Origin: Desulfobotulus alkaliphilus
GTDB taxonomy: Bacteria > Desulfobacterota > Desulfobacteria > Desulfobacterales > ASO4-4
Reading direction: 5' to 3'
Assembly (NCBI RefSeq): GCF_007830435.1
Contig: NZ_VLLC01000005.1
Location: 88,191 to 152,190 of the forward strand
DNA: 64,000 nt
Under the pieces are notes generated by a model, which saw only the letters and a program-made list of their open reading frames with translations, was not told the origin of the DNA and searched no databases. This document shows positions 1 through 64,000 of this stretch, in pieces. The position numbers were made by a program, and so were the translations under genes. Every line of letters begins with the position of its first letter. The first letter of the stretch is position 1.

Positions 1-235
1 CGCAACCGAAGATTTTGTGGAGGCCGTTTCCAAAAACATCTTGAGCCGGATCAGGCAGGGGTTGTCCATGGAGATCATTTCTGAGCCATGGGCCGATGAT
101 GTCGATGCCCTTCGAGGTGCGGCTTTGAGCGTGCTGGATGCCATTGAAAAAAAAAATTTGAGGAGGAGCAAGTGCATCATCCCTGGTGGGCATGATCCAG
201 ATAACCATGGGATTTCTGTTTCTCTAAAATCTTGA
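1..235 (+). CDS. Partial unknown protein, C-terminal end only
   Basis: An open frame runs in from the left window edge (codons in phase from base 2) and ends with TGA at 235; an internal GTG at 17 is the first possible start inside the window. The visible roughly 77 residues are mostly charged and helical, with no motif I recognise. The gene lies in the same orientation as the following small genes and the primase-helicase, so it probably belongs to the same integrated element. It could be the tail of a longer element protein or a complete small protein. Confidence 0.35.
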   Translation, partial: ATEDFVEAVSKNILSRIRQGLSMEIISEPWADDVDALRGAALSVLDAIEKKNLRRSKCIIPGGHDPDNHGISVSLKS

Positions 236-254
236 AAATGAAAGGATTTTATAT

Positions 255-440
255 ATGTGCATAAAAGAACGAGTGGGGCGACTTCCGGCTCCTGCCTCCC
301 GGCGCAGCCGGATCTTGCGGGAGTTGGAAAAGGAAGTTGATGCTGTTACCAGGGCGATGATTAAGGCGGCGAAAGGCGGAGACACCTACGCTGGAAAGGC
401 CCTTCTTGAAATCTGGGCCGGAAGTACACAAGCACCCTGA
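255..440 (+). CDS. Small hypothetical protein of the mobile element
   Basis: A 61-residue ORF starting with ATG 19 bases after the previous stop. The middle is a predicted helical segment rich in Arg/Lys/Glu, with a pattern (TRAMIKAAKGGD then an aliphatic helix) reminiscent of short phage or element proteins with an 'AxxGDxxAL' motif; this is a resemblance only. A hairpin followed by a T run lies just downstream, which supports a transcription unit ending here. Function unknown; it could be spurious because of its length. Confidence 0.35.
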   Translation: MCIKERVGRLPAPASRRSRILRELEKEVDAVTRAMIKAAKGGDTYAGKALLEIWAGSTQAP

Positions 441-454
441 AAACGTGTCCGGCC

Positions 455-510
455 ATGCCCGTTCAAGGGGGGGATTTTCTGTGAAACCTTCTGTCCGGGC
501 ATTTTTTTTT
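455..510 (+). terminator. Rho-independent terminator candidate
   Basis: ATGCCCG (455-461) pairs with CGGGCAT (496-502), immediately followed by nine T residues. It sits 15 bases after the small ORF that ends at 440, in the right orientation to terminate it. The loop is long (34 bases), so efficiency is uncertain. Confidence 0.5.
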
Positions 511-699
511 CAAAAAAAAGTCGAAATTGTTATGCTCCTTTAGTCAAAAATACTCCAAACATGCAGCTTTGTTTCTTAATTGGTATTACCAAAAACAAAG
601 GCAAAAAAAATCCCGTTGACAGACAAAACAGTCTCGGCAAGCATTGAAAAGTTTTTAAAAATGATGCTCACCGCATCAGTTTTTTTTAGGCATGAAGCA

Positions 700-731
700 G
701 CCAAGCCCCCCTTCCGCAAAGGGAGCTTGGC
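700..731. repeat. Palindromic REP-like hairpin in a gene-free stretch
   Basis: Between 441 and 830 I see no convincing gene. The stretch is A/T-rich and holds the terminator above and this perfect 7-bp inverted repeat, GCCAAGC (700-706) with GCTTGGC (725-731), with CCC/GGG pairing further inside. It has no T run, so it looks more like a REP-type palindrome than a terminator. Confidence 0.45.
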
Positions 732-830
732 ACATAAGGGAAAAATACTTTTGCATAAAAAATAATATATCAAGATTTATTGATATAGCAAGTTTTTTTC
801 CCGTTTGAAAAAAAACGGAGAACGTTATTT

Positions 831-1142
831 ATGTTGGAGAATGTTTTACAAAGCATTTCTATTGGGTGGGATGAGTCGGTCGAAGAAACCCTGCGCAAGC
901 CCTCCCAAACACACAAATTTTTAGAAATTCACCCCCTCCCAGACTTTGAGGTAGAGGCTTGCAACGAAGCCCTGCTTAGCGAAATTTCCGAAAACTTTTT
1001 TTTAAAAACTTTGGAAGCCCCGCCAAACACCCCCAGATCGATTTTCAAGCGTAGCATTCCCTCACGAAAAAGCCCTGCCCCGCATATGATCCCTGATTTT
1101 TCGGGAATCTTTGCGGGGGGGTGCCACCATGCGAACACCTGA
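831..1142 (+). CDS. Hypothetical element protein
   Basis: A 103-residue ORF with ATG at 831 and GGAG about 12 bases upstream. It overlaps the next gene by 14 bases, consistent with a compact element operon. The N-terminal half is acidic, the C-terminal part Pro/Ser rich and basic. No family recognised. The composition suggests a small regulatory or accessory protein, but it may also be a chance frame ahead of the DNA-binding protein. Confidence 0.4.
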   Translation: MLENVLQSISIGWDESVEETLRKPSQTHKFLEIHPLPDFEVEACNEALLSEISENFFLKTLEAPPNTPRSIFKRSIPSRKSPAPHMIPDFSGIFAGGCHHANT

Positions 1143-1389
1143 AAAATTTGAAGCTCTGGAATTTTGGAGAAAAGCGGCCAAAAACTGGCCGGAGCTGATC
1201 CTTTGCAAAGATGCAGACCGGGGCATGTTGTCCGGCTTCCCCTACAAAAGAGCTTATTTTCGGAATTTAATCACCGGAAAAGCTGCCTGTGCCGGGCCTG
1301 AAACCTTCCGCATCGGGCGACTGTTGGCCGTAGAGAAGGAATCCCTGATTCAGTGGTTGGCCGACCGCACAAAGGAAGGGGGTGCGTAA
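1129..1389 (+). CDS. Small DNA-binding (excisionase/AlpA-like) protein
   Basis: An 86-residue protein. The ATG at 1129 is chosen because a GGGGGG purine tract lies about 9 bases upstream; the frame is open further up, but without a better ribosome site. The C-terminal half (FRNLITGKAACAGPE, then a G-R-L-L-A-V beta turn and KESLIQWLADR helix) has the look of a short winged-helix or excisionase-type DNA-binding domain, where the final helix follows a 'key' beta hairpin. The stop codon TAA shares a base with the ATG of the primase-helicase (TAATG), so the two are probably translationally coupled. Such proteins commonly act as Xis/AlpA regulators in integrated elements. Assignment is by motif appearance only. 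Confidence 0.55.
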   Translation: MRTPEKFEALEFWRKAAKNWPELILCKDADRGMLSGFPYKRAYFRNLITGKAACAGPETFRIGRLLAVEKESLIQWLADRTKEGGA

Positions 1390-4073
1390 TGGGTGATTTT
1401 CCCGTAACCCTGTTTTCTGCCCAATCCCCGAAGGTTTTGACAAAGGGGTATGGATTTCGAGACGGACAGCTCAGCAAAGAACCGGGGGGAAACCTGTCGA
1501 GGGGGGTCGCTGCGGTTGTTAGATTCGGGAGCCTTACAGATTTTGCCCGATGGCTTCCAAGTCTGAAGCACAATCAAGCAGTGAGCTATGGTTTACCCCG
1601 GATTGCCGGGAAAGTGGAAATGCCTGTGCTTTCAAAAAAGCTCTTTGAAAAAGCAGGCTGCCCTGAAGGAACGATTACCCGGTGTGCTGCTAACTTCCAG
1701 TGGCCGGAGGGTGGCGGGCTGATGATGATGGACTACGATCCCCCAGAAAGCCAAGGGGCCTTGTCTCAGGACACCTTGCGGGAAAGCCTGTTCGGGGTTG
1801 TGCCGGGCATGAGCGAGGCCGGGCTTGTGCAGTGGTACAGTGCAAGTTCCTACATTGCCCTGCCGGATGGTGCCCCATACACCGGAGCCAAGGGGCAAAG
1901 GGTTTGGGTGCTTGTTGAGGATGCAAACGACATTCCCAGGGCCGGACAGGTGCTTTTTGACCGCTTGTGGCTTGCGGGACACGGGCGGATAGAGATTTCA
2001 AAGTCTGGAAGCCTCCTTGAAAGATCCCTTGTGGATGCGTCAGTTTGGCAGCCGGAGCGTCTGGATTTTGTGGCCGGGGCGTATTGTCGTGACGGTATAC
2101 GTCAGAATCGGCCTGCCCCTTTGGTGCTTGAAGGTGGTCCGCTCAATACAAGGCAAGCATTGCCAGATCTCACAAGTTCCGAATTGAAACAGCTTGAATC
2201 CATAAAAGGAGCCCTGCGGCAAAGCCTTGAACTGGACAGGCGCACACAAAAAAAAGTTTGGGGTGTGGGCAAGTCTGAAACTCAAGCTGTGGATGGGGAT
2301 GCCTTGCTTGCACACCATGTTTTGATACTGGACAACGGGCGGGGGGTAACAATTCGAGAAGTGCTGGCGGAGCCGGAAAAGTTTGACGGAATGCAAACAA
2401 AAGACCCCCATGAACCAGACTACCAAGGGGGGAAAACCTGCGGCAAACTTTTTTTGTCTGACGGGCCTGCCACATTGCACAGCTTCGCCCATGGGGGGCG
2501 AAGTTTCCGGCTGATTGGACAGGCTGCGGAAGTTGAGATATTGCCGGGACAAATGGCTGAGGCTGTGTCATCAACCTTAAAAATTCTGACTGAAAAGAAC
2601 TTCGGGCTTTATTTGAACCCCGCTGGGGAGCTTTGCACAATAGACTTTTCCAGCGGTGCCGGAGCAAAGGCACGGGTTGTCACCGAAAGCTATTTGCAAA
2701 ATTTTCTCAGCAAAAACATTTATTTTTTCCGGTCAGCGAAAAAAAAACGTGAACGCATTGATCCCCCTGCTCCATTTTTACGGCAAATCTTGGCCGTGGC
2801 GCATGAATCCGACCTGCCAAGACTCGAAGGAATCAACAATGCCCCTGTCCTGTTGCCGGATGGCAGGGTGCGGGAGAGGCCGGGATACGACCCCGACACA
2901 AGGCTTTTTTTGGACTTTGACGGCGAGGCATGGCCGAAGATGCCGGAGCATGTGGGCCGACTTAGCGGGGCTGAGGTGCAGGCTGCGTATGAACGCATCA
3001 TGCGTCCTTTCAGGGGCTTTCCCTTTTGCGGCGAGCGAGACAAGGCGGTGCTGCTGGCGGGCATGATTTCTGGTGCCATGCTCCCTGCCCTGGACACAAA
3101 ACCCGCCTTTGCTTTCGATGCGCCCTGCCCGGCCAGCGGAAAAACCCTGTTGGCGAGTTGTTTGGGCGTTTTTATTGAAGGCGACATTGCGGGGCTGATT
3201 CCGGGATCTGCCCCCGATGATGAGATGGGAAAACGAGTCTTCGCCCTGCTTTTGGAGGGGAGGCGGTGCATTGCTTTTGACAATATCGAGGGGGGCTTTG
3301 GTAGCCCCACGCTGAATAGCGTATTCACAGCCCCCTGTATAACGGATCGGATCTTGGGTGCCAGCCGGACACGGACGGTGAAAAACAAAAGCCTGTTTTG
3401 CCTGACAGGAAACAATATTCGACTTAAAGGCGACATGGCAGTGCGCCGTGTGATGGTGTGCCGGATTGATCCAAAAACGGAACGGCCAGCGGAGCGGGAT
3501 TTTGACTTTGATCCCGTGAAAGAAATAAAGATCCAGCGGATGAGCATTCTGTGTGATGTGTTTTCACTTGTGAAGGACCACATCTTGAAAAACGGGAAGA
3601 CGCTGACACCCAAAAAATTCAGTGCGTATCCCATGTGGGATGCCCTTGTGCGGCAGGTGGTCTTTGGTGTGACCGGGATTGATGTGTTAGGAGCCTTTTA
3701 CACAAGTGCGTCCCAGGCACCGGACAAGAACGCTTGGGAAGAGGTTCTTGAGAGGATCGCCGATTATCAGGCCAAAGAATGTGGCGGGAAGCCCTTTGTG
3801 TGCCGGAATCTGTGGGAGGGCATCGGATCAGACAGGGCTTTTATGGAAGCTTTCGAAGAAGCCATGGGAAAGCCCGTGCAGAACGCACGAAGCTTGGGGA
3901 ATCTTTTTTCGGCCAGAAAGGACCGGGTCATGGGAGGGCTGGTGCTGAAGGAAGTGGGCCGGGACCGGAGCAAGACTGTCTTGTGGGGCGTATGCAGAAC
4001 GGACAAGCGGACAATCCCAGAAGTTTTACCGGAAGTAACGGAAATTGAAGGGCTGGCAATAGCGTTCACTTGA
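1389..4073 (+). CDS. Phage/plasmid-type DNA primase-helicase
   Basis: An 894-residue protein. The ATG at 1389 overlaps the upstream TAA stop (TAATG), which makes it preferable to the in-frame start at 1353. The N-terminal half has an archaeo-eukaryotic-primase look: a DYDP acidic motif near residue 117 and a later basic segment with the characteristic 'SLVDASVWQPERLDF' pattern of element primases. The C-terminal half is an ATPase: Walker A-like PCPASGKT near residue 580, Walker B-like CIAFDN near 625, and a GNN...R arginine-finger region after that, as in SF3/D5-like helicases. Together this would synthesise primers and unwind DNA for autonomous replication of the element, comparable to P4 alpha. 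The iteron-like repeat cluster lies directly downstream, as expected for an initiator next to its origin. Family-level call; exact Pfam membership not verified. Confidence 0.75.
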   Translation: MGDFPVTLFSAQSPKVLTKGYGFRDGQLSKEPGGNLSRGVAAVVRFGSLTDFARWLPSLKHNQAVSYGLPRIAGKVEMPVLSKKLFEKAGCPEGTITRCAANFQWPEGGGLMMMDYDPPESQGALSQDTLRESLFGVVPGMSEAGLVQWYSASSYIALPDGAPYTGAKGQRVWVLVEDANDIPRAGQVLFDRLWLAGHGRIEISKSGSLLERSLVDASVWQPERLDFVAGAYCRDGIRQNRPAPLVLEGGPLNTRQALPDLTSSELKQLESIKGALRQSLELDRRTQKKVWGVGKSETQAVDGDALLAHHVLILDNGRGVTIREVLAEPEKFDGMQTKDPHEPDYQGGKTCGKLFLSDGPATLHSFAHGGRSFRLIGQAAEVEILPGQMAEAVSSTLKILTEKNFGLYLNPAGELCTIDFSSGAGAKARVVTESYLQNFLSKNIYFFRSAKKKRERIDPPAPFLRQILAVAHESDLPRLEGINNAPVLLPDGRVRERPGYDPDTRLFLDFDGEAWPKMPEHVGRLSGAEVQAAYERIMRPFRGFPFCGERDKAVLLAGMISGAMLPALDTKPAFAFDAPCPASGKTLLASCLGVFIEGDIAGLIPGSAPDDEMGKRVFALLLEGRRCIAFDNIEGGFGSPTLNSVFTAPCITDRILGASRTRTVKNKSLFCLTGNNIRLKGDMAVRRVMVCRIDPKTERPAERDFDFDPVKEIKIQRMSILCDVFSLVKDHILKNGKTLTPKKFSAYPMWDALVRQVVFGVTGIDVLGAFYTSASQAPDKNAWEEVLERIADYQAKECGGKPFVCRNLWEGIGSDRAFMEAFEEAMGKPVQNARSLGNLFSARKDRVMGGLVLKEVGRDRSKTVLWGVCRTDKRTIPEVLPEVTEIEGLAIAFT

Positions 4074-4095
4074 TTTGAAACCCTAAAAATACAAG

Positions 4096-4142
4096 TGCAG
4101 GTTCTGGCGGTGAAAGTGCCGTTTTAGAACCTGCATTTTTTT
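4096..4142 (+). terminator. Hairpin plus T run after the primase-helicase
   Basis: A perfect 10-bp inverted repeat, TGCAGGTTCT (4096-4105) and AGAACCTGCA (4126-4135), is followed by seven T residues. It begins 22 bases after the primase-helicase stop, so it would work as an intrinsic terminator. The arms are also two units of the iteron-like cluster, so the sequence may do two jobs. Confidence 0.6.
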
Positions 4143-4526
4143 GTTTAAAAAATCAGATATTTATATTTTAGGTGCAGGTTCTGCAAAAAATAAAAAGAAC
4201 AGAACCTTCAAGCTTTTTTCTTATAAATCAATATATTATTGTGTTTTGCAGGTTCTGCAGGTTCTAAAAAACAACCTATCGCACGGAAATAAAAAAACAC
4301 GATTAACGCACACACACACACACATGTATATAAGGGCTGAGTCCCCCTTCCAGAACCCGCAGAACCTGCAAAACGGCATAAGGTTTTGTTTATATAGCAA
4401 AAAAGGTGCAGGTTCTGATTTCTTTCTTTTTTATAGAACCTGCATGGTAATTTCTGGTTTTATGTAAAGCCTTGTTTTTTATAAATATACAAAATAATGC
4501 CTTGCAGGTTCTGTGTGCAGGTTCTG
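4096..4526. repeat. Iteron-like cluster of GCAGGTTCT, candidate replication origin
   Basis: Ten perfect copies of GCAGGTTCT occur within 430 bases. Direct copies start at 4097, 4174, 4248, 4257, 4408, 4504 and 4517; inverted copies start at 4126, 4361 and 4435. Two imperfect copies lie at 4201 and 4351. Several abut with a 9-bp period (4248/4257; 4351/4360), others form wide inverted pairs (4096-4135; 4407-4444). Between them are A/T-rich tracts and an eight-unit CA repeat (4309-4324). No convincing gene lies in 4074-4717. Known parallels are the iterons bound by primase-helicase initiators such as P4 alpha; the functional call is inference. Confidence 0.65.
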
Positions 4527-4675
4527 CGACCGCTCCCCGGAATGACTTTTTTGGAGGAGATGAAGACACGGCACATCTTCCTGAAAATCGTTTTGCCAGC
4601 GTCCCTTCACCCAGGAACCCGGAACACCAAGCTTTATTTTTTGGTGTTCTTTTGGTGTTCCATTTTCCATAAAAC

Positions 4676-4707
4676 AAAAAAGGCTTACAGCTATATGCTG
4701 TAAACCC
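4676..4707 (-). terminator. Intrinsic terminator of tRNA-Arg
   Basis: Read on the minus strand, GG-TTTACAGC pairs with GCTGTAAGCC (core palindrome TTACAGC 4685-4691 / GCTGTAA 4697-4703) and is followed by six T. It lies 10 bases beyond the encoded CCA of the tRNA-Arg gene, in the right orientation to terminate it. Confidence 0.7.
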
Positions 4708-4717
4708 TTGATTTTTA

Positions 4718-4794
4718 TGGCGCGCCCGGCACGATTCGAACGTGCGACCTACGGATTCGTAGTCCGGTACTCTATCCAGCTGAGCTACGGGCGC
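4718..4794 (-). tRNA. tRNA-Arg(ACG)
   Basis: A complete cloverleaf on the minus strand: acceptor arms GCGCCCG / CGGGCGC, discriminator G, encoded CCA (4718-4720), T-loop GTTCGAATC, and anticodon loop CTACGAA giving anticodon ACG. The A34 of this tRNA is the standard bacterial substrate of TadA, whose gene starts 73 bases away on the other strand. The 3' end faces the mobile element, and such ends are the usual attachment sites for tyrosine integrases; the matching distal repeat would lie left of the window. Confidence 0.95.
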
Positions 4795-4867
4795 TCAAAA
4801 CTGAGACGACTTATAGAGTAAGCTTTGCAGCTTGTCAAACATAAAATCTGCGTATACAATTTTTTTT

Positions 4868-6749
<1,882 letters not shown>

Positions 6750-6763
6750 CCTGATGTCTACCG

Positions 6764-6841
6764 GACTCAGCCACAGCTTGCTGGTCAGATTATGGTGCGA
6801 GCTTTAATGCGGGCAGGCTTAAAGGCCTGCCCCTGTGAATG
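6764..6841. repeat. Dispersed palindromic repeat, copy 1
   Basis: The sequence from GACTCAGCCACAG through TATGGTGCGAGCTTTAA to a GGGCAGGC...GCCTGCCC hairpin recurs in the same order at 36736-36833, with small differences and a longer middle. It lies directly after purA and before the convergent ligA stop. It is probably a REP-type or MITE-type intergenic element; the hairpin may also serve as a bidirectional transcription block. Confidence 0.6.
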
Positions 6842-6851
6842 CTTCAAACAA

Positions 6852-8918
<2,067 letters not shown>

Positions 8919-9182
8919 TCAATCCATGGGGTTGTTATGCTCTTCCAGACCATCTTTGATGTCATCAATGTTATCATAGATCCACTGCACATCCTCGATG
9001 GTCAGCCTGCCCGCCTTCACCGGCGCTCTGTCTGAGCCATCCTTTTTTTTCAGCATTCTCGGCCCGATCTGCAGCTTGGCCTCACCGCCGTCATAGCTGT
9101 GAATGGCCACCACAAGGCCCGTTTCCTCACTTCTCCATGATTGTAAAACCTTATCCTTTGATGGATCAAAACCACCAGCCAT
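8919..9182 (-). CDS. Small conserved protein, PC4-like (weak)
   Basis: An 87-residue protein. The ATG at 9182 has GGAGG about 6 bases upstream and gives MAGGFDPSKD; the frame is open beyond it into glyS but without a start signal. The core (VVAIHSYDGGEAKLQIGPR, then KAGRLTIEDVQWIYDNIDDI) has the beta-strands-then-helix order of PC4/p15-type single-stranded DNA-binding proteins, which bind DNA as dimers. That match is my impression from the pattern, not a verified hit. It lies between glyS and ligA. Confidence 0.6.
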   Translation of the reverse strand: MAGGFDPSKDKVLQSWRSEETGLVVAIHSYDGGEAKLQIGPRMLKKKDGSDRAPVKAGRLTIEDVQWIYDNIDDIKDGLEEHNNPMD

Positions 9183-9225
9183 TCCTGCCTCCTTATCTGT
9201 CTTCAGTCGATATATATTGTTTCTG

Positions 9226-11298
9226 CTAAGCCAGCCGTGAAAAATCCGCAATTCTTCCAAAGAGGGCCGCAATGGAAGCCAAAAGCCCCAAGCGGTTGTT
9301 CTTTACCCCTTCATCCTCCGCCATGACCATCACCGCATCAAAAAAAGCATCCACGGGCTGACGCAGGGTGGCAATGCTTGCAAGGGCAGCATCCAGATCA
9401 GAGGATGCCATATGCCCGTCAACGGTCTGGACACAAAGTTCAAAGGCTTCATACAGGGCTTTTTCCGCCGGTTCCACAAACAGGGATGCATCCACTGCCG
9501 GTTTTACATCCCCGGCTTTTTTCAAAAGATTGGAAGCCCTTTTAAAGGCACCGGCAAGGGCGAGAAAATCCGGCTGATCCTTGATGCGGTCCAGAGCTTC
9601 CACCCGGCGCAGCACCTCGGGCACATGGTTGCTTTCAACGGCAATAACAGCGGCAATGCTTTCCCTTGAAAGTCCTTTTTCCGCCAGCAGGTTGGCAAGG
9701 CGGGTCACCATAAAGTCACAGACCGCCTGCACCGTTTCATCGCCATCTTCGCTCTTCTTATCCCCAAGGGTTTTCAGGGCAAGGGACACCAGATCCCGAA
9801 GGGAGAGGCCTAAATTTCTGTCCAGAAGCATCTGAAGAATCCCAAGGGTTGCCCGGCGCAGGGCAAAGGGATCTGCCGCACCTGTGGGCCTCAGGCCCAC
9901 GGCAAAACAGCCGCAGAGGGTATCCAGCTTATCCGCCATGGACAGCACAATGCCGCAGAGATCCTCCGGAAGCTTTCCACCGCTGCCAAGGGGCTTGTAA
10001 TGATCTTCAATGGCAAGGGCCACCCGCTCCTTTTCTCCATGGAAAAGGGCATAGGCTCTGCCCATGATGCCCTGGACCTCAGGAAATTCATAAACCATCT
10101 GGGAAGCAAGGTCCGCCTTGCAGAGGCTGGCTGCCCGGTCCAGATCCGCCATCATGTCCCCATCCAGCCCGAGGCCCGTACCCATGCCGGCACAAAGGCT
10201 CCGGATTCTTGCCACCTTCTCCCCCATGGTGCCAAGCTTTGCCTGAAAAAGTACCTGATCCAGCTTTTCATTCCACTGGTCAAAGGTGGCTTTCTTATCC
10301 GTTTCCCAGAAAAATCTGGCATCGGAAAGCCGTGCCCTCAGTACCCGCTGATGACCCTGACGTACCAGATCCATATCCTTGGGGGAGGTATTGTTAACGG
10401 CAATGAAAAGGGGCAGAAGATTTCCCTTTTCATCTTCAACGGCAAAATATTTCTGATGTTCCCTCATGGATGTGATGAGGACTTCTCTGGGTACTTCCAG
10501 AAAGGCCGGATCAAAACTGCCCATGACAGGATAGGGCGCTTCCACAAGGTGGGTGACAATGTTTAACAGCTCTTCATCCGCAAGCACCCTGCCGCCGGAG
10601 CTTTTTGCCACTTCCTCAACGGAACGGGCCACGGCGGCTTTTCTCTCCTGAACATCGGCAATGACACCGGCATCCTTCAGAAGACCTTCATACTGCTCAG
10701 GGGTTTGAATACTTACGGGCTCAGGATGATGGAAACGGTGGCCGCTGCTCAGGCGGTCAGAAACAATACCCTCCACTTCAAAGGGAATGAGGGCCTCACC
10801 AAAAAGGGCAACAAACCGCTGGATGGGCCTTGCAAAGGCCAGCTCCGTATCTGCCCAGCGCATGGTCTTGGGAAAGGTCAGGGCACGGACCGCCGCAGGC
10901 AGCATATGGCAGAGAAGCTCCGCCACAGGCAGTACCTTTTCTTCAACCTTTGCAAAAAGATAGCGGCCCTTGGGGGTTTCCCGGATTTCAATCTCTTCTA
11001 AGGGGATTCCGGCCTTTTCCGCAAATTTCACAGCAGGTATGCCGGGCTTGCCTTCCGCATCAAAGGCAGCCTTTTCCGGTGGTCCCATCAGCTCCGTGGT
11101 TTCGGGCCGCTGCATGGCAGCCACATCCGCAATGCGCACACAAAGCCGCCTTGGGGTGGCAAAGCTCGTGACCTCTCCAAAGTCAACACGGGCTGCGGTC
11201 AGCTCTTTTTTCAGAAATACGGCAAGGGCCGCAATGGCAGGGTCAATGTATCCTGCCGGTATTTCTTCGGTTCCAATTTCAAAAAGAAGACTTGTCAT
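9226..11298 (-). CDS. glyS: Glycyl-tRNA synthetase beta subunit
   Basis: A 690-residue subunit of the bacterial alpha2beta2 glycyl-tRNA synthetase. The product begins LLFEIGTEEIPAGYIDPA and ends with an anticodon-binding-like helical domain, as in E. coli GlyS. The ATG at 11298 is preferred over the upstream in-frame start because it gives the standard N-terminus and has AAGGA upstream. The beta subunit supplies tRNA recognition for the catalytic alpha subunit encoded 60 bases upstream. The separate alpha/beta form is typical of many Gram-negatives. Confidence 0.96.
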   Translation of the reverse strand: MTSLLFEIGTEEIPAGYIDPAIAALAVFLKKELTAARVDFGEVTSFATPRRLCVRIADVAAMQRPETTELMGPPEKAAFDAEGKPGIPAVKFAEKAGIPLEEIEIRETPKGRYLFAKVEEKVLPVAELLCHMLPAAVRALTFPKTMRWADTELAFARPIQRFVALFGEALIPFEVEGIVSDRLSSGHRFHHPEPVSIQTPEQYEGLLKDAGVIADVQERKAAVARSVEEVAKSSGGRVLADEELLNIVTHLVEAPYPVMGSFDPAFLEVPREVLITSMREHQKYFAVEDEKGNLLPLFIAVNNTSPKDMDLVRQGHQRVLRARLSDARFFWETDKKATFDQWNEKLDQVLFQAKLGTMGEKVARIRSLCAGMGTGLGLDGDMMADLDRAASLCKADLASQMVYEFPEVQGIMGRAYALFHGEKERVALAIEDHYKPLGSGGKLPEDLCGIVLSMADKLDTLCGCFAVGLRPTGAADPFALRRATLGILQMLLDRNLGLSLRDLVSLALKTLGDKKSEDGDETVQAVCDFMVTRLANLLAEKGLSRESIAAVIAVESNHVPEVLRRVEALDRIKDQPDFLALAGAFKRASNLLKKAGDVKPAVDASLFVEPAEKALYEAFELCVQTVDGHMASSDLDAALASIATLRQPVDAFFDAVMVMAEDEGVKNNRLGLLASIAALFGRIADFSRLA

Positions 11299-11358
11299 AA
11301 TGGTGTCCTTATGGCTACGGGGCATTCCCCCCGGATGTACATGGTGTAAATATCCGGC

Positions 11359-12237
11359 TTATTTTTTCAGAAGGGGAAAGCCCATGGCTTCCCGCTGGAG
11401 CAGATAGGCTTCGGAACAGGCTCTGGCAATATTTCTGATTCTTGCAATATACCCGGTTCTTTCCGTCACACTGATGGCTCCCCTTGCATCCAGAAGGTTG
11501 AAGGTATGGGAACATTTCAGACCAAACTCATAGGCGGGCAGCACCAGATCCTTTTCAATGAGCCGCTTTGCTTCGGATTCATACTTTGCAAAAAGGTCAA
11601 AAAGCAGGGGAACATTGGCTTCTTCAAAGTTGTAGCGGCTCTGCTCCACTTCCTGCTGATGGAAGATATCCCCGTAGGTCACCGTATCATTCCACTTGAG
11701 GTCATATACACTGTCCACACCCTGCAGATACATGGCAATGCGTTCCAGCCCGTAGGTCAGCTCCACGCTCACGGGCTTCACCTCTATGGATCCGGTCATC
11801 TGAAAATAGGTAAACTGGGTAATTTCCATCCCATCCAGCCAGACTTCCCAGCCCAGCCCCGAAGCACCAAGGGTGGGCGACTCCCAGTCATCTTCCACAA
11901 AGCGGATATCATGGGCCAGAGGGTCCACGCCAATGGCCTTAAGGCTCTCCAGATACATATCCTGCACATCCGGCGGAGAGGGTTTTATAATGACCTGAAA
12001 CTGATAGTAGTGCTGCATGCGGTTGGGGTTTTCCCCGTACCGGCCGTCCGTGGGTCTGCGGCAGGGCTGGGCATAGGCAACACTCCAGGGTTCCGGTCCA
12101 AGGGCTTTGAGCAGGGTGGTGGGATGAAAGGTGCCTGCACCCACCTCAAGGTCATAGGGCTGGGCCTGAACACATCCCCTGTCTGCCCAGAATTTCTGCA
12201 GGGTAAAAATAAGATCCTGAAACCGCATATCCTTCAT
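11359..12237 (-). CDS. glyQ: Glycyl-tRNA synthetase alpha subunit
   Basis: A 292-residue class II synthetase catalytic subunit with the hallmark start [17 protein letters not shown], the [14 protein letters not shown] motif and LGPEPW. It makes glycyl-adenylate and charges tRNA-Gly together with GlyS. The start is either ATG 12237 or ATG 12228 (MRFQDL); both have AAGG close by and the difference is three residues. It precedes glyS in the same orientation, the usual glyQ-glyS order. Confidence 0.96.
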
Positions 12238-12320
12238 CCTTATCAGCTTAAAGGGTTTTTAAAATATCCTTAAAAGAAGAACTGTACAAAACATTTTCTG
12301 ATCAGGCGCGATTCCCGCCC

Positions 12321-13388
12321 TCAGACATCAAACAGCACACCGTCCTTTTCAGGAACGGCATCCAGAATAAAGGCACCGGGCATGGTTTCCATCAGCCGCT
12401 GCCAGTGGTTTCTTAAAACGTCTATCTTATCCTCAGGCCCCAGCGCCCAGATACATCCCCCTCCTCCGGCACCGGCAAAACGGACACCACAGCCAAGGTT
12501 GCCCGCTGCCGAGGCAAGGCGCATACCCGCAGGGTCCAGTACATCCGGAGTCAGGCGTAAACGGATGGCAAGCTCCTCCTCCATGCAGGCAATGGCTGTC
12601 TCCAGATCCATTGCCGCCAGCGCTTCACCAAAACGCCGGGTAAGCATGGCAATGTCTTCCCATTCCATCCGGGTTTTACCTTCGGCAAATCCCTGCACCC
12701 AGCGTCCGTTCACATCTAAAGAATCATGGGGTTCCCCCCCGTAGGCCACCAGCATACGGGAAGAAAGGTTTCCGTTTTCCTTACCCGCCATCAGGGGAGA
12801 CTGTTTCCAGGGCTGTTTCAGGTTGCCACCATCCCAGTGCCAGAGATTCATCCCGCCAAAGGCCGCAGCCAGATGATCCTGCATACCGCAGGGAACACCA
12901 GCCACGGCAGACTCCATGTTTTTTGCCAGAATAACCACATCTTTTTTATTCACCCCGGCATTTTTCCCTTTTATCTTCATGAGCAGGGCAATCAGTGCCA
13001 CGGCCATAACGGAAGATCCACCAAGGGCACTTCTGGGCGGAGATGCGGAATGGATTTCCACAAAGATATCCCTTGCCCCGAAGGCATCAAGGATGGCAAA
13101 AACCAGACCCAGCGGATGTCTGTAGGGTGCCCTGCCACAGGGAAATTCTGCAAAGGAGAATCCCCTTGAAACAACACGGACCCTTCCTTTTTTATAGGGT
13201 TTTATCTTTACCGTGGTCCTGAGATTGAGGGCAATATTCAGTGTGCAGGCCAAAGCTGGCCCCAGGCTGTAATAAAACAGAGGCAGATCCAGCGTTCCCC
13301 CAAAATCTATGCGGCAGGGTGCAGAGGCCAAAATTTCTTTTTCTGGTATCCAGTAATCCAATCCCACCCCCTTTGGTTTACACTCCAC
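12321..13388 (-). CDS. GHMP-family sugar kinase
   Basis: Up to 355 residues. The N-terminal APCRIDFGGTLDL segment and the glycine/serine-rich ATP loop PPRSALGGSSVMAVALI are the hallmarks of GHMP kinases; the C-terminal FAGAGGGGCIWAL is the matching third motif. The closest look-alikes are heptose-7-phosphate or fucose/galactose-type sugar kinases, so it probably phosphorylates a sugar for surface polysaccharide or central metabolism; the substrate cannot be read from sequence. The longest frame starts at GTG 13388; a TTG at 13361 after an AAAGGGGG tract is an alternative. It lies between recO and glyQ with no sugar-pathway neighbours. Confidence 0.85.
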   Translation of the reverse strand: MECKPKGVGLDYWIPEKEILASAPCRIDFGGTLDLPLFYYSLGPALACTLNIALNLRTTVKIKPYKKGRVRVVSRGFSFAEFPCGRAPYRHPLGLVFAILDAFGARDIFVEIHSASPPRSALGGSSVMAVALIALLMKIKGKNAGVNKKDVVILAKNMESAVAGVPCGMQDHLAAAFGGMNLWHWDGGNLKQPWKQSPLMAGKENGNLSSRMLVAYGGEPHDSLDVNGRWVQGFAEGKTRMEWEDIAMLTRRFGEALAAMDLETAIACMEEELAIRLRLTPDVLDPAGMRLASAAGNLGCGVRFAGAGGGGCIWALGPEDKIDVLRNHWQRLMETMPGAFILDAVPEKDGVLFDV

Positions 13389-13418
13389 GCAGTCATTTTT
13401 GAAGTACAGATGATTAGC

Positions 13419-14246
13419 TCAGGCTTTTAAGCGGCGAACAGGAAAAGAAAGGGTTTGCGCCGCCAATGTCCCTGAGCTTCGTACACTGCGCAGAAACTTA
13501 AGGGAACGAAAATCCCTTCCCATATGAAAGGAAAGAAAGGACTCCAGAAAAAAAAGCCCCTCCCGGGCGGCATCGCCTGAAAACTGCATCCTTCCTGCGC
13601 CCTGATATTTCCTCCTCTGAAGCCAGCAAAGGGTTTTCACCGTACCCGGAGCCATGGCAGAGACCTTTGCCAGAGGAGAACAGGTGCCGCAGAGAATGTG
13701 ACTCCTGCCATAATCAAAACGGATACGACCGGCCCTTACCTCAACCAGTGCTGCCCCGCATCCGCCGCAGGTGTCAAGTCCGGGTGCCAGTCCCGCAAGG
13801 GTCAGAAAGCGGAGCTGAAGCAAAAGGCTTAAAATTTCAGGTCTTACCTTCCCAATATGCAGCTCCCGGAGCATGGTTTCAAGAAGATCATAGACCTCCG
13901 GCTGGGCTGCCCCTTCTTCCAGCCAAAAGCACAGGATTTCACACCAGTAAGCGGCATAGCCCATGCGGATGAAATCCGAACGCAGATTTTCAAAAGGCTC
14001 CAGAAGATCCACTTCCCGCAGTACGGGGATGCCACCGGCTTTTGGCTGGCTGCAGTCCGGATGCAAAACGGAAAAAAGCTCCAGCCTGCCTGAAAAGCGC
14101 CGTCTGCTTTTACGTGCATTTTTGGCAATGACAGAAATCTTTCCCTTTGAACGGGAAAAGAGCGTCAGAATCACATCATAATCACCATACTCCACATGGC
14201 GCATGACAATGGCAGATTTCTCAGGGGTCACAGGACAGTACTCCAT
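13419..14246 (-). CDS. recO: DNA repair protein RecO
   Basis: 275 residues, family length. The N-terminal OB fold contains the usual VMRHVEYGDYDVILTLFSR-type stretch; the middle has four cysteines in CGGC and CGTC that form the zinc site of many RecO proteins. RecO loads RecA onto SSB-coated DNA together with RecR in the RecF pathway. The ATG at 14246 is 3 bases after the mgtE stop codon, so the two genes are probably co-transcribed. Confidence 0.92.
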   Translation of the reverse strand: MEYCPVTPEKSAIVMRHVEYGDYDVILTLFSRSKGKISVIAKNARKSRRRFSGRLELFSVLHPDCSQPKAGGIPVLREVDLLEPFENLRSDFIRMGYAAYWCEILCFWLEEGAAQPEVYDLLETMLRELHIGKVRPEILSLLLQLRFLTLAGLAPGLDTCGGCGAALVEVRAGRIRFDYGRSHILCGTCSPLAKVSAMAPGTVKTLCWLQRRKYQGAGRMQFSGDAAREGLFFLESFLSFHMGRDFRSLKFLRSVRSSGTLAAQTLSFPVRRLKA

Positions 14247-14249
14247 GGA

Positions 14250-15602
14250 TTACATATTCAGCAGCTTTGTGGCAATGGTAAAATAAAGAAAAGCCGTAAT
14301 CACATCCGTACTGGTCGTCACAAAGGGCCCCGTTGCCACAGCCGGATCAATTTTCATTCGTGCAAGACCCATGGGTACAAGGGCACCCATGGAGGCGGCT
14401 ATGGTCATGGAAGAAATCATGGCAAGGGCAACAACAATATTCAGCATGAAAATACTGTACTGGAGTTCTGCCACAAGACCAATCAGTGTTCCATAAACAA
14501 TACCCAGAAACAATCCCACCAGAAGCTCCTTGCCGATTACCTTCCAAAAATCCCCCAAAGACAGTCTGCCCGTGGCAAGACCCCGGACCACAATGGTAGA
14601 AGACTGAGTACCTACGTTACCACCCATCCCTGCAATAACGGGCATAAATGCCGCAAGGTAGGCATATTTGGCAAGGGTATCCTCAAAACCGGAAATGACA
14701 TAAAAGGCCAGAATACCGCCGAGGCAGGAGGCAAAAAGCCAAGGCAGGCGGATGCGGATGCCCCCCAGAATGGTCTGGGTTTCCACGAACATCTCTCCCA
14801 CACCGGCCATTTTCAGTATATCTTCCGTAGCTTCCATACGGAAAATGTCAATAACGTCATCCACGGTGACAATACCTTCCAGAACCCCTGTTTCATCCAC
14901 AACGGGTACGGCGAGAATGTCATAGCGGGCAACAATTTTTGCCACTTCCTCCTGATCCATGGAGGTCTGCACGGAAACCAGCTCCGGGTTCATGATATCC
15001 CTAAGACGGGTTTCCGGCTTGACCACCACCAGCTGACGCAGGGATATGACACCCACAAGGCGTTTCAGGTCATCCACCACGTAGAGATAAAAGGGCATCT
15101 CCACATCCCGGTGTTCTTTCTGCAAGGACTCAATGGCTTCCTTTGCCGTATCATCCTGGGAAAGCGCCACAAAATCAGGCGTCATGATACCACCGGCCGT
15201 ATCATCACTGTAACGCAGAAGGCCCTCCACCTCTTCGGAACCTTCCTTCTCCATTTTTTCCAAAACAGCCGTTCCCGTTTCCGGCGGCATCAGGCCAATG
15301 AGGTCAGCAACATCGTCATTGGGCATTTCATCGAGGATGCGCACAATGTCATCCACGGACATTTCACGGATAAACTCCAGAAAAATGCTTTCTTCCAGCT
15401 CCGAGAGTAAAAGCCCCTGCTGCTCCACATCATTCATCAGGCTAAAAAGCCGCTTCTGCTCGGCAAGACCGATCTGACGGAAAACATCTGCCAGATCCGC
15501 CGCATGGGTCTTCCGGACAATTTTTTTCAGATGGGGAAGGGCATTGCGCCGTAAAAGGCGCTTGATACTCTCCACAAGGATGGTATGACGGTCATGAAAC
15601 AT
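14250..15602 (-). CDS. mgtE: Magnesium transporter MgtE
   Basis: 450 residues with the full MgtE order: an N-terminal acidic superhelical domain (DVFRQIGLAEQKRLF to the DDIVRILDEMPNDDVADL repeats), a pair of CBS domains, a plug helix and five membrane helices with the conserved proline/glycine-rich pore helix (AAFMPVIAGMGGNVGTQ). The cytosolic domains sense Mg2+ and close the pore when it is plentiful. The start is ATG 15602. It sits between the rodZ-like gene and recO; the 128 bases upstream hold no gene. Confidence 0.95.
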   Translation of the reverse strand: MFHDRHTILVESIKRLLRRNALPHLKKIVRKTHAADLADVFRQIGLAEQKRLFSLMNDVEQQGLLLSELEESIFLEFIREMSVDDIVRILDEMPNDDVADLIGLMPPETGTAVLEKMEKEGSEEVEGLLRYSDDTAGGIMTPDFVALSQDDTAKEAIESLQKEHRDVEMPFYLYVVDDLKRLVGVISLRQLVVVKPETRLRDIMNPELVSVQTSMDQEEVAKIVARYDILAVPVVDETGVLEGIVTVDDVIDIFRMEATEDILKMAGVGEMFVETQTILGGIRIRLPWLFASCLGGILAFYVISGFEDTLAKYAYLAAFMPVIAGMGGNVGTQSSTIVVRGLATGRLSLGDFWKVIGKELLVGLFLGIVYGTLIGLVAELQYSIFMLNIVVALAMISSMTIAASMGALVPMGLARMKIDPAVATGPFVTTSTDVITAFLYFTIATKLLNM

Positions 15603-15730
15603 AATTCTCCCGGTCTCCCGGCCTCTCGCCAGAACGCAAAACGACCCGTTCGATGCCGCAACTGCCCTTGGGGTAGGATGCAGCCGGGATATCGGCGGGT
15701 CGAAAAAATCAGCTTACGGGGCAGGCTTGT

Positions 15731-16447
15731 TTACGGGATGTGCAGATTCACCGCCTGCCCGCCTGCGCCGGAAAGGGACATGGCCTTTCCGTTCAGGCGC
15801 AGCCGTACCCCTGTGGCACTTCCAATTAGGATATTATACGCTTTTTCCGCATCAAATTCAAGGATATCTCCCGGCTCCACAGAAAAAGAAAGGGATTCCT
15901 GATCATCAACAATGACTCTCAACCATGTAGACTCAATTGCCATAATTTCAAGATGATAACCGCTTATTTCAGCTTTTTCAAGGGAATCAAAGTCAGGGGT
16001 TGATGCAACAACTGACATGAGAACCCCATCCCTTTCCTCTTCTTCACCGGAAATAAACCCAGCAAACCATATGCCCATCCAGCTCATCAGAAAAACCAGA
16101 AAAACAAAAAAGAAACTGCCACGCAGCCAGCGGCGGATTCGTTGTCTTCTTACAGCCCGCCTCCTTGCTTCTTCGGCCTCGGCGTCCCATTGCTTACGGG
16201 ATTCCTTGTATAAAAACGCAGCATGATCCGAATTCAGTCCCACTTCCATGGCATAGTTACGAACAAAACCCCTGACAAAAACTGGTTCAGGAAGTGCGGC
16301 ATGATCCTCTTCTTCCAGAAGCCTCAGCGTTTCCCTGCCCACACAGAGTGCCGCTTCCAGATCATGCAGAAAAAGCCCGGATCTGAGGCGTCCATTCTGA
16401 AGGTAGGTGCCGAAACTCTCTTCCCTTCCCAGGGATTCTTCTCCCAT
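15731..16447 (-). CDS. RodZ-like helix-turn-helix membrane protein
   Basis: 238 residues: an N-terminal Cro/RodZ-type HTH (FGTYLQNGRLRSGLFLHDLE ... VRNYA), a basic juxtamembrane stretch (RRRAVRRQRIRRW), one membrane helix (about residues 108-130) and a periplasmic C-terminal domain of the DUF4115 type. RodZ proteins link MreB filaments to the cell-wall elongation machinery. It is shorter than E. coli RodZ because the periplasmic linker is short. The gene follows the surA-like genes with a 22-base gap, so it is likely in the mfd operon. Confidence 0.8.
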   Translation of the reverse strand: MGEESLGREESFGTYLQNGRLRSGLFLHDLEAALCVGRETLRLLEEEDHAALPEPVFVRGFVRNYAMEVGLNSDHAAFLYKESRKQWDAEAEEARRRAVRRQRIRRWLRGSFFFVFLVFLMSWMGIWFAGFISGEEEERDGVLMSVVASTPDFDSLEKAEISGYHLEIMAIESTWLRVIVDDQESLSFSVEPGDILEFDAEKAYNILIGSATGVRLRLNGKAMSLSGAGGQAVNLHIP

Positions 16448-16469
16448 AGCTTGCCTATCCCTTCAGAAG

Positions 16470-17444
16470 TCAGTCCAGTATCCGGACGTGGACTTTTTCC
16501 CGCAATTCTGTGACCCAGGTCTGGAATCTCCTGTTCACCTCTCGGTCATAGAGTTTACTTTCTATTTCATCAAACACCTCATCCAGAGGCCTTGGGTCCT
16601 GCATCCCCTTTTCCAATAATCTGAAAATCTGAATACCCTGAGGGGTTCGCACGGGCCTGGATACCTCACCTTCTTCAAGAATAACAGTGGCTTCACGAAT
16701 GACAGGAGACAGAGATTCCGCATCAAACCACCCAAGCTCTCCGTCGGGACCGGCAATGAGGGAACGGCTTTCTTCCGCCGCCAGTTCAGCAAAATTTTTG
16801 CCGGACCTGAGGCGTTGCACGATACTTTCCGCCCTTACCTGGAGCGCCTTTTCCTGTTCCGCTGTCATGCCCGAAGGAAAGGGAAGAAGAATATGGGCAA
16901 GGCGATAACGTTCGACAGCTCCGAAGTCTCTGGCATTCTTGTTGTAATAGGCTTCAACCTGTTCTCTGGTAATGACAATCCGTGAACGCACCTGAAAATT
17001 GACAAGGCGGGAACGCAGCATCTGATCCCGGACCTGTGTCCTGTACTGATCAAGCGTCATACCTTCGGCTGCAAGGGCCCTTTCAAAGGCTTCTTCAGAA
17101 AGATCGTTGGAAAGACGAAACTGCTCAACGGCCTCATCCACTTCCTTCTCCGAAATCTCAATGCCCATCTCTTCCACGGCAATATCCGTGATAGTCTGAT
17201 CAATCATCTGATTCAGCATCTCTGAACGGTAGCGTTCAATGAGGGCAGCAGTTTCTTCCGGACCGTAACCAGCAGCTTCAATCCTTTCCCGTACGGGAAA
17301 AAAGGCCTCTTCAAAGGCCACCTTGGTAATGATGCGATCATTCACCAGAACCAGAATCCTGTCCACAATTTTCTGTGCAAAAACAGAAGGGATGAGACAG
17401 CATAACAACAAAAAAACAATAATTTTTCCAGAGTGCTTTATCAT
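16470..17444 (-). CDS. surA: SurA-type periplasmic peptidyl-prolyl isomerase/chaperone
   Basis: 324 residues: signal peptide 1-23 (cut after VFA), a SurA N-terminal helical chaperone domain starting VDRILVLVNDRIITK, one parvulin (rotamase) domain centred on residues 175-275 (RLAHILLPF ... GDLGWFD-like), and a C-terminal helix. It assists folding of outer-membrane proteins. It has a single parvulin domain, unlike E. coli SurA with two. The start ATG is 2 bases after the stop of the related lipoprotein upstream, so the two chaperones are translated in series. Confidence 0.85.
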   Translation of the reverse strand: MIKHSGKIIVFLLLCCLIPSVFAQKIVDRILVLVNDRIITKVAFEEAFFPVRERIEAAGYGPEETAALIERYRSEMLNQMIDQTITDIAVEEMGIEISEKEVDEAVEQFRLSNDLSEEAFERALAAEGMTLDQYRTQVRDQMLRSRLVNFQVRSRIVITREQVEAYYNKNARDFGAVERYRLAHILLPFPSGMTAEQEKALQVRAESIVQRLRSGKNFAELAAEESRSLIAGPDGELGWFDAESLSPVIREATVILEEGEVSRPVRTPQGIQIFRLLEKGMQDPRPLDEVFDEIESKLYDREVNRRFQTWVTELREKVHVRILD

Positions 17445-17446
17445 AA

Positions 17447-18247
17447 TTACAAGCCTGTTTCCTCATACAGATCCACGTCAGGGGCCGAATCCGGGGGCAG
17501 TAACAAAACTCCCCCTTCTTCCTCACCCAGCCCGGCCAACAGGGGACGGATTTCCGGAAAAACCCTGTAAAGAAGCTCCGTGTGAACCTGCACGGGCATG
17601 CTTTCTTTCTTCTCCTGCAGCCATTTACCATAGAGTTTTTCCGATTCCTGTCTGCGGAAACGGGAGATCAGCTTTTCTGTCAGTTCTGCATTAAAGTCCA
17701 CCTCCTCCGGTTTTTTGCCAACAACTCTGCTGTATGCCAGCAGGGCGTCTTTCATGGCTTCCGGAGTAATGGCAATTTCTCGTTCCATGATCCTGTCCAC
17801 AAGCTTTTCCGTAAGCAGCCTGCGTTTGAGTCCCTGCATCCATGCCCTTTCAGAAACCACATTTTCGGAAAGCATGCTTTCAAAAACCCCTTCCGGATAC
17901 ATGGAGCGGATTTTTTCCGCAGACTTTGCAAGGGAGGCTTCTGAAATTTCTATTCCGACTTCCATGGCGACCACTTCCAGAACAAGGCTTTCTGCCAAAT
18001 CCTTCAGTACACGATAATGCAGGACCCTGCGAACAAGCTGTTCCTGAAGCAGATTGTGTTCATAGCCAGACTTGGCCATCTCATAGGCATCTTTATACTC
18101 CCCGAGACTGATTCTTTTTTCACCAAGTTCAAGCACCCATGTGTCATCTTCGGGCTGCATAAAGGTGCAGCCCGAAATCATAAGTATCAGACCCGTAAGT
18201 ACAGTATAAAAATACAAAAGGGGAGTGTTTCCGGAAAAGGGCTTCAT
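17447..18247 (-). CDS. SurA-N/PpiC-like lipoprotein
   Basis: 266 residues from ATG 18247; the open frame goes further up to 18322, but this start gives a clean lipoprotein signal with lipobox LMISGC (Cys27) and AGAGG just upstream. After the lipid anchor comes a SurA N-terminal-like helical domain (LVLEVVAMEVGIEISE); no recognisable parvulin domain follows. It probably is a membrane-anchored chaperone that works with the soluble SurA-type protein encoded 2 bases downstream. The upstream part overlaps the mfd C-terminal region only in the discarded N-terminal extension. Confidence 0.7.
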   Translation of the reverse strand: MKPFSGNTPLLYFYTVLTGLILMISGCTFMQPEDDTWVLELGEKRISLGEYKDAYEMAKSGYEHNLLQEQLVRRVLHYRVLKDLAESLVLEVVAMEVGIEISEASLAKSAEKIRSMYPEGVFESMLSENVVSERAWMQGLKRRLLTEKLVDRIMEREIAITPEAMKDALLAYSRVVGKKPEEVDFNAELTEKLISRFRRQESEKLYGKWLQEKKESMPVQVHTELLYRVFPEIRPLLAGLGEEEGGVLLLPPDSAPDVDLYEETGL

Positions 18248-18308
18248 GGTCCTCTCTGGCGGGATCAAAGATTTTTTCCATCTGGAAAAAAATACTGTAT
18301 GCAACCCT

Positions 18309-21300
18309 TCAGCCGTTAACACGAGCCAGAATTTCTTTCAAGATGTTTCTGGCCTGAACCATGGGAGGCTGCCTGCGATCCTTGAGCAGTTCCACCTTCA
18401 GACTGCCATCGGAAAGAAAGGCCATGGGCTGGGGAAAAACATCCATCACTTCAGCAATGGCAAGGGGTCTTTTCTGATGAACTTCAGAAAAAACCAGCAC
18501 CAGATGGCGGTCCGTGAGGTCTAAACGACGGACACCGGCCTTCACACAAAGAACCTTCAGCATGATTTTTAAAAGGATATTCCCCGCCTCCACCGGAAGG
18601 GCACCGTAACGCTCCGTCAGCTCCTCACGGAAAGCCTTGATCTCCCCGATGGATACCATGCGGGAAAGCCTGCGGTAAATGGCAATGCGCTGATCAATGT
18701 CCGGAACACAGGATTCGGGGATATAGGCATTCATGGAAAGGTTGATCTCCGGCTCCAGGGGGTCCAGCACCGGCTCTCCCTTAAGCTCTGAAACGGCGTT
18801 TTCCATGAGCTGCAGGAACATATCATAGCCAACGGCTGCAATGTGGCCGGACTGGCTGGCACCAAGGGCAGCCCCCCCGCCCCGGATCTGAAGATCGCTC
18901 ATGGCTATCTGAAAACCCGAACCCAGATCAGAGTGCTCCATGAGCACTTTCAGCCTGCGCATGGCATCCTTTGAAAGGCGGCTTTCCTCGGGCACAAAGA
19001 GATAGGCATAGGCCTGCACCTCTCCCCTGCCAATACGCCCCCGCAACTGATAAAGCTGGGAAAGCCCGAAACGATCCGCCCGGTTGACAATCATGGTGTT
19101 GGCCGAAGGGATATCAAGGCCGGATTCAATGATGGTGGTGCAGACAAGCAGATCCAGTTCCTTACGGATAAAGGCCAGCATCTGGTTTTCAAGATCCTCT
19201 TCCTTCATCCTGCCATGGGCAACCCCGATGCGGACATCGGGCAGAAGCTCCCGCAGACGGGCCGCCTGTCCTTCAATGCTATGGATATTATTGTGGACAA
19301 AAAAGACCTGCCCTCCCCTTTCCATCTCCCGGCTCACGGATTCCCGGATCACACTTTCATCATACTCGGATATATAGGAGATAATGGCCTGACGCTCTTC
19401 CGGTGGCGTGGCAATCACACTGATATCCCGCATGCCCATTAAAGACATGTGCAGGGTACGGGGAATGGGTGTGGCGGTCAGGGCCAGCACATCCACGGTT
19501 TCCCGCATCTTTTTCAAGATCTCTTTGTGCCGGACTCCGAAACGCTGCTCCTCATCAATGATGACCAGTCCAAGATCCTTAAACTGCACATCCTTCTGCA
19601 GGAGCCTGTGGGTACCGATGACAATATCCAGACGGCCATCCCCCATTTCCGAAATAATCCGGCGCTGCTCCTTCGGACTGCGGAAGCGGTCCAGGGCCGC
19701 AAGGCGGACAGCATAATTTTCAAAACGCTGGGTAAAGGTTCTGTAGTGCTGCTCCGCCAGAATCGTGGTGGGAACCAGCACAGCCACCTGCCGTCCGTCC
19801 ATGACGGCCTGAAAGGCCGCCCGCAGCGCAACTTCCGTTTTCCCGTAGCCCACGTCTCCGCAGACCAGCCTGTCCATGGGTGAAGCTGCGGCCATGTCCT
19901 CCAGCACATCACCGATGACCTTGAGCTGATCCGGTGTTTCCTCATAGGGAAAGGCCGCCTCAAAATCCTGAAACCGATTGTCCGGCAAAGAAAAGGCCTT
20001 GCGGGTATGCACCTTGCGGGCGGCATAAAGGGCCAGAAGCTCTCCTGCCATTTTTTCGACAGAAGCTTTGGCCTTTTCACGGGCCTTGTCCCAGCCCTTG
20101 CCCCCCATCTTGTCCAGCACAGGCTCAAGCCCGTCCACCCCTACATATTTATGGAGAATTCCCATGCGGTCCACGGGCAGATAGAGACGATCACCATCTT
20201 TGTAGGTCAGCAGGATAAAATCACTCAGAACACCATTCAGCCGCAGTTTCTCAAGGCCCTCAAAACGCCCCAGACCATGGTCCGCATGGACAACCACATC
20301 CCCTTCACGCAGCTCCCCAAGATTCAGAAAACGATCTTTCACCCCCCCCTTGCGGGTCTTTCTTCTGCGTTGTTTGGCCCCGAAAATCTCATCTTCGCTG
20401 ATGAGGGCCAGTCCCTCTTCCTCCCAGACAAACCCTGTGCGGATACGGCCCTCACAAAGCCATATACCCGGACGTCTGGCCCCGTAAATTTCCTTAAATG
20501 AAAGGGCTGTAGCCACGGATACCCCATAGGCAGACAGAAGATCCTTCACCCGGCTGATCTGGGAAGAGGTGGCACAGACAATACAGGTCCGGCAGCCTTC
20601 CCTCACCCGGGTCTGCAGCCAGTTCACAAGGGGCAGGAGGGGCTGCATGCCTCCCCGGAGACCGGCCAGCTCGCCCCGGATGGCCATGTTTTCCTGAACA
20701 TCAAAATCCAGACCTTCCCCGTTAAGGGGAAGGGTCTCCCGGAACAGCACACACCTTGCCGAGGCCATGCGCCTGTGGATATACTCCCAGTCCACATAAA
20801 GATCCCCCAGCGATACGGCAAGGCGCCGGGCGGACAGGGCTTCTTTGCGGGCCTTGTCCGTTCTCTGGGCCTGACGCTCCACAAGGCTCCTGCATGCTTC
20901 CGGCTGATCCGTTATGGTCAGTGTCTCCGGGGAAAGGTAGTCCATGAGAAAACCGGGCGCATCGTAAACAAGGGAAAGCTGTCCCTCTATGGCAGGATGA
21001 ATCCCTTCCTCCCGTATGCGCTCCACAATTTCACGAACCTTGCTGACACCAAAGCCTGCTTCTGCGGCTTGTCTGCGAACCCGGCCCAGCATGGCTTCCA
21101 CCGTGGAGGGGGCAAGGATCATTTCCCTTGCGGGCAGCAGCACCACCGTATCCGTATCCCTAAGCTTGCGCTGGGTTGCTGCGGAAAAAAAACGGATGGA
21201 CTCCACCTGATCCCCAAAAAATTCAATGCGCACAGGATCATCATGTCCGGGAGAGTAAAAATCCAGAATCCCACCACGCAAGGCAAAATCTCCGGGTTCT

Positions 21301-21803
21301 TCCACAAGGGTCGTTCGCTGATACCCTGCGGCAATCATCATCGACACCAGCACATCCCTGTCAAGGCTTTCCCCGGAGGAGATCACCCGGCTGAAGGCCA
21401 CAAGGGTTTCCGGTGGTATCACCCGCTGGGAAAGGGTATCTGCTGACACAATCAGGACAGGCGGAAGTTCTCCGGTAATGCAGGTATAAAGAAAACGTAT
21501 TCTGCGGGCTGCGGTTTCCCCATGGCAGGCCATGGCCTGATAGGGCAGCACATGGTAAGCGGGAAAGATGTCTGCAGAAGGCCCGTCCCCATCCCGGAAA
21601 AAATGCAGCCTTTCCAGAAGCTCTTCTGCCTCTTTCTGGCCGGGAACAACCAGAAGAAGTGGTCTTTTTTCCGCTGCCGCAAGAAGGGAAACCACAAAGG
21701 AGCGGGCTGTATCAGGAATACTGCCACAAGCGATGGAAGCGTTTCCGGAAGCAAGGAGGCTTTTCAGCCGGGCCAGTTTTTTTTTCTCTTGATTTTGCGC
21801 CAT
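18309..21803 (-). CDS. mfd: Transcription-repair coupling factor Mfd
   Basis: 1164 residues, the family length. Order: UvrB-homologous N-terminal module, RNA-polymerase-interaction domain (GDVVVHADHGLGRFEGLEK), an SF2 translocase core with Walker A GDVGYGKTE and the DEEQRFG box, then a TRCF C-terminal domain. It removes RNA polymerase stalled at lesions and recruits UvrA. The start is ATG 21803. It leads the minus-strand group of mfd, two SurA-type chaperones and a RodZ-like gene, an arrangement I associate with deltaproteobacteria. Confidence 0.97.
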   Translation of the reverse strand: MAQNQEKKKLARLKSLLASGNASIACGSIPDTARSFVVSLLAAAEKRPLLLVVPGQKEAEELLERLHFFRDGDGPSADIFPAYHVLPYQAMACHGETAARRIRFLYTCITGELPPVLIVSADTLSQRVIPPETLVAFSRVISSGESLDRDVLVSMMIAAGYQRTTLVEEPGDFALRGGILDFYSPGHDDPVRIEFFGDQVESIRFFSAATQRKLRDTDTVVLLPAREMILAPSTVEAMLGRVRRQAAEAGFGVSKVREIVERIREEGIHPAIEGQLSLVYDAPGFLMDYLSPETLTITDQPEACRSLVERQAQRTDKARKEALSARRLAVSLGDLYVDWEYIHRRMASARCVLFRETLPLNGEGLDFDVQENMAIRGELAGLRGGMQPLLPLVNWLQTRVREGCRTCIVCATSSQISRVKDLLSAYGVSVATALSFKEIYGARRPGIWLCEGRIRTGFVWEEEGLALISEDEIFGAKQRRRKTRKGGVKDRFLNLGELREGDVVVHADHGLGRFEGLEKLRLNGVLSDFILLTYKDGDRLYLPVDRMGILHKYVGVDGLEPVLDKMGGKGWDKAREKAKASVEKMAGELLALYAARKVHTRKAFSLPDNRFQDFEAAFPYEETPDQLKVIGDVLEDMAAASPMDRLVCGDVGYGKTEVALRAAFQAVMDGRQVAVLVPTTILAEQHYRTFTQRFENYAVRLAALDRFRSPKEQRRIISEMGDGRLDIVIGTHRLLQKDVQFKDLGLVIIDEEQRFGVRHKEILKKMRETVDVLALTATPIPRTLHMSLMGMRDISVIATPPEERQAIISYISEYDESVIRESVSREMERGGQVFFVHNNIHSIEGQAARLRELLPDVRIGVAHGRMKEEDLENQMLAFIRKELDLLVCTTIIESGLDIPSANTMIVNRADRFGLSQLYQLRGRIGRGEVQAYAYLFVPEESRLSKDAMRRLKVLMEHSDLGSGFQIAMSDLQIRGGGAALGASQSGHIAAVGYDMFLQLMENAVSELKGEPVLDPLEPEINLSMNAYIPESCVPDIDQRIAIYRRLSRMVSIGEIKAFREELTERYGALPVEAGNILLKIMLKVLCVKAGVRRLDLTDRHLVLVFSEVHQKRPLAIAEVMDVFPQPMAFLSDGSLKVELLKDRRQPPMVQARNILKEILARVNG

Positions 21804-21831
21804 GGTACCTGTATTAATTTTCGCGTTTGTT

Positions 21832-21907
21832 GCCGGCGTAACTCAGTTGGTAGAGTAGCTGATTCGTAATCAGCAAGTCAGCAGTTCGACTCTGCTCGTC
21901 GGCTCCA
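21832..21907 (+). tRNA. tRNA-Thr(CGT)
   Basis: 76 bases. Acceptor GCCGGCG pairs with CGTCGGC (one G-U), discriminator U, CCA encoded at 21905-21907. Anticodon stem GCTGA/TCAGC with loop TTCGTAA gives anticodon CGT, threonine. It is divergent from mfd, 28 bases apart. An intrinsic terminator follows. Confidence 0.95.
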
Positions 21908-21919
21908 TCTGAATGGAAC

Positions 21920-21952
21920 GGGATTTTTCGCTTGCCGGAAAATCCCTTTTTT
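21920..21952 (+). terminator. Intrinsic terminator after tRNA-Thr
   Basis: GGGATTTT (21920-21927) pairs with AAAATCCC (21939-21946), followed by six T. It lies 13 bases after the tRNA end. Confidence 0.8.
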
Positions 21953-22160
21953 ATGGTTCCTTCATCGTTTGCTGCCGATCAGGACACCATACGCTTTTCA
22001 CATTTCCCTGTAACGGGGACAATATCAGGAAGCCGAAAAGACCCCTCTGAAATAAAAACGGGCTCATCATAAACGAATCCCCGGAGAGGACAACTGAAAA
22101 AAACACCCGAGGAGACAGTCAGATCCAGCGGTCCCTTTCTCCCTCCGGAAAAATATGTTG

Positions 22161-22189
22161 CCTTGACTTGTATCTAACTGCCATATATG
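22161..22189 (+). promoter_or_regulatory. Sigma-70-type promoter for the 22250 gene and ihf
   Basis: TTGACT (22161-22166), 17-base spacer, TATGTA (22184-22189). The first start codon is 60 bases downstream. The rest of 21953-22249 holds no gene that I can support. Confidence 0.5.
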
Positions 22190-22249
22190 TAAACTTTTTT
22201 ATGCAGAGGATTTCTGCCTGAAGCCCGTTTCACAAGTGAGGGAAATCTG

Positions 22250-22570
22250 ATGAACTGCATTGACGGTATTGAGGGTGTAGCTAAAAAGATCATTGACACA
22301 CTGTATCATACGGCCCGGGAGCAGGGATGCGATGACACAGAATGTATCCGCTGTCTGAAGGCTGCCGTTGAAGGTGCAGGCAGTTTTGTTGGCAGCAACC
22401 GGGAAGTGGTCAGTGACCCCAGCCTGCTGACCCGTGAGCTGTATATTTATGCAAAAACGCTGTGGCTGTCTTCCCGCAGCCAAGGACCGGAAGAAAAAAA
22501 GGAACCCGACGAAGAATATTACGGTTACTACTTTGACCGTATCTATCACGAACAGAACTACCCCCTCTGA
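22250..22570 (+). CDS. Small conserved hypothetical protein
   Basis: A 106-residue soluble protein with ATG at 22250 and GAGGG about 8 bases upstream. The N-terminal half is helical (GVAKKIIDTLYHTAREQ) and contains three cysteines; the C-terminus is Glu/Tyr rich (EEYYGYYFDRIYHEQ). I do not recognise a family. It ends 49 bases before the IHF subunit gene, so the two probably share the promoter at 22161. Confidence 0.65.
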   Translation: MNCIDGIEGVAKKIIDTLYHTAREQGCDDTECIRCLKAAVEGAGSFVGSNREVVSDPSLLTRELYIYAKTLWLSSRSQGPEEKKEPDEEYYGYYFDRIYHEQNYPL

Positions 22571-22619
22571 ACGTAAAGCCCTGTGGGGAAAAACACGAAA
22601 AAAGACTTCAGGAGTTGCA

Positions 22620-22907
22620 ATGGCGCTGACCAAAAATGACATCGTGGAAAGAATCAGCATTACAGGCTTCAACAAAAAACAATCCGTGGACATTGTTGAA
22701 ACCCTGCTGATGATCATGAAAGACCAGTTGGCAGAAGGCAATGACGTACTGATTTCCGGTTTCGGAAAATTCTGCGTCAAGGAAAAAAGAGCCCGCAGGG
22801 GACGCAACCCGGCCACGGGTAGTGATCTGATTCTTCGTCCCCGAAGGGTTGTCACCTTTAAATGTTCCGGTAAGCTCCGGGATGCCATTAACGGTCCGGA
22901 ATCCTGA
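22620..22907 (+). CDS. ihfA: IHF/HU-family DNA-bending protein (IHF alpha-like)
   Basis: 95 residues. ATG 22620 has GGAG 5 bases upstream; the frame is open further left but that part is not HU-like. The body is a classical HU/IHF fold with VLISGFGKFCVKEKRARRGRNPATG, the beta-arm with its intercalating Pro. MALTKNDIVERI and the helix QSVDIVETLL resemble IHF alpha. It bends DNA as a heterodimer or homodimer; its partner is not in the window. A 16-bp-arm palindrome without a T run (about 22930-22965) follows. Confidence 0.88.
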   Translation: MALTKNDIVERISITGFNKKQSVDIVETLLMIMKDQLAEGNDVLISGFGKFCVKEKRARRGRNPATGSDLILRPRRVVTFKCSGKLRDAINGPES

Positions 22908-23015
22908 AAAACGGCCCTGTTTGCATTATCCGGCAGCAGATGGAAAAGAAGTTTCCTCTGCTGTCGGCAGCCCCCCCTACCCGACAACAACCCCCAGACT
23001 CCGGTGATCAATCCC

Positions 23016-24557
23016 ATGCCCCTGACACGTATGCGCCCCTTTACTCTGGCCCTGTGGATTATTACCCTTTTTACACTGTTGCGTTTTTTCCATGCCGGTG
23101 CATTCATGCTGGTCCCCGATGAAACCAACTACTGGCAGTGGGGAAGGCATCTGGACTGGGGCTACCATGATCAGGCGCCCATGATCGGATGGCTGATCCG
23201 TTTTTTCTGTGAAATCATGGGGCATACGGAAAGGGCCGTACGCATGCCCTCCATCCTTGGCATGGCCCTTGCCGGTCTGTATATGGTACTTACCGCGAGA
23301 CGCTGGTTCGGAGAAGAGGCAGCCCTGGGAACCGCTTTAATCACCCAGTCCGTCCTGCTCTTTCAGGTGGGGGGTATCCTCGCCACCTCAGACGGCATAC
23401 AGGCGGCTGCCTGGGCCGGTGCCACCTATCATGTGGCAAGGGCTTATGAAGAAAACAGCTGGTCCCAGTGGCTCTGGGGCGGATTCTGGTTCGGATTCGG
23501 TCTTTTATCCAAATTCACCATGGTACTCTTCGGTTTTTTTGCCCTTGCCTACGGCCTTGGATCAAAAATCCACAGAAAACGCCTTACAGGCATCCGGCCA
23601 TGGGTGGCGGTCATCCTCGGCAGCCTGATGTTCATGCCCGTTATTTTCTGGAATCATTCCCACAACTGGAATTCCCTGCGCCATGTGGCCCATCTGGGAG
23701 GGGCCGGTTCGGAAACGGTTTTTACCCTTAAATATTTTTTTGAGTATCTGGGCTCGGAAATCGGGCTGATCACCCCCCTGATATTCCTCCTTGTCATCAT
23801 GGCCTGGTTTGCAGCCTTTCGTAACGATGCACCGGGAAAACCATGGATACGCCATTATCTTCTGGCCACCTCCCTGCCCATGATTCTGTTTTTTGCCCTT
23901 CTCAGCCTGAAAACCCGCATTTACGGCAACTGGCCTGCGGCGGGCTATCTGGGGGCCGCTGTACTGGCAGCCGCTTTTTTCAGCCACGGAGCAAGGGTTC
24001 CTGAGGCCCCCATCTTCAAAAAGGGACGTAAAATATGGCCATGGGCCATCGGGTCCGGGCTGCTGCTCACGGGCCTCCTCCTCGTCCACGTACTCTACCC
24101 TATTCTGCCCATCCCCCCGGATAAGGACAGGTCTGCCATTGAAAGCAGCGGCTGGGATGACCTTGGCCAACGGGTTGCGGCCATGGCAGAAGAAATGCCC
24201 GTGGATCAGGACACCTTTTTCTTTGGTTTCAGGTATCAGATTGCAAGCGAGCTGGCCTTTTATATGCCGGGCCAGCCCCGTACCGTTTCCATCAACCGCT
24301 GGCACAGGCCCAATGTCTATGATTACTGGTGGAAAGATGCGGATATTCTGGGAAAAAACGCCATCGGCGTGTCAAGGCATCCGGATTTCAGGCAAAGGCT
24401 TCTGGAAGTTTTTGAGCATGTGGACGAGCCTGAGGTGTTTTCTGTGATGCGGCGGGGAGAGAAAGTCCGGGAACTCTTTATTTACCGATGCTATGGCTTT
24501 AAAGGGGGGCTCCGGTGGCAGCCCTCAAGGCCCGATGATGTACGGGCAAGGGGATAG
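23016..24557 (+). CDS. GT39/ArnT-like integral membrane glycosyltransferase
   Basis: About 513 residues. A GTG at 23004 and ATGs at 23016 and 23031 are possible starts; none has a strong Shine-Dalgarno, so the start is uncertain. The first extracytoplasmic loop has the acidic DETNYWQW motif typical of GT-C enzymes that use polyprenyl-phosphate sugars, followed by roughly ten hydrophobic helices and a soluble C-terminal domain. It probably moves a sugar from undecaprenyl-phosphate to a lipid or protein on the periplasmic side. The GT2 gene at 26414 could make the lipid-linked donor, although the two are on opposite strands. Confidence 0.82.
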   Translation: MPLTRMRPFTLALWIITLFTLLRFFHAGAFMLVPDETNYWQWGRHLDWGYHDQAPMIGWLIRFFCEIMGHTERAVRMPSILGMALAGLYMVLTARRWFGEEAALGTALITQSVLLFQVGGILATSDGIQAAAWAGATYHVARAYEENSWSQWLWGGFWFGFGLLSKFTMVLFGFFALAYGLGSKIHRKRLTGIRPWVAVILGSLMFMPVIFWNHSHNWNSLRHVAHLGGAGSETVFTLKYFFEYLGSEIGLITPLIFLLVIMAWFAAFRNDAPGKPWIRHYLLATSLPMILFFALLSLKTRIYGNWPAAGYLGAAVLAAAFFSHGARVPEAPIFKKGRKIWPWAIGSGLLLTGLLLVHVLYPILPIPPDKDRSAIESSGWDDLGQRVAAMAEEMPVDQDTFFFGFRYQIASELAFYMPGQPRTVSINRWHRPNVYDYWWKDADILGKNAIGVSRHPDFRQRLLEVFEHVDEPEVFSVMRRGEKVRELFIYRCYGFKGGLRWQPSRPDDVRARG

Positions 24558-24611
24558 CGCAGCGAACCTCAAAGGTTTCAGCAGGTCTTCAAAATACCTG
24601 CTGCGCCGGAT

Positions 24612-26402
24612 TCAGCCCGCCTGCCCATCCAGTAGGTCCGGAACAGCATTTAAAGCAGAACCGTTTCCACCTTCAACTTCCATGGGAATCCATACCGAAA
24701 TACAGCAGCCTTCACCGGGCCGGGAACGTATCTCAAAGCGCCCTCCAAGGAGGGCCACGCGTTCCGCCATGCCCTTCAGGCCCATGCCCCGTTCCGGCGA
24801 TACGGAGCCCTCCTGCCTTTCCGCATCAAAGCCCATCCCATTGTCACGGATACGCAGAATAATATCCGGATGGGAAGCAATCAGCCGGATATCCACCCGG
24901 GTAGCCCCTGCATGTTTACGGATATTCCCCAAGGCCTCCTGTACAAGGCGGTAGAGGTTGATTTCTCTGTCAAAATCCCTGGCCGACCCCTCCATACCCG
25001 CCGTAACAAAATGCACGGGAATGCCCGTGTGATCCGTGAATTCCTGGCAATAACGATAAATGGTCCGGGAAAGTCCAAGGGTATCGAGATCTGGCGGACG
25101 AAGGGCATAGGCAATTTCCCTTAAATCCTTTATGGCATCCTGCAGCCTTCGTGACAGGTGTGAGGTCTGACGGCGGATGGGGGATCCGGATTCAAGCTGC
25201 ATGGCCATATCCTCAAAGGCAATGCGCAGGGATGAAAGATCCTGGGCCACATGGTCATGCAGATCCCTTGCTATCCTGTGCCTTTCATTCTCAAGGGCAC
25301 GCAGCAGTTCATGGGTCAACTGGGCAATGCGCCGCTCCGCACGCTTCTGGCTTGAAATATCTGTAATAACAGCAAAGCTACCCTGAAAAAGCCCCTTTTC
25401 ATCCAGCAGGGCTTCGGCAGAAATAATCACAGGTATACTGCTCCCGGAATGATCCTGCAGACAGGCCTCATAGGCACTGCGCTGTCCGGCTTTTCTTTTT
25501 TCAAATTCCTTTTCCGCCCGGACCTTTGCAAGACCATCCATGAACTCAGAAAAATGACGGCCCAGCATTTCTTCCCTCGAAAGCCCCAGAAGTTCACACA
25601 TGCGATCATTGACATAAACAATTTCACCATCAGGGCCGGAAACCCCCAGACAGTCATTCATTCGCTCCACAAGCTGGCGGTAGCGCATGCGGGATTCAGC
25701 CACCCTTTCGGCCAGTTCCCGTGCCTGTTTCTGCAGTTTCATCTTGGTTTCTTCAAGGGTTTTTCTTGCCTTATACTCTTTCATGCGCAGGCGGTGATTG
25801 GTCTCAGCAGCCATGAGGCAGATCCCAAGGGTCACAAGAACCAGTATATGACTGAGGAAAAAAAGCGATACCTGTTCCGACCCGCTTTTCCGGAGAATGA
25901 CCAGAAAATAAACAAAATAGGGGATAAAAATATGGGGCAGCATCATGCGCGAGGGCAGCGCCATAATGGAAGAAAATGCCACAATGACCATAAGAAAACC
26001 GGCATAATAGGAAGTCCGGTAACCATCCGTAACAACAACAATAAGGATCATTGCAAAGGCGCAGACATAAAAACCGGCAAAGGCCAGCCTTGCACTTTGA
26101 AAACCAAGATCAATGCGGCGGTTTACCCAGAAAAGCATCAGGCAGATGAGACCCGTCCCAAAACGCAAAGGGGTAAGTGCCCATATTTTATCGGGATAAT
26201 AGGCCCAGTCCGTAACGGTAAAAAAAGGAAAAAGCAGTGCAGCAAGCACAAGGAGCAGGCTGGTTCTATCCCTCACAAGAGGTGCCTGATCCTCCTCAAA
26301 ATCCCTGTCTGTTCCACCCCTGAAATAATTTTTCCATCTGAGGCCCATGCAGGAAAGTGACCTTGCAGCCCCTGCAAGGCCACTTTTTAAATCAAACCGC
26401 AT
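24612..26402 (-). CDS. Membrane PAS sensor histidine kinase (NarX/DegS-type)
   Basis: 596 residues from ATG 26402 (AGGT upstream). The N-terminal part has six or so hydrophobic helices, then a coiled coil, one PAS domain (about residues 240-360), a HisKA_3 dimerisation helix with the phospho-acceptor His in RHRIARDLHDHVAQDL, and an HATPase with N box (EALGNIRKHA) and G boxes. Such kinases usually pair with NarL-type regulators, but none is in the window, so it is an orphan here. It starts 11 bases after the GT2 stop codon. A palindrome at 24579-24603 separates it from the convergent GT39 gene. Confidence 0.88.
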   Translation of the reverse strand: MRFDLKSGLAGAARSLSCMGLRWKNYFRGGTDRDFEEDQAPLVRDRTSLLLVLAALLFPFFTVTDWAYYPDKIWALTPLRFGTGLICLMLFWVNRRIDLGFQSARLAFAGFYVCAFAMILIVVVTDGYRTSYYAGFLMVIVAFSSIMALPSRMMLPHIFIPYFVYFLVILRKSGSEQVSLFFLSHILVLVTLGICLMAAETNHRLRMKEYKARKTLEETKMKLQKQARELAERVAESRMRYRQLVERMNDCLGVSGPDGEIVYVNDRMCELLGLSREEMLGRHFSEFMDGLAKVRAEKEFEKRKAGQRSAYEACLQDHSGSSIPVIISAEALLDEKGLFQGSFAVITDISSQKRAERRIAQLTHELLRALENERHRIARDLHDHVAQDLSSLRIAFEDMAMQLESGSPIRRQTSHLSRRLQDAIKDLREIAYALRPPDLDTLGLSRTIYRYCQEFTDHTGIPVHFVTAGMEGSARDFDREINLYRLVQEALGNIRKHAGATRVDIRLIASHPDIILRIRDNGMGFDAERQEGSVSPERGMGLKGMAERVALLGGRFEIRSRPGEGCCISVWIPMEVEGGNGSALNAVPDLLDGQAG

Positions 26403-26413
26403 TACCTGCACCT

Positions 26414-27151
26414 TCAGCCGATATCATGGCGACCAAGTTTTTTATGCAGCCCCCGGATTTTGAATAGTTCACGGAAAACCGCCAGTGTTTTTCCAAGTGT
26501 GTCGTATTTAATTCTGGAATTTTCCTGATGGGTCCATGTAACGGGAAACTGCGCCACCCTGTAGTTCAACCGACGGGCAAGATAAAGAATTTCCGGATCA
26601 AAAATTACGCTGTGCAACTGCTGTCGGGAGAAAAGATTCTGCGACGCCTTCCTCGAAAATATTTTGAAACCACACTGGGTATCCGGGTAATCCATTCCCA
26701 GATAAAAATTCTGAATCAGGGTATAGAATTTTCCCGCCATCTCCCGCAGGGGTTTCTGGTGACGGCTGATATCTGCACCGGGTATGGCCCTGGATGCCAT
26801 GGCAATATCCGCACCACGGTCCATTTCCTCCATTGCTCTGGGAATGAACGATGCGGGTACAGAATAATCCGCATCCATGAACAAAATCCTCTCGCCCATG
26901 GCACGGAGCATACCATAACGTACCGCGTAGCCCTTGCCTCTGTTGGGAAAATATTCAAGGCAGCGTATGGTAAGGCTGGCAGGGCCTTTAAAAGTTTCCA
27001 CCACCTGACGGGTTCCATCCCGGCTGCCGTCACTTACCACAAGAATTTCTGCGTCCATGGCATTCTTTTCCAGCCACGCGGCAGTTTCATGCAGTGTTTT
27101 CTGAATACGGTCCTCTTCATTGTAAGCCGGAATGACGATAGAAAAACTCAT
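26414..27151 (-). CDS. Family 2 glycosyltransferase, polyprenyl-phosphate sugar synthase-like
   Basis: 245 residues. N-terminal SIVIPAYNEEDRI, the DGS(R)DGT motif, the metal-binding DADYSVP and a QCGFKIF acceptor-site segment mark the Dpg1/Alg5-like branch of GT2. No membrane anchor is present. It likely transfers a sugar from a nucleotide donor to undecaprenyl phosphate, giving the substrate for GT-C enzymes such as the one encoded at 23016. The start is ATG 27151 with AAAGGG upstream. Confidence 0.85.
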   Translation of the reverse strand: MSFSIVIPAYNEEDRIQKTLHETAAWLEKNAMDAEILVVSDGSRDGTRQVVETFKGPASLTIRCLEYFPNRGKGYAVRYGMLRAMGERILFMDADYSVPASFIPRAMEEMDRGADIAMASRAIPGADISRHQKPLREMAGKFYTLIQNFYLGMDYPDTQCGFKIFSRKASQNLFSRQQLHSVIFDPEILYLARRLNYRVAQFPVTWTHQENSRIKYDTLGKTLAVFRELFKIRGLHKKLGRHDIG

Positions 27152-27254
27152 GCGTCCCTTTCACCTCTTCCTTTAACGGCCTGACCCAGCTCTGTCAGTC
27201 AATGCCTGCCATAGGTGGCAAGCAAAATTTTGATATCATGTTTTTTTAATTAAA

Positions 27255-27809
27255 TCAAGGCCATACAAAACCCTTTTGTGCCATCTCCTCCCGGCTCAGA
27301 CCTTCCAGCTCATGGGGAAGAACAATCCAGTCCTCTGGTCCAAAAATCCGGTAGAAGTAGTCCGGCCGGATATGAACCTGAGTATTTTCAGGCTTATAAT
27401 AAAGGGCTGCCAGGGAAAGGTGTACATCCGGATAGGGAAGTGCTGCAACAATGGCATCGTGTACCGCAAGCAAGGTTCTGCCCCGGTCAAAGATGTCATC
27501 CACCACAAGGATGCGGGTTCCGGGTTTTAGATGACGTATCACCGCACCCACATTGTCCACAAAGACTTCTTCTTCGGCCTCAAAAAAACCCGAGTAGGAA
27601 CGTGCCTGAATGGTGGCATAATCTTTGGGCTTTCCCGTCAACACCATAAAAACTTCCTGCATATAAATGGAAACCTGGGCCCCGCCACGGGTTACACCGA
27701 CAAAATGGTCAAAATCCAGTCCCTTTCGAAAAAGGTCCTTGGCAAAAGCCCAGCAATCCTGCTCCATCTGGCCTGCGGATATATACTGCTTTTCATGGAA
27801 TGTTTCCAT
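27255..27809 (-). CDS. Purine-type phosphoribosyltransferase
   Basis: 184 residues with the PRPP-binding signature ILVVDDIFDRGRTL near residues 97-110 and an N-terminal GVTRGGA pyrophosphate loop. The layout resembles xanthine/hypoxanthine phosphoribosyltransferases of the hpt/gpt type, which salvage a base to its nucleotide. The start is ATG 27809 with a strong AGGAGG 5 bases upstream. The purine permease gene lies next in the upstream direction, supporting a purine-salvage role. Confidence 0.82.
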   Translation of the reverse strand: METFHEKQYISAGQMEQDCWAFAKDLFRKGLDFDHFVGVTRGGAQVSIYMQEVFMVLTGKPKDYATIQARSYSGFFEAEEEVFVDNVGAVIRHLKPGTRILVVDDIFDRGRTLLAVHDAIVAALPYPDVHLSLAALYYKPENTQVHIRPDYFYRIFGPEDWIVLPHELEGLSREEMAQKGFVWP

Positions 27810-27843
27810 GTGCCTCCTGTATCCGGGAAATAATTATAACGTG

Positions 27844-28003
27844 AAAAAAGCGTCAGCCTTGTAATGATTCAGCAGGCTTCCCTTCTCCCTCCAGGCGGTG
27901 GCTGAGGCTCTCGAAGCCTGAGGAACCCCGGCACACAGGTCACAAACCGGAGCTGTTCCATGTGCTGTAAGCTTGTTGGCCTGAGTGCCGAAGGGAAGAA
28001 AGA
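27844..28003 (-). ncRNA. Structured ncRNA candidate, 6S-RNA-like
   Basis: A gene-free 286-base stretch (27810-28095) contains an RNA-like fold. Outer arms CTTCCCTTC (27877-27885) and GAAGGGAAG (27990-27998) pair perfectly; inside come a symmetric 6/6 internal loop and a CAGGC/GCCTG stem, then a long bulged rod (GGAAC/GTTCC, CTCCGG/CCGGGG). The rod with an internal bubble and the length resemble 6S RNA. On the minus strand a further AGCCT/AGGCT hairpin is followed by six T (27849-27844), which argues for this strand. A second palindrome, GACTTTTTC/GAAAAAGTC (28030-28063), lies upstream. The 6S identity is inference; no conserved 6S block could be verified. Confidence 0.45.
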
Positions 28004-28095
28004 AAGCCGTAAAAAACACCTTGCCCGTTGACTTTTTCTAAAGATTTTAAGGCTGAAAAAGTCAGAAAACCCATGCTTGAATAATTACAAGCTTT

Positions 28096-29400
28096 TTACA
28101 GCGCCTTGAGCAGGAGCTCGATCATGGAAAAGACACCGATGATCCACATAACCGGATGAATCTTACGGATATTACCGGAAAATGAAGAGACAAGAATAAA
28201 AGAAAGAAACCCTACACAAAGCCCCATGCTGATGCTGAAGGTCAGGGGCATGAGTATGATGGTAAGAAATGCGGGCAGGGCCACTTCAAAATTCTGGAAA
28301 TCAATTTTCTGAACATTTTTAAACATGAAAACGCCCACAACAATCAGGGCAGGGGCCGTTGCAAAGGCAGGCACCACAGCAATAAAAGGCGTGAACAGAA
28401 GGGCCGCAAGGAAAAAGAACCCCGTACTCAATGCCGTAAGTCCTGTGCGGCCGCCCTGTGCAATACCGGAGCCAGACTCAATGTAGGTGGTGGTGGTACT
28501 GGTTCCCATAAGTGCACCGGCTACGGTTGCCACGGCATCGGCTTCCAGCACCCTGTCAATGGAACGGATATTGCCATCCTTATCCACCATATCCGCTTCA
28601 TAGGAACAGGCTACAACAGTGCCTACTGAATCAAAAAGATCCACAAACATAAATGAAAAAATAGCCCCTGCAAAGCCCCATTTCAATGCAGAAAGGATAT
28701 CCAGTTCCATAAAAATAGGAGCGATGGAAGGAGGCGTTGAAAAAAAGCCGTCAGGAACTCCCACAAGGCCGAATATCATACCAAGAATGGTGGTCACAAT
28801 AATACCCACAAGAATAGACCCACGAATCTTCATCACCTCAAAAACCGCAATGAGGGCAAGCCCCACAAGACCGAGTGCAACGGGAGTTGTCAGGGTACCA
28901 AGCGTGACCATAGTGGCGGGATGGGGCACAAACAGACCAAGGGTTTTGAAACCAATAAATGTGATGAAAAGTCCGATACCCGCAGCCGTTCCCAGACGCA
29001 GTTCCATGGGGATGGCTGCAATAATCCATTTACGCACCCCCAGAAGGGTGAGAACAAGAAAAAAGATACCGGAAATAAAAACAACCCCCAGCGCCGTCTG
29101 CCATGCCATTCCCTGTCCCAACACAAGGGTATAGGCAAAAAAAGCATTCAGCCCCATACCCGGTGCCATGGCAAAGGGGACATTGGCCCAGAGACCCACA
29201 AGGATGGTTGCAAAGGCTGCAGCCAGAATGGTGGCGGTAATCAGTGCGCCCTTGTCCATCCCTGCATCCCCCAAGATATTGGGGTTTACAAAAATAATAT
29301 AGGCCATGGTAAGAAAAGTTGTAAGGCCTGCCATAATTTCCTGACGAAAAGAGGTCCGATTTTCCGTCAGTTTAAAAAAAACATTCAGTTGTGCGATCAT
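28096..29400 (-). CDS. AzgA/PbuG-type purine (adenine/guanine/hypoxanthine) permease
   Basis: 434 residues with about 12-14 hydrophobic helices. Starts LNVFFKLTENRTSFRQEIMAGLTTFLTMAYIIFVNP, the strong N-terminal signature of the AzgA branch of nucleobase transporters, and has the helix-10 region STTTTYIESGSGIAQGGRTG that lines the substrate site. It imports purine bases with protons. The neighbouring phosphoribosyltransferase would trap them as nucleotides. I looked for a purine riboswitch in the leader (29401-29560) and saw none. Confidence 0.93.
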   Translation of the reverse strand: MIAQLNVFFKLTENRTSFRQEIMAGLTTFLTMAYIIFVNPNILGDAGMDKGALITATILAAAFATILVGLWANVPFAMAPGMGLNAFFAYTLVLGQGMAWQTALGVVFISGIFFLVLTLLGVRKWIIAAIPMELRLGTAAGIGLFITFIGFKTLGLFVPHPATMVTLGTLTTPVALGLVGLALIAVFEVMKIRGSILVGIIVTTILGMIFGLVGVPDGFFSTPPSIAPIFMELDILSALKWGFAGAIFSFMFVDLFDSVGTVVACSYEADMVDKDGNIRSIDRVLEADAVATVAGALMGTSTTTTYIESGSGIAQGGRTGLTALSTGFFFLAALLFTPFIAVVPAFATAPALIVVGVFMFKNVQKIDFQNFEVALPAFLTIILMPLTFSISMGLCVGFLSFILVSSFSGNIRKIHPVMWIIGVFSMIELLLKAL

Positions 29401-29779
29401 TTTTCAAGTCTCTTTATGGGGTTAGAATTGCAGATATTCAGCATATACGCACTCTTTAAGCAAAAAGTCTTTATTTTTATCCTTTCATTCGGAATGCTAC
29501 AGACTGAAATCCTTAAGTATGAATAAAGGTTAAGTTCTGAAAACCAGCGACCATATCAAATATGGCAACTTAAAAAATTGTATCCTTTAGCATGCAAATA
29601 TTTTAAGGTCAATCTGCATACTTTCATCAATATTTTTCCAAACAATCCCCAGCGAAGGGACGAGAACAATGTTCTTGATATTAAAGCAAAAAAAAGGAAG
29701 ATAACGGAACAGACACCGCCCTCTCCCCGTAATTCCTGAACAGGCCTCTTGCCACTGCCATAGGGCAGTTCAGCGGTTT
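29401..29779. other. Gene-free stretch, nothing convincing
   Basis: A 379-base A/T-rich region upstream of the purine permease and downstream of the FliL-like gene. It must contain the permease promoter, but I see no near-consensus hexamers, no riboswitch core and no terminator with a T run. A GTG-started frame (29556-29783, minus) overlaps the stop of the FliL-like gene but lacks any family resemblance. Confidence 0.5.
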
Positions 29780-30655
29780 TCACTCCGATACTGAAGCTTC
29801 CGTTTGTTGCGGGACGGGCCTCTGCGGGGGCATGACACCAAACTCGTGGCGCAGCTCCGGATAGCCAAGGATAAACTCTTCAAGGCTTTCTTCACTGGAT
29901 GCCACAATGATATTTCTGATTTCTATTTCTTCCAGACGGTTATCAAAGTACGGAGCCAGCATATTCCGAAGGTGAAGGCGAAATTCCTTTACCCTGTCAA
30001 ATGAATTCATATCACGGTATTCCAGACTGGAGAGATAAAAAAGAATGGTTTCACGAACTTCAGGATGCAGGGGCGGCGGTGGCGGTATCTCTTCCGGACT
30101 GCTTACCGGATATTCAAGCCCCAGGACAAACTCCATCTCCATACAAAGAAAACGTTGCCTTTCCAGTACTCTGGTGCGGGCAATATTGACAATAATAGGT
30201 TCCATTCTCACCACCTGATGGGCCAGTATTTCACCAGCTACAGGACGTTGGGCCCTCACCTTGCTCCACTCCGATGTTCTTCCTGTTTCCGGATGCCTTA
30301 AGACAAGCTTTCCCGGCTCAAGGGTTTCTATGTCAAAGGTCTGCAGGGAGCCAGCTGGCCACATACCTGCTTCCTCTGCTGTTTCAACGGAAAAAACCAG
30401 ACGGTCTCTGGATTCCATTTTCCAGCGCCCCGTACTCTGCCCTCTTTTTTCTATAATTTTGGTATGCTGTCCTTCCATTCTGTCCTCGGACTGCCATGAT
30501 CCATTATTCCTTAAGGTGAGAATGGTATGGACATTCATATGGGAAATCCGCCAGCTTCCAATGAGAAGCAATCTCGGGTCTTCCTCCCTTTCACCACCAC
30601 AGGAGACAAGTCCGGCCAAAAAGAGGATCAGAACCGCCCGGAAAAAAAGTCTCAT
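29780..30655 (-). CDS. FliL-like domain lipoprotein
   Basis: 291 residues with a lipoprotein signal (lipobox LAGLVSC, Cys19). Residues about 28-130 look like a small beta domain (LIGSWRISHMNVHTILTL) resembling lipocalin-like modules. The C-terminal half, MEMEFVLGLEYP then RETILFYLSSLEYRDMNSFDRVKEF and a following EIEIRNIIVAS strand, has the FliL pattern of flagellar basal-body proteins. FliL is normally a single-pass membrane protein, so a lipid-anchored version is unusual. It ends the cluster of small unknown genes and overlaps the preceding gene by ATGA. No flagellar genes are visible nearby; function open. Confidence 0.65.
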   Translation of the reverse strand: MRLFFRAVLILFLAGLVSCGGEREEDPRLLLIGSWRISHMNVHTILTLRNNGSWQSEDRMEGQHTKIIEKRGQSTGRWKMESRDRLVFSVETAEEAGMWPAGSLQTFDIETLEPGKLVLRHPETGRTSEWSKVRAQRPVAGEILAHQVVRMEPIIVNIARTRVLERQRFLCMEMEFVLGLEYPVSSPEEIPPPPPLHPEVRETILFYLSSLEYRDMNSFDRVKEFRLHLRNMLAPYFDNRLEEIEIRNIIVASSEESLEEFILGYPELRHEFGVMPPQRPVPQQTEASVSE

Positions 30656-30828
30656 GCGTCCTCCCTGTCCGGGTTTTCCTGATCCCTGTTCTCTTCATGG
30701 CAGATACAGTCATTTTCTCCGCATTGTGTGCAGATAAAATGTGCAGCACCTTTTTTTTTACGGTCAGCCAGCCTTCGTACCCCGAAAAACACAAGAAAAA
30801 ATAAAACAAAAAGAACGATCCACTCCAT
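30652..30828 (-). CDS. Small membrane-anchored Cys-rich protein
   Basis: A 58-residue protein. ATG 30828 has GAGAGG 7 bases upstream; the stop TGA overlaps the ATG of the FliL-like gene (ATGA), a strong sign of translational coupling. It has one N-terminal membrane helix (WIVLFVLFFLVFFGV), a basic stop-transfer stretch (RRLADRKKK) and a cytoplasmic tail with four Cys in C-x2-C-x4-C-x-C plus an acidic end. The Cys could bind a metal. No family recognised. The reading frame and overlap make me believe it is real despite its size. Confidence 0.6.
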   Translation of the reverse strand: MEWIVLFVLFFLVFFGVRRLADRKKKGAAHFICTQCGENDCICHEENRDQENPDREDA

Positions 30829-30830
30829 GA

Positions 30831-31181
30831 TTATACCTCTCCGGAAGCATCCGGTGCCATAAAGGCAGCGGGAAAGGGAATGATGCGGCAGCCTGAAACA
30901 GGATCACCATGATCCACCCTGACCTTAATGCCGAAACAGCGACAGGAAAGCCAGTATCCCTGACAACAGGGGCATATTTCAAGAAAACACCCCACATGAT
31001 GAAGACCACCAGGCATCACACCGCAGCAGGGACAGCGGGATGGCAGACCATCCTGCTCGAAAACCGTCTTTTTCCGTGGGCTGTAAGGAACCGGCAGATA
31101 ATGCACCCCATGAATACGAATACGGCTTTCAGCACAGCTTGATGCCGCTGAATACCGGCCACAGAAATTGCATCGGTCCAT
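30831..31181 (-). CDS. Cys-rich hypothetical protein
   Basis: 116 residues from ATG 31181 with an AGGGGGCAGG tract upstream. Starts MDRCNFCGRY and has further pairs CPCCG, CPCC and CRCF, so it probably binds zinc through two or more Cys clusters. It ends 2 bases before the start of the small membrane protein, so the genes are translated in series. Function unknown. The frame extends N-terminally but the chosen start has the only good ribosome site. Confidence 0.6.
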   Translation of the reverse strand: MDRCNFCGRYSAASSCAESRIRIHGVHYLPVPYSPRKKTVFEQDGLPSRCPCCGVMPGGLHHVGCFLEICPCCQGYWLSCRCFGIKVRVDHGDPVSGCRIIPFPAAFMAPDASGEV

Positions 31182-31227
31182 ACCTGCCCCCTCTTTCATC
31201 ATGAAAGCATTGAGCAAAAGCCCCCTG

Positions 31228-31896
31228 CTATCCCATATCTGCTGCACTGCCAGCATGTTTTTTTACCTGCACCATAAAACCATCCAGCTCCATGGAACAG
31301 ATTTTTTTTCTTTCTTCTATGGCATCATGATAACGGTTAAAAACGGGCAGGGCCTTTGAATAGCCCTTGAGCACCTCCTTCAGGGAAGTGCCATCGGACA
31401 GAAAAACGGCATCCTCTTCCCCCGGAGATACGCCCGTGCTTCGGATTTCATCCCTGTACCGCTCCACAGTCATGATAGCTTCCCTGTCCGCAGGGCTTAC
31501 ATTCTGAAAGCAGGCAAGGTGATCCAGCCCGTTTCTGATGGCAGGAATCAGCTCTTCCTGTCCTGCACGGATACAGCGAAGGGCCTGAAACTTAAAAGCC
31601 AGCCGTATCCATGCCTCGGGATAGGGCAGCGCTCCTTTATCTGCAATATAGGTTTCCTTTTCCTCAAGAACCTCAAGGAAGCGCTGCTGCAGTTTCATGG
31701 CCCATGAAGACATCCCCGGCCCTGCGGCAAACATTTCTTCCACAAGCCGCCCGTCCCCTTTTTCCTGAAGATCCGCAAGCTCTTCAATACGCTGCCCGTT
31801 AAACTCTTCTGGCGTCTTTTTCCCTTGCCTTGTGCTTATGCGGAAAAAACCGGAAAGAAATTCCAGCCACCGGGGCCCCCCTTTCCTTTCATTCAT
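31228..31896 (-). CDS. Hypothetical soluble helical protein
   Basis: 222 residues, almost entirely alpha-helical and charged, with no signal peptide. ATG 31896 has GGGAG upstream. No motif recognised. It begins a four-gene minus-strand cluster (this gene, the Cys-rich protein, the small membrane protein, the FliL-like lipoprotein) with tight spacing; the cluster therefore probably forms one operon whose products work together at the membrane. Confidence 0.6.
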   Translation of the reverse strand: MNERKGGPRWLEFLSGFFRISTRQGKKTPEEFNGQRIEELADLQEKGDGRLVEEMFAAGPGMSSWAMKLQQRFLEVLEEKETYIADKGALPYPEAWIRLAFKFQALRCIRAGQEELIPAIRNGLDHLACFQNVSPADREAIMTVERYRDEIRSTGVSPGEEDAVFLSDGTSLKEVLKGYSKALPVFNRYHDAIEERKKICSMELDGFMVQVKKHAGSAADMG

Positions 31897-32033
31897 TGTT
31901 CTGCACTCCCTTTATACATTTTTAAAAATAAACGGATCCCAGTGCAATCTGCATATCCCAAAGTCAAACAGATCCATGGCACGGGGATCACAAGCGTTCA
32001 GCCTGAGCCCATGGCGCAAACACCGATATCTTT

Positions 32034-33101
32034 TCACGCAGGATCTTCTGTATGGAGCTTGGGCCAGGCATGGAAAATAGCCTTCAGCAGGGTTGCAAGG
32101 GGGATGGCAAAAAATACTCCCCAGAATCCCCAGAGTCCGCCAAAAACCAGCACTGCCAGAATAATGGATACGGGATGAAGATTCACGGCCTCGGAGAAAA
32201 GAAGGGGAACCAGCACGTTGCCATCAAGGAGCTGTATCAAGCCATAAACGGCCATGACCCACAAAAAATCCGAACTGATGCCAAACTGAAAAAGCGCAAT
32301 CAGTGCAACCGGAATGGTCACAACGGCAGCACCTATATAAGGTACAAGGACAGAAAATCCCACAAGCAGGGCAAGGAGTTCCGCATACCCCAGCCCCAGC
32401 CAGACAAAGCAGGCCCATGTCACACCGGCCACTATCAGAATTTCTATGGCCTTACCCCTGATATAGTTTGTAATCTGATCATCCATTTCGTTCCAGACCC
32501 TGCTGAGAAGGCTCCGTTTTTCAGGCATGAGGGAAGAAACATAGGCAACCAGCTTTTCCTGATCCTTCAGCATGAAAAAAACCAGAATAGGCACAAGAAT
32601 CAGGTAGATCAGCCAAGCCACAAGACTCGGAATACTGGAAAGGGAAAGTCCCACCAGCCACTGGCCCAGCTTGCGAAGTTCTCCACTGGCCTCAGTAAAG
32701 ATCTGATCGATATGCTGCTGGGATAAAAACTGGGGATAGGCCGCCTGCATTTCCACAAACCAGACCTGGGCAGCCCTGACCATACCGGGCAATTCCCGGG
32801 CCAGACTCAGTATCTGCTGCCAGATCAGAGGCAACAGCCAGAAAAGAACGCCCAGCAAAACCCCCATAAAAAGGCTGAATGCAATAATTACTGCAGGCAG
32901 ACGGGGCATGCGGAAACGCTGCAAGGTATTCACAACGCTTTGCAGCAGAAAGGTCATAACTACAGATACAAGAAAAGGGGCAAGCATGCGGCTGAAAAAA
33001 ATGATTACCAGAAAAAAGACCAAAAGCAGCAGGGTAAAAATAATGGCTTCTTCATCGGAAAAATACCGGTGCATCCACTTATTATAAATTTCCTTAAACA
33101 C
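32034..33101 (-). CDS. AI-2E family (PerM-like) membrane transporter
   Basis: 355 residues with about eight hydrophobic helices. The order of hydrophobic pairs, the central amphipathic stretch (WFVEMQAAYPQFLSQQHIDQIF) and the C-terminal motif LVPYIGAAVVTIPVALIA followed by DGNVLVPLLFSEAVNLHP are typical of the AI-2E/PerM family, whose substrates range from signalling molecules to ions. Start GTG 33101 with GGAGA upstream. Divergent from the betaine transporter; substrate unknown. Confidence 0.85.
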   Translation of the reverse strand: MFKEIYNKWMHRYFSDEEAIIFTLLLLVFFLVIIFFSRMLAPFLVSVVMTFLLQSVVNTLQRFRMPRLPAVIIAFSLFMGVLLGVLFWLLPLIWQQILSLARELPGMVRAAQVWFVEMQAAYPQFLSQQHIDQIFTEASGELRKLGQWLVGLSLSSIPSLVAWLIYLILVPILVFFMLKDQEKLVAYVSSLMPEKRSLLSRVWNEMDDQITNYIRGKAIEILIVAGVTWACFVWLGLGYAELLALLVGFSVLVPYIGAAVVTIPVALIALFQFGISSDFLWVMAVYGLIQLLDGNVLVPLLFSEAVNLHPVSIILAVLVFGGLWGFWGVFFAIPLATLLKAIFHAWPKLHTEDPA

Positions 33102-33130
33102 GCTCTTTCTCCTGTCATATTATAATCAGA

Positions 33131-33315
33131 GTGATTGTTCAGCACATTTTATTTCGAATTGCCAAGACTGCATTTTCATCAGCTTGGTACCCTTGGAAGG
33201 CCCCTTGGCTATTTGCAAGGTGACATTACAATCGTTTGCGTCACGGCAAATAGCTTAGGGGCCTGTGTGTCCGGAGCAATGGGAGTATGTTGTATCTTTC
33301 AGCTACCGGGAACCC
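33131..33315. mobile_element. MITE-like element, copy 1 (core without inserts)
   Basis: The left end GTGATTGTTCAGCACA matches GTAATTATTCAGCAC of three other copies. It shares the internal palindrome GCTATTTGC...GCAAATAGC and the segment around TGACATT.CAATCG. It has neither palindromic module that other copies carry at the centre, so it probably shows the basic element. The right end is degraded, no longer the clean CTGAACAGTTAC. Confidence 0.6.
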
Positions 33316-33651
33316 TTTCATGGCAGGATAAGGATCAGATAATAAGGATTGAATCTGCCTGGTAATCTGAAAAATAATTCCATATCGAGTATCAGATTTT
33401 ATGGATTTTATGCAAGCAGCCATTTTTACCATACAGGAAAAGCGCAGGGGCCACCCTTTGCCTTTTAAAGGCCGTTGAAAGCGTCTGCGGCAGATGGCAG
33501 ACAGCCAGATCCATTGCATACAATAAACAAAAAAACCACAGATCCCTTTATATTCGTATTTCAAATGTTCTCCCACCGGCACCCAAAGTAAAAAAACACT
33601 TAATAATCAAAAAGATAAAAATACGACTCGAAAAATAATAACGCCAAAAAT

Positions 33652-33681
33652 TTGACACAAACCTCAGTTTGTGCATATATT
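33652..33681 (+). promoter_or_regulatory. Promoter with internal palindromic operator for the betaine transporter
   Basis: TTGACA (33652-33657), 18-base spacer, TATATT (33676-33681): a near-consensus sigma-70 promoter 80 bases before the first ABC gene. CACAAAC (33656-33662) and GTTTGTG (33667-33673) form a perfect 7-bp inverted repeat with a 4-base loop lying between the two hexamers, where a dimeric repressor would block polymerase. No repressor gene is adjacent. The rest of 33316-33761 holds no gene I can support. Confidence 0.6.
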
Positions 33682-33761
33682 ATCCTTTGTTCAGTATGTA
33701 TAAGGCTATGAAGGAAAATACTTCACGGAGTATGGTATTTTCCAAAACGACAGGATGATCA

Positions 33762-34982
33762 ATGGAATCAGAAAATAAAATCAAAATACGGGTAGAAAAT
33801 CTCACCAAAATTTTCGGCCCGAAATCACGTATTCCCGAAGCACAGCAATTGCTTGAAAAGGGGGAAAACAAAGAAAACATCTTAAAAAAAACCAAGTGTG
33901 GCATTGGCGTTTCCAATGCCAGCTTTACGGTAATGGAAGGGGAAATCATCGTTATCATGGGTCTTTCCGGCAGTGGAAAATCCACCCTTGTCCGTTGCCT
34001 TAACCGCCTCATCGACCCTACAGAGGGAAAAATTTTCATCGATGATGAAGATATCACCACCCTTTCCCCCAATGAACTCCGCAGGGTCAGGCTTACCAAG
34101 CTTGGCATGGTTTTTCAGAATTTTGCCCTCTTTCCCCACAGAACGGTCTGCCAGAATGCTGAATACGGCCTTGAAATTCAGGGGATGGCCCCCGAAGAAA
34201 GGCGTCAGAAAGCCTTCACAGCTCTTGAACAGGTAGGGCTGAAAGGCTGGGAAAACCACTATCCCCACAATCTTTCCGGCGGCATGCAGCAGCGCGTGGG
34301 CCTTGCAAGGGCACTGGCCATGGATCCGGACATCCTTCTCATGGATGAGGCTTTCAGTGCTCTGGACCCCCTGATCCGTTCAGACATGCAGGATGAGCTC
34401 ATCGGATTGCAGCAACAGCTTCAGAAAACCATCGTATTCATCAGCCATGATCTGGATGAGGCCTTAAAGCTCGGGGACAGGATTATCCTGATGAAAGATG
34501 GGGCCATCGTTCAAAGTGGTACGGCCGAAGAAATCCTCACAAATCCGGCAACGGAGTATGTGGCCCGTTTTGTGGAAAATGTGGATATCAGCAAGGTTCT
34601 TACCGCCGAGTCCGTTATGATTAAACCCAAGGCCATGGCATCCCCGGAGGTCCACGGCCCAAAATCTGCCCTGCGCTTTATGCAGAAGGAAGGCTTTTCC
34701 CAGATATTTGTCCATGACAAAAAAAAGCAGGTGATCGGACTGGTTTCTGCGGATGCTGCCTCGGAAGCCGCACAGCGGGGCGAGAAGGATCTTTTTTCCA
34801 TCATGCAAAAGGATTTTATCCATGTCACACCGGACACGCCCGCAGCCGACCTGATTCCCATACTGGCAGACATCCCCTACCCCCTGCCTGTACTGGAAAA
34901 TGGAAAAATGAAGGGCATCATTATACGCGGCTCCCTGCTGGCAGCCCTGTCCGAAAGGGGAAGGAGCAGTGACAATGCCTAG
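33762..34982 (+). CDS. proV: Glycine betaine/proline ABC transporter ATPase
   Basis: 406 residues. N-terminal ABC domain with Walker A GLSGSGKST, signature LSGGMQQRVG, Walker B ILLMDEAFSALD and H-loop SHDLDEAL; then a pair of CBS domains that in the OpuA/ProV family sense ionic strength and gate uptake. It drives import of compatible solutes at high osmolarity. Start ATG 33762 with GGA 7 bases upstream. The stop overlaps the permease start by 8 bases. Confidence 0.95.
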   Translation: MESENKIKIRVENLTKIFGPKSRIPEAQQLLEKGENKENILKKTKCGIGVSNASFTVMEGEIIVIMGLSGSGKSTLVRCLNRLIDPTEGKIFIDDEDITTLSPNELRRVRLTKLGMVFQNFALFPHRTVCQNAEYGLEIQGMAPEERRQKAFTALEQVGLKGWENHYPHNLSGGMQQRVGLARALAMDPDILLMDEAFSALDPLIRSDMQDELIGLQQQLQKTIVFISHDLDEALKLGDRIILMKDGAIVQSGTAEEILTNPATEYVARFVENVDISKVLTAESVMIKPKAMASPEVHGPKSALRFMQKEGFSQIFVHDKKKQVIGLVSADAASEAAQRGEKDLFSIMQKDFIHVTPDTPAADLIPILADIPYPLPVLENGKMKGIIIRGSLLAALSERGRSSDNA

Positions 34983-35802
34983 AATTCCCCTTGGAGAAGC
35001 CATTGAAGCTTCCATCAATTTTTTTGTTGAAAATTTTTCTTTTTTGACCATTGCCTTTACCCGCATCATGGAAGGTGTCATTTCTTTCATGGAAAACACC
35101 CTGATGCTCCTGCACCCCCTGCTCTTCATTGTTATCGTGGCGGCACTGGTCTTCTGGCTGACCCGGAAAAGGGGGCTTTCACTGTTTTCCCTTGCAGGTC
35201 TTCTGCTCATCTGGAACATGCAGTTGTGGGATGCCACCGTAAGTACCATTACACTGGTACTCATCGCCACACTGACCGCCCTTGTCATCGGCATACCCAT
35301 CGGTATAGTTGCAGCCCTGAGCAGCAGGGTGAACAGGGTGGTGCAGCCGGTACTGGATGTCATGCAGACCATGCCCGCCTTTGTCTATCTCATCCCGGCC
35401 ATCCCCTTTTTCGGCCTTGGCAAGGTTGCCGCCATCTTTGCTACGGTGATCTTTTCCATGCCACCGGCCATCCGGCTGACCTGCCTCGGTATTCAGCAGG
35501 TACCAAAAGATCTTGTGGAGTGTGCCGATGCCTTCGGATCCAGCAGGTGGCAGAAGCTTTTCAAGCTCCAGCTTCCCATGGCAACCCCCACCATCATGGC
35601 TGGAGTGAACCAGACGGTCATGCTGGCCCTTTCCATGGTGGTCATTGCCGCCATGATCGGTGCAAGGGGGCTTGGGGGTGAAGTCTGGCGGGCCATCCAG
35701 CGCCTGCAGATGGGCAGCGGCTTTGAAGCCGGTATCGCCATTGTCATAGTGGCCATTATTCTGGACCGGGTGCTTCAGCACCTTGGATCCAAAAAACAAT
35801 AA
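34975..35802 (+). CDS. proW: Glycine betaine/proline ABC transporter permease
   Basis: 275 residues, about six hydrophobic helices with the ABC-permease EAA loop (ECADAFGSSRWQKLFKLQLP). It forms the pore with the ProV ATPase. Starts at ATG 34975 inside the last codons of proV (GTG 34969 is an alternative), which indicates translational coupling. Confidence 0.94.
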   Translation: MPRIPLGEAIEASINFFVENFSFLTIAFTRIMEGVISFMENTLMLLHPLLFIVIVAALVFWLTRKRGLSLFSLAGLLLIWNMQLWDATVSTITLVLIATLTALVIGIPIGIVAALSSRVNRVVQPVLDVMQTMPAFVYLIPAIPFFGLGKVAAIFATVIFSMPPAIRLTCLGIQQVPKDLVECADAFGSSRWQKLFKLQLPMATPTIMAGVNQTVMLALSMVVIAAMIGARGLGGEVWRAIQRLQMGSGFEAGIAIVIVAIILDRVLQHLGSKKQ

Positions 35803-35818
35803 CTTGTAAAGGAGTTTT

Positions 35819-36679
35819 ATGATGAAAAGATCCGTTTTCCTTTCCCTTTTTACAGCATTCATGACCCTGATGATTCTGGGATCCGGCACAGCCCTTGCCC
35901 AGAAAAAAGTACGTCTTGCCTATGTCGAGTGGGACTGTTCCGCAGCCAGCACCCACCTTGTTCAGGCTGTTCTTCAGGAAAAAATGGGATATGAGGTGGA
36001 AATTCTTCCCGTGGCCGCCGCAGCCATGTTTCAGGCCCTTGCTACGGGCAATGTGGATGGCATGGTAACGGCATGGCTTCCCGTGACCCATGAGGATTAC
36101 TATGAGAGGGTCAAAAACCGGGTGGAAGATCTCGGACCCATTGTGGGCGGTGCCAAGCTGGGATGGGCGGTGCCATCCTATGTGAACATTGATTCCATTG
36201 AAGAAATCAACGACCATGCGGCAAAATTCAAAAACCGGGTTGTGGGCATTGATCCCGGTGCCGGGCTCATGCGCCTTTCCGAACAGGCCATGAAAGATTA
36301 CGGACTCAATAAAATGCAGCTCATGGAAGGCAGTGGCGCCACCATGACGGCAGCTCTGGATACGGCCATCCGCCGCAATGAGTGGGTGGTGGTAACGGCC
36401 TGGTCTCCTCACTGGATGTTTGGCGCCTGGGATCTCAAATACCTTGATGACCCCAAAGGCATTCTCGGGGGAGAGGAGTTTATCCATACCCTTGTCCGCA
36501 AAGATCTGAAAAAAGACATGCCTGAAGTTTATAATTTCCTAAAAAACTTTGCATGGAAAGATGCAGGACAGCTTCAGATGGTCATGGCCTGGGATCAGGA
36601 GAGGGGTGCTGACCGCTATGAAAATGCCAAACGTTTTATTAAAGAAAATGAAGAACAGGTTAAGGGCTGGCTGAAATAA
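35819..36679 (+). CDS. proX: Glycine betaine-binding periplasmic protein
   Basis: 286 residues with a signal peptide (cleavage around ALA-QKK near residue 28). The mature protein, VRLAYVEWDCSAASTHLVQ and later VVTAWSPHWMFGAWDLKYLDDP, matches the ProX/OpuAC solute-binding family; the aromatic WSPHWMF segment supplies the cage for the quaternary ammonium. Start ATG 35819 or the next codon, with AAGGAG upstream. It is the last gene of proV-proW-proX. Confidence 0.95.
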   Translation: MMKRSVFLSLFTAFMTLMILGSGTALAQKKVRLAYVEWDCSAASTHLVQAVLQEKMGYEVEILPVAAAAMFQALATGNVDGMVTAWLPVTHEDYYERVKNRVEDLGPIVGGAKLGWAVPSYVNIDSIEEINDHAAKFKNRVVGIDPGAGLMRLSEQAMKDYGLNKMQLMEGSGATMTAALDTAIRRNEWVVVTAWSPHWMFGAWDLKYLDDPKGILGGEEFIHTLVRKDLKKDMPEVYNFLKNFAWKDAGQLQMVMAWDQERGADRYENAKRFIKENEEQVKGWLK

Positions 36680-36735
36680 AATCTGCTGCTTTTTGCTTGA
36701 TATAAAAGGCCATTCTTTTTTCTGATTACTACCCT

Positions 36736-36870
36736 GACTCAGCCACAGTTTGCTGATCAGGGTGTTGCCAGGCCTATGGTGCGAGCTTTAACACGGGCAG
36801 GCGCAAGGCCTGCCCCTACGAATGGTTTTTACGACCCTGTATTGTGTAGGGGCACCCTTTACGGGTGCCC
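36736..36870. repeat. Dispersed palindromic repeat, copy 2, plus second hairpin
   Basis: Same order of blocks as the repeat at 6764: GACTCAGCCACAG, TATGGTGCGAGCTTTAA, then GGGCAGGC...GCCTGCCCC. It is followed by a separate GGGCACCC...GGGTGCCC hairpin (about 36850-36870). It lies between proX and a convergent gene, a typical place for REP-type elements. Confidence 0.6.
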
Positions 36871-36888
36871 AATTACCTGCACAGAGGC

Positions 36889-37662
36889 TTATACCGGATA
36901 ATCTTTTAATGCGGGAGAAAAGCGGGTCAGGGGCCGGATTCGTCTCAGCAGGGGACTGAGCCGGGTTCGGGCAAGCAGGGCCAGCAGGCCATCAACAATT
37001 TCTGCCATACCTTCAACCTGCAAAACTCCCCCATGGGCCAGTATCAGTCTTTCCACATCCAGATTGCGTATGCGCAGAAGGCTTTCTTCCATTTCATGGG
37101 GAATCGATACAGGAAAGGGAAGCTGAAAACGTCTGTTTACATATAATATAACGTCAGCAGCATACAGGGTCTTGCTCTGGGCATGGTAAAATACCATATC
37201 ATGATTGGTATGCCCCGGAGCTGAAAGTGCCTGCCAGTCCGGAAATCCCGGAAGAAGGTCTCCATCCTTCAACACATGATCCATGCAGACTTTGCGCCGA
37301 TAGTAAATATTTTTCCAGCGCTTTTTCATGGCATAAACAACAAAGTATCCCAGAGATATATCAATCTTATGCTGCAAAAACCCACCTGCCCCTGCATACC
37401 ACCGGTTGATTCCTTCCGGGGCCGCCATAAGAAGACCGTACTTTCGTTTTAAAACAGGTGCTGCACCCGCATGGTCCGGATGGATATGGGAAACCAGCTG
37501 TAGCTTAACGTCCGTCCACTGTCTGCCAAGCTCTTTTTCCAGCATGCTTTCCATGGCCGGAACATCGCAGTGGCATCCCCCGTCCAGGGCCAGAACCCGG
37601 CCATCCGGGTAGAGAGCAAACAAGAGCGCCTGAATATAGCCTTCTGCCACAAAAATCCTCAT
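36889..37662 (-). CDS. MBL-fold metallo-hydrolase
   Basis: 257 residues with the metallo-beta-lactamase fold signature HIHPDHAG (about residues 60-67), a later metal ligand in GHTNHD, and a final H in AHGG. Such proteins hydrolyse diverse esters, thioesters or nucleic acids; the substrate cannot be read. Start ATG 37662 with GGAG upstream. It is the last minus-strand gene downstream of the sigma-54 regulator, separated by about 108 bases, so co-regulation is possible. Confidence 0.8.
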   Translation of the reverse strand: MRIFVAEGYIQALLFALYPDGRVLALDGGCHCDVPAMESMLEKELGRQWTDVKLQLVSHIHPDHAGAAPVLKRKYGLLMAAPEGINRWYAGAGGFLQHKIDISLGYFVVYAMKKRWKNIYYRRKVCMDHVLKDGDLLPGFPDWQALSAPGHTNHDMVFYHAQSKTLYAADVILYVNRRFQLPFPVSIPHEMEESLLRIRNLDVERLILAHGGVLQVEGMAEIVDGLLALLARTRLSPLLRRIRPLTRFSPALKDYPV

Positions 37663-37770
37663 TTATGCTCCACATGTTTATGCTTTTTCTAATTATTCAG
37701 AACATTTTTTTAAAAACCACACCTCTCAAGGCAGATGCACAGGCCCCCCATACTTACATAAAATCCTGCA

Positions 37771-39540
37771 TCAGGACTCTATACCCAGTTCCTTCATTTT
37801 CCTGAAAAGGGTTTTCCTGTGAATACCAAGGGCTTTTGCCGTTTCCGCCTTTTTCCAACGATTCTTTTTCAAGACCTTTTCAATATAAATTTTTTCAAAA
37901 CTGTTCAGGGCCTCTTTCAGATCAGGAAAGTGGCTGGTGCTATCCATCTCGGGCATGAAGTCCATATCCACCTCATCCATATCCATCTTACCGGACAGTT
38001 CAATACGGCCCATGGTCACATAGCGCTGAATGACATTCTGCAACTCCCTGATATTGCCCGGCCAGGCGTAAGACTGAAGCATGGCCATGATGTTGGGAGG
38101 AAGTACCGGCACACGGCCATCTTCTGTAAACTGCTCCATAAAGTGATAGATGAGCAGAGTCAGATCCTCCCCCCTTTCCCTCAGGGGTGGCAGATGAACG
38201 GGGATGATATTGATACGGTAAAAAAAATCTTCCCGCATCATACGCCGCTTGACAAGCTCCATGAGATTGCGGTTTGTGGCGCCAATGATACGAAGATCCG
38301 GCTGATGCAGCTCACTCCCCCCGACGGGAATAAAGCCCCCGCCTTCTATGGCCCGGAGAAGTTTTACCTGGAGGTTGGTATCAATTTCACCAATTTCATC
38401 CATGAACAGGCTGCCACCGCAGACCAGATCCAGATATCCTTTTCTGTCGGAAACCGCACCGGAAAAAGCACCTTTTTTATAACCAAAAAATTCACTTTCC
38501 ATAAGCCCCGGAGGAATGGCACCGCAGTTAACCGGTATAAAAGGCTCTCTGGCACGATCGCTGAGATCATGTATGGCCCTTGCCACCAGTTCCTTACCCG
38601 TTCCGGACTCTCCATAGATCATCACATGGGCACTGGAAGCTGCCGCTTGAAGAATGGTATCATAGACCCTTTGCATGGCAGGACTTTTACCAATAATATT
38701 ATGAAAACCATAGCGATCCCGAATGCTGGAACGAAGCCTGATATTTTCCTTACGCAGATCGGCTTCCCGCTGCATCAGATTTTCTTCGATACGTTTTCTG
38801 TCAGAAATATCTCTTACAATAACAATAACTTCATCTTCAACAAAAGCCACCACCCGGGCCTCATAATACATACGCCCCCTTTCTGAATCAAAGGGGAACT
38901 CAAAAATCTGCATCTCACGGGTGGAAATCGTCCGGTGAATGGCCTGCATGCAGGCACTGATAATCATCTGCGGAAAAATATCCCTTACGTTTTGACCCTC
39001 AAGGGTACAGATCCTGTTGGCACACCGCTGATCCTCAAAGGGCTTGTAATGCAGGCACAAACCATCGGGAGCAAGGAGGAGCATCATATCCGGCACGGCA
39101 TTAAGAAGGGCGCGGGTTTTCGCCTCGCTCTGGCTCAGGGCCTGCTCTGCCATCATGCGTCGCTGAATATTATGGAAAAAAGTAAGGCTTGCCCTCTGCC
39201 CCTTCCAGTTGATTTCTATGGCATGAATTTCAAACCAGTTGGCTTCTCCGGATTTTTTAATGAGACGGAAAGGATAGACATCTGGAACAGGCTCATAGTT
39301 CATGCGCTGGGCATAACGCATCTCCACCATGGGAAGATCTTCCGGATGCACAAACTCCCGGAAGTGATGATCCACAAGCTCTTCGTGGGTATAGCCCATG
39401 ATGCGGACACCAATGGCATTAACATAACGGAGAAAGCCATCCTGAAGAACAATGATGCCATCCGTTGTATTCTCAAAGACAAGACGGTCATCCGGATGGA
39501 TGCGGTCTGCAACGGACATGCTGTTTTCTGAAAAAAACAT
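37771..39540 (-). CDS. PAS-containing sigma-54-dependent transcriptional activator
   Basis: 589 residues from ATG 39540 (GGAGAAG upstream; the upstream frame lacks a good site). Two PAS domains at the N-terminus (about residues 15-130 and 140-260), a coiled linker, the AAA+ domain with Walker A GESGTGKE, a GAFSGA loop that contacts sigma-54 (variant of GAFTGA), and a C-terminal Fis-type HTH (KAETAKALGIHRKTLFRKMKE). It senses a small ligand or redox state through PAS and activates sigma-54 promoters. No receiver domain is present. Its targets are unknown; the MBL gene is a neighbour. Confidence 0.9.
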   Translation of the reverse strand: MFFSENSMSVADRIHPDDRLVFENTTDGIIVLQDGFLRYVNAIGVRIMGYTHEELVDHHFREFVHPEDLPMVEMRYAQRMNYEPVPDVYPFRLIKKSGEANWFEIHAIEINWKGQRASLTFFHNIQRRMMAEQALSQSEAKTRALLNAVPDMMLLLAPDGLCLHYKPFEDQRCANRICTLEGQNVRDIFPQMIISACMQAIHRTISTREMQIFEFPFDSERGRMYYEARVVAFVEDEVIVIVRDISDRKRIEENLMQREADLRKENIRLRSSIRDRYGFHNIIGKSPAMQRVYDTILQAAASSAHVMIYGESGTGKELVARAIHDLSDRAREPFIPVNCGAIPPGLMESEFFGYKKGAFSGAVSDRKGYLDLVCGGSLFMDEIGEIDTNLQVKLLRAIEGGGFIPVGGSELHQPDLRIIGATNRNLMELVKRRMMREDFFYRINIIPVHLPPLRERGEDLTLLIYHFMEQFTEDGRVPVLPPNIMAMLQSYAWPGNIRELQNVIQRYVTMGRIELSGKMDMDEVDMDFMPEMDSTSHFPDLKEALNSFEKIYIEKVLKKNRWKKAETAKALGIHRKTLFRKMKELGIES

Positions 39541-39634
39541 TTTACTTCTTCTCCATAAAAATAAAAAAGACCTGTTCCGAAAGATTGACAAAAGCCAATC
39601 AAAGGCCTATAAAACCTGAACTTTCATCTGCAGT

Positions 39635-39721
39635 GCCTGGATGGCGGAACTGGTAGACGCAAGGGACTTAAAATCCCTCGGTCGAAAGGCTGTGCGGGTT
39701 CGATTCCCGCTCCAGGCACCA
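39635..39721 (+). tRNA. tRNA-Leu(TAA)
   Basis: 87 bases with a long variable arm. Acceptor GCCTGGA pairs with TCCAGGC, discriminator A, CCA encoded. Anticodon loop CTTAAAA gives TAA. A T-rich terminator follows, and beyond it lies the two-gene ATPase/DUF4276 island, so this tRNA is a candidate integration site. Confidence 0.95.
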
Positions 39722-39730
39722 CATAAAAAC

Positions 39731-39766
39731 AAACACTTAAAAAAATCAAATCAGAAGTGTTTTTTT
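39731..39766 (+). terminator. Intrinsic terminator after tRNA-Leu
   Basis: AAACACTT and AAGTGTTT pair around an A-rich loop, followed by six T. It begins 9 bases after the tRNA. Confidence 0.7.
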
Positions 39767-40331
39767 GAGCTTTTGAAAAGAACACAAAAAAACAAACTAT
39801 GATGTTCTTTATTTACCCTTTTCCTTCCTGAAAGAAAAGGGGCTTTCTGCGCCTGCCAACAGAACCACCCACCATGCTGACCGAACAAAATAAACCCGCC
39901 GATGGACAGCACACAGAACCCGAAACTTATCATGGGGACTTCAAAATCAAGCTATCACAATGGCCAGCCCTTCGGTTTTCGTCACTTCCGGTAAAGCTTC
40001 GATTCCACCCCCTTATCTTCTGAGTAACTTCAAAAGTTACTTTATGACAAAGCGCCGTAACACGGCGTGGGTTGCTGTTCAGAAAATGCCCCATAAAACA
40101 GTATTACCCGATCCTCTCCCATAAAAAATATTGATTTTATTTCTTTACACACTTATTCTTTTTCAAAAAAGGTTTCAGGCATCCATAAAAAAAACGAGGT
40201 AAGGCTCTTAAAAAAGGCCTTCAGACTTGAAGTCTGTACCAGCTGGCTTCAAAGAAGTATGGCTATTTTCTCATAAAAAAACTGGCTCCTCTGTGGTGCG
40301 ACCAGACAGTAACAAGGGCAGGAGACGAATA
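39767..40331. other. Gene-poor stretch before the ATPase island
   Basis: 565 bases with no gene I can support; a 49-codon ATG frame from 39874 to about 40023 has no family resemblance. It contains a tight palindrome CGCCGT-AAC-ACGGCG near 40053 and a basic promoter region for the ATPase gene. It may mark the left border of an acquired island, but no direct repeat of the tRNA end was found. Confidence 0.4.
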
Positions 40332-41567
40332 ATGGCGCTTATTGAAGGTTTAAAGATTCAAAATTATCGTTCATTGCGTGACATTGCAATGGGACGGGTA
40401 GGCACAGATCAGGCATTACGAAACACGCAGCCCCTGACACCCTTAACTGTTGTCATTGGGAAAAATGGTGTCGGTAAAAGCTCGATTTTCGATGCTTTCG
40501 GCTTATTGGCAGACTGTATGGAAACCGATCTGGAAACGGCCTGTAACGCAAGAAAGCGTGGAGGCTTCGATAAGCTGGTTTCAGCAGGCATTGATGGGCC
40601 GATCTCATTTACAATATACTATCGTGAATCAAAAAATGACCGACCCATCACCTACGAAGTATCCATCGGAAAAGATGATAAAAGCGGATTACCCGTTGTG
40701 GTTTCAGAGCGCCTGAGGCAGAGACGAAAGAACCAATCCAAGGGCAGACCTTTATCCTTTCTCCATCTTGAATATGGCAAAGGAAGTGTTTGGGTTGGAG
40801 ATGAAAGCCTGGAAGGTGATGATTTTGCGAGGCGCGAGGAAGAACTGGACCCACGTAAGTTAGGTATCGTGACCCTTGCTGAACACATTAAGGAAAATCC
40901 TCGGATCAAAAAATTCAAGGATTTTATTCAAAGCTGGTACTTAAGCTATTTCACGCCCGATGCCGCAAGGCAAATCCCACAGGCGGGTATCCAGAAACAT
41001 CTGAACCTGCATGGCGACAATATTGGCAATGTCGTGCAATACATGGAGCGGAATCATCCCATCATTTTCAGGCGCATTCTCGATGAAATATCAGCAAAAA
41101 TACCTGGCATCGGCACCATCGAACCCTATCGGGACACAATAACAAATAATCTTTATCTGCTTTTCAAAGATAAAGGCTTTGCCAGACCATTCACACAACA
41201 ACAGATGTCAGATGGCACCCTCAAAATGTTCAGCTATCTGCTGCTGTTGAATGATCCAGAACCAGTACCGTTCATTTGCATCGAAGAGCCGGAAAACGGC
41301 CTTTACCATAAACTGCTTGAAACATTGGCAAGTGAGTTTCGTGAACATGCTACTGGCAGGAAACGGGCATCGCAGATTTTTATTACCACGCACCAGCCCT
41401 ATTTTGTTGATGCCTTAGAACCAAACGAGGTATGGGTTCTTGAAAAAGGAAGTGATGGATTCTCTACGGTAAAAAGGGCAAATGAAATTCCGTTTGTTCA
41501 AAACATGGTCAATGAGGGACAGCCACTCGGATCCTTGTGGTACAGTGATTATCTGGATGCGAGGTAG
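40332..41567 (+). CDS. AAA ATPase of the OLD/RecF-like type (defence-like)
   Basis: 411 residues from ATG 40332 (GGAGACGA upstream). Begins LKIQNYRSLRDI, the typical start of SMC/RecF/OLD-type ATPases; Walker A GKNGVGKS at residues 43-50, Walker B FICIEEPENG near 312, and a switch His in THQPYFVDAL near 352. The long insertion between the Walker boxes is as in RloA/AbiL-type and overcoming-lysogenisation-defect-type ATPases. The next gene starts 2 bases downstream, so the two form a unit. Known pairs of this kind are abortive-infection modules; that role here is inferred from the partner and location near a tRNA. Confidence 0.8.
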   Translation: MALIEGLKIQNYRSLRDIAMGRVGTDQALRNTQPLTPLTVVIGKNGVGKSSIFDAFGLLADCMETDLETACNARKRGGFDKLVSAGIDGPISFTIYYRESKNDRPITYEVSIGKDDKSGLPVVVSERLRQRRKNQSKGRPLSFLHLEYGKGSVWVGDESLEGDDFARREEELDPRKLGIVTLAEHIKENPRIKKFKDFIQSWYLSYFTPDAARQIPQAGIQKHLNLHGDNIGNVVQYMERNHPIIFRRILDEISAKIPGIGTIEPYRDTITNNLYLLFKDKGFARPFTQQQMSDGTLKMFSYLLLLNDPEPVPFICIEEPENGLYHKLLETLASEFREHATGRKRASQIFITTHQPYFVDALEPNEVWVLEKGSDGFSTVKRANEIPFVQNMVNEGQPLGSLWYSDYLDAR

Positions 41568-41569
41568 CC

Positions 41570-42229
41570 ATGCACTTTGAATTTCTTGTTGAAGGACAGG
41601 CGGAGTTGACTGCCCTCTCCATTCTGATGAATCGGGTCCTTGGTGATTATGGCCAACCCCACACATGGAGAATCCATAAGCATCGGGGAATCGGCCGGAT
41701 TCCCGATGATCCGGGTTCCAGACCCAATAAACACGACCAGACTCTCTTGCATAACCTGCCATCAAAACTTCGTGCCTATGGTGATGAAGGTCGTGACGAT
41801 GTAGTTGTTGTTGTGCTGGTGGACCTCGATGAGAGGCCTGATTGTGTCTCATTTAAAAAAGACCTGGTTGGGCTTCTGAACTATTGCCAACAGCAGCCAA
41901 AGGCACTCTTTCGTATTGCCATCGAAGAACTTGAAGCCTGGTTTCTTGGCGATCAGCAGGCAATCAGGCAAGCATACCCCGATGCCCGGCAAGAGGTACT
42001 GGACGCCTATGTTCAGGATTCCCAGTGTGGCACATGGGAAAAGCTTGCAGAGGCGATTCACCCTGGCGGCTTGACTGAATTAGGACAGCACGGCAAGCGA
42101 TCTGTCAGAATTCTTGAACAGAAAAGAATTTGGGCAAAAAAGCTCAGTCCGCTACTTGATATACAAGCAAATCAGTCTCCAAGCTTCAGAGCTTTTCGTG
42201 ATGGGGTAAGGAGAATGACAGCACCATGA
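41570..42229 (+). CDS. DUF4276 protein, Toprim-like nuclease candidate
   Basis: 219 residues. N-terminal FEFLVEGQAELTAL contains the conserved Glu of Toprim domains, and VVVVLVDLDERPDC supplies the DxD motif; together with IAIEELEAWFLGD this fits DUF4276. The gene is 2 bases after the ATPase stop and uses the GAGG just upstream, so translation is coupled. In related two-gene systems an ATPase controls a Toprim-type nuclease. Nuclease activity is inference from the fold. Confidence 0.75.
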   Translation: MHFEFLVEGQAELTALSILMNRVLGDYGQPHTWRIHKHRGIGRIPDDPGSRPNKHDQTLLHNLPSKLRAYGDEGRDDVVVVVLVDLDERPDCVSFKKDLVGLLNYCQQQPKALFRIAIEELEAWFLGDQQAIRQAYPDARQEVLDAYVQDSQCGTWEKLAEAIHPGGLTELGQHGKRSVRILEQKRIWAKKLSPLLDIQANQSPSFRAFRDGVRRMTAP

Positions 42230-42326
42230 ACCTCCATGGCTATACAGCATGCATCACAACGACGTCTGCACGGCCATCGCAGAACAAACCCTGTGGAAAA
42301 AAAGTGTCCTTATCTGGCTTCCCGCC

Positions 42327-42366
42327 CAGGCTTGAGCTTGTGGCATGTATCCACCGCTCAAGCCTG
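42327..42366. other. Hairpin between DUF4276 gene and argH
   Basis: CAGGCTTGAGC (42327-42337) and GCTCAAGCCTG (42356-42366) form a perfect 11-bp inverted repeat with no T run. It lies between two convergent genes and may act as a bidirectional block or an mRNA stabiliser. Confidence 0.45.
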
Positions 42367-42376
42367 AGCTTTATCC

Positions 42377-43765
42377 TTACACCTGCTCCTTCGCCAGAAC
42401 CTCTCTGGCTGTATCCACGGCCTTTTGTACATTTTCCCTTGCCGTTCCACCGGCAGATGTTCTCCGGTTGATCATGCTTTCTACGGAAAGCGCCTCAAAA
42501 AGATCGTCTTCCACAAGATCAGAAAATCCCTTCAGCTCTTCAAAGCTAAGATCCTGCAGTTCCTTTCCAAGGGAAAGGGCGTAGGCCACGGCCTTGCCCA
42601 CAACGCTGTGGCATTTTCTGAAGGGCAGCCCCTTTTCCACAAGGTAATCCGCCATGTCCGTTGCATTCAAAAAGCCCTTTTCACAGGAGGTCCGCATCCT
42701 CTCTGAAAGCACTTTCATGTTGGGCAGCATACGGATATAAATATCCACAACGGACTTGAGGGTATCCACACCGTCAAAGAGGGGGAACTTGTCTTCCTGC
42801 ATATCCCGGTTATAGGCCATGGGCAGGGATTTCATGAGGGTAAGGATATTCATCAGATGACCGTAAACCCTGCCCGTCTTGCCCCGCACCAGCTCAGGAA
42901 TATCCGGGTTCTTCTTCTGGGGCATGATGGAAGAGCCCGTGGTAAAGGCATCGGAAAGCTGAATAAAGGCGAATTCCGAAGAGGACCAGAGAATCAGTTC
43001 TTCGGAAATCCTTGAAAAATGCATCATGCAGATGGAGGCGCAGGATAAAAACTCTGCCACAAAGTCACGGTCTGCCACCGTATCCATGCTGTTGGCAGAA
43101 ACCATAGGGAAATTCAGAAGACGGCGGGTCATCTCCCGGTCTATGGGGTGGGGGGTTCCTGCCAGTGCGGCAGCCCCCAGCGGCAGAACATTGATGCGCT
43201 TCAGGGCATCTTTGAAGCGTTCCGCATCCCTTGTGAACATCTCATAATAGGCCATCATGTGATGGGAAAAAAGCACGGGCTGTGCCCGCTGCAAATGGGT
43301 ATAGCCCGGCATGGGAACTCCCATGTGGGCTTCGGCCAGATCCACAAAGGCCCTGCGCAGGGCATGCAGCCCTGCTATGATTTCTTCTGTTTCCCTGCGC
43401 AGCCAGAGCCTCACATCCAGTGCCACCTGATCATTACGGCTGCGGGCCGTGTGGAGCTTTCTTGCCGTATCCCCTATTTTTTCCGTAAGGGCCGACTCTA
43501 TGTGCATATGGATATCTTCTAAACTGTCATCATGCACAAAACGGCCCTCTGCAATGTCCTTCTCAATTTCCCTTAAGCCCTTTTCAATGGCATCGGCTTC
43601 TTCGGAAGAAAGGATACCTGCCGCCACCAGCATGCGAGAGTGGGCAATGGAGCCTTCTATATCTTCCCGGAACATACGGGAGTCCGTGGCAATGGATGAG
43701 GTAAAGCGCTCCACGCTCTTGTCCGTGGGGATATCAAAACGCCCGTCCCATAATTTTTCCGCCAT
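42377..43765 (-). CDS. argH: Argininosuccinate lyase
   Basis: 462 residues, family length, with the GSSIMPQKKNPD signature that carries the catalytic serine loop and the HTARSRNDQ segment. It splits argininosuccinate to arginine and fumarate. Start ATG 43765 with AAGGA upstream. It is the last gene of the argB-argD-argF-argG-argH run. Confidence 0.96.
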   Translation of the reverse strand: MAEKLWDGRFDIPTDKSVERFTSSIATDSRMFREDIEGSIAHSRMLVAAGILSSEEADAIEKGLREIEKDIAEGRFVHDDSLEDIHMHIESALTEKIGDTARKLHTARSRNDQVALDVRLWLRRETEEIIAGLHALRRAFVDLAEAHMGVPMPGYTHLQRAQPVLFSHHMMAYYEMFTRDAERFKDALKRINVLPLGAAALAGTPHPIDREMTRRLLNFPMVSANSMDTVADRDFVAEFLSCASICMMHFSRISEELILWSSSEFAFIQLSDAFTTGSSIMPQKKNPDIPELVRGKTGRVYGHLMNILTLMKSLPMAYNRDMQEDKFPLFDGVDTLKSVVDIYIRMLPNMKVLSERMRTSCEKGFLNATDMADYLVEKGLPFRKCHSVVGKAVAYALSLGKELQDLSFEELKGFSDLVEDDLFEALSVESMINRRTSAGGTARENVQKAVDTAREVLAKEQV

Positions 43766-43900
43766 GATTATTTTTCCTTACGCTGCTTCCGAAATTAAAT
43801 GTAGACAAAAACCGGACCGCCCCACCCCTCGCTTCGGGAGCCTCCGCCAGCACCCGGAGGGAGAGGGGAACAAAAGGTATCGTTATTCCTGGGATTGGCC

Positions 43901-45100
43901 CTATTTCTGCATCAGCCGCTGGATGCGAAGGCGAAGGGCATTGAGCCGGATAAAGCCTTCCGCATCCCGCTGCTGGTATACGCGGTCATCTTCAAAGGTG
44001 GCAAAGGCTTCGGAATAAATGGAATTATCGGACTTCCGACCCAGCACATAGCATTGGCCCTTGTAGAGTTTAAGCCGAACCACACCATTGACCACGGTCT
44101 GGGTTTCGTCAATCATGTGCTGTAAAAGGCGCATCTCCGGAGAGAACCAGAAACCATTATAAACCAGCTCCGCATATTTGGGGATGAGGCTGTCACGCAG
44201 ATGGGCCACTTCCCTGTCCAGCGTAATGGATTCCATGGCCATGTGGGCCTTGCGCAGCACCGTGCCGCCGGGTGTTTCATAAACGCCCCTGGACTTCATA
44301 CCCACAAATCGGTTTTCCACAAGGTCAATGCGGCCGATACCGTTGCGTCCCCCCAGAGTATTGAGGGTTTTCAGCATGCGGGCGGGACTCAGCTCCTCGC
44401 CATTAACGGCCACTGGATTTCCGGCACGGAAGGTGATTTCTATGGTTTCAGGGGTATCGGGTGCCTTTTCCGGAGCCACACTCATGGTGTACATATCATC
44501 CGTGGCTTCCTGCCAAGGATCTTCCAGCACGCCGCCCTCATAGCTGATATGCAGCATGTTTCGGTCTGTGCTGTAGGGTTTTTTAGGGGTATTGGGTACT
44601 TCGATATCATGCTTTGCGGCAAAGGCCATAAGGGCCGTGCGGGACGTGAGATCCCATTCCCGCCAGGGAGCAATGATGCGGATGTGGGGATCAATGGAAA
44701 AATAGCTCAGCTCAAAACGCACCTGATCATTGCCCTTACCCGTGGCACCGTGGCTGACGGCATCCGCCCCTTCCAGTTTGGCAATTTCCATCTGCCGCTT
44801 GGCAATGAGGGGCCGGGCCAGGGAGGTTCCCAGAAGATATTCCCCCTCATACATGGCGTTGGCCCGGAATGCAGGGAATACATAATCCCGTACAAACTCT
44901 TCCCGCAGATCATCAATGTAGACTTTGGATGCACCGGTTTTCAGCGCCTTCGGCTCAATGAAATCCAGTTCTTCCTCCTGCCCCACATCCGCAGAAAATG
45001 CGATGACCTCACATCCATAGCTTTCAATCAGCCATTTGAGGATAACGGAAGTATCCAGACCACCGGAATAGGCAAGCACCACCTTCTTAACATCGCTCAT
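43901..45100 (-). CDS. argG: Argininosuccinate synthase
   Basis: 399 residues from ATG 45100, which gives [19 protein letters not shown]; the upstream frame is not family-like, and a GGGGGG tract lies about 9 bases before this ATG. The P-loop motif AYSGGLDTS binds ATP. It joins citrulline and aspartate. The 134 bases to argH hold a GGAG-rich palindromic stretch. A MITE copy lies in its leader, between it and argF. Confidence 0.95.
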
Positions 45101-45270
45101 CAATTGTTTCCCCCCATCGGATACAGGCCCCTTGGATGCCTGATGGTTCATTAAGTTATCATTGGGCCACTTTTGGTATTCAAACAACCGAAAACAGATC
45201 CCTCACCCCGGCCCTCTCCCGGAGGGAGAGGGGGAGAAAAGAAATTTTTTCTTAAAATGGCCTTATTTAT

Positions 45271-45683
45271 GTAATTATTCAGCACGGTTTATTCCGAACT
45301 GCCAATGCTGTAGTTGCAGCAGCTTCGTACTGTTGCAAGGCTCCGTGGCTATTTGCAAGTGACATTGCAATCGTTTCGGATCAGAGCTTTGTCCGGCACT
45401 CAAGCCATAAACTCAATGCCTACAATAAATAGCAATAAGCTTTTTCAGGCTTGAGTGCCGGAGTGCTAATAAGAAGCGGCAAACTGTCTGAGCCGCCACA
45501 AAGGCAGCGTGCTTAAGCCTGCCATGGTAATCAAAAAGCTTATCCTGCCTGTGGCGGGGAGTTTTTGCCGCTTCCGCACAGGGCAAGAAGCTCCCGAATA
45601 AGATTGCGTCACGGGCAAATAGCCTGGGGCCTGTGCATCTGTATGGTAGCTATGGTACCTGGAAAGCTGTGCTGAACAGTTAC
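45271..45683. mobile_element. MITE-like element, copy 2, with two nested palindromic modules
   Basis: 413 bases between GTAATTATTCAGCACGG and CTGTGCTGAACAGTTAC, which form imperfect terminal inverted repeats. The element is flanked by an 8-bp direct repeat, TTATTTAT, at 45263-45270 and 45684-45691. It carries module A (13-bp arms CCGGCACTCAAGC 45393-45405 / GCTTGAGTGCCGG 45449-45461) and then module B (arms GAAGCGGCAAA / TTTGCCGCTTC, about 45471-45606). No transposase gene. The right duplication includes the stop codon of argF (minus strand). Confidence 0.75.
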
Positions 45684-46604
45684 TTATTTATTTACTAAGC
45701 AATCCAGCAGAGCCGCATGCATGTGCATCTTGTTTTCCGCCTGATCCCAGAGTTCAGGATGGGATTCCATCACCCCGTCCGTAATTTCCTCCCCCCTGTG
45801 GGCAGGCAGACAATGCAGTACAAGGGCATCCTTTGCCGCCAGTTTCATGCCTGCCTCATCCACACAGAAGCCCTTAAAATCCTTTTCCCGTTTTTTCTGC
45901 TCTTCTTCCTGCCCCATGCTGGCCCAGACATCCGTGTAAACCACATCCGCATCCGCCATGGCCTCCTCCGGGCTCCGCACCACCTTCACCCGGCCGGGGG
46001 ATCTTTCTTCCGCCAGTGCAAGCACATCGCCATCCGGATCATAGCCCTCAGGGCAGGCAAGCATCAGAGAAAACCCCAAAACCCCTGCGGCATTGATCCA
46101 GGACTGGGCCACGTTGTTGCCGTCACCCACCCAGGCAAATTTCAGATCGTTAAGTTTATCAAAGCCCCCCTTCATCTCCACCACCGTCAGCAGATCGCTT
46201 AAAATCTGGCAGGGATGGAACCGGTCGCTCAGGGCGTTGATCACGGGAATGGAAGACCATTTGGCAAACTCTTCAATGAGATCCTGGGCATAGGTCCGGA
46301 TCACCAGAACATCAATATATCGGGACAGAACCCGTGCCGTATCCTTTACCGGTTCAGACCTGCTCATCTGTGTAGCTCCAGTGGACAGGAACATGGGATG
46401 CCCCCCCAGACGGGCCCAGGCAGATTCAAAGGAAACCCTTGTCCGGGTGGAAGCCTTGTCAAAGACCATCCCCATTACCTTACCCGCAAAGGGCCTGTCC
46501 ACGATTCCCAGACGCCTGCGGGCCTTCATTGCCAGTGCCCTGTCCATGAGCATGCGGAAATCTTCCCGGCTCAGTTCTCCAAGATGCAGCAGATCCTTTT
46601 TCAC
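45684..46604 (-). CDS. argF: Ornithine carbamoyltransferase
   Basis: 306 residues from GTG 46604 (GGAGG about 10 bases upstream; the product begins with KKDLLHLGELS). Contains the STRTRVSFE carbamoyl-phosphate loop and HCLPAHRG ornithine loop. It makes citrulline. The stop codon is the first base set of the target duplication of the MITE copy that follows. Confidence 0.95.
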   Translation of the reverse strand: MKKDLLHLGELSREDFRMLMDRALAMKARRRLGIVDRPFAGKVMGMVFDKASTRTRVSFESAWARLGGHPMFLSTGATQMSRSEPVKDTARVLSRYIDVLVIRTYAQDLIEEFAKWSSIPVINALSDRFHPCQILSDLLTVVEMKGGFDKLNDLKFAWVGDGNNVAQSWINAAGVLGFSLMLACPEGYDPDGDVLALAEERSPGRVKVVRSPEEAMADADVVYTDVWASMGQEEEQKKREKDFKGFCVDEAGMKLAAKDALVLHCLPAHRGEEITDGVMESHPELWDQAENKMHMHAALLDCLVNK

Positions 46605-46670
46605 CAGCTCTCTTCCTCCCCAGAAAAGCAGCACAGTGATGATGCGTGCTGCCGAATATTAAAAAATAAG

Positions 46671-46942
46671 GTAATTATTCAGAACAATTTATTTCGAACT
46701 GCCAATCCTGTAATTGCAGCAGTTTCGTACTGTTGCAAGGCTGCGAGGCTATTTGCAAGTGACATTGCAATCGTTTCGGATCAGAGCTTTGTCCGGCACT
46801 CAAGCTCTAAAACCAAAGCTCATTATGTAAACGATGCAGCCTTTTCAGGCTTGAGTGCCGGAGTGCGTCACGGGCAAATAGCCTGGGGCCTGTGCATCTG
46901 TTTTACAGGTATGGTACTTGGAAAACTGTGCTGAACAGTTAC
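46671..46942. mobile_element. MITE-like element, copy 3, with module A
   Basis: 272 bases with ends GTAATTATTCAGAACAA and CTGTGCTGAACAGTTAC. It carries only module A: CCGGCACTCAAGC (46793-46805) and GCTTGAGTGCCGG (46849-46861) around a variable loop. It lies between argF and argD. The flanks (AAAATAAG and AAAAATAT) are not a clear duplication. Confidence 0.7.
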
Positions 46943-46957
46943 AAAAATATTGAAATA

Positions 46958-48142
46958 TCAAAGCCCGGACAGCAGCGCCGCCAGAGTTTCTGTCATTTCA
47001 TCAATTTCTTCCCTTGTAATGATAAAGGGGGGGGCAAAGCGAAGGGTGTTCCCCTGTACGCAATTGATGATAAAACCTTTTTCCATCATGGCTTTCACCA
47101 GAGGCGTTCCCTCACACGCAAGCTCAATGCCCAGAAGAAGACCCAGCCCCCGGACCTCCTTTGCCACGGGCAAAGAAAGCAGGCCTTCCAGTTTTTTCTT
47201 AAAATACTGCCCCGTCTCAAAACAACGCTGTACCAGATTCTCCTTTTCCAGCGTCTCCAGTACGGCCAGCGCACCGGCAGTCACAAGGGGGGTTCCCCCG
47301 AAGGTACTGGCATGGGAGCCGGGCGTGAAACTTGCCATTACCCTGTCTTCGGCCAGCATGGCACCAATGGGCAAGCCGTTGCCAAGGGCTTTGGCAAGGG
47401 TCATGATATGGGGTCTGACACCGCTGTGCTCATAGGCAAAAAGGGTTCCCGTGCGGCCGATACCCGTCTGGATTTCATCAAATATCAGAAGAAGCCCCAT
47501 TTCATCACAGATACGGCGAACAGCCTCAAGGTAACCCGCCTCCGGAACACGTACCCCGCCTTCTCCCTGAACAGGTTCCAGCATGATGGCACAGGTCTGA
47601 TCCGTGATCACCTTTTTAAGGGTTGTGAGGTCGCCATAGGGCACATGGTCAAAACCTTCAAGGACAGGGGCAAAACCCTCCCGGATTTTTTCCTGACCTG
47701 TGGCTGAAAGGGTGGCCATGGTGCGGCCATGGAAGGACTTTTCCATGGCGATGATGCGGTGGCAGTCTGCCCCTTTGTGCTGGTGACCATATCTGCGGGC
47801 CAGCTTGATGGCCGCCTCATTGGCCTCGGCACCGGAGTTGCAGAAAAAGACCTTGTCTGCAAAGCTTCTGGCGGTCAGCCATTCGGCCAGCTTTACCTGA
47901 GGCTCCGTATAAAAAAGGTTGGACACATGCACAAGTTCTGCGGCCTGGGCTGCCATAGCCTTTGCCAGAGCAGGATGGCTGTGCCCAAGGCTGCAGACGG
48001 CAATGCCACTGATGAAATCAATATACTCACGGCCCGTTTCATCCCAGAGCCTTGTTCCCTCCCCCTTCACAAGGGTCAGGGGGTAGCGGGCATAGGTATG
48101 GGCCATGACCGCATCGGCCCTTTGTTGCAGATTATCCGTCAT
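46958..48142 (-). CDS. argD: Acetylornithine aminotransferase
   Basis: 394 residues from ATG 48142; this ATG overlaps the argB stop (ATGA), which settles the start against the longer open frame. A class III PLP enzyme: the FCNSGAEANEAAIKLAR phosphate loop, FDEIQTGIGRTG and the active-site lysine in TLAKALGNGLP. It transaminates N-acetylglutamate semialdehyde in arginine synthesis and may also act in lysine synthesis. Confidence 0.94.
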   Translation of the reverse strand: MTDNLQQRADAVMAHTYARYPLTLVKGEGTRLWDETGREYIDFISGIAVCSLGHSHPALAKAMAAQAAELVHVSNLFYTEPQVKLAEWLTARSFADKVFFCNSGAEANEAAIKLARRYGHQHKGADCHRIIAMEKSFHGRTMATLSATGQEKIREGFAPVLEGFDHVPYGDLTTLKKVITDQTCAIMLEPVQGEGGVRVPEAGYLEAVRRICDEMGLLLIFDEIQTGIGRTGTLFAYEHSGVRPHIMTLAKALGNGLPIGAMLAEDRVMASFTPGSHASTFGGTPLVTAGALAVLETLEKENLVQRCFETGQYFKKKLEGLLSLPVAKEVRGLGLLLGIELACEGTPLVKAMMEKGFIINCVQGNTLRFAPPFIITREEIDEMTETLAALLSGL

Positions 48143-49017
48143 AGAAGCACTTCCGTTCCAATTCCCTGGTCCGTAAAGAGTTCCAGCAGCAGGGAGTGCC
48201 GCCGGGTTCCATTGATGATATGACATTTACCCACACCACCGGAAAGGGCGGAAAGGGCATACTCAAGCTTGGGAATCATCCCTCCCACAATGCTTTCATC
48301 ACTGATCATACGCCGTACCTCACCCGTATCTATGGAATGGATGAGCTTTTTATCCCTGTCCAGCACACCATCCACATCGGTGAGAAGAATCAGCCGGAAA
48401 GCCCCCAGAGCCGCTGCAATGCGACAGGCCACCACATCGGCATTGATGTTATAGGTTTCTCCGTTTTCTCCAACGCCAACGGGTGCCACCACAGGAATGA
48501 AGCCCCTGTCCGTGAGGGTTTTCAGGATATCCGGATTGACATGGGTCACTTCTCCCACAAGGCCCGGATCAATGATTTCAGGCGGTGCGTCCCCTGCCCC
48601 CTCCTTCATGATGGTCATTTTCCGTGCAGAGACCATGCCTCCGTCCTTGCCCGTAATCCCCACGGCCCGGCCACCTGCCTGGGCTATCTGGGCCACAATG
48701 GATTTATTGACCTTGCCCCCCAGAACCATTTCCACCACATCCATGGTCTCTGCATCCGTCAGGCGCATGCCCCTTACAAACTGGGTTTTTATACCCATGC
48801 GATCCATGACCTCATTGATCTGGGGACCACCGCCATGCACCACCACAGGGTTGATGCCTATGTACTTGAGCAGGGTGATGTCTCTGGCAAAATCCATTTT
48901 AAGCTGCTCATCCACCATGGCATGGCCACCATATTTCACAACAATGGTGCTTCCAGCAAACTGGCGGATATAGGGTAGGGCCTCAATGAGAATGTCGGCT
49001 ACGTTCTGTGATGGCAT
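48139..49017 (-). CDS. argB: Acetylglutamate kinase
   Basis: 292 residues with the amino-acid-kinase start VVKYGGHAM and GGGPQIN, and the regulatory C-terminal region. It phosphorylates N-acetylglutamate, the usual feedback-inhibited step of the cyclic arginine pathway. Start ATG 49017; no clear Shine-Dalgarno. It overlaps argD by 4 bases and lies 60 bases after hslU. Confidence 0.95.
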   Translation of the reverse strand: MPSQNVADILIEALPYIRQFAGSTIVVKYGGHAMVDEQLKMDFARDITLLKYIGINPVVVHGGGPQINEVMDRMGIKTQFVRGMRLTDAETMDVVEMVLGGKVNKSIVAQIAQAGGRAVGITGKDGGMVSARKMTIMKEGAGDAPPEIIDPGLVGEVTHVNPDILKTLTDRGFIPVVAPVGVGENGETYNINADVVACRIAAALGAFRLILLTDVDGVLDRDKKLIHSIDTGEVRRMISDESIVGGMIPKLEYALSALSGGVGKCHIINGTRRHSLLLELFTDQGIGTEVLL

Positions 49018-49077
49018 GGTGTTTTTTTCGCTTATTATAAGGTATCGGATAAAAATCTGCCCCAGGGAACAGAAGAA

Positions 49078-50481
49078 TCAGAGAATAAAACGGCTCAGAT
49101 CCTCATCGGATTTCAGCTCCGACAGTTTTTCCCGCACATAGGCAGCATCTACAAAAATATTCTTTTCCTTGACATCGGGACCATCAAAAAGGGGATCTTC
49201 AAGGAGGCGTTCCATCAGGGTATGCAGCCTTCGGGCTCCGATATTCTCCGTTCTGCGGTTCACGTCCTCTGCGATGGCAGCAATTTCTTCTATGGCATCT
49301 TCCGTAAACTCAAGGGAAAGGCCTTCCGTCTCCAGAAGGGCCGCATACTGCAAAGGAAGCCGGTTCTGGGGTTCCGTCAGGATACGGATAAAATCCTCTT
49401 TCTCAAGACTGTCCAGGGTAACCCGTATGGGGAAACGCCCCTGCAGCTCGGGAATGAGATCCGAAGGCCTGCAGATATGAAAAGCACCCGCTGCGATGAA
49501 AAGAATATGGTCGGTTTTGACCGGACCGTACTTGGTATTCACCGTGCTTCCCTCCACAATGGGAAGGAGATCCCGCTGCACCCCTTCACGGGACACATCC
49601 GGTCCCTTTCCGCCACTGCGGGCAGCTACTTTATCGATTTCATCCAGAAAGACAATACCTGAATTTTCCACAAGGCTCACCGCTGAACGCCCCACCCTTT
49701 CCATATCCACAAGGCGCTGGGCCTCTTCCGTGGCCATGGTTTCAAGGGCTTCTTTCACAGTCATCTTCCTGCGTCGGGTCTGCTTGGGAATGAAGGCTGC
49801 CATCATATCCCTGAAATTATTGCCCACATCCTCCATGCCGGTGCCGGAAAACATATCCATGACCATGCCCTTGGGCTTTTCAGTAATTTCTATTTCCACT
49901 TCCCGCTTATCGAGCTTGCCTTTCCGCAGAAGGGTACGCAGTTTTTCCCGCGTACTGCCCGCATCACCGGAGCCCACCATGTCAATGCTGCCGTCCAGCA
50001 CCGGACTGGAGGTCCGCCCCGGCGGCAGCAGGGCATCCAGCACCCGTTCTTCGGCAAGGCTCAGGGCCTTTTCCCCTACCGCTTCTTCTTCCCTTGCCTT
50101 AACCATGGCAACGGCAATTTCCGTCAGATCCCGGATCATGGACTCCACATCCCGGCCCACATAGCCCACCTCCGTGAACTTGGAGGCCTCCACCTTGATA
50201 AAAGGGGCATCCGCAAGTTTTGCCAATCTGCGGGAAATTTCTGTTTTACCCACACCCGTAGGACCAATGAGAATGATATTTTTAGGTGCGATCTCATCCC
50301 TTAAGTGTTCGGGAACCTGCTGCCTGCGCCAGCGGTTGCGCATGGCAATGGCCACGGAACGCTTGGCTGCCTTCTGGCCAATGATATAGGCATCCAGCGC
50401 CTCAACGATGCGTGCCGGTGTCAGGTTGTCTGTGTCGGTGATGGCAGTTTTTTTTTCTTCTGTGAGGGCAATCTCGTTCAT
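49078..50481 (-). CDS. hslU: HslU ATPase of the HslVU protease
   Basis: 467 residues from ATG 50481, which overlaps the hslV stop (ATGA) and has GGAGA upstream. AAA+ domain with Walker [10 protein letters not shown], Walker B FLDEIDK and the substrate-handling GYVGRDVES pore loop; the I domain lies in the middle. It unfolds substrates for HslV. Confidence 0.96.
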
Positions 50482-51014
50482 CCGATCTCCTCTATGGTGA
50501 ACTGGGAGTTGGTATAGACGCAAAGGCCGGATGCAATCTCCATGGCTCCTTCGGCAATCTCTCTGGCACTTTTTTCCGTATGCCTGAAAAGGGCTTCTCC
50601 GGCTGCCTGAGCCGCTACGGACCCGGAACCGATGGCAATGACGCCGCTGTCCGGCTCAATGATATCCCCTGTACCGGAAAGAAGGTAGATGCTTTCATCG
50701 GAAGCGGCAATCATCATGGCTTCCAGACGGCGCAGCATACGGTCTGTGCGCCAGTCCCGGGCCAGCTCAACGGCCGCCCGTGTGAGGTTGCCGCCAAAGG
50801 CCTCCAGTTTGGCCTCCAGTTTTTCAGAAAGGGTAAGGGCATCGGCAGTGGCACCGGCAAAGCCCACAACAATTTTATTTTTATAGATTCTTCGGACCTT
50901 GCGGGCACCGTGTTTCACCACTGCGCTGCCAAGGGTGACCTGACCGTCTCCGGCCACAACGGTTTTATTGTCCCGACATACGGCAATAATGGTTGTGCCG
51001 TGAAAATTTTCCAT
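50478..51014 (-). CDS. hslV: HslV protease subunit
   Basis: 178 residues from ATG 51014 (GGAG within the end of xerC). [10 protein letters not shown] shows the N-terminal Thr of the mature protease, and [11 protein letters not shown] is the family signature. It forms the proteolytic core of HslVU. It starts 2 bases after the xerC stop. Confidence 0.96.
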
Positions 51015-51016
51015 AT

Positions 51017-51955
51017 TCACTCCTTTGCACCGCTTCTCGGATGGGCCTTGTCATACACCGCCATCATCCTGTCCAAGGTCATGTGGGTATAGCGCTGGGT
51101 TGTGGAAAGGCTTTCATGGCCTAAAAGCTCCTGTACGGAACGGAGATCCGCCCCGCCGTCCAGCATGTGTGTGGCAAAACTGTGCCGGATGTCATGGGGA
51201 GACACCCGTGAAGCCAGTCCCGCACTTCGGGCCGCCTTTTCCAGAATGCTGCGGATGCTGCGGACACCAAGCCGTTTCATGCGGGTATTCCGGAATAAAG
51301 CCCCATTTTCATCATTAAGAAGGCGGAAAACCGCCATGCCCGAAAGGGCTTCCCTGTAATCTGCAAGGGCCTTCAAAGCAGGAAGACCAAGGGGAACCAG
51401 CCTGTCCTTTTCCCCCTTACCGGAGCGGACCCGAACCAGTTGCCGCTCTTCATCAATATCCGGAGCATCCAGACCCGCCAGTTCCGAAACCCTCAATCCT
51501 GTGCTGTAAAGGGTTTCAAAGAGGGCCCGGTTCCTGAGATCCTTCCAGTCCGAGGCAGGAAGCCCCTCCAGCAGCTGAAAGGTCTCATCCACCGTGAGCC
51601 AGCGGGGCAGATGCTTTTCCGTTTTCGGGGTAGAAATCCCTGCGGTGGGATCCGTTTCACGCAGATTCTGCCGGATCAGCCAGGCACAGAAACTGCGCAG
51701 TGCCGAAAGCCTTCTGCCGATGGTGGTTCTGGCCATTTTTCTACGGAACAGATCCGCCAGCCAGAGCCGTACCATGTCTTTATCCAGCTCAGCAATGGCA
51801 AGGGGCGCTTTTCTTTTATTTTCCAGAACATCCAGAAAATCCGAAATATCCCCTTCATAGGCACTGAGGGTATGCTTGCTTGCATTGCGTTCAGCCTTCA
51901 GGCTTTCCAGAAAAACAGGCAGTATTTCCCTTAAAATTCCAAATGCCATGGTCAT
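51017..51955 (-). CDS. xerC: Tyrosine recombinase XerC/XerD
   Basis: 312 residues. The N-terminal SAM-like core-binding domain is followed by the catalytic domain with Arg in YSTGLRVSEL, Lys in GKGEKDR, HDIRHSFATHML, LGHESLSTTQRYTH and the nucleophile Tyr in the last. It resolves chromosome dimers at dif. The gene order xerC-hslV-hslU is a known conserved cluster, also seen as codV-clpQ-clpY. ATG 51955 overlaps the HAD gene stop (ATGA). Confidence 0.93.
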   Translation of the reverse strand: MTMAFGILREILPVFLESLKAERNASKHTLSAYEGDISDFLDVLENKRKAPLAIAELDKDMVRLWLADLFRRKMARTTIGRRLSALRSFCAWLIRQNLRETDPTAGISTPKTEKHLPRWLTVDETFQLLEGLPASDWKDLRNRALFETLYSTGLRVSELAGLDAPDIDEERQLVRVRSGKGEKDRLVPLGLPALKALADYREALSGMAVFRLLNDENGALFRNTRMKRLGVRSIRSILEKAARSAGLASRVSPHDIRHSFATHMLDGGADLRSVQELLGHESLSTTQRYTHMTLDRMMAVYDKAHPRSGAKE

Positions 51956-52554
51956 ACACCGAAAAATTCCGCCAGATCCGACCAGCCCCTGACCTCATGG
52001 AAGCCATGGGGCCTGCGGTTCCAGGGCTGAATAAAAAGGACCGGCTCAATGCCCGCCTCCTTCAGATGAAAACAGGTTTCCAGCCTGTCTTCCACAAAAA
52101 GCTTCTTTCCCCGGTTTTGCAGAATTTCCGCTTTGGCATCAAAACTTCCCGTAGCGATGACTTCACAGATATCCTCACCCATATGTAAGGTATCCTTCAG
52201 CCAGTGCTTCACGGATTCACCATCGGGCCGGGCTGTCACAAAAAGCAAAGGGCCGCTTTTGTCTGCCAGCTTCTGAAGGATGTCTTTCGCACCGGGCAGG
52301 GGGGCAAGGCGGTGATTGTAGTCCGCACTGACCACCCGTGTGATGATCTGTATCAGGGTATCCAGCTCCACATCCAGGCATCGGGTCAGATCATAATCCG
52401 TTATTTTTTCAGGATAAAGATCCGTCAACCCGAATTCCTCCCTGCCGATGGAGGCAAAGAGGCTCATGGTATCTGCCACAACCCCGTCAAAATCAAAGGC
52501 AAAGGCCTGATCTTTTAAAAATGACCGCCCGTTTTTTTCCAGTGAAACCACCAT
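51952..52554 (-). CDS. HAD-superfamily hydrolase
   Basis: 200 residues from ATG 52554 (GGGAGA 6 bases upstream). The nucleophile motif FDFDGVVADT, the Thr/Ser motif VTARP and the acidic loop EDRLE mark a HAD phosphatase of the nucleotidase-like kind with a small helical cap. The substrate is unknown. It is the first gene of the series that leads into xerC, hslV, hslU and the arg genes. Confidence 0.82.
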   Translation of the reverse strand: MVVSLEKNGRSFLKDQAFAFDFDGVVADTMSLFASIGREEFGLTDLYPEKITDYDLTRCLDVELDTLIQIITRVVSADYNHRLAPLPGAKDILQKLADKSGPLLFVTARPDGESVKHWLKDTLHMGEDICEVIATGSFDAKAEILQNRGKKLFVEDRLETCFHLKEAGIEPVLFIQPWNRRPHGFHEVRGWSDLAEFFGV

Positions 52555-52751
52555 GGACATTCTCCCTGCTTGGCGTAAAAAACAAGCTGGAACCTTATCC
52601 CAGACAGAGAAAGGCTGTCAATAAACACAAAAAAAATCTGAATTACCCGAATGTATACTCCGAACGGTCTTTTTTGATACACGGGCCAGTCTTAAAACGA
52701 TGTTAAAACACTCCTGAACAGCAGCCGGTACCGTATTGCTGAGTTTTGTAG

Positions 52752-52800
52752 ATGCGCCATCCTGGCGCATTCTTTAAAGCGGCTGGAAGCCGCTTCTACT
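52752..52800. repeat. REP-like palindromes in the gap 52555-52868
   Basis: Two hairpins: ATGCGCCA-TCC-TGGCGCAT and AAAGCGGCT-GG-AAGCCGCTT followed by CTACT. The second has a near copy at 60535-60560. No gene visible in the 314-base gap. Confidence 0.55.
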
Positions 52801-52868
52801 ATTACAGTGACCTATGCAGTATGAAATATTTAAATGTTTCAAGGCTGACCGTTTGGAGTATATCATGC

Positions 52869-53228
52869 TTAAAGACTGATCACGGCACTTTCACAGGAAA
52901 GATCAATCAGTTCCATGGCCGTGGCATAGCGGGCCCCCTCAATGAGTTCGTCTTCACCGATGCGCCGGGCTTTGGCGCATGGTGTGCAAGCCAGAATAGG
53001 AACCTCAAAGGCCTGCAGATGGGCAATGAGATCCTGGGCAATGTCACCGGTGGCGGCCCTCAGATTGTCCGCAAGGCCTTCTTTGGCAATAAATACGGCA
53101 TCACCCAGAAGAAAAACCGCCACATCCCTGCCCTGTTTCTGGGCCACGGTGGCCAGATGCAGGCCGCGGGTGGCACGGTTGGGATTGTCAAGGCCACAGG
53201 AAATCACAATCAGAACTTTTTCAGACAT
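52869..53228 (-). CDS. DsrE/DsrF-like small protein
   Basis: 119 residues, single Rossmann-like DsrE fold (KVLIVISCGLDNPNRATRGL ... DVAVFLLGDAV ... VPILACTPCAKARRI). The Cys in the loop ACTPCAKARR is where some members carry persulfide. Such proteins relay sulfur or have unknown roles. Start ATG 53228 with AAGGAGG 7 bases upstream. Confidence 0.8.
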   Translation of the reverse strand: MSEKVLIVISCGLDNPNRATRGLHLATVAQKQGRDVAVFLLGDAVFIAKEGLADNLRAATGDIAQDLIAHLQAFEVPILACTPCAKARRIGEDELIEGARYATAMELIDLSCESAVISL

Positions 53229-53258
53229 AACAACCTCCTTGGGGAAAAATCATACAAG

Positions 53259-53606
53259 GTAATTATTCACCACAATTTATTCAAAAATTCCAATGCTGTA
53301 TTTGCAGCTGCTTTGTACTGTTGCAAGGCACCAAGGCTATTTGCAAGTGACATTGCAATCGTTTCGGATCAGAGCTTTGCAGGCCTGTGCGAAAGAAGCG
53401 GCAAACTGTCTGAGCCGCCACAAAGGCAGCGTGCTTAAAGCCTGCCATGGTAATCAAAAAGCTTATCCTGCCTGTGGCGGGGAGTTTTTGCCGCTTCCGC
53501 ACAGGGCAAGAAGCTCCCGAATAAGATTGCGTCACAGGCAAATAGTCCGGGTGCCTGTGCACCTGCCTGACAAGTAGGACATTAAAAAAATATGCTGAAC
53601 GATTAC
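53259..53606. mobile_element. MITE-like element, copy 4, with module B
   Basis: 348 bases with left end GTAATTATTCACCACAA and right end GCTGAACGATTAC. It carries module B with full arms (CCTGTGCG..GAAGCGGCAAA, 53384-53406, and TTTGCCGCTTC.GCACAGG, about 53487-53506). The flanks CATACAAG and AATACAAA share six of eight bases, compatible with an eroded duplication. Confidence 0.7.
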
Positions 53607-53626
53607 AATACAAATATATTCAAAAA

Positions 53627-54355
53627 TTAGAGACCCAGAAACTCCATCACCTTACGCACGTCCTCCCAGGTATCCCGCTTCAGCCCCGGATCTTTCAGCA
53701 TATCCGCAGGATGGTGGGTGATCATCAGGGGCAGGGACGCAAAGGAAAGAAAACGGCCCCTCAGGGAATGCAGGGGCTGATTGTCTCCGGAAAGAAGCTG
53801 CCCCGCCCTTTCGCCAAGGGCAATGATCACCTCAGGGTGCAAAAGACGGATCACATCGGCAAGAAAAGCCCTGCATGGCAAAGATGCATAAGATGGCGAA
53901 GTCTGGCCCGGTGACAGACGGCACATCCTTGTGTGGGTCACATAAACCGCATCCGGATTCAGTTTCATGGCCCCCACAATCTTCCAGAGCAGGGCACCGG
54001 CTTCCCCTCCCATGGCACTGCCCTCCCTCAGGGCGGCCCGGTCCGGCATTTCATCCACAAAAAGAACCCGCACACTGCCCGGTGGCGGATGCAGCAGCTT
54101 TCCCCGAACCGCAGCCGGAAGACCGCAATGGGTACAGGAGGCAACCTTTTTGACCAGCTCCGGAAAATGATCCGGCTTTCCGCCCTTGCCCCATTCCGAA
54201 AGAATTTCCAGCGTCCGGGGAGAAGCATGCACACCATCCAGCCCGATGTCCTGTAAATCCTTAAGGCAGATACCGGCATTCTCCAGACCTGCCAGTAAAA
54301 GTGCCCGTAAATTTTCTCTGCCGGAATGAAAGGCAGTGTTCAGGCCATCAGACAT
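53627..54355 (-). CDS. Uracil-DNA glycosylase family 4-like protein, divergent
   Basis: 242 residues from ATG 54355, with GGAGAA 6-7 bases upstream; it overlaps the end of coaBC. Cys pair CTHC, then MCRLSP and PCRAFL, match the four [4Fe-4S] cysteines of family 4 UDGs, and HHPADML corresponds to the C-terminal motif. The usual catalytic GEAPG(xxED) is replaced by VDEMPD, so activity is uncertain. Probably a DNA-repair or derived protein. Confidence 0.7.
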   Translation of the reverse strand: MSDGLNTAFHSGRENLRALLLAGLENAGICLKDLQDIGLDGVHASPRTLEILSEWGKGGKPDHFPELVKKVASCTHCGLPAAVRGKLLHPPPGSVRVLFVDEMPDRAALREGSAMGGEAGALLWKIVGAMKLNPDAVYVTHTRMCRLSPGQTSPSYASLPCRAFLADVIRLLHPEVIIALGERAGQLLSGDNQPLHSLRGRFLSFASLPLMITHHPADMLKDPGLKRDTWEDVRKVMEFLGL

Positions 54356-55565
54356 GCCCATTTCTCCGGGCATGCATGCGGGAAACAATGGCATCCAGAA
54401 GATGATCCGCCACCTTTTCCTTGGGCATGGCCTTCAGGGCGTTCTCACTGCCATCGGGATAAAAGAAGGTCACGGTGTTCTGATCCGAACCAAAGGCGGA
54501 TTCCGGGCCGGTGACGAGATTGCCGACGATCATATCAAGATTTTTCCTTGCGATCTTATCCTTTGCATAGGCAGAAAGATCCCTTGTTTCCGCAGCAAAG
54601 CCCACAAGAAACTGCTGCTTTTTCCTCTGTCCAAGGGTGGCAAGAATGTCGGGGTTTTTTTCAAGCTCAATAACAGGCAGGCCATGGGTTTTCTTGATTT
54701 TATGATCCGAAGCATTATTCACATAGAAATCCGCCACAGCCGCCACCTTGATGATTATATCGGCCTCATCCATCCGGTTTTCCATGGCGTGGAGCATTTC
54801 ACGGGCGGCCTGCACATGAACGCTTTCCACCCCATGGGGAATGGGCAGATTCACAGGGCCCGTCACCAGACAGACCTCAGCACCCCGGTATTCCGCAGCC
54901 CTTGCAATGGCATAGCCCATTTTGCCGGAGGAATGATTGGAAATATATCTTACGGGATCAATGGCCTCCACCGTAGGCCCTGCGGTCATGAGAACACGCA
55001 TTCCCTTTAAGTCTTTGGGACGAAGCAGCTTTTCCAGCCGGTCTGCAATAAAGGCAGGATCAGGCAGACGGCCCGGCCCCGTCACCCCGCAGGCAAGATC
55101 ACCGGAGTCCGGCTCCAGCACCGTCATGCCGGAAGCTTCCAGAAGGTCCAGATTTCTCTGGACCGGACGGGATTCATACATGTTGGTATTCATGGCAGGA
55201 CAGATCAGAACCGGTGCCCTGACCGCCAGCATGAGGGTGGAAAGGGCATCATCTGCAAAACCATGGGCCAGCTTTGCAACACAATTGGCCGTTGCCGGTG
55301 CAATGACCACGGCATCGGCCCACTCTGCCCAGTCAATGTGGCGGATGCCGCCCCCCTCACTTTCGGCCATCACATCCATATATACAGGGGAGCCGGATAT
55401 GGCCCGAAAGGTCAGCGGCCCCACAAAGGCAGCGGCGTTTTCCGTCATGACCACCCGGACAGAGGCCCCTGCCTTCTGTAGCAGCCTCAGAAGCTCCACA
55501 GCCTTGTATGCCGCAATACCGCCCGTCACACCCAGCAATATCCTTTTATTTTCCAGAGCACCCAT
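54348..55565 (-). CDS. coaBC: Bifunctional CoaBC (phosphopantothenate-cysteine ligase/decarboxylase)
   Basis: 405 residues from ATG 55565 (GGAGG 6 bases upstream). N-terminal flavoprotein decarboxylase: ILLGVTGGIAAYKAVELLR, the active-site His and the conserved PAMNTNM; C-terminal ligase with TAGPTVEAIDPVRYISNHSSGKMG. It makes 4'-phosphopantetheine in coenzyme A synthesis. Confidence 0.96.
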   Translation of the reverse strand: MGALENKRILLGVTGGIAAYKAVELLRLLQKAGASVRVVMTENAAAFVGPLTFRAISGSPVYMDVMAESEGGGIRHIDWAEWADAVVIAPATANCVAKLAHGFADDALSTLMLAVRAPVLICPAMNTNMYESRPVQRNLDLLEASGMTVLEPDSGDLACGVTGPGRLPDPAFIADRLEKLLRPKDLKGMRVLMTAGPTVEAIDPVRYISNHSSGKMGYAIARAAEYRGAEVCLVTGPVNLPIPHGVESVHVQAAREMLHAMENRMDEADIIIKVAAVADFYVNNASDHKIKKTHGLPVIELEKNPDILATLGQRKKQQFLVGFAAETRDLSAYAKDKIARKNLDMIVGNLVTGPESAFGSDQNTVTFFYPDGSENALKAMPKEKVADHLLDAIVSRMHARRNGHV

Positions 55566-55780
55566 AAATCCCTCCATGGTAAAGAAAACACTTCTCAGGG
55601 GTTCTATGGGATCAATAATTTTATGTCAATGCCGGTATCCCTTCCCAAAAAAGACAAACCAGAGCTTGCCCTCTTTTTTTCTTTGCATTAAGATCCTTAT
55701 CATCATTATTCAAAAGGCTTTTCTTCGGAAGTGCCATCACCGCCTTCAGATCACCCTTTCACCCCAGCCAAGGACATCCC

Positions 55781-57427
55781 ATGCCTTCCTGCCCCGCAGC
55801 ACTTCAGGACAACTCCTATGATGGCAGAATTCTCAATGAGCCCTGCTCTGATAAGCTGCAGAAAAGGCTTGTGAATCTTCTGACCACCTCAAGAATCATG
55901 ACCTCCATGAACCTGCCTGTCCTTCACTACATTGCCGCATGGAAGGATGACAGAACAGATATCTGGTATGAATTTGCCGATCCCCGTTTCTGCGGACTTT
56001 TCACCAGCCGCCTCCATCTTCTGGCCCCTGCCTTCCGCAAAGCCGTAGTGGAGCAGAAAGTCTACCCTTCAGACTGTGACGCCCTCCGGGTTGAAATGCT
56101 GGAGCCCCAGGCCCTGAATCAGGACCGGGCCATCCTGCGCAGCAAAAACATTGAAGATGGGCATTCGGAGGCCATTTACAAAGTGAAACTGCCAGATGAT
56201 TCCTGTATCTGGCTGAAGGATCAGGCAAGGCTTGAGCGTTTTCCTGAGGATAAAATCACCCTGTCTGTGGGCGTTCTGACACCGGTTTCCAGAGAAATGG
56301 CCATGGAAGAAGCCCTGCGCCGGGCAGAAAAGGCCTTGAGCCAGAGCGAAAAACAGTTCAGGGATCTCTTTGCCCAGAGCAATGATGCCATTTTGCTTCT
56401 GAACCCTGAAGGGCGCATTCTTAAGGTCAATAAAAAGGCCGAAGAACTGACGGGACTTTCCCAGGAGCTGCTTGCCGGAAAACCGGCCTGTGACCTTTTC
56501 CCCAGAACCGAACAGGCCCAGATCCGAAAGGTGAGAGACGACATCGGTTCCGGCCGGAGTGTCCGCATAGAAACCCTGATGCTCAAAGATGACGGAACCT
56601 TAAGCGTGGATATCAACGCCCGTCAGGTAATCAACACGGATCACCCCATGATTCAGGCCGTTGTAAAGGATATCTCCATACAGAAGCGTCTGGAGGCAGA
56701 GCGCAGTAAAATCGAAAAATTTGACATGCTCAAAACCCTTGCCGGTGGACTGGTCCATGACATGAACAACATGCTTTCCGTGATTATGGGCAACCTTTCC
56801 CTTGCAGGCTTTGAAAGTGATCTGCCCCAGGGCACGGTTACCCTCCTTTCACGGATTGAAAATGCAACGGCCAATCTGAAAAACATTACCCGTAAAATGC
56901 TGGTACTGGCGGATGCGGATACGGGCGTACGCATTCCCGGCCAGATCCATGCATGCATCCATAAGGCCCTGGACATGCTGGGGCCCATTCCGCCGGAAGT
57001 CCGCCTTCACATGGATATTCCTGTGATTCTCCCGGCCTTTCCCATGGATAAAAAAGGGATTTCCGAAGCCTTTGCTTCCATTATGGAAAACAGTCTGGAT
57101 GCCATGCCAAAGGGCGGCGTGCTCTCCATCGAAGTCCGGGGACTGCGCATTGAAACCGGTGATGACGATGCCCCCCTTCTGCTGAACCCCGGAGATTATC
57201 TTGCCATCTATTTCAGGGATACGGGTTCAGGCATCCGGGAAAAGGATCTGGCGAGAATCTTTGACCCATATTTTTCCACCAAAAGCCGGGATGCCCGCAA
57301 AGGAACCGGGCTGGGCCTTTCTCTGGCCTATGCCGTCATCAAACAGCATGGCGGCCACATCATGCCCCTACCTCCGGAAGAAGGGCAGGCGGGTACCACC
57401 ATTGCCATTTACCTGCCCCTTTCCTGA
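55781..57427 (+). CDS. Cytoplasmic PAS sensor histidine kinase
   Basis: 548 residues, ATG 55781 with AAGGA 8 bases upstream. An N-terminal unassigned domain, a PAS domain (residues about 190-300: RDLFAQSNDAILLLNPEG), then HisKA with the phospho-acceptor His in LVHDMNNMLSVIMG and an HATPase with ENSLDAM, DTGSGI, FDPYFSTK and GTGLGLS. No membrane segment, no receiver domain and no adjacent regulator, so it is an orphan here. It converges with the Cas6 gene, 8 bases apart. Confidence 0.88.
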   Translation: MPSCPAALQDNSYDGRILNEPCSDKLQKRLVNLLTTSRIMTSMNLPVLHYIAAWKDDRTDIWYEFADPRFCGLFTSRLHLLAPAFRKAVVEQKVYPSDCDALRVEMLEPQALNQDRAILRSKNIEDGHSEAIYKVKLPDDSCIWLKDQARLERFPEDKITLSVGVLTPVSREMAMEEALRRAEKALSQSEKQFRDLFAQSNDAILLLNPEGRILKVNKKAEELTGLSQELLAGKPACDLFPRTEQAQIRKVRDDIGSGRSVRIETLMLKDDGTLSVDINARQVINTDHPMIQAVVKDISIQKRLEAERSKIEKFDMLKTLAGGLVHDMNNMLSVIMGNLSLAGFESDLPQGTVTLLSRIENATANLKNITRKMLVLADADTGVRIPGQIHACIHKALDMLGPIPPEVRLHMDIPVILPAFPMDKKGISEAFASIMENSLDAMPKGGVLSIEVRGLRIETGDDDAPLLLNPGDYLAIYFRDTGSGIREKDLARIFDPYFSTKSRDARKGTGLGLSLAYAVIKQHGGHIMPLPPEEGQAGTTIAIYLPLS

Positions 57428-57435
57428 GTCCGAAT

Positions 57436-58386
57436 TTACTGCCAGAGCATACGCACCCTTCCAAGGCCGAACATGGTATTTTTTCCCACATGCAGGGCTT
57501 CGGCAAGGGACAGAAGGGGTAGAAAAGGAGTCAGATCTCCTTCATACAGGACATCACCGGTCAGCCCCCCCATGAACATCCTGCTTTCCTGACGGTTGGA
57601 GTAACGCTGCCAGTCAAACCAGCGAAGATTTTTTTCCCGTATCCGGATATTTCCTGCCATGCGTATCATTTCCGGATAATCCAGCTCCGGCTCACCATCG
57701 CCCCATGCATTAAAAAGGGATGACATGCGCCGCAGAGCCTGCCGCACAAAGAGATCAAAGGGAAGGTCTGCAGGCAGACGGCCATCCACCTTAAGCCTGA
57801 GGGGAGTATCCAGCACAATTCGCACGGCCTTTCCATGGGCAGGCCAGGTTTCAGGGAAGTCCCAGCAAAGCGCTTTCAGGTTTTCAGGCCTTGTCATGCT
57901 GTTGCCTCCATTCTCGTATACCGAAACTTCAGGAAAAAATGATTCTTCCACCCTTTCCAGCACAAAACGTCCACGCTGCCCCTGCAATCTCCTGCCAAGC
58001 CCTGCCTTTCCCATACGTTCAAAGGCATGGACAAAATAGGGGAGATAATCATTGGCAGAACCAAAAACCTTAAGTCCGCAGACAAGCCCGTCTCCGGGTT
58101 CATATCCCGTTTTTTCATCCTCAGGTGGAACAAATACCATGGGATGGGGAGGAGCAGAAACACGGCCCCCTTTTTCCCGGCCCACATCCGTTTCCGTTTC
58201 AAAAACCATGGCATAAACACAGCGGGAACTCAGGGAACAGTCACTGCATGTTTTGCAGTTTCTCAAAGCACATACAGCTGATTTTAAACTGTGACCAAAA
58301 CCGCCCCTGAAGGTGGAACCCTTAAAGGGTGGGAGTTCCGCTGGAGTCTGAAATTTGCAAAAAAATCTGTAAAATCCGTAGCGCAT
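57436..58386 (-). CDS. cas6: Stand-alone Cas6 (CRISPR precursor RNA endoribonuclease)
   Basis: 316 residues from ATG 58386 (a GTG at 58395 is an alternative; both have weak ribosome sites). A RAMP protein: YGFYRFFCKF, STFRGGFGHSLKSAVC, a Cys cluster C-x4-C-x2-C-x2-C-x5-C (CALRNCKTCSDC then C) before VYAMVFET, and a C-terminal glycine-rich loop GKNTMFGLGRVRM typical of Cas6. It would cut CRISPR precursor RNA. No array or other cas gene is visible. It is the last gene of the sigma / anti-sigma / Lon-like run, 82 bases after the Lon-like stop. Confidence 0.82.
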   Translation of the reverse strand: MRYGFYRFFCKFQTPAELPPFKGSTFRGGFGHSLKSAVCALRNCKTCSDCSLSSRCVYAMVFETETDVGREKGGRVSAPPHPMVFVPPEDEKTGYEPGDGLVCGLKVFGSANDYLPYFVHAFERMGKAGLGRRLQGQRGRFVLERVEESFFPEVSVYENGGNSMTRPENLKALCWDFPETWPAHGKAVRIVLDTPLRLKVDGRLPADLPFDLFVRQALRRMSSLFNAWGDGEPELDYPEMIRMAGNIRIREKNLRWFDWQRYSNRQESRMFMGGLTGDVLYEGDLTPFLPLLSLAEALHVGKNTMFGLGRVRMLWQ

Positions 58387-58468
58387 GTCTGCCACTTTCT
58401 TTTCTTTTGGTATTTATATTCCGAAGGTTTATCCATGCCCATCAGTTTGATTGCTACCCGTTTGATTA

Positions 58469-60511
58469 CTACCTGTACGAAAAAGGAAACCATTTTTTTC
58501 TCATTGCATTAAAACCGTGAAGCCAGTCAAGGTCTGCATTGTCAGGAATAGTAATTCCCCAGTCTTTTTCCGGAATGGAGCTTTGTACCATGGCCAGGCA
58601 GTTTGTGGCCCTTTGGGGATCGAGTCTTCCCATGGATGCCATTTCTGAAAGGGGCAGAAGGGCCATCATGCGTATGGTGGGGCCGCCCATCCTGTCCAGA
58701 CAGCACCGCAGACTTTCTTTCTGGGCAATGAGAGCAGCCTTTTCATCACCAAGAGACCGGGCCATGCGGCCCACATTATGCCAGATCAACTGCCATGGAT
58801 GACCCTTTTTTCCCAAAGCTTCTGGCCAGAGATTTTTAACAAGATACTCCTTCAGGGAAGAAGTCCCGGCTTCGGCACCAAATCTTGCAAACAATGCCCT
58901 TTCCCATGGGGTGTGCCTTTTTTTCAACATGAATTTTTCTGGGGAAATTCCTCCGGCAACCATAAGAAAGGCATCTTCTGCAGCGGCCTCATCTCCGGCA
59001 TCGCAGGCAGCATAAAAAAGATAGTGAAAGGCCCTGATCCAGCTTTCACGCATTTCCGTGTTTTCCCTTCCTCCAAAGGCCCATATGGATTTTTCTGCCC
59101 AGTACACTGAAACCTCATAATTCTGCTGGAAACCGAAATGCTGGGATAAGGTACCGCAGAGGGCACCCAGCCCTGTATCAGCAGCAAGCCCGGCTCTTTG
59201 TTTTCTGATGGAAAGTTTATGACAGCTTTTTTCAACCAAAGGCATGACCCAGTCCGGCAAGGGCTCATCAAAGCGGTAGCGGTCATGGAATTTGTGGATC
59301 AGGTCAAGACTGATACCGATTCTCCATATATTTCGGCAGGTATCATCCCATTCCACAGCCTGCTGATGGCAGAGCATTTTTTCAGCCATGGAAGCAGCCC
59401 TTTCAGGGTGTCCCCTGCGAAGCTCCAGAAAAAAACAGGCAAAGGCCCAGAGAAAATGTAAGTTTGTCTGATCCGGCATCCTGCTGAGCAGGGGAAGACA
59501 GGAATCCTTGAGCAAAAGGGCTTTTTCCAGCTCACCTTTCACAATGCTTTCATGGATCAGAATAAAGATTTTTTTCCATGCTCCATCTTCCTTAATATAA
59601 TCTTCCAGATGCTTTTGAAAACGTTCTTCCTGCACCATCCGGCGGAGTTTGAAAAAGGGAATTTTAATAAAATCATCAAGGCAGGCACGGGCATCTTTGC
59701 TCCATAATATCCCGGAAAAATCCATACCATCTTCAAAGGCTTCCATGCACAAAAGAGCATCTGAAATATTGTTTACCCCCAGACATACCGGATCGGATGA
59801 TGCCCAGTGCGGCTCACAGCATGCCTCAGGCAGAAGAAAAAAACGCATCCGGACATTTTCTGCCCAGTCTCTTTTTTCCCTCAAACCAGCAACGGGCAGT
59901 ATGTCACCATTTTCTCCCAGCCAGCCCGTAGCCCCCAGACCCACCGGATAATCTTTCTGGCGCTTCAGACTGCAAAAAGCCAGAAAAAAGGCCAGACCAG
60001 CGGAAGCCCCCTGCTGGGTCGCAGCACCTTCTGGCGTATCAACCGGCAGGATATGCACGCCCGCAGAAACTCCAGCCCATTCTGCTGCCCTCAGAATGCT
60101 TTCCCGAAAACTGTCATCCGCATCGTAGATAACCATATCCGCAAGCTCTTCATCGGCAAGAATCAGCCACCACCGGGGGGCACTATTCTGGAAAAACACA
60201 GGAAAGCAGAGACCTTCCACCCTGTCTTTAAGATGAAATGGAAAAGAAGCAGGGCAGATTTGCTTGCATAAGCCCATGATCCATGGGTCTTTCTGCATAA
60301 GCCCTTCCAGCAGAAGACGCCGGTGCAGCAGTATCCGGCAGGAAGGCCGCTTTTCTAAAGCCGCATCCAGCTTAAAAAACGCTTTTTCTGATTCCGGGTT
60401 TGAAAAATCAGGAAAGCGCTGGGAAGCATTCCTTAAAAAAGCACGGAAAACATCCGGCCCACCATGGGAATTCATAAGAAAATGGAGATATCGGATAAAA
60501 ACTGAAGACAT
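58469..60511 (-). CDS. Lon-type (S16) protease domain fused to helical repeats
   Basis: 680 residues. Residues about 150-235 align with the Lon proteolytic domain: EGAATQQGASAGLAFF has Ser170 at the nucleophile position, VGLGATGWLGENGDILPVAGL is the following strand-turn, and REKRDW comes where Lon has KEK. The position of the catalytic Lys is Arg211, with Lys213 two residues on, so activity is uncertain. No AAA+ domain and no SAVED signature are seen. Residues about 290-680 are helical and repeat-like (TPR-like). Start ATG 60511 without a strong Shine-Dalgarno. It lies between an anti-sigma candidate and cas6. Confidence 0.7.
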   Translation of the reverse strand: MSSVFIRYLHFLMNSHGGPDVFRAFLRNASQRFPDFSNPESEKAFFKLDAALEKRPSCRILLHRRLLLEGLMQKDPWIMGLCKQICPASFPFHLKDRVEGLCFPVFFQNSAPRWWLILADEELADMVIYDADDSFRESILRAAEWAGVSAGVHILPVDTPEGAATQQGASAGLAFFLAFCSLKRQKDYPVGLGATGWLGENGDILPVAGLREKRDWAENVRMRFFLLPEACCEPHWASSDPVCLGVNNISDALLCMEAFEDGMDFSGILWSKDARACLDDFIKIPFFKLRRMVQEERFQKHLEDYIKEDGAWKKIFILIHESIVKGELEKALLLKDSCLPLLSRMPDQTNLHFLWAFACFFLELRRGHPERAASMAEKMLCHQQAVEWDDTCRNIWRIGISLDLIHKFHDRYRFDEPLPDWVMPLVEKSCHKLSIRKQRAGLAADTGLGALCGTLSQHFGFQQNYEVSVYWAEKSIWAFGGRENTEMRESWIRAFHYLFYAACDAGDEAAAEDAFLMVAGGISPEKFMLKKRHTPWERALFARFGAEAGTSSLKEYLVKNLWPEALGKKGHPWQLIWHNVGRMARSLGDEKAALIAQKESLRCCLDRMGGPTIRMMALLPLSEMASMGRLDPQRATNCLAMVQSSIPEKDWGITIPDNADLDWLHGFNAMRKKWFPFSYR

Positions 60512-60534
60512 TAAAATCCATGATTGATTTTATT

Positions 60535-60560
60535 CAAAGCGACTGGAAGCCACTTCTACT
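60535..60560. repeat. REP-like palindrome
   Basis: AAAGCGACTGGAAGCCACTTCTACT is a near copy of the hairpin in 52752-52800. It lies in the 92-base gap between the anti-sigma candidate and the Lon-like gene, the only sizeable gap in the run besides that before cas6. Mentioned length is 25 bases in total; the arms are AAGCGACTGG and CCACTTCT. Confidence 0.5.
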
Positions 60561-60603
60561 TTTTCAGGCCTTCCCATCCTGCCAAAAGCCTACAGCCCTG
60601 CTT

Positions 60604-61695
60604 TCAGGAACCATTCACCACAAGTGCCAGCAGAGGGCTGCCACTGCGTACTTCGGCACGGAAGGCGGCCTGAAAAAACCATCCGTCCGTTTCAAGCCAT
60701 TCCCCATCGTAGATCTGCCCGTCCTTTGCCTGAATCATAACCATGCTGCCGCAGATACCCCGGATCATTTCAGGAAAAGCTCCTGAAATATTTCTCCAGC
60801 CCCTGTCATCCACATAATCCGACATAAGGGAGACGTTTAAGGTATCAATACGGTCCAGCGCTCCCCTTTTCAGATAAGCCACACGGATTGCAATGGTTTC
60901 TTCAGAAGCCGCTACCAGGGGCAGGCTGTCTTCAGGAGGAGATGCCATGAAAAATGCAAGGTTGATGTTATCTTTTGCCTCCACCCTGAATCCGGTTTTT
61001 TTCCTGAGGGTGTCACAAAACTCTGCACTTCCGCTAAATATCTGAAAAAGTGGCACACGGCTGCATGCCATGGCTGTTTTTAAAAAAAGACCATGCAGCT
61101 CTGTCCGTGGGTCATCTTCTTTGACAGAAAGAATACGCATACCCTGTTCAGGGTAAAAGATCGGATTTTTAATCATTTTTTTCAGATCTGAAAGTACGCT
61201 GCCTTCGGCCTTTCCCCAAGACGGCCCAAGATCAGAAGGTTTCAGGGCCATTTTGCCGCAAGGGACAAAAACGAGCGGCAGACCCAAGCTATCTTCGGAG
61301 ATGAAATCACCGGGAATGGCCGCATCGGGAAAAGGATGGCAAGGGATACAGGTGATGTAGTCCCCTGTCGTTTCCAGCACCAGCACCTCTGGCGGATTTC
61401 TGTAGCCATCCTCCCACCAGCCGCCCCTGCCCGGAGAAACACTTCTTAGCTGACCGGGCAAAACACTGTCTTCCGCCCCCTGATCTCCATGACTCTCCAA
61501 AGCCTCTTTCAGGGAAAAAAGGGCTGCCTCTGTCTCTTCATCACCATGGCAAAGATTACATCGGCTGCGGTGTTCTTTCACCTTTTCATCATCTGTAGAA
61601 TTTAGCAGATGAAGGAGCGGCGGGCATACAAGGCCTGAGGCAAATTCCCTGAGTGCATCAGGGATATCCTGAAAGAACCCTGAATTCTTATTCAT
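60604..61695 (-). CDS. Zinc anti-sigma-like protein with MazF-like segment (CalpT-like)
   Basis: 363 residues without membrane helices. Near the N-terminus H42-x3-C46-x2-C49 (EHRSRCNLC) is the ZAS zinc anti-sigma motif; Cys24 may be the fourth ligand. Residues about 91-176 (PPEVLVLETTGDYITCIP, then AIPGDFISED and LGLPLVFVP) have the strand order of MazF/PemK-like domains. The remaining about 185 residues are unassigned. ATG 61695 overlaps the sigma gene by 8 bases (GGAGG upstream), so the pair is coupled. In CalpT a ZAS-like and a MazF-like part are joined; here the resemblance is from pattern reading, not a search. Confidence 0.6.
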   Translation of the reverse strand: MNKNSGFFQDIPDALREFASGLVCPPLLHLLNSTDDEKVKEHRSRCNLCHGDEETEAALFSLKEALESHGDQGAEDSVLPGQLRSVSPGRGGWWEDGYRNPPEVLVLETTGDYITCIPCHPFPDAAIPGDFISEDSLGLPLVFVPCGKMALKPSDLGPSWGKAEGSVLSDLKKMIKNPIFYPEQGMRILSVKEDDPRTELHGLFLKTAMACSRVPLFQIFSGSAEFCDTLRKKTGFRVEAKDNINLAFFMASPPEDSLPLVAASEETIAIRVAYLKRGALDRIDTLNVSLMSDYVDDRGWRNISGAFPEMIRGICGSMVMIQAKDGQIYDGEWLETDGWFFQAAFRAEVRSGSPLLALVVNGS

Positions 61696-62698
61696 GGAAA
61701 TCCTCCTCTTTCGGCCTGCTTTTCATATCCGCAAGCAGAAGTGCCATTTCCTTTTTACTGAAATGCTCCTTTAAAATCCTGAAACACTTTTTTTTAAGCT
61801 GTGTGAGGGCGGGTTCACTGCATCCGATCTGCCGGGCAATGTCACCCTGACTTTTGCCTTCATTCAGTCCATCCAGAAGTTGAAGGCCTTCAGGGGGCAG
61901 GAGCTTTTTCACGGCTTCCCGGAAAAAAGGAAGGGACTGCAGGCTGTTTTTTGCATCCAGCAGATATTCCATATCCGGAAACGCACCGGTGGCTTCCTCC
62001 ACTTTTCGGTGTTTTACCTCATCATCTTCATCTAAAGAAATTCCTGTTTTTTTGTCATACACGGTTTTCAGATGGCTTTTTTCCCTGAGCCATAAAAGAA
62101 GACTTTCTTTTTCAATGGAAAAATCCACCCTGTTTTCTTCCGCAGCGATAAGATCCCAGAAATAAAGGGCCGCAGATACCTGATAATTCCGCTTTCCCCA
62201 TTCCCGTCCAGAAATATCCGCAAGGTTTGCTGGAAGATGTTTATCCTGTATGAAAAAATAAGGCAGATGCAAAGGGGCATAATCAGGGGGGGTATTGCGA
62301 TAGCATGGGGTCTTCCGTTTCCCCTGCCCCCAGGCAAAGGAATGAATTTCAGGCGGGCTTAAATTCTCAAACAGTTTTTTACGAAAATATGCCGAAGGAT
62401 TGACATCCAAAGAACGCTCTCTGTCCTGCATCCGGTTCTGGAATACTTTCTTAAACCATGGCAGGGGATGGGGCATCTGCAATGCAGCACCATAGCGGGA
62501 AGGGGCTTCAAGAACTTCTGCCACAAGGATACTCAGCATTTCGTCAATATCCTGAACAAAGGGATCATCAAACCTGCTGCCCCATTTCCTGCTGTCTTTC
62601 AAAAGAAAGCCAGCCAGTTTTTTTAAAACACTGTCCTTTTTTTCCAGATCCTGCCGGACCCAGAGATGAAGCCCGTTTTTATCTGTTTTGCTTTCCAT
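61688..62698 (-). CDS. Atypical large sigma-70/ECF-like factor (CalpS-like)
   Basis: 336 residues. C-terminal residues 266-312 (PPEGLQLLDGLNEGKSQGD, then ARQIGCSEPALTQLKKKCF) read as sigma region 4 with its HTH. The stretch from about 15 to 95 (DIDEMLSILVAEVLEA ... LPWFKKVFQNRMQDRER) is compatible with region 2. The roughly 170 residues between are longer than in ECF factors and have no assignment. Start ATG 62698 with GAGGTG about 7 bases upstream. It is the first gene of the run; its stop lies inside the start region of the anti-sigma-like gene. Confidence 0.65.
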   Translation of the reverse strand: MESKTDKNGLHLWVRQDLEKKDSVLKKLAGFLLKDSRKWGSRFDDPFVQDIDEMLSILVAEVLEAPSRYGAALQMPHPLPWFKKVFQNRMQDRERSLDVNPSAYFRKKLFENLSPPEIHSFAWGQGKRKTPCYRNTPPDYAPLHLPYFFIQDKHLPANLADISGREWGKRNYQVSAALYFWDLIAAEENRVDFSIEKESLLLWLREKSHLKTVYDKKTGISLDEDDEVKHRKVEEATGAFPDMEYLLDAKNSLQSLPFFREAVKKLLPPEGLQLLDGLNEGKSQGDIARQIGCSEPALTQLKKKCFRILKEHFSKKEMALLLADMKSRPKEEDFHE

Positions 62699-62931
62699 TT
62701 CATCACCTCAAAGCAGGAATAAGATCACCATATGGATTTAATGCTTTTCTTTTAAGCGGGTATGCCAAAGCAGGTCAAGGCCTGAAGCAAAAGAATGTAT
62801 CACATAAGGACGCTTTCTTAAAAAAACGTGACCCTCTATTGATATAACGGCACTGTGGTGTTTTTTTATGGCAGGAAATATAAATGCGTGTCCCGGATAA
62901 AAAATCATAAAAAACATATGCGATTAATATT

Positions 62932-62976
62932 AAAAAAACAGCAGCTTCCAGATTCTTTAAATCCTGGGAACTGCTG
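62932..62976 (-). terminator. Intrinsic terminator of the outer-membrane protein gene
   Basis: On the minus strand CAGCAG-TTCCCAGGATT pairs with AATC-TGGAA-GCTGCTG, followed by seven T. It lies 28 bases after the stop at 63004. The rest of the 62699-63003 gap, upstream of the sigma-like gene, holds no gene that I can support and must contain that operon's promoter; I saw no clear hexamers. Confidence 0.7.
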
Positions 62977-63003
62977 TAAAGTAAGGAAAAATTTACGGAT
63001 TAT

Positions 63004-63602
63004 TTACCAGTGATAACCAAGCAGAAGCCCAAAGTGGCCGCCTCCGGCATCAATATCTTCATTTCCAACGGTCACTTTACCGGAAGACCCCCCAAGTTCA
63101 AAACCGATGTTAAAAGAACTTCCCAGAGTCCAGTAAACACCACCACTGAGCCAGATTCCGTAACCAGTATCATCTTCACTATGCTTCATTCCATTGGATG
63201 CCTCTGCCTCTAATTCAGCCCGAAAAAGTGCAACTCCCCCGCCAATAAAAGGACGAACATGGCTGCCCGGCTCCCAGATTTTTTTCACTCCCATACGCAG
63301 TTCCTGGGTATAAGCTTTCACTTTATACAGCTTAAAACCAGAGTAACGATTATAATCATAAAGATAGCCATCATTGTAGGAAGACAAAATTCCAATGGCA
63401 ATGCTCACAGGCCAGTCCGTTTTTTTGAAATCCACATTGATCCCCAAAGCCCATGTTCATCAAGGGGTCTCCAGTCATCTTCATCCAGAACCTTTGAACC
63501 TAAGGTGAAGTTCAGATTTCCTGTCCACGGAGAGGCCACAGAAGGAGAAACTGTACTAAAAAACAAAAGGGTTATTAAGAGGGGAAACAAATTTTTTTTC
63601 AC
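63004..63602 (-). pseudogene. Outer-membrane beta-barrel protein split by a frameshift
   Basis: The first part (63602 to about 63450) has a signal peptide ending SPSVAS and begins a barrel (WTGNLNFTLGSKVLDEDDWRPLDEHG). The second part in another frame (to 63004) continues naturally as G-I-N-V-D-F-K-K-T-D-W with alternating strands, glycine-rich turns (RPFIGGGVALF) and a terminal aromatic residue (LLLGYHW). One missing G in the GGG at 63450-63452 explains the break. Whole length would be about 199 residues. It may be a real frameshift, a phase-variable site or a sequencing error. Confidence 0.7.
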
Positions 63603-63611
63603 AACGACTCC

Positions 63612-63977
63612 TTATTTTTTTCTTGGTTCAAGTTCAACTTCATAAACGTATCTGTCATACTTCCACATACTCCCAGTCACCGCATCAACGATAAAACCCG
63701 GCCAAATGAAAATATTGAGAATACCGACAGCATCAAAGGAATTTTGAAGAAATACATGTCTCGATTCATACTCTTCCAGCTTGTACTGCACCTGAGGTGG
63801 AGTAGATCGTTTTTTTACAGGAACAGTAACGGGCGTTCTTCCATAACCCATACCGTCAATTTCTACCACAGCTCCTTCCGGGACAGATTTAAATGTGATT
63901 GTATCCGTTGAACCACTAAACATGGTTGCACAACCGGGAAAGACTCCCAGAACCATCAGACAGAATAACCAGCGCAT
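63612..63977 (-). CDS. PEGA-domain lipoprotein
   Basis: 121 residues from ATG 63977; AAGGAGG lies 9 bases upstream, inside the longer open frame from 63998, which settles the start. Lipoprotein signal with lipobox GVFPGC (Cys16). The centre, ITFKSVPEGAVVEIDGMGYGRTPVTVPV, is the PEGA-like beta domain. A hydrophobic stretch follows. It is 10 bases upstream of the beta-barrel gene and probably co-transcribed with it. The window ends just beyond it. Confidence 0.8.
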   Translation of the reverse strand: MRWLFCLMVLGVFPGCATMFSGSTDTITFKSVPEGAVVEIDGMGYGRTPVTVPVKKRSTPPQVQYKLEEYESRHVFLQNSFDAVGILNIFIWPGFIVDAVTGSMWKYDRYVYEVELEPRKK

Positions 63978-64000
63978 TCGGCACAACCTCCTTTTCATCA

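Follow-up and report, generated by a model that had tools for sequence, protein, structure and literature searches.

We found that a four-gene operon of Desulfobotulus alkaliphilus encodes a sigma-like protein, a putative zinc anti-sigma protein with an HxxxCxxC motif, a Lon-like protease with a C-terminal TPR arm (Lon-TPR) and Cas6, and that the first three form a conserved module, which is probably a proteolytic sigma switch linked to type III CRISPR. We conclude that the Lon-TPR trio is a third CRISPR-linked protease-to-sigma pathway. It stands beside Calp and Craspase/CASP, the two known CRISPR pathways that end in a protease-released sigma factor, each with few described members, and would span many genera of one phylum. 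The main texts of the openly accessible journal papers searched contained no description of the Lon-TPR/sigma trio. The operon lies in the window, i.e., the 64,000-nucleotide stretch of DNA analysed here, and its four ORFs are all on the minus strand:

61688..62698, minus strand: putative sigma-70/ECF-type sigma factor, 336 aa, with a degenerate region 2 and a C-terminal region-4-like HTH
60604..61695, minus strand: putative zinc anti-sigma, 363 aa, with a ZAS-type finger, MazF-like barrel, linker and C-terminal beta domain
58469..60511, minus strand: Lon-TPR protease, 680 aa (Pfam Lon_C and AF2 model)
57436..58395, minus strand: Cas6 crRNA-processing endoribonuclease, 319 aa (PF10040 and PADLOC)

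These ORFs agree with the earlier note on this DNA, which had read four minus-strand genes in this order, with 8 bases common to the sigma and anti-sigma genes. That note had named in advance what would speak against it, namely the lack of S16, ZAS and sigma folds or a gene order unique to this genome; as described below, the analysis found neither.

We infer that, in the resting state, the anti-sigma protein would hold the sigma factor via its N-terminal zinc domain. Upon detection of foreign RNA by the type III (Cas10) complex, Lon-TPR would be switched on through its TPR arm and would cut the anti-sigma protein, freeing the sigma factor, while the operon Cas6 would make the crRNAs that arm the system. 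In this scheme, protease, sensor arm, sigma inhibitor and sigma factor would be exchangeable modules, and the targets of CRISPR-released sigma factors would become testable in more organisms.

The Lon-like protein matched Pfam Lon_C above the curated cut-off (E 6.8e-8), and its AF2 model had a mean pLDDT of 82.9. The following features were located in it:

59729..60223, minus strand: S16 (Lon) protease domain, residues 97-261 (VIA-align to Lon domains)
60002..60004, minus strand: catalytic Ser170 codon, Ser in 43/43 relatives
59873..59875, minus strand: catalytic Lys213 codon, Lys in 43/43 relatives
58472..59623, minus strand: TPR arm, residues 297-680, ending in FPFxYR

Structure prediction confidently yields the S16 fold that had been proposed for this protein (Lon protease domain, Z 19.6); alignments of the domain to Lon domains by VIA-align gave Z 19-20 and rmsd 2.1-2.5 over 153-163 residues. 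Lys213 stands 43 residues past the Ser, the same spacing as in human Lon when counted on the alignment. Furthermore, S170, L173 and K213 were the sole invariant columns among 43 aligned Lon-TPR proteins, indicating that protease activity is under selection. The helical repeats that had been suspected in place of a SAVED domain proved to be the TPR arm, whose fold matched MalT domain III best (Z 20.3), followed by NprR (Z 18.6) and Rap (Z 18), and whose C-terminal FPFxYR is conserved. A hidden CARF or SAVED domain was looked for in Lon-TPR by Pfam, profile comparison and fold comparison and was not found; residues 297-680 match TPR folds. Fusions of the arm to a DUF3800-like domain are found at four loci (L106, L118, L146 and L152), at the last of which the fusion adjoins Cas6 and Cmr1. 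In two genomes without Cas10 (G555 and G660), Lon is found without this TPR arm. The domain swaps and this two-genome correlation suggest that the TPR arm may serve as the sensor.

The putative anti-sigma gene lies immediately upstream of Lon-TPR in 42 of 45 loci, and its product can be divided into four parts:

61549..61626, minus strand: ZAS zinc ligands C24...H42-x3-C46-x2-C49 (alignment of 31 anti-sigmas)
61153..61479, minus strand: MazF-like barrel, residues 73-181 (Foldseek and VIA-align)
60904..61062, minus strand: low-confidence linker, residues 212-264, candidate cleavage region (AF2 pLDDT)
60607..60903, minus strand: C-terminal beta domain, residues 265-363, candidate Lon-TPR recognition domain (domain sharing)

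C24, H42 and C46 were present in all 31 aligned anti-sigmas and C49 in 30, the other having an alignment gap, indicating that the HxxxCxxC motif is not due to chance; P25 is invariant as well. The ligands of the ZAS-type zinc site claimed earlier are thus kept across relatives. The barrel was matched to MazF by Foldseek (E 5e-4) and to E. coli MazF by VIA-align (Z 10.2, rmsd 2.6, 97 residues). Note that Pfam recognised neither the MazF-like domain nor the finger in the main anti-sigma family, so that both were recognised through conservation and fold comparison; Pfam zf-HC2 matched only divergent anti-sigmas (8e-6 in L118). Model confidence was modest for the whole protein (pLDDT 65), and within the linker it was mostly below 50 at residues 214-241 and 251-264. 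The C-terminal domain is the only part that this anti-sigma shares with the variant anti-sigmas of L106-L108 and with a Csx30 chimera at locus L112 (see below). As in pairs of ZAS anti-sigma and ECF factors of the RsrA-SigR type, a C...H-x3-C-x2-C motif is encoded directly downstream of an ECF-like sigma gene; unlike in those pairs, the window anti-sigma adds large MazF-like and C-terminal domains, and the operon encodes a protease partner.

The sigma assignment is weak for the window protein on its own, since its match to TIGR02937 (E 1.9e-4) is below that profile's cut-off. As a family, on the other hand, these proteins match ECF sigma factors, with TIGR02937 (ECF superfamily) hitting 20 of 28 members (best 8e-9), as the identity proposed earlier would have it. 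The best PDB matches of the sigma profile were SigF (0.0013) and FliA (0.013). A search by eye for a shared sigma promoter motif gave nothing usable.

The gene order is not confined to the D. alkaliphilus genome and recurs in dozens of genomes. A single-protein scan of genome contigs found no relatives; a profile scan found them. Within the order, the trio of sigma, zinc anti-sigma and Lon-TPR was present in 24 of 389 genomes, and a phylum-wide sample of 395 contained it in 22; many bacteria of sulfate-reducer type thus carry it. By profile matches alone it was contiguous in 33 of 45 loci, and in another five a divergent sigma-like gene takes the place of the sigma gene. A plasmid search gave no match. 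The neighbourhoods of the module are those of type III CRISPR (Cas6, Cas10/Csm, Cas1 and arrays), and at least 24 of the 45 loci retrieved contain cas genes or arrays. Cas10 was detected in 17 of 24 module-positive genomes of the order vs 59 of 365 negative ones (Fisher p = 2e-8), and in 13 of 17 further positives from the phylum; the seven positive genomes of the order with no strong Cas10 match include several fragmented assemblies. The Cas6 gene, identified by Pfam PF10040 (9e-16) and PADLOC (Cas6, 3e-100), follows Lon-TPR in many relatives, and the window copy is the only PF10040 match, and the only Cas6 detected, in its genome. This gene had previously been taken as a hint of a CRISPR link, a hint that these neighbourhoods and the Cas10 enrichment turn into a strong type III association; the genome itself carries two type III loci.

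Trios of a TPR-bearing protease, a sigma inhibitor and a sigma factor beside CRISPR genes are also found in type III-E (CASP/Craspase), whose protease domain is CHAT where ours is Lon, and whose components have no detectable sequence similarity to those of the trio. Membership of the trio in type III-E was rejected, as genuine type III-E loci gave no match to any of its components. Cas7-11 (gRAMP; NF041225) had no match in the window genome (G000) nor in 39 of the 41 carrier genomes, and profile comparison of the TPR arm with TPR-CHAT (Csx29) gave E >= 0.13. NF041236 (CASP-sigma) had no match in the window genome at E 1e-10, and a CASP-sigma identity of the window sigma was discarded, the NF041236 match being weak (E 0.0059) and found in only 1 of 28 relatives. 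CASP-sigma, Csx30 and Csx31 were absent from the window trio and present only in L112, a single locus of one genome that has Cas10 and lacks Cas7-11e. There, the three genes adjoin Lon-TPR. The sigma-binding part of the L112 Csx30 matches NF041234 (E 6.5e-46, profile 72-352/560), and in place of the C-terminal domain that contacts the protease this Csx30 carries that of the window-type anti-sigma (E 4e-17). In type III-E, Csx30 binds the sigma factor with its N-domain, and the protease binds and cuts the C-domain (PMC10028731). The L112 domain swap thus points to Lon-TPR as the protease that would cut the sigma inhibitor, and the chimeric locus offers a direct handle on how protease is matched to substrate.

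In Calp (type III-B, Sulfurihydrogenibium), CalpL (SAVED + Lon) is activated by the cyclic nucleotide cA4, cuts CalpT and frees CalpS. CalpT is said, in work by Rouillon from 2023, to be a MazF homologue. The logic of Calp, which the earlier note had ascribed to the operon, and the architecture that it had proposed were supported, and the MazF-like barrel of the anti-sigma brings it nearer to Calp than first supposed. Both are gene sets linked to type III that combine a Lon-family protease, a sigma factor of ECF type (weak for the window protein alone) and an anti-sigma; both Lon domains keep an intact Ser-Lys dyad, and both anti-sigmas have a MazF-like domain, in CalpT reportedly so. However, the C-terminal half of Lon-TPR is a TPR arm, whereas that of CalpL is SAVED, the Lon-TPR profile matching CalpL in the Lon domain only (E 1.3e-4). 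The window anti-sigma also has a zinc finger and an extra C-terminal domain, the window sigma is much larger, and Cas6 lies within the operon.

As to the trigger of this cascade, there is a substantial possibility, somewhat short of an even chance, that it is cyclic oligoadenylate (or SAM-AMP) from Cas10, with the TPR arm as a new nucleotide sensor, i.e., Calp with a different sensor domain. Cas10 with a GGDD cyclase motif adjoins several modules and occurs in both type III loci of the D. alkaliphilus genome, cOA-type effectors (CARF-ADA, Csx1-like) are encoded near modules, the arm is similar to the TPRs with which MalT, Rap and NprR bind ligands, and the anti-sigma is MazF-like, as CalpT reportedly is. 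However, Lon-TPR has no detected CARF or SAVED domain, and we know of no TPR cOA sensor. A nucleotide-reading arm would add a new fold to the sensors of CRISPR second messengers.

A slightly less probable trigger is contact with the type III complex itself: the TPR arm would dock directly on a complex that has bound its target, making Lon-TPR an RNA-guided, ATP-independent protease activated on a multi-subunit Cas10 complex. TPRs are protein-docking modules. A precedent is TPR-CHAT, which docks on Cas7-11 (PMC10028731) and whose place in type III-E is taken by Lon-TPR in L112. TPR-DUF3800 proteins are associated with Cas12a2 and type VI-F loci, from which Cas10 is absent (PMC10910872, PMC12669027); these resemble our fusions in domain description, and their partner is a class 2 effector, with no Lon or sigma. 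On the other hand, the TPR arm has no sequence similarity to Csx29, and the Cas10s examined retain the cyclase motif. With nearly the same probability as docking itself, the docking arm may be a plug-in sensor that evolution has fused to different effectors (Lon, DUF3800), with protease-specific C-terminal domains swapped between sigma inhibitors.

It is improbable that the trio is a stress-response operon of sigma, anti-sigma and protease merely located in defence islands and answering to an unrelated trigger. The sigma could control non-defence genes, and a strong Cas10 match was absent in 11 of 41 positive genomes overall, both f88 genomes among them; however, the Cas10 enrichment, the Cas6 gene that many families have in the operon, the lack of any other detected Cas6 in the D. 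alkaliphilus genome, and the chimera with type III-E components argue against this reading. Least probable of all, the MazF fold of the anti-sigma middle domain could mean that Lon-TPR frees a MazF-like ribonuclease toxin instead of, or besides, the sigma factor; however, an alignment inspected by eye shows the MazF Arg-Pro signature replaced by Asn-Pro-Pro, with variable loop residues, and the variant families that lack the MazF domain (L106-L108) keep the sigma, the finger and the protease.

All four minus-strand genes that the earlier note had read as encoding sigma-like, HxxxCxxC, S16-protease-domain and Cas6 proteins were found as described:

61688-62698, minus strand, sigma factor
60604-61695, minus strand, zinc anti-sigma
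58469-60511, minus strand, Lon-TPR (Lon protease domain with a TPR arm)
57436-58395, minus strand, Cas6

In Pfam, Lon-TPR matched Lon_C (E 6.8e-8) and the Cas6 protein was recognized at E 9e-16, with E 3e-100 for Cas6 in PADLOC. The window sigma protein alone gave a weak match (TIGR02937, E 1.9e-4); its identity as a sigma factor, as had been proposed, was supported by its relatives, 20/28 of which matched the ECF sigma superfamily when aligned (best E 8e-9), and by a profile of four relatives whose best PDB matches were sigma factors (SigF 0.0013, FliA 0.013). The sigma gene is preceded, on its own strand, by genes for an opacity-type porin and a PEGA-domain protein (window 63004-63998).

The AlphaFold2 model of Lon-TPR, built with 12 sequences, was confident (pLDDT 82.9, pTM 0.59). 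Residues 97-261 matched Lon protease domains (Z 19-20, rmsd ~2.1-2.5, 153-163 residues), in agreement with the expected S16 fold, and in the predicted structure residues 297-680 matched TPR superhelices, as anticipated from the claim that helical repeats replace a SAVED sensor. The best TPR match was MalT domain III (Z 20.3, rmsd 4.8, 314 residues), followed by NprR and Rap; note that high Z is common for helical repeats. Among 43 aligned Lon-TPR proteins, S170, L173 and K213 were the sole invariant columns, and the catalytic Ser and Lys were kept in 43/43, 42-46 residues apart, the distance being 43 in most of them, in the window protein and, as counted on the alignment, in human Lon. The proposed zinc ligands of the anti-sigma were likewise conserved (C24, H42 and C46 in 31/31 aligned proteins, C49 in 30/31), in the ZAS arrangement of RsrA-type anti-sigmas. 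Judged from these alignments, the Ser-Lys dyad and the zinc ligands are under selection for function. The anti-sigma model was weaker (pLDDT 65); residues 73-181 resembled MazF (Foldseek E 5e-4; Z 10.2, rmsd 2.6, 97 residues), whose catalytic signature appears lost by eye on the alignment. MazF homology has also been described for CalpT, a parallel that is only a lead.

Protein searches returned five distant Lon-TPR relatives (25-33% identity), and canonical Lon proteins matched over ~75 residues of the protease domain only. A six-sequence Lon-TPR profile (threshold E 1e-25) found relatives in 24/389 genomes of the order (18/150 genera) and in 22/395 genomes drawn across the phylum (19/246 genera), five genomes being common to both draws; named carriers were Desulfobacteraceae, Desulfobacterales, Desulfobulbaceae and other deltaproteobacterial MAGs. 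An anti-sigma family member lay directly upstream of Lon-TPR on the same strand in 42/45 loci, and the order sigma, anti-sigma, Lon-TPR was complete by profile alone in 33/45, so that the gene order is not unique to this genome. Among the other 12, the sigma-like gene is divergent in four (L106, L107, L108 and L118), with TIGR02937 matches in all three scanned, L112 has a type III-E-like sigma, and most of the rest are interrupted by contig ends.

As for the CRISPR link, the operon Cas6 was the sole PF10040 match in the window genome, where two type III loci were found (names by family resemblance): Cas10, Csm2-5, CARF-ADA and NUDIX on contig C41, and Cas1, Cas2, Cmr1, Cas10 and Cmr3-6 on C55. 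One identical CRISPR repeat occurs on C24 and at the ends of C41, C55 and C6, the operon contig, where the array starts ~13 kb from the operon; given these shared ends and the nearby array, the operon and a type III locus are probably neighbours on the unbroken chromosome. The stretch between operon and array, past the window end, encodes a 1973-aa helicase-like protein and a 1133-aa protein that matches nothing in Pfam (L024:8491-17829), possibly another defence system. In at least 24/45 loci, the module adjoined Cas6, Cas10/Csm, Cas1-primpol-TPR clusters, CARF-ADA or CRISPR arrays. Strong Cas10 matches (E < 1e-10) were present in 17/24 Lon-TPR genomes of the order vs 59/365 others (p = 2e-8, which overstates independence as the genomes are related), and Cas10 in 13/17 further Lon-TPR genomes of the phylum. 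The Cas10s found have an intact GGDD motif, which permits a nucleotide trigger without demanding one. A recurrent neighbour of the module (L025, L101, L102, L111, L117, L124) is a gene cluster encoding Cas1, a primpol-like protein and a TPR protein of ~440-480 aa, and a relative of this TPR protein lies near the C6 end (L024:17961-19280). Adjacent CARF-adenosine-deaminase-like and NUDIX-like genes are at:

L035:3804-6627
L025:4252-6961
L120:13711-16529

The make-up of the module varies between loci. The anti-sigmas of L106-L108 keep the family's last ~140 residues, but their N-terminal part differs: it carries a zinc finger of its own and lacks the MazF-like part. In locus L112 (genome G502), Csx31 (1.7e-41), a protein whose region 2 resembles CASP-sigma (6e-19) and a 674-aa protein precede Lon-TPR and an 813-aa reverse transcriptase-Cas1 fusion (L112:7897-10338); Cas10 is present and Cas7-11e absent in this genome. 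The first ~380 residues of the 674-aa protein are Csx30 (6.5e-46), and the last ~150 are the window-type anti-sigma C-terminal domain (E 4e-17). In type III-E systems, Csx30 binds the sigma factor through its N-domain, and Csx29 binds and cleaves the Csx30 C-domain (PMC10028731), so the swap reads as an unchanged output with a different protease, the protease-facing domain having been exchanged along with it. This chimera is the strongest evidence pointing to a sigma inhibitor as the Lon-TPR target. Proteins in four loci carry the TPR arm after a DUF3800-like N-terminus, the L152 one with Cas6 and Cmr1 as neighbours:

L106:5981-8122
L118:13711-15891
L146:169-2376
L152:5494-7686

Cas12a2 loci are known to encode TPR-DUF3800 proteins, and DUF3800 nucleases have been described in VI-F and V-A2 loci (PMC10910872, PMC12669027). 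Two genomes without Cas10 (G555 and G660; L126, L127) retain sigma, anti-sigma and the Lon half, but the C-terminal half of the protease bears no relation to the TPR arm; this may be the same switch responding to a different trigger. Taken together, and on limited numbers, these cases suggest a role for the TPR arm as the CRISPR-facing sensor.

The candidate signalling module was thus upheld by genes, folds and conservation as a conserved, type III-linked trio, and a Lon-TPR/zinc-MazF anti-sigma/sigma module holds up as a putative variant of the CRISPR protease-to-sigma pathway. It resembles Calp and CASP in working logic but belongs to neither: Lon-TPR has the TPR arm where CalpL has SAVED, and Cas7-11, CHAT, Csx30 and CASP-sigma, when tested for, were absent from the module. 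The 2025 classification places Lon-family proteases among cOA-activated effectors, and a 2024 survey counted 17 CalpL loci among 1113 type III loci. A search of the literature, supplementary tables aside, returned no description of the module, which may have been listed earlier as an unnamed cluster. Most likely, a type III complex detecting foreign RNA would activate Lon-TPR via its TPR arm, which may serve either in nucleotide sensing or in docking on the complex; activated Lon-TPR would then cut the anti-sigma within or close to its C-terminal domain, freeing the sigma factor.

In 23 loci, the window locus not among them, the gene immediately before the sigma gene encodes a conserved protein of ~155 aa that bears a CPCSS/CPCTS motif. 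Family searches were uninformative (DUF7441, E 0.004 in one member), and it is possibly a fourth module component, with examples at:

L095:5698-6168
L102:12579-13058
L124:6303-6779
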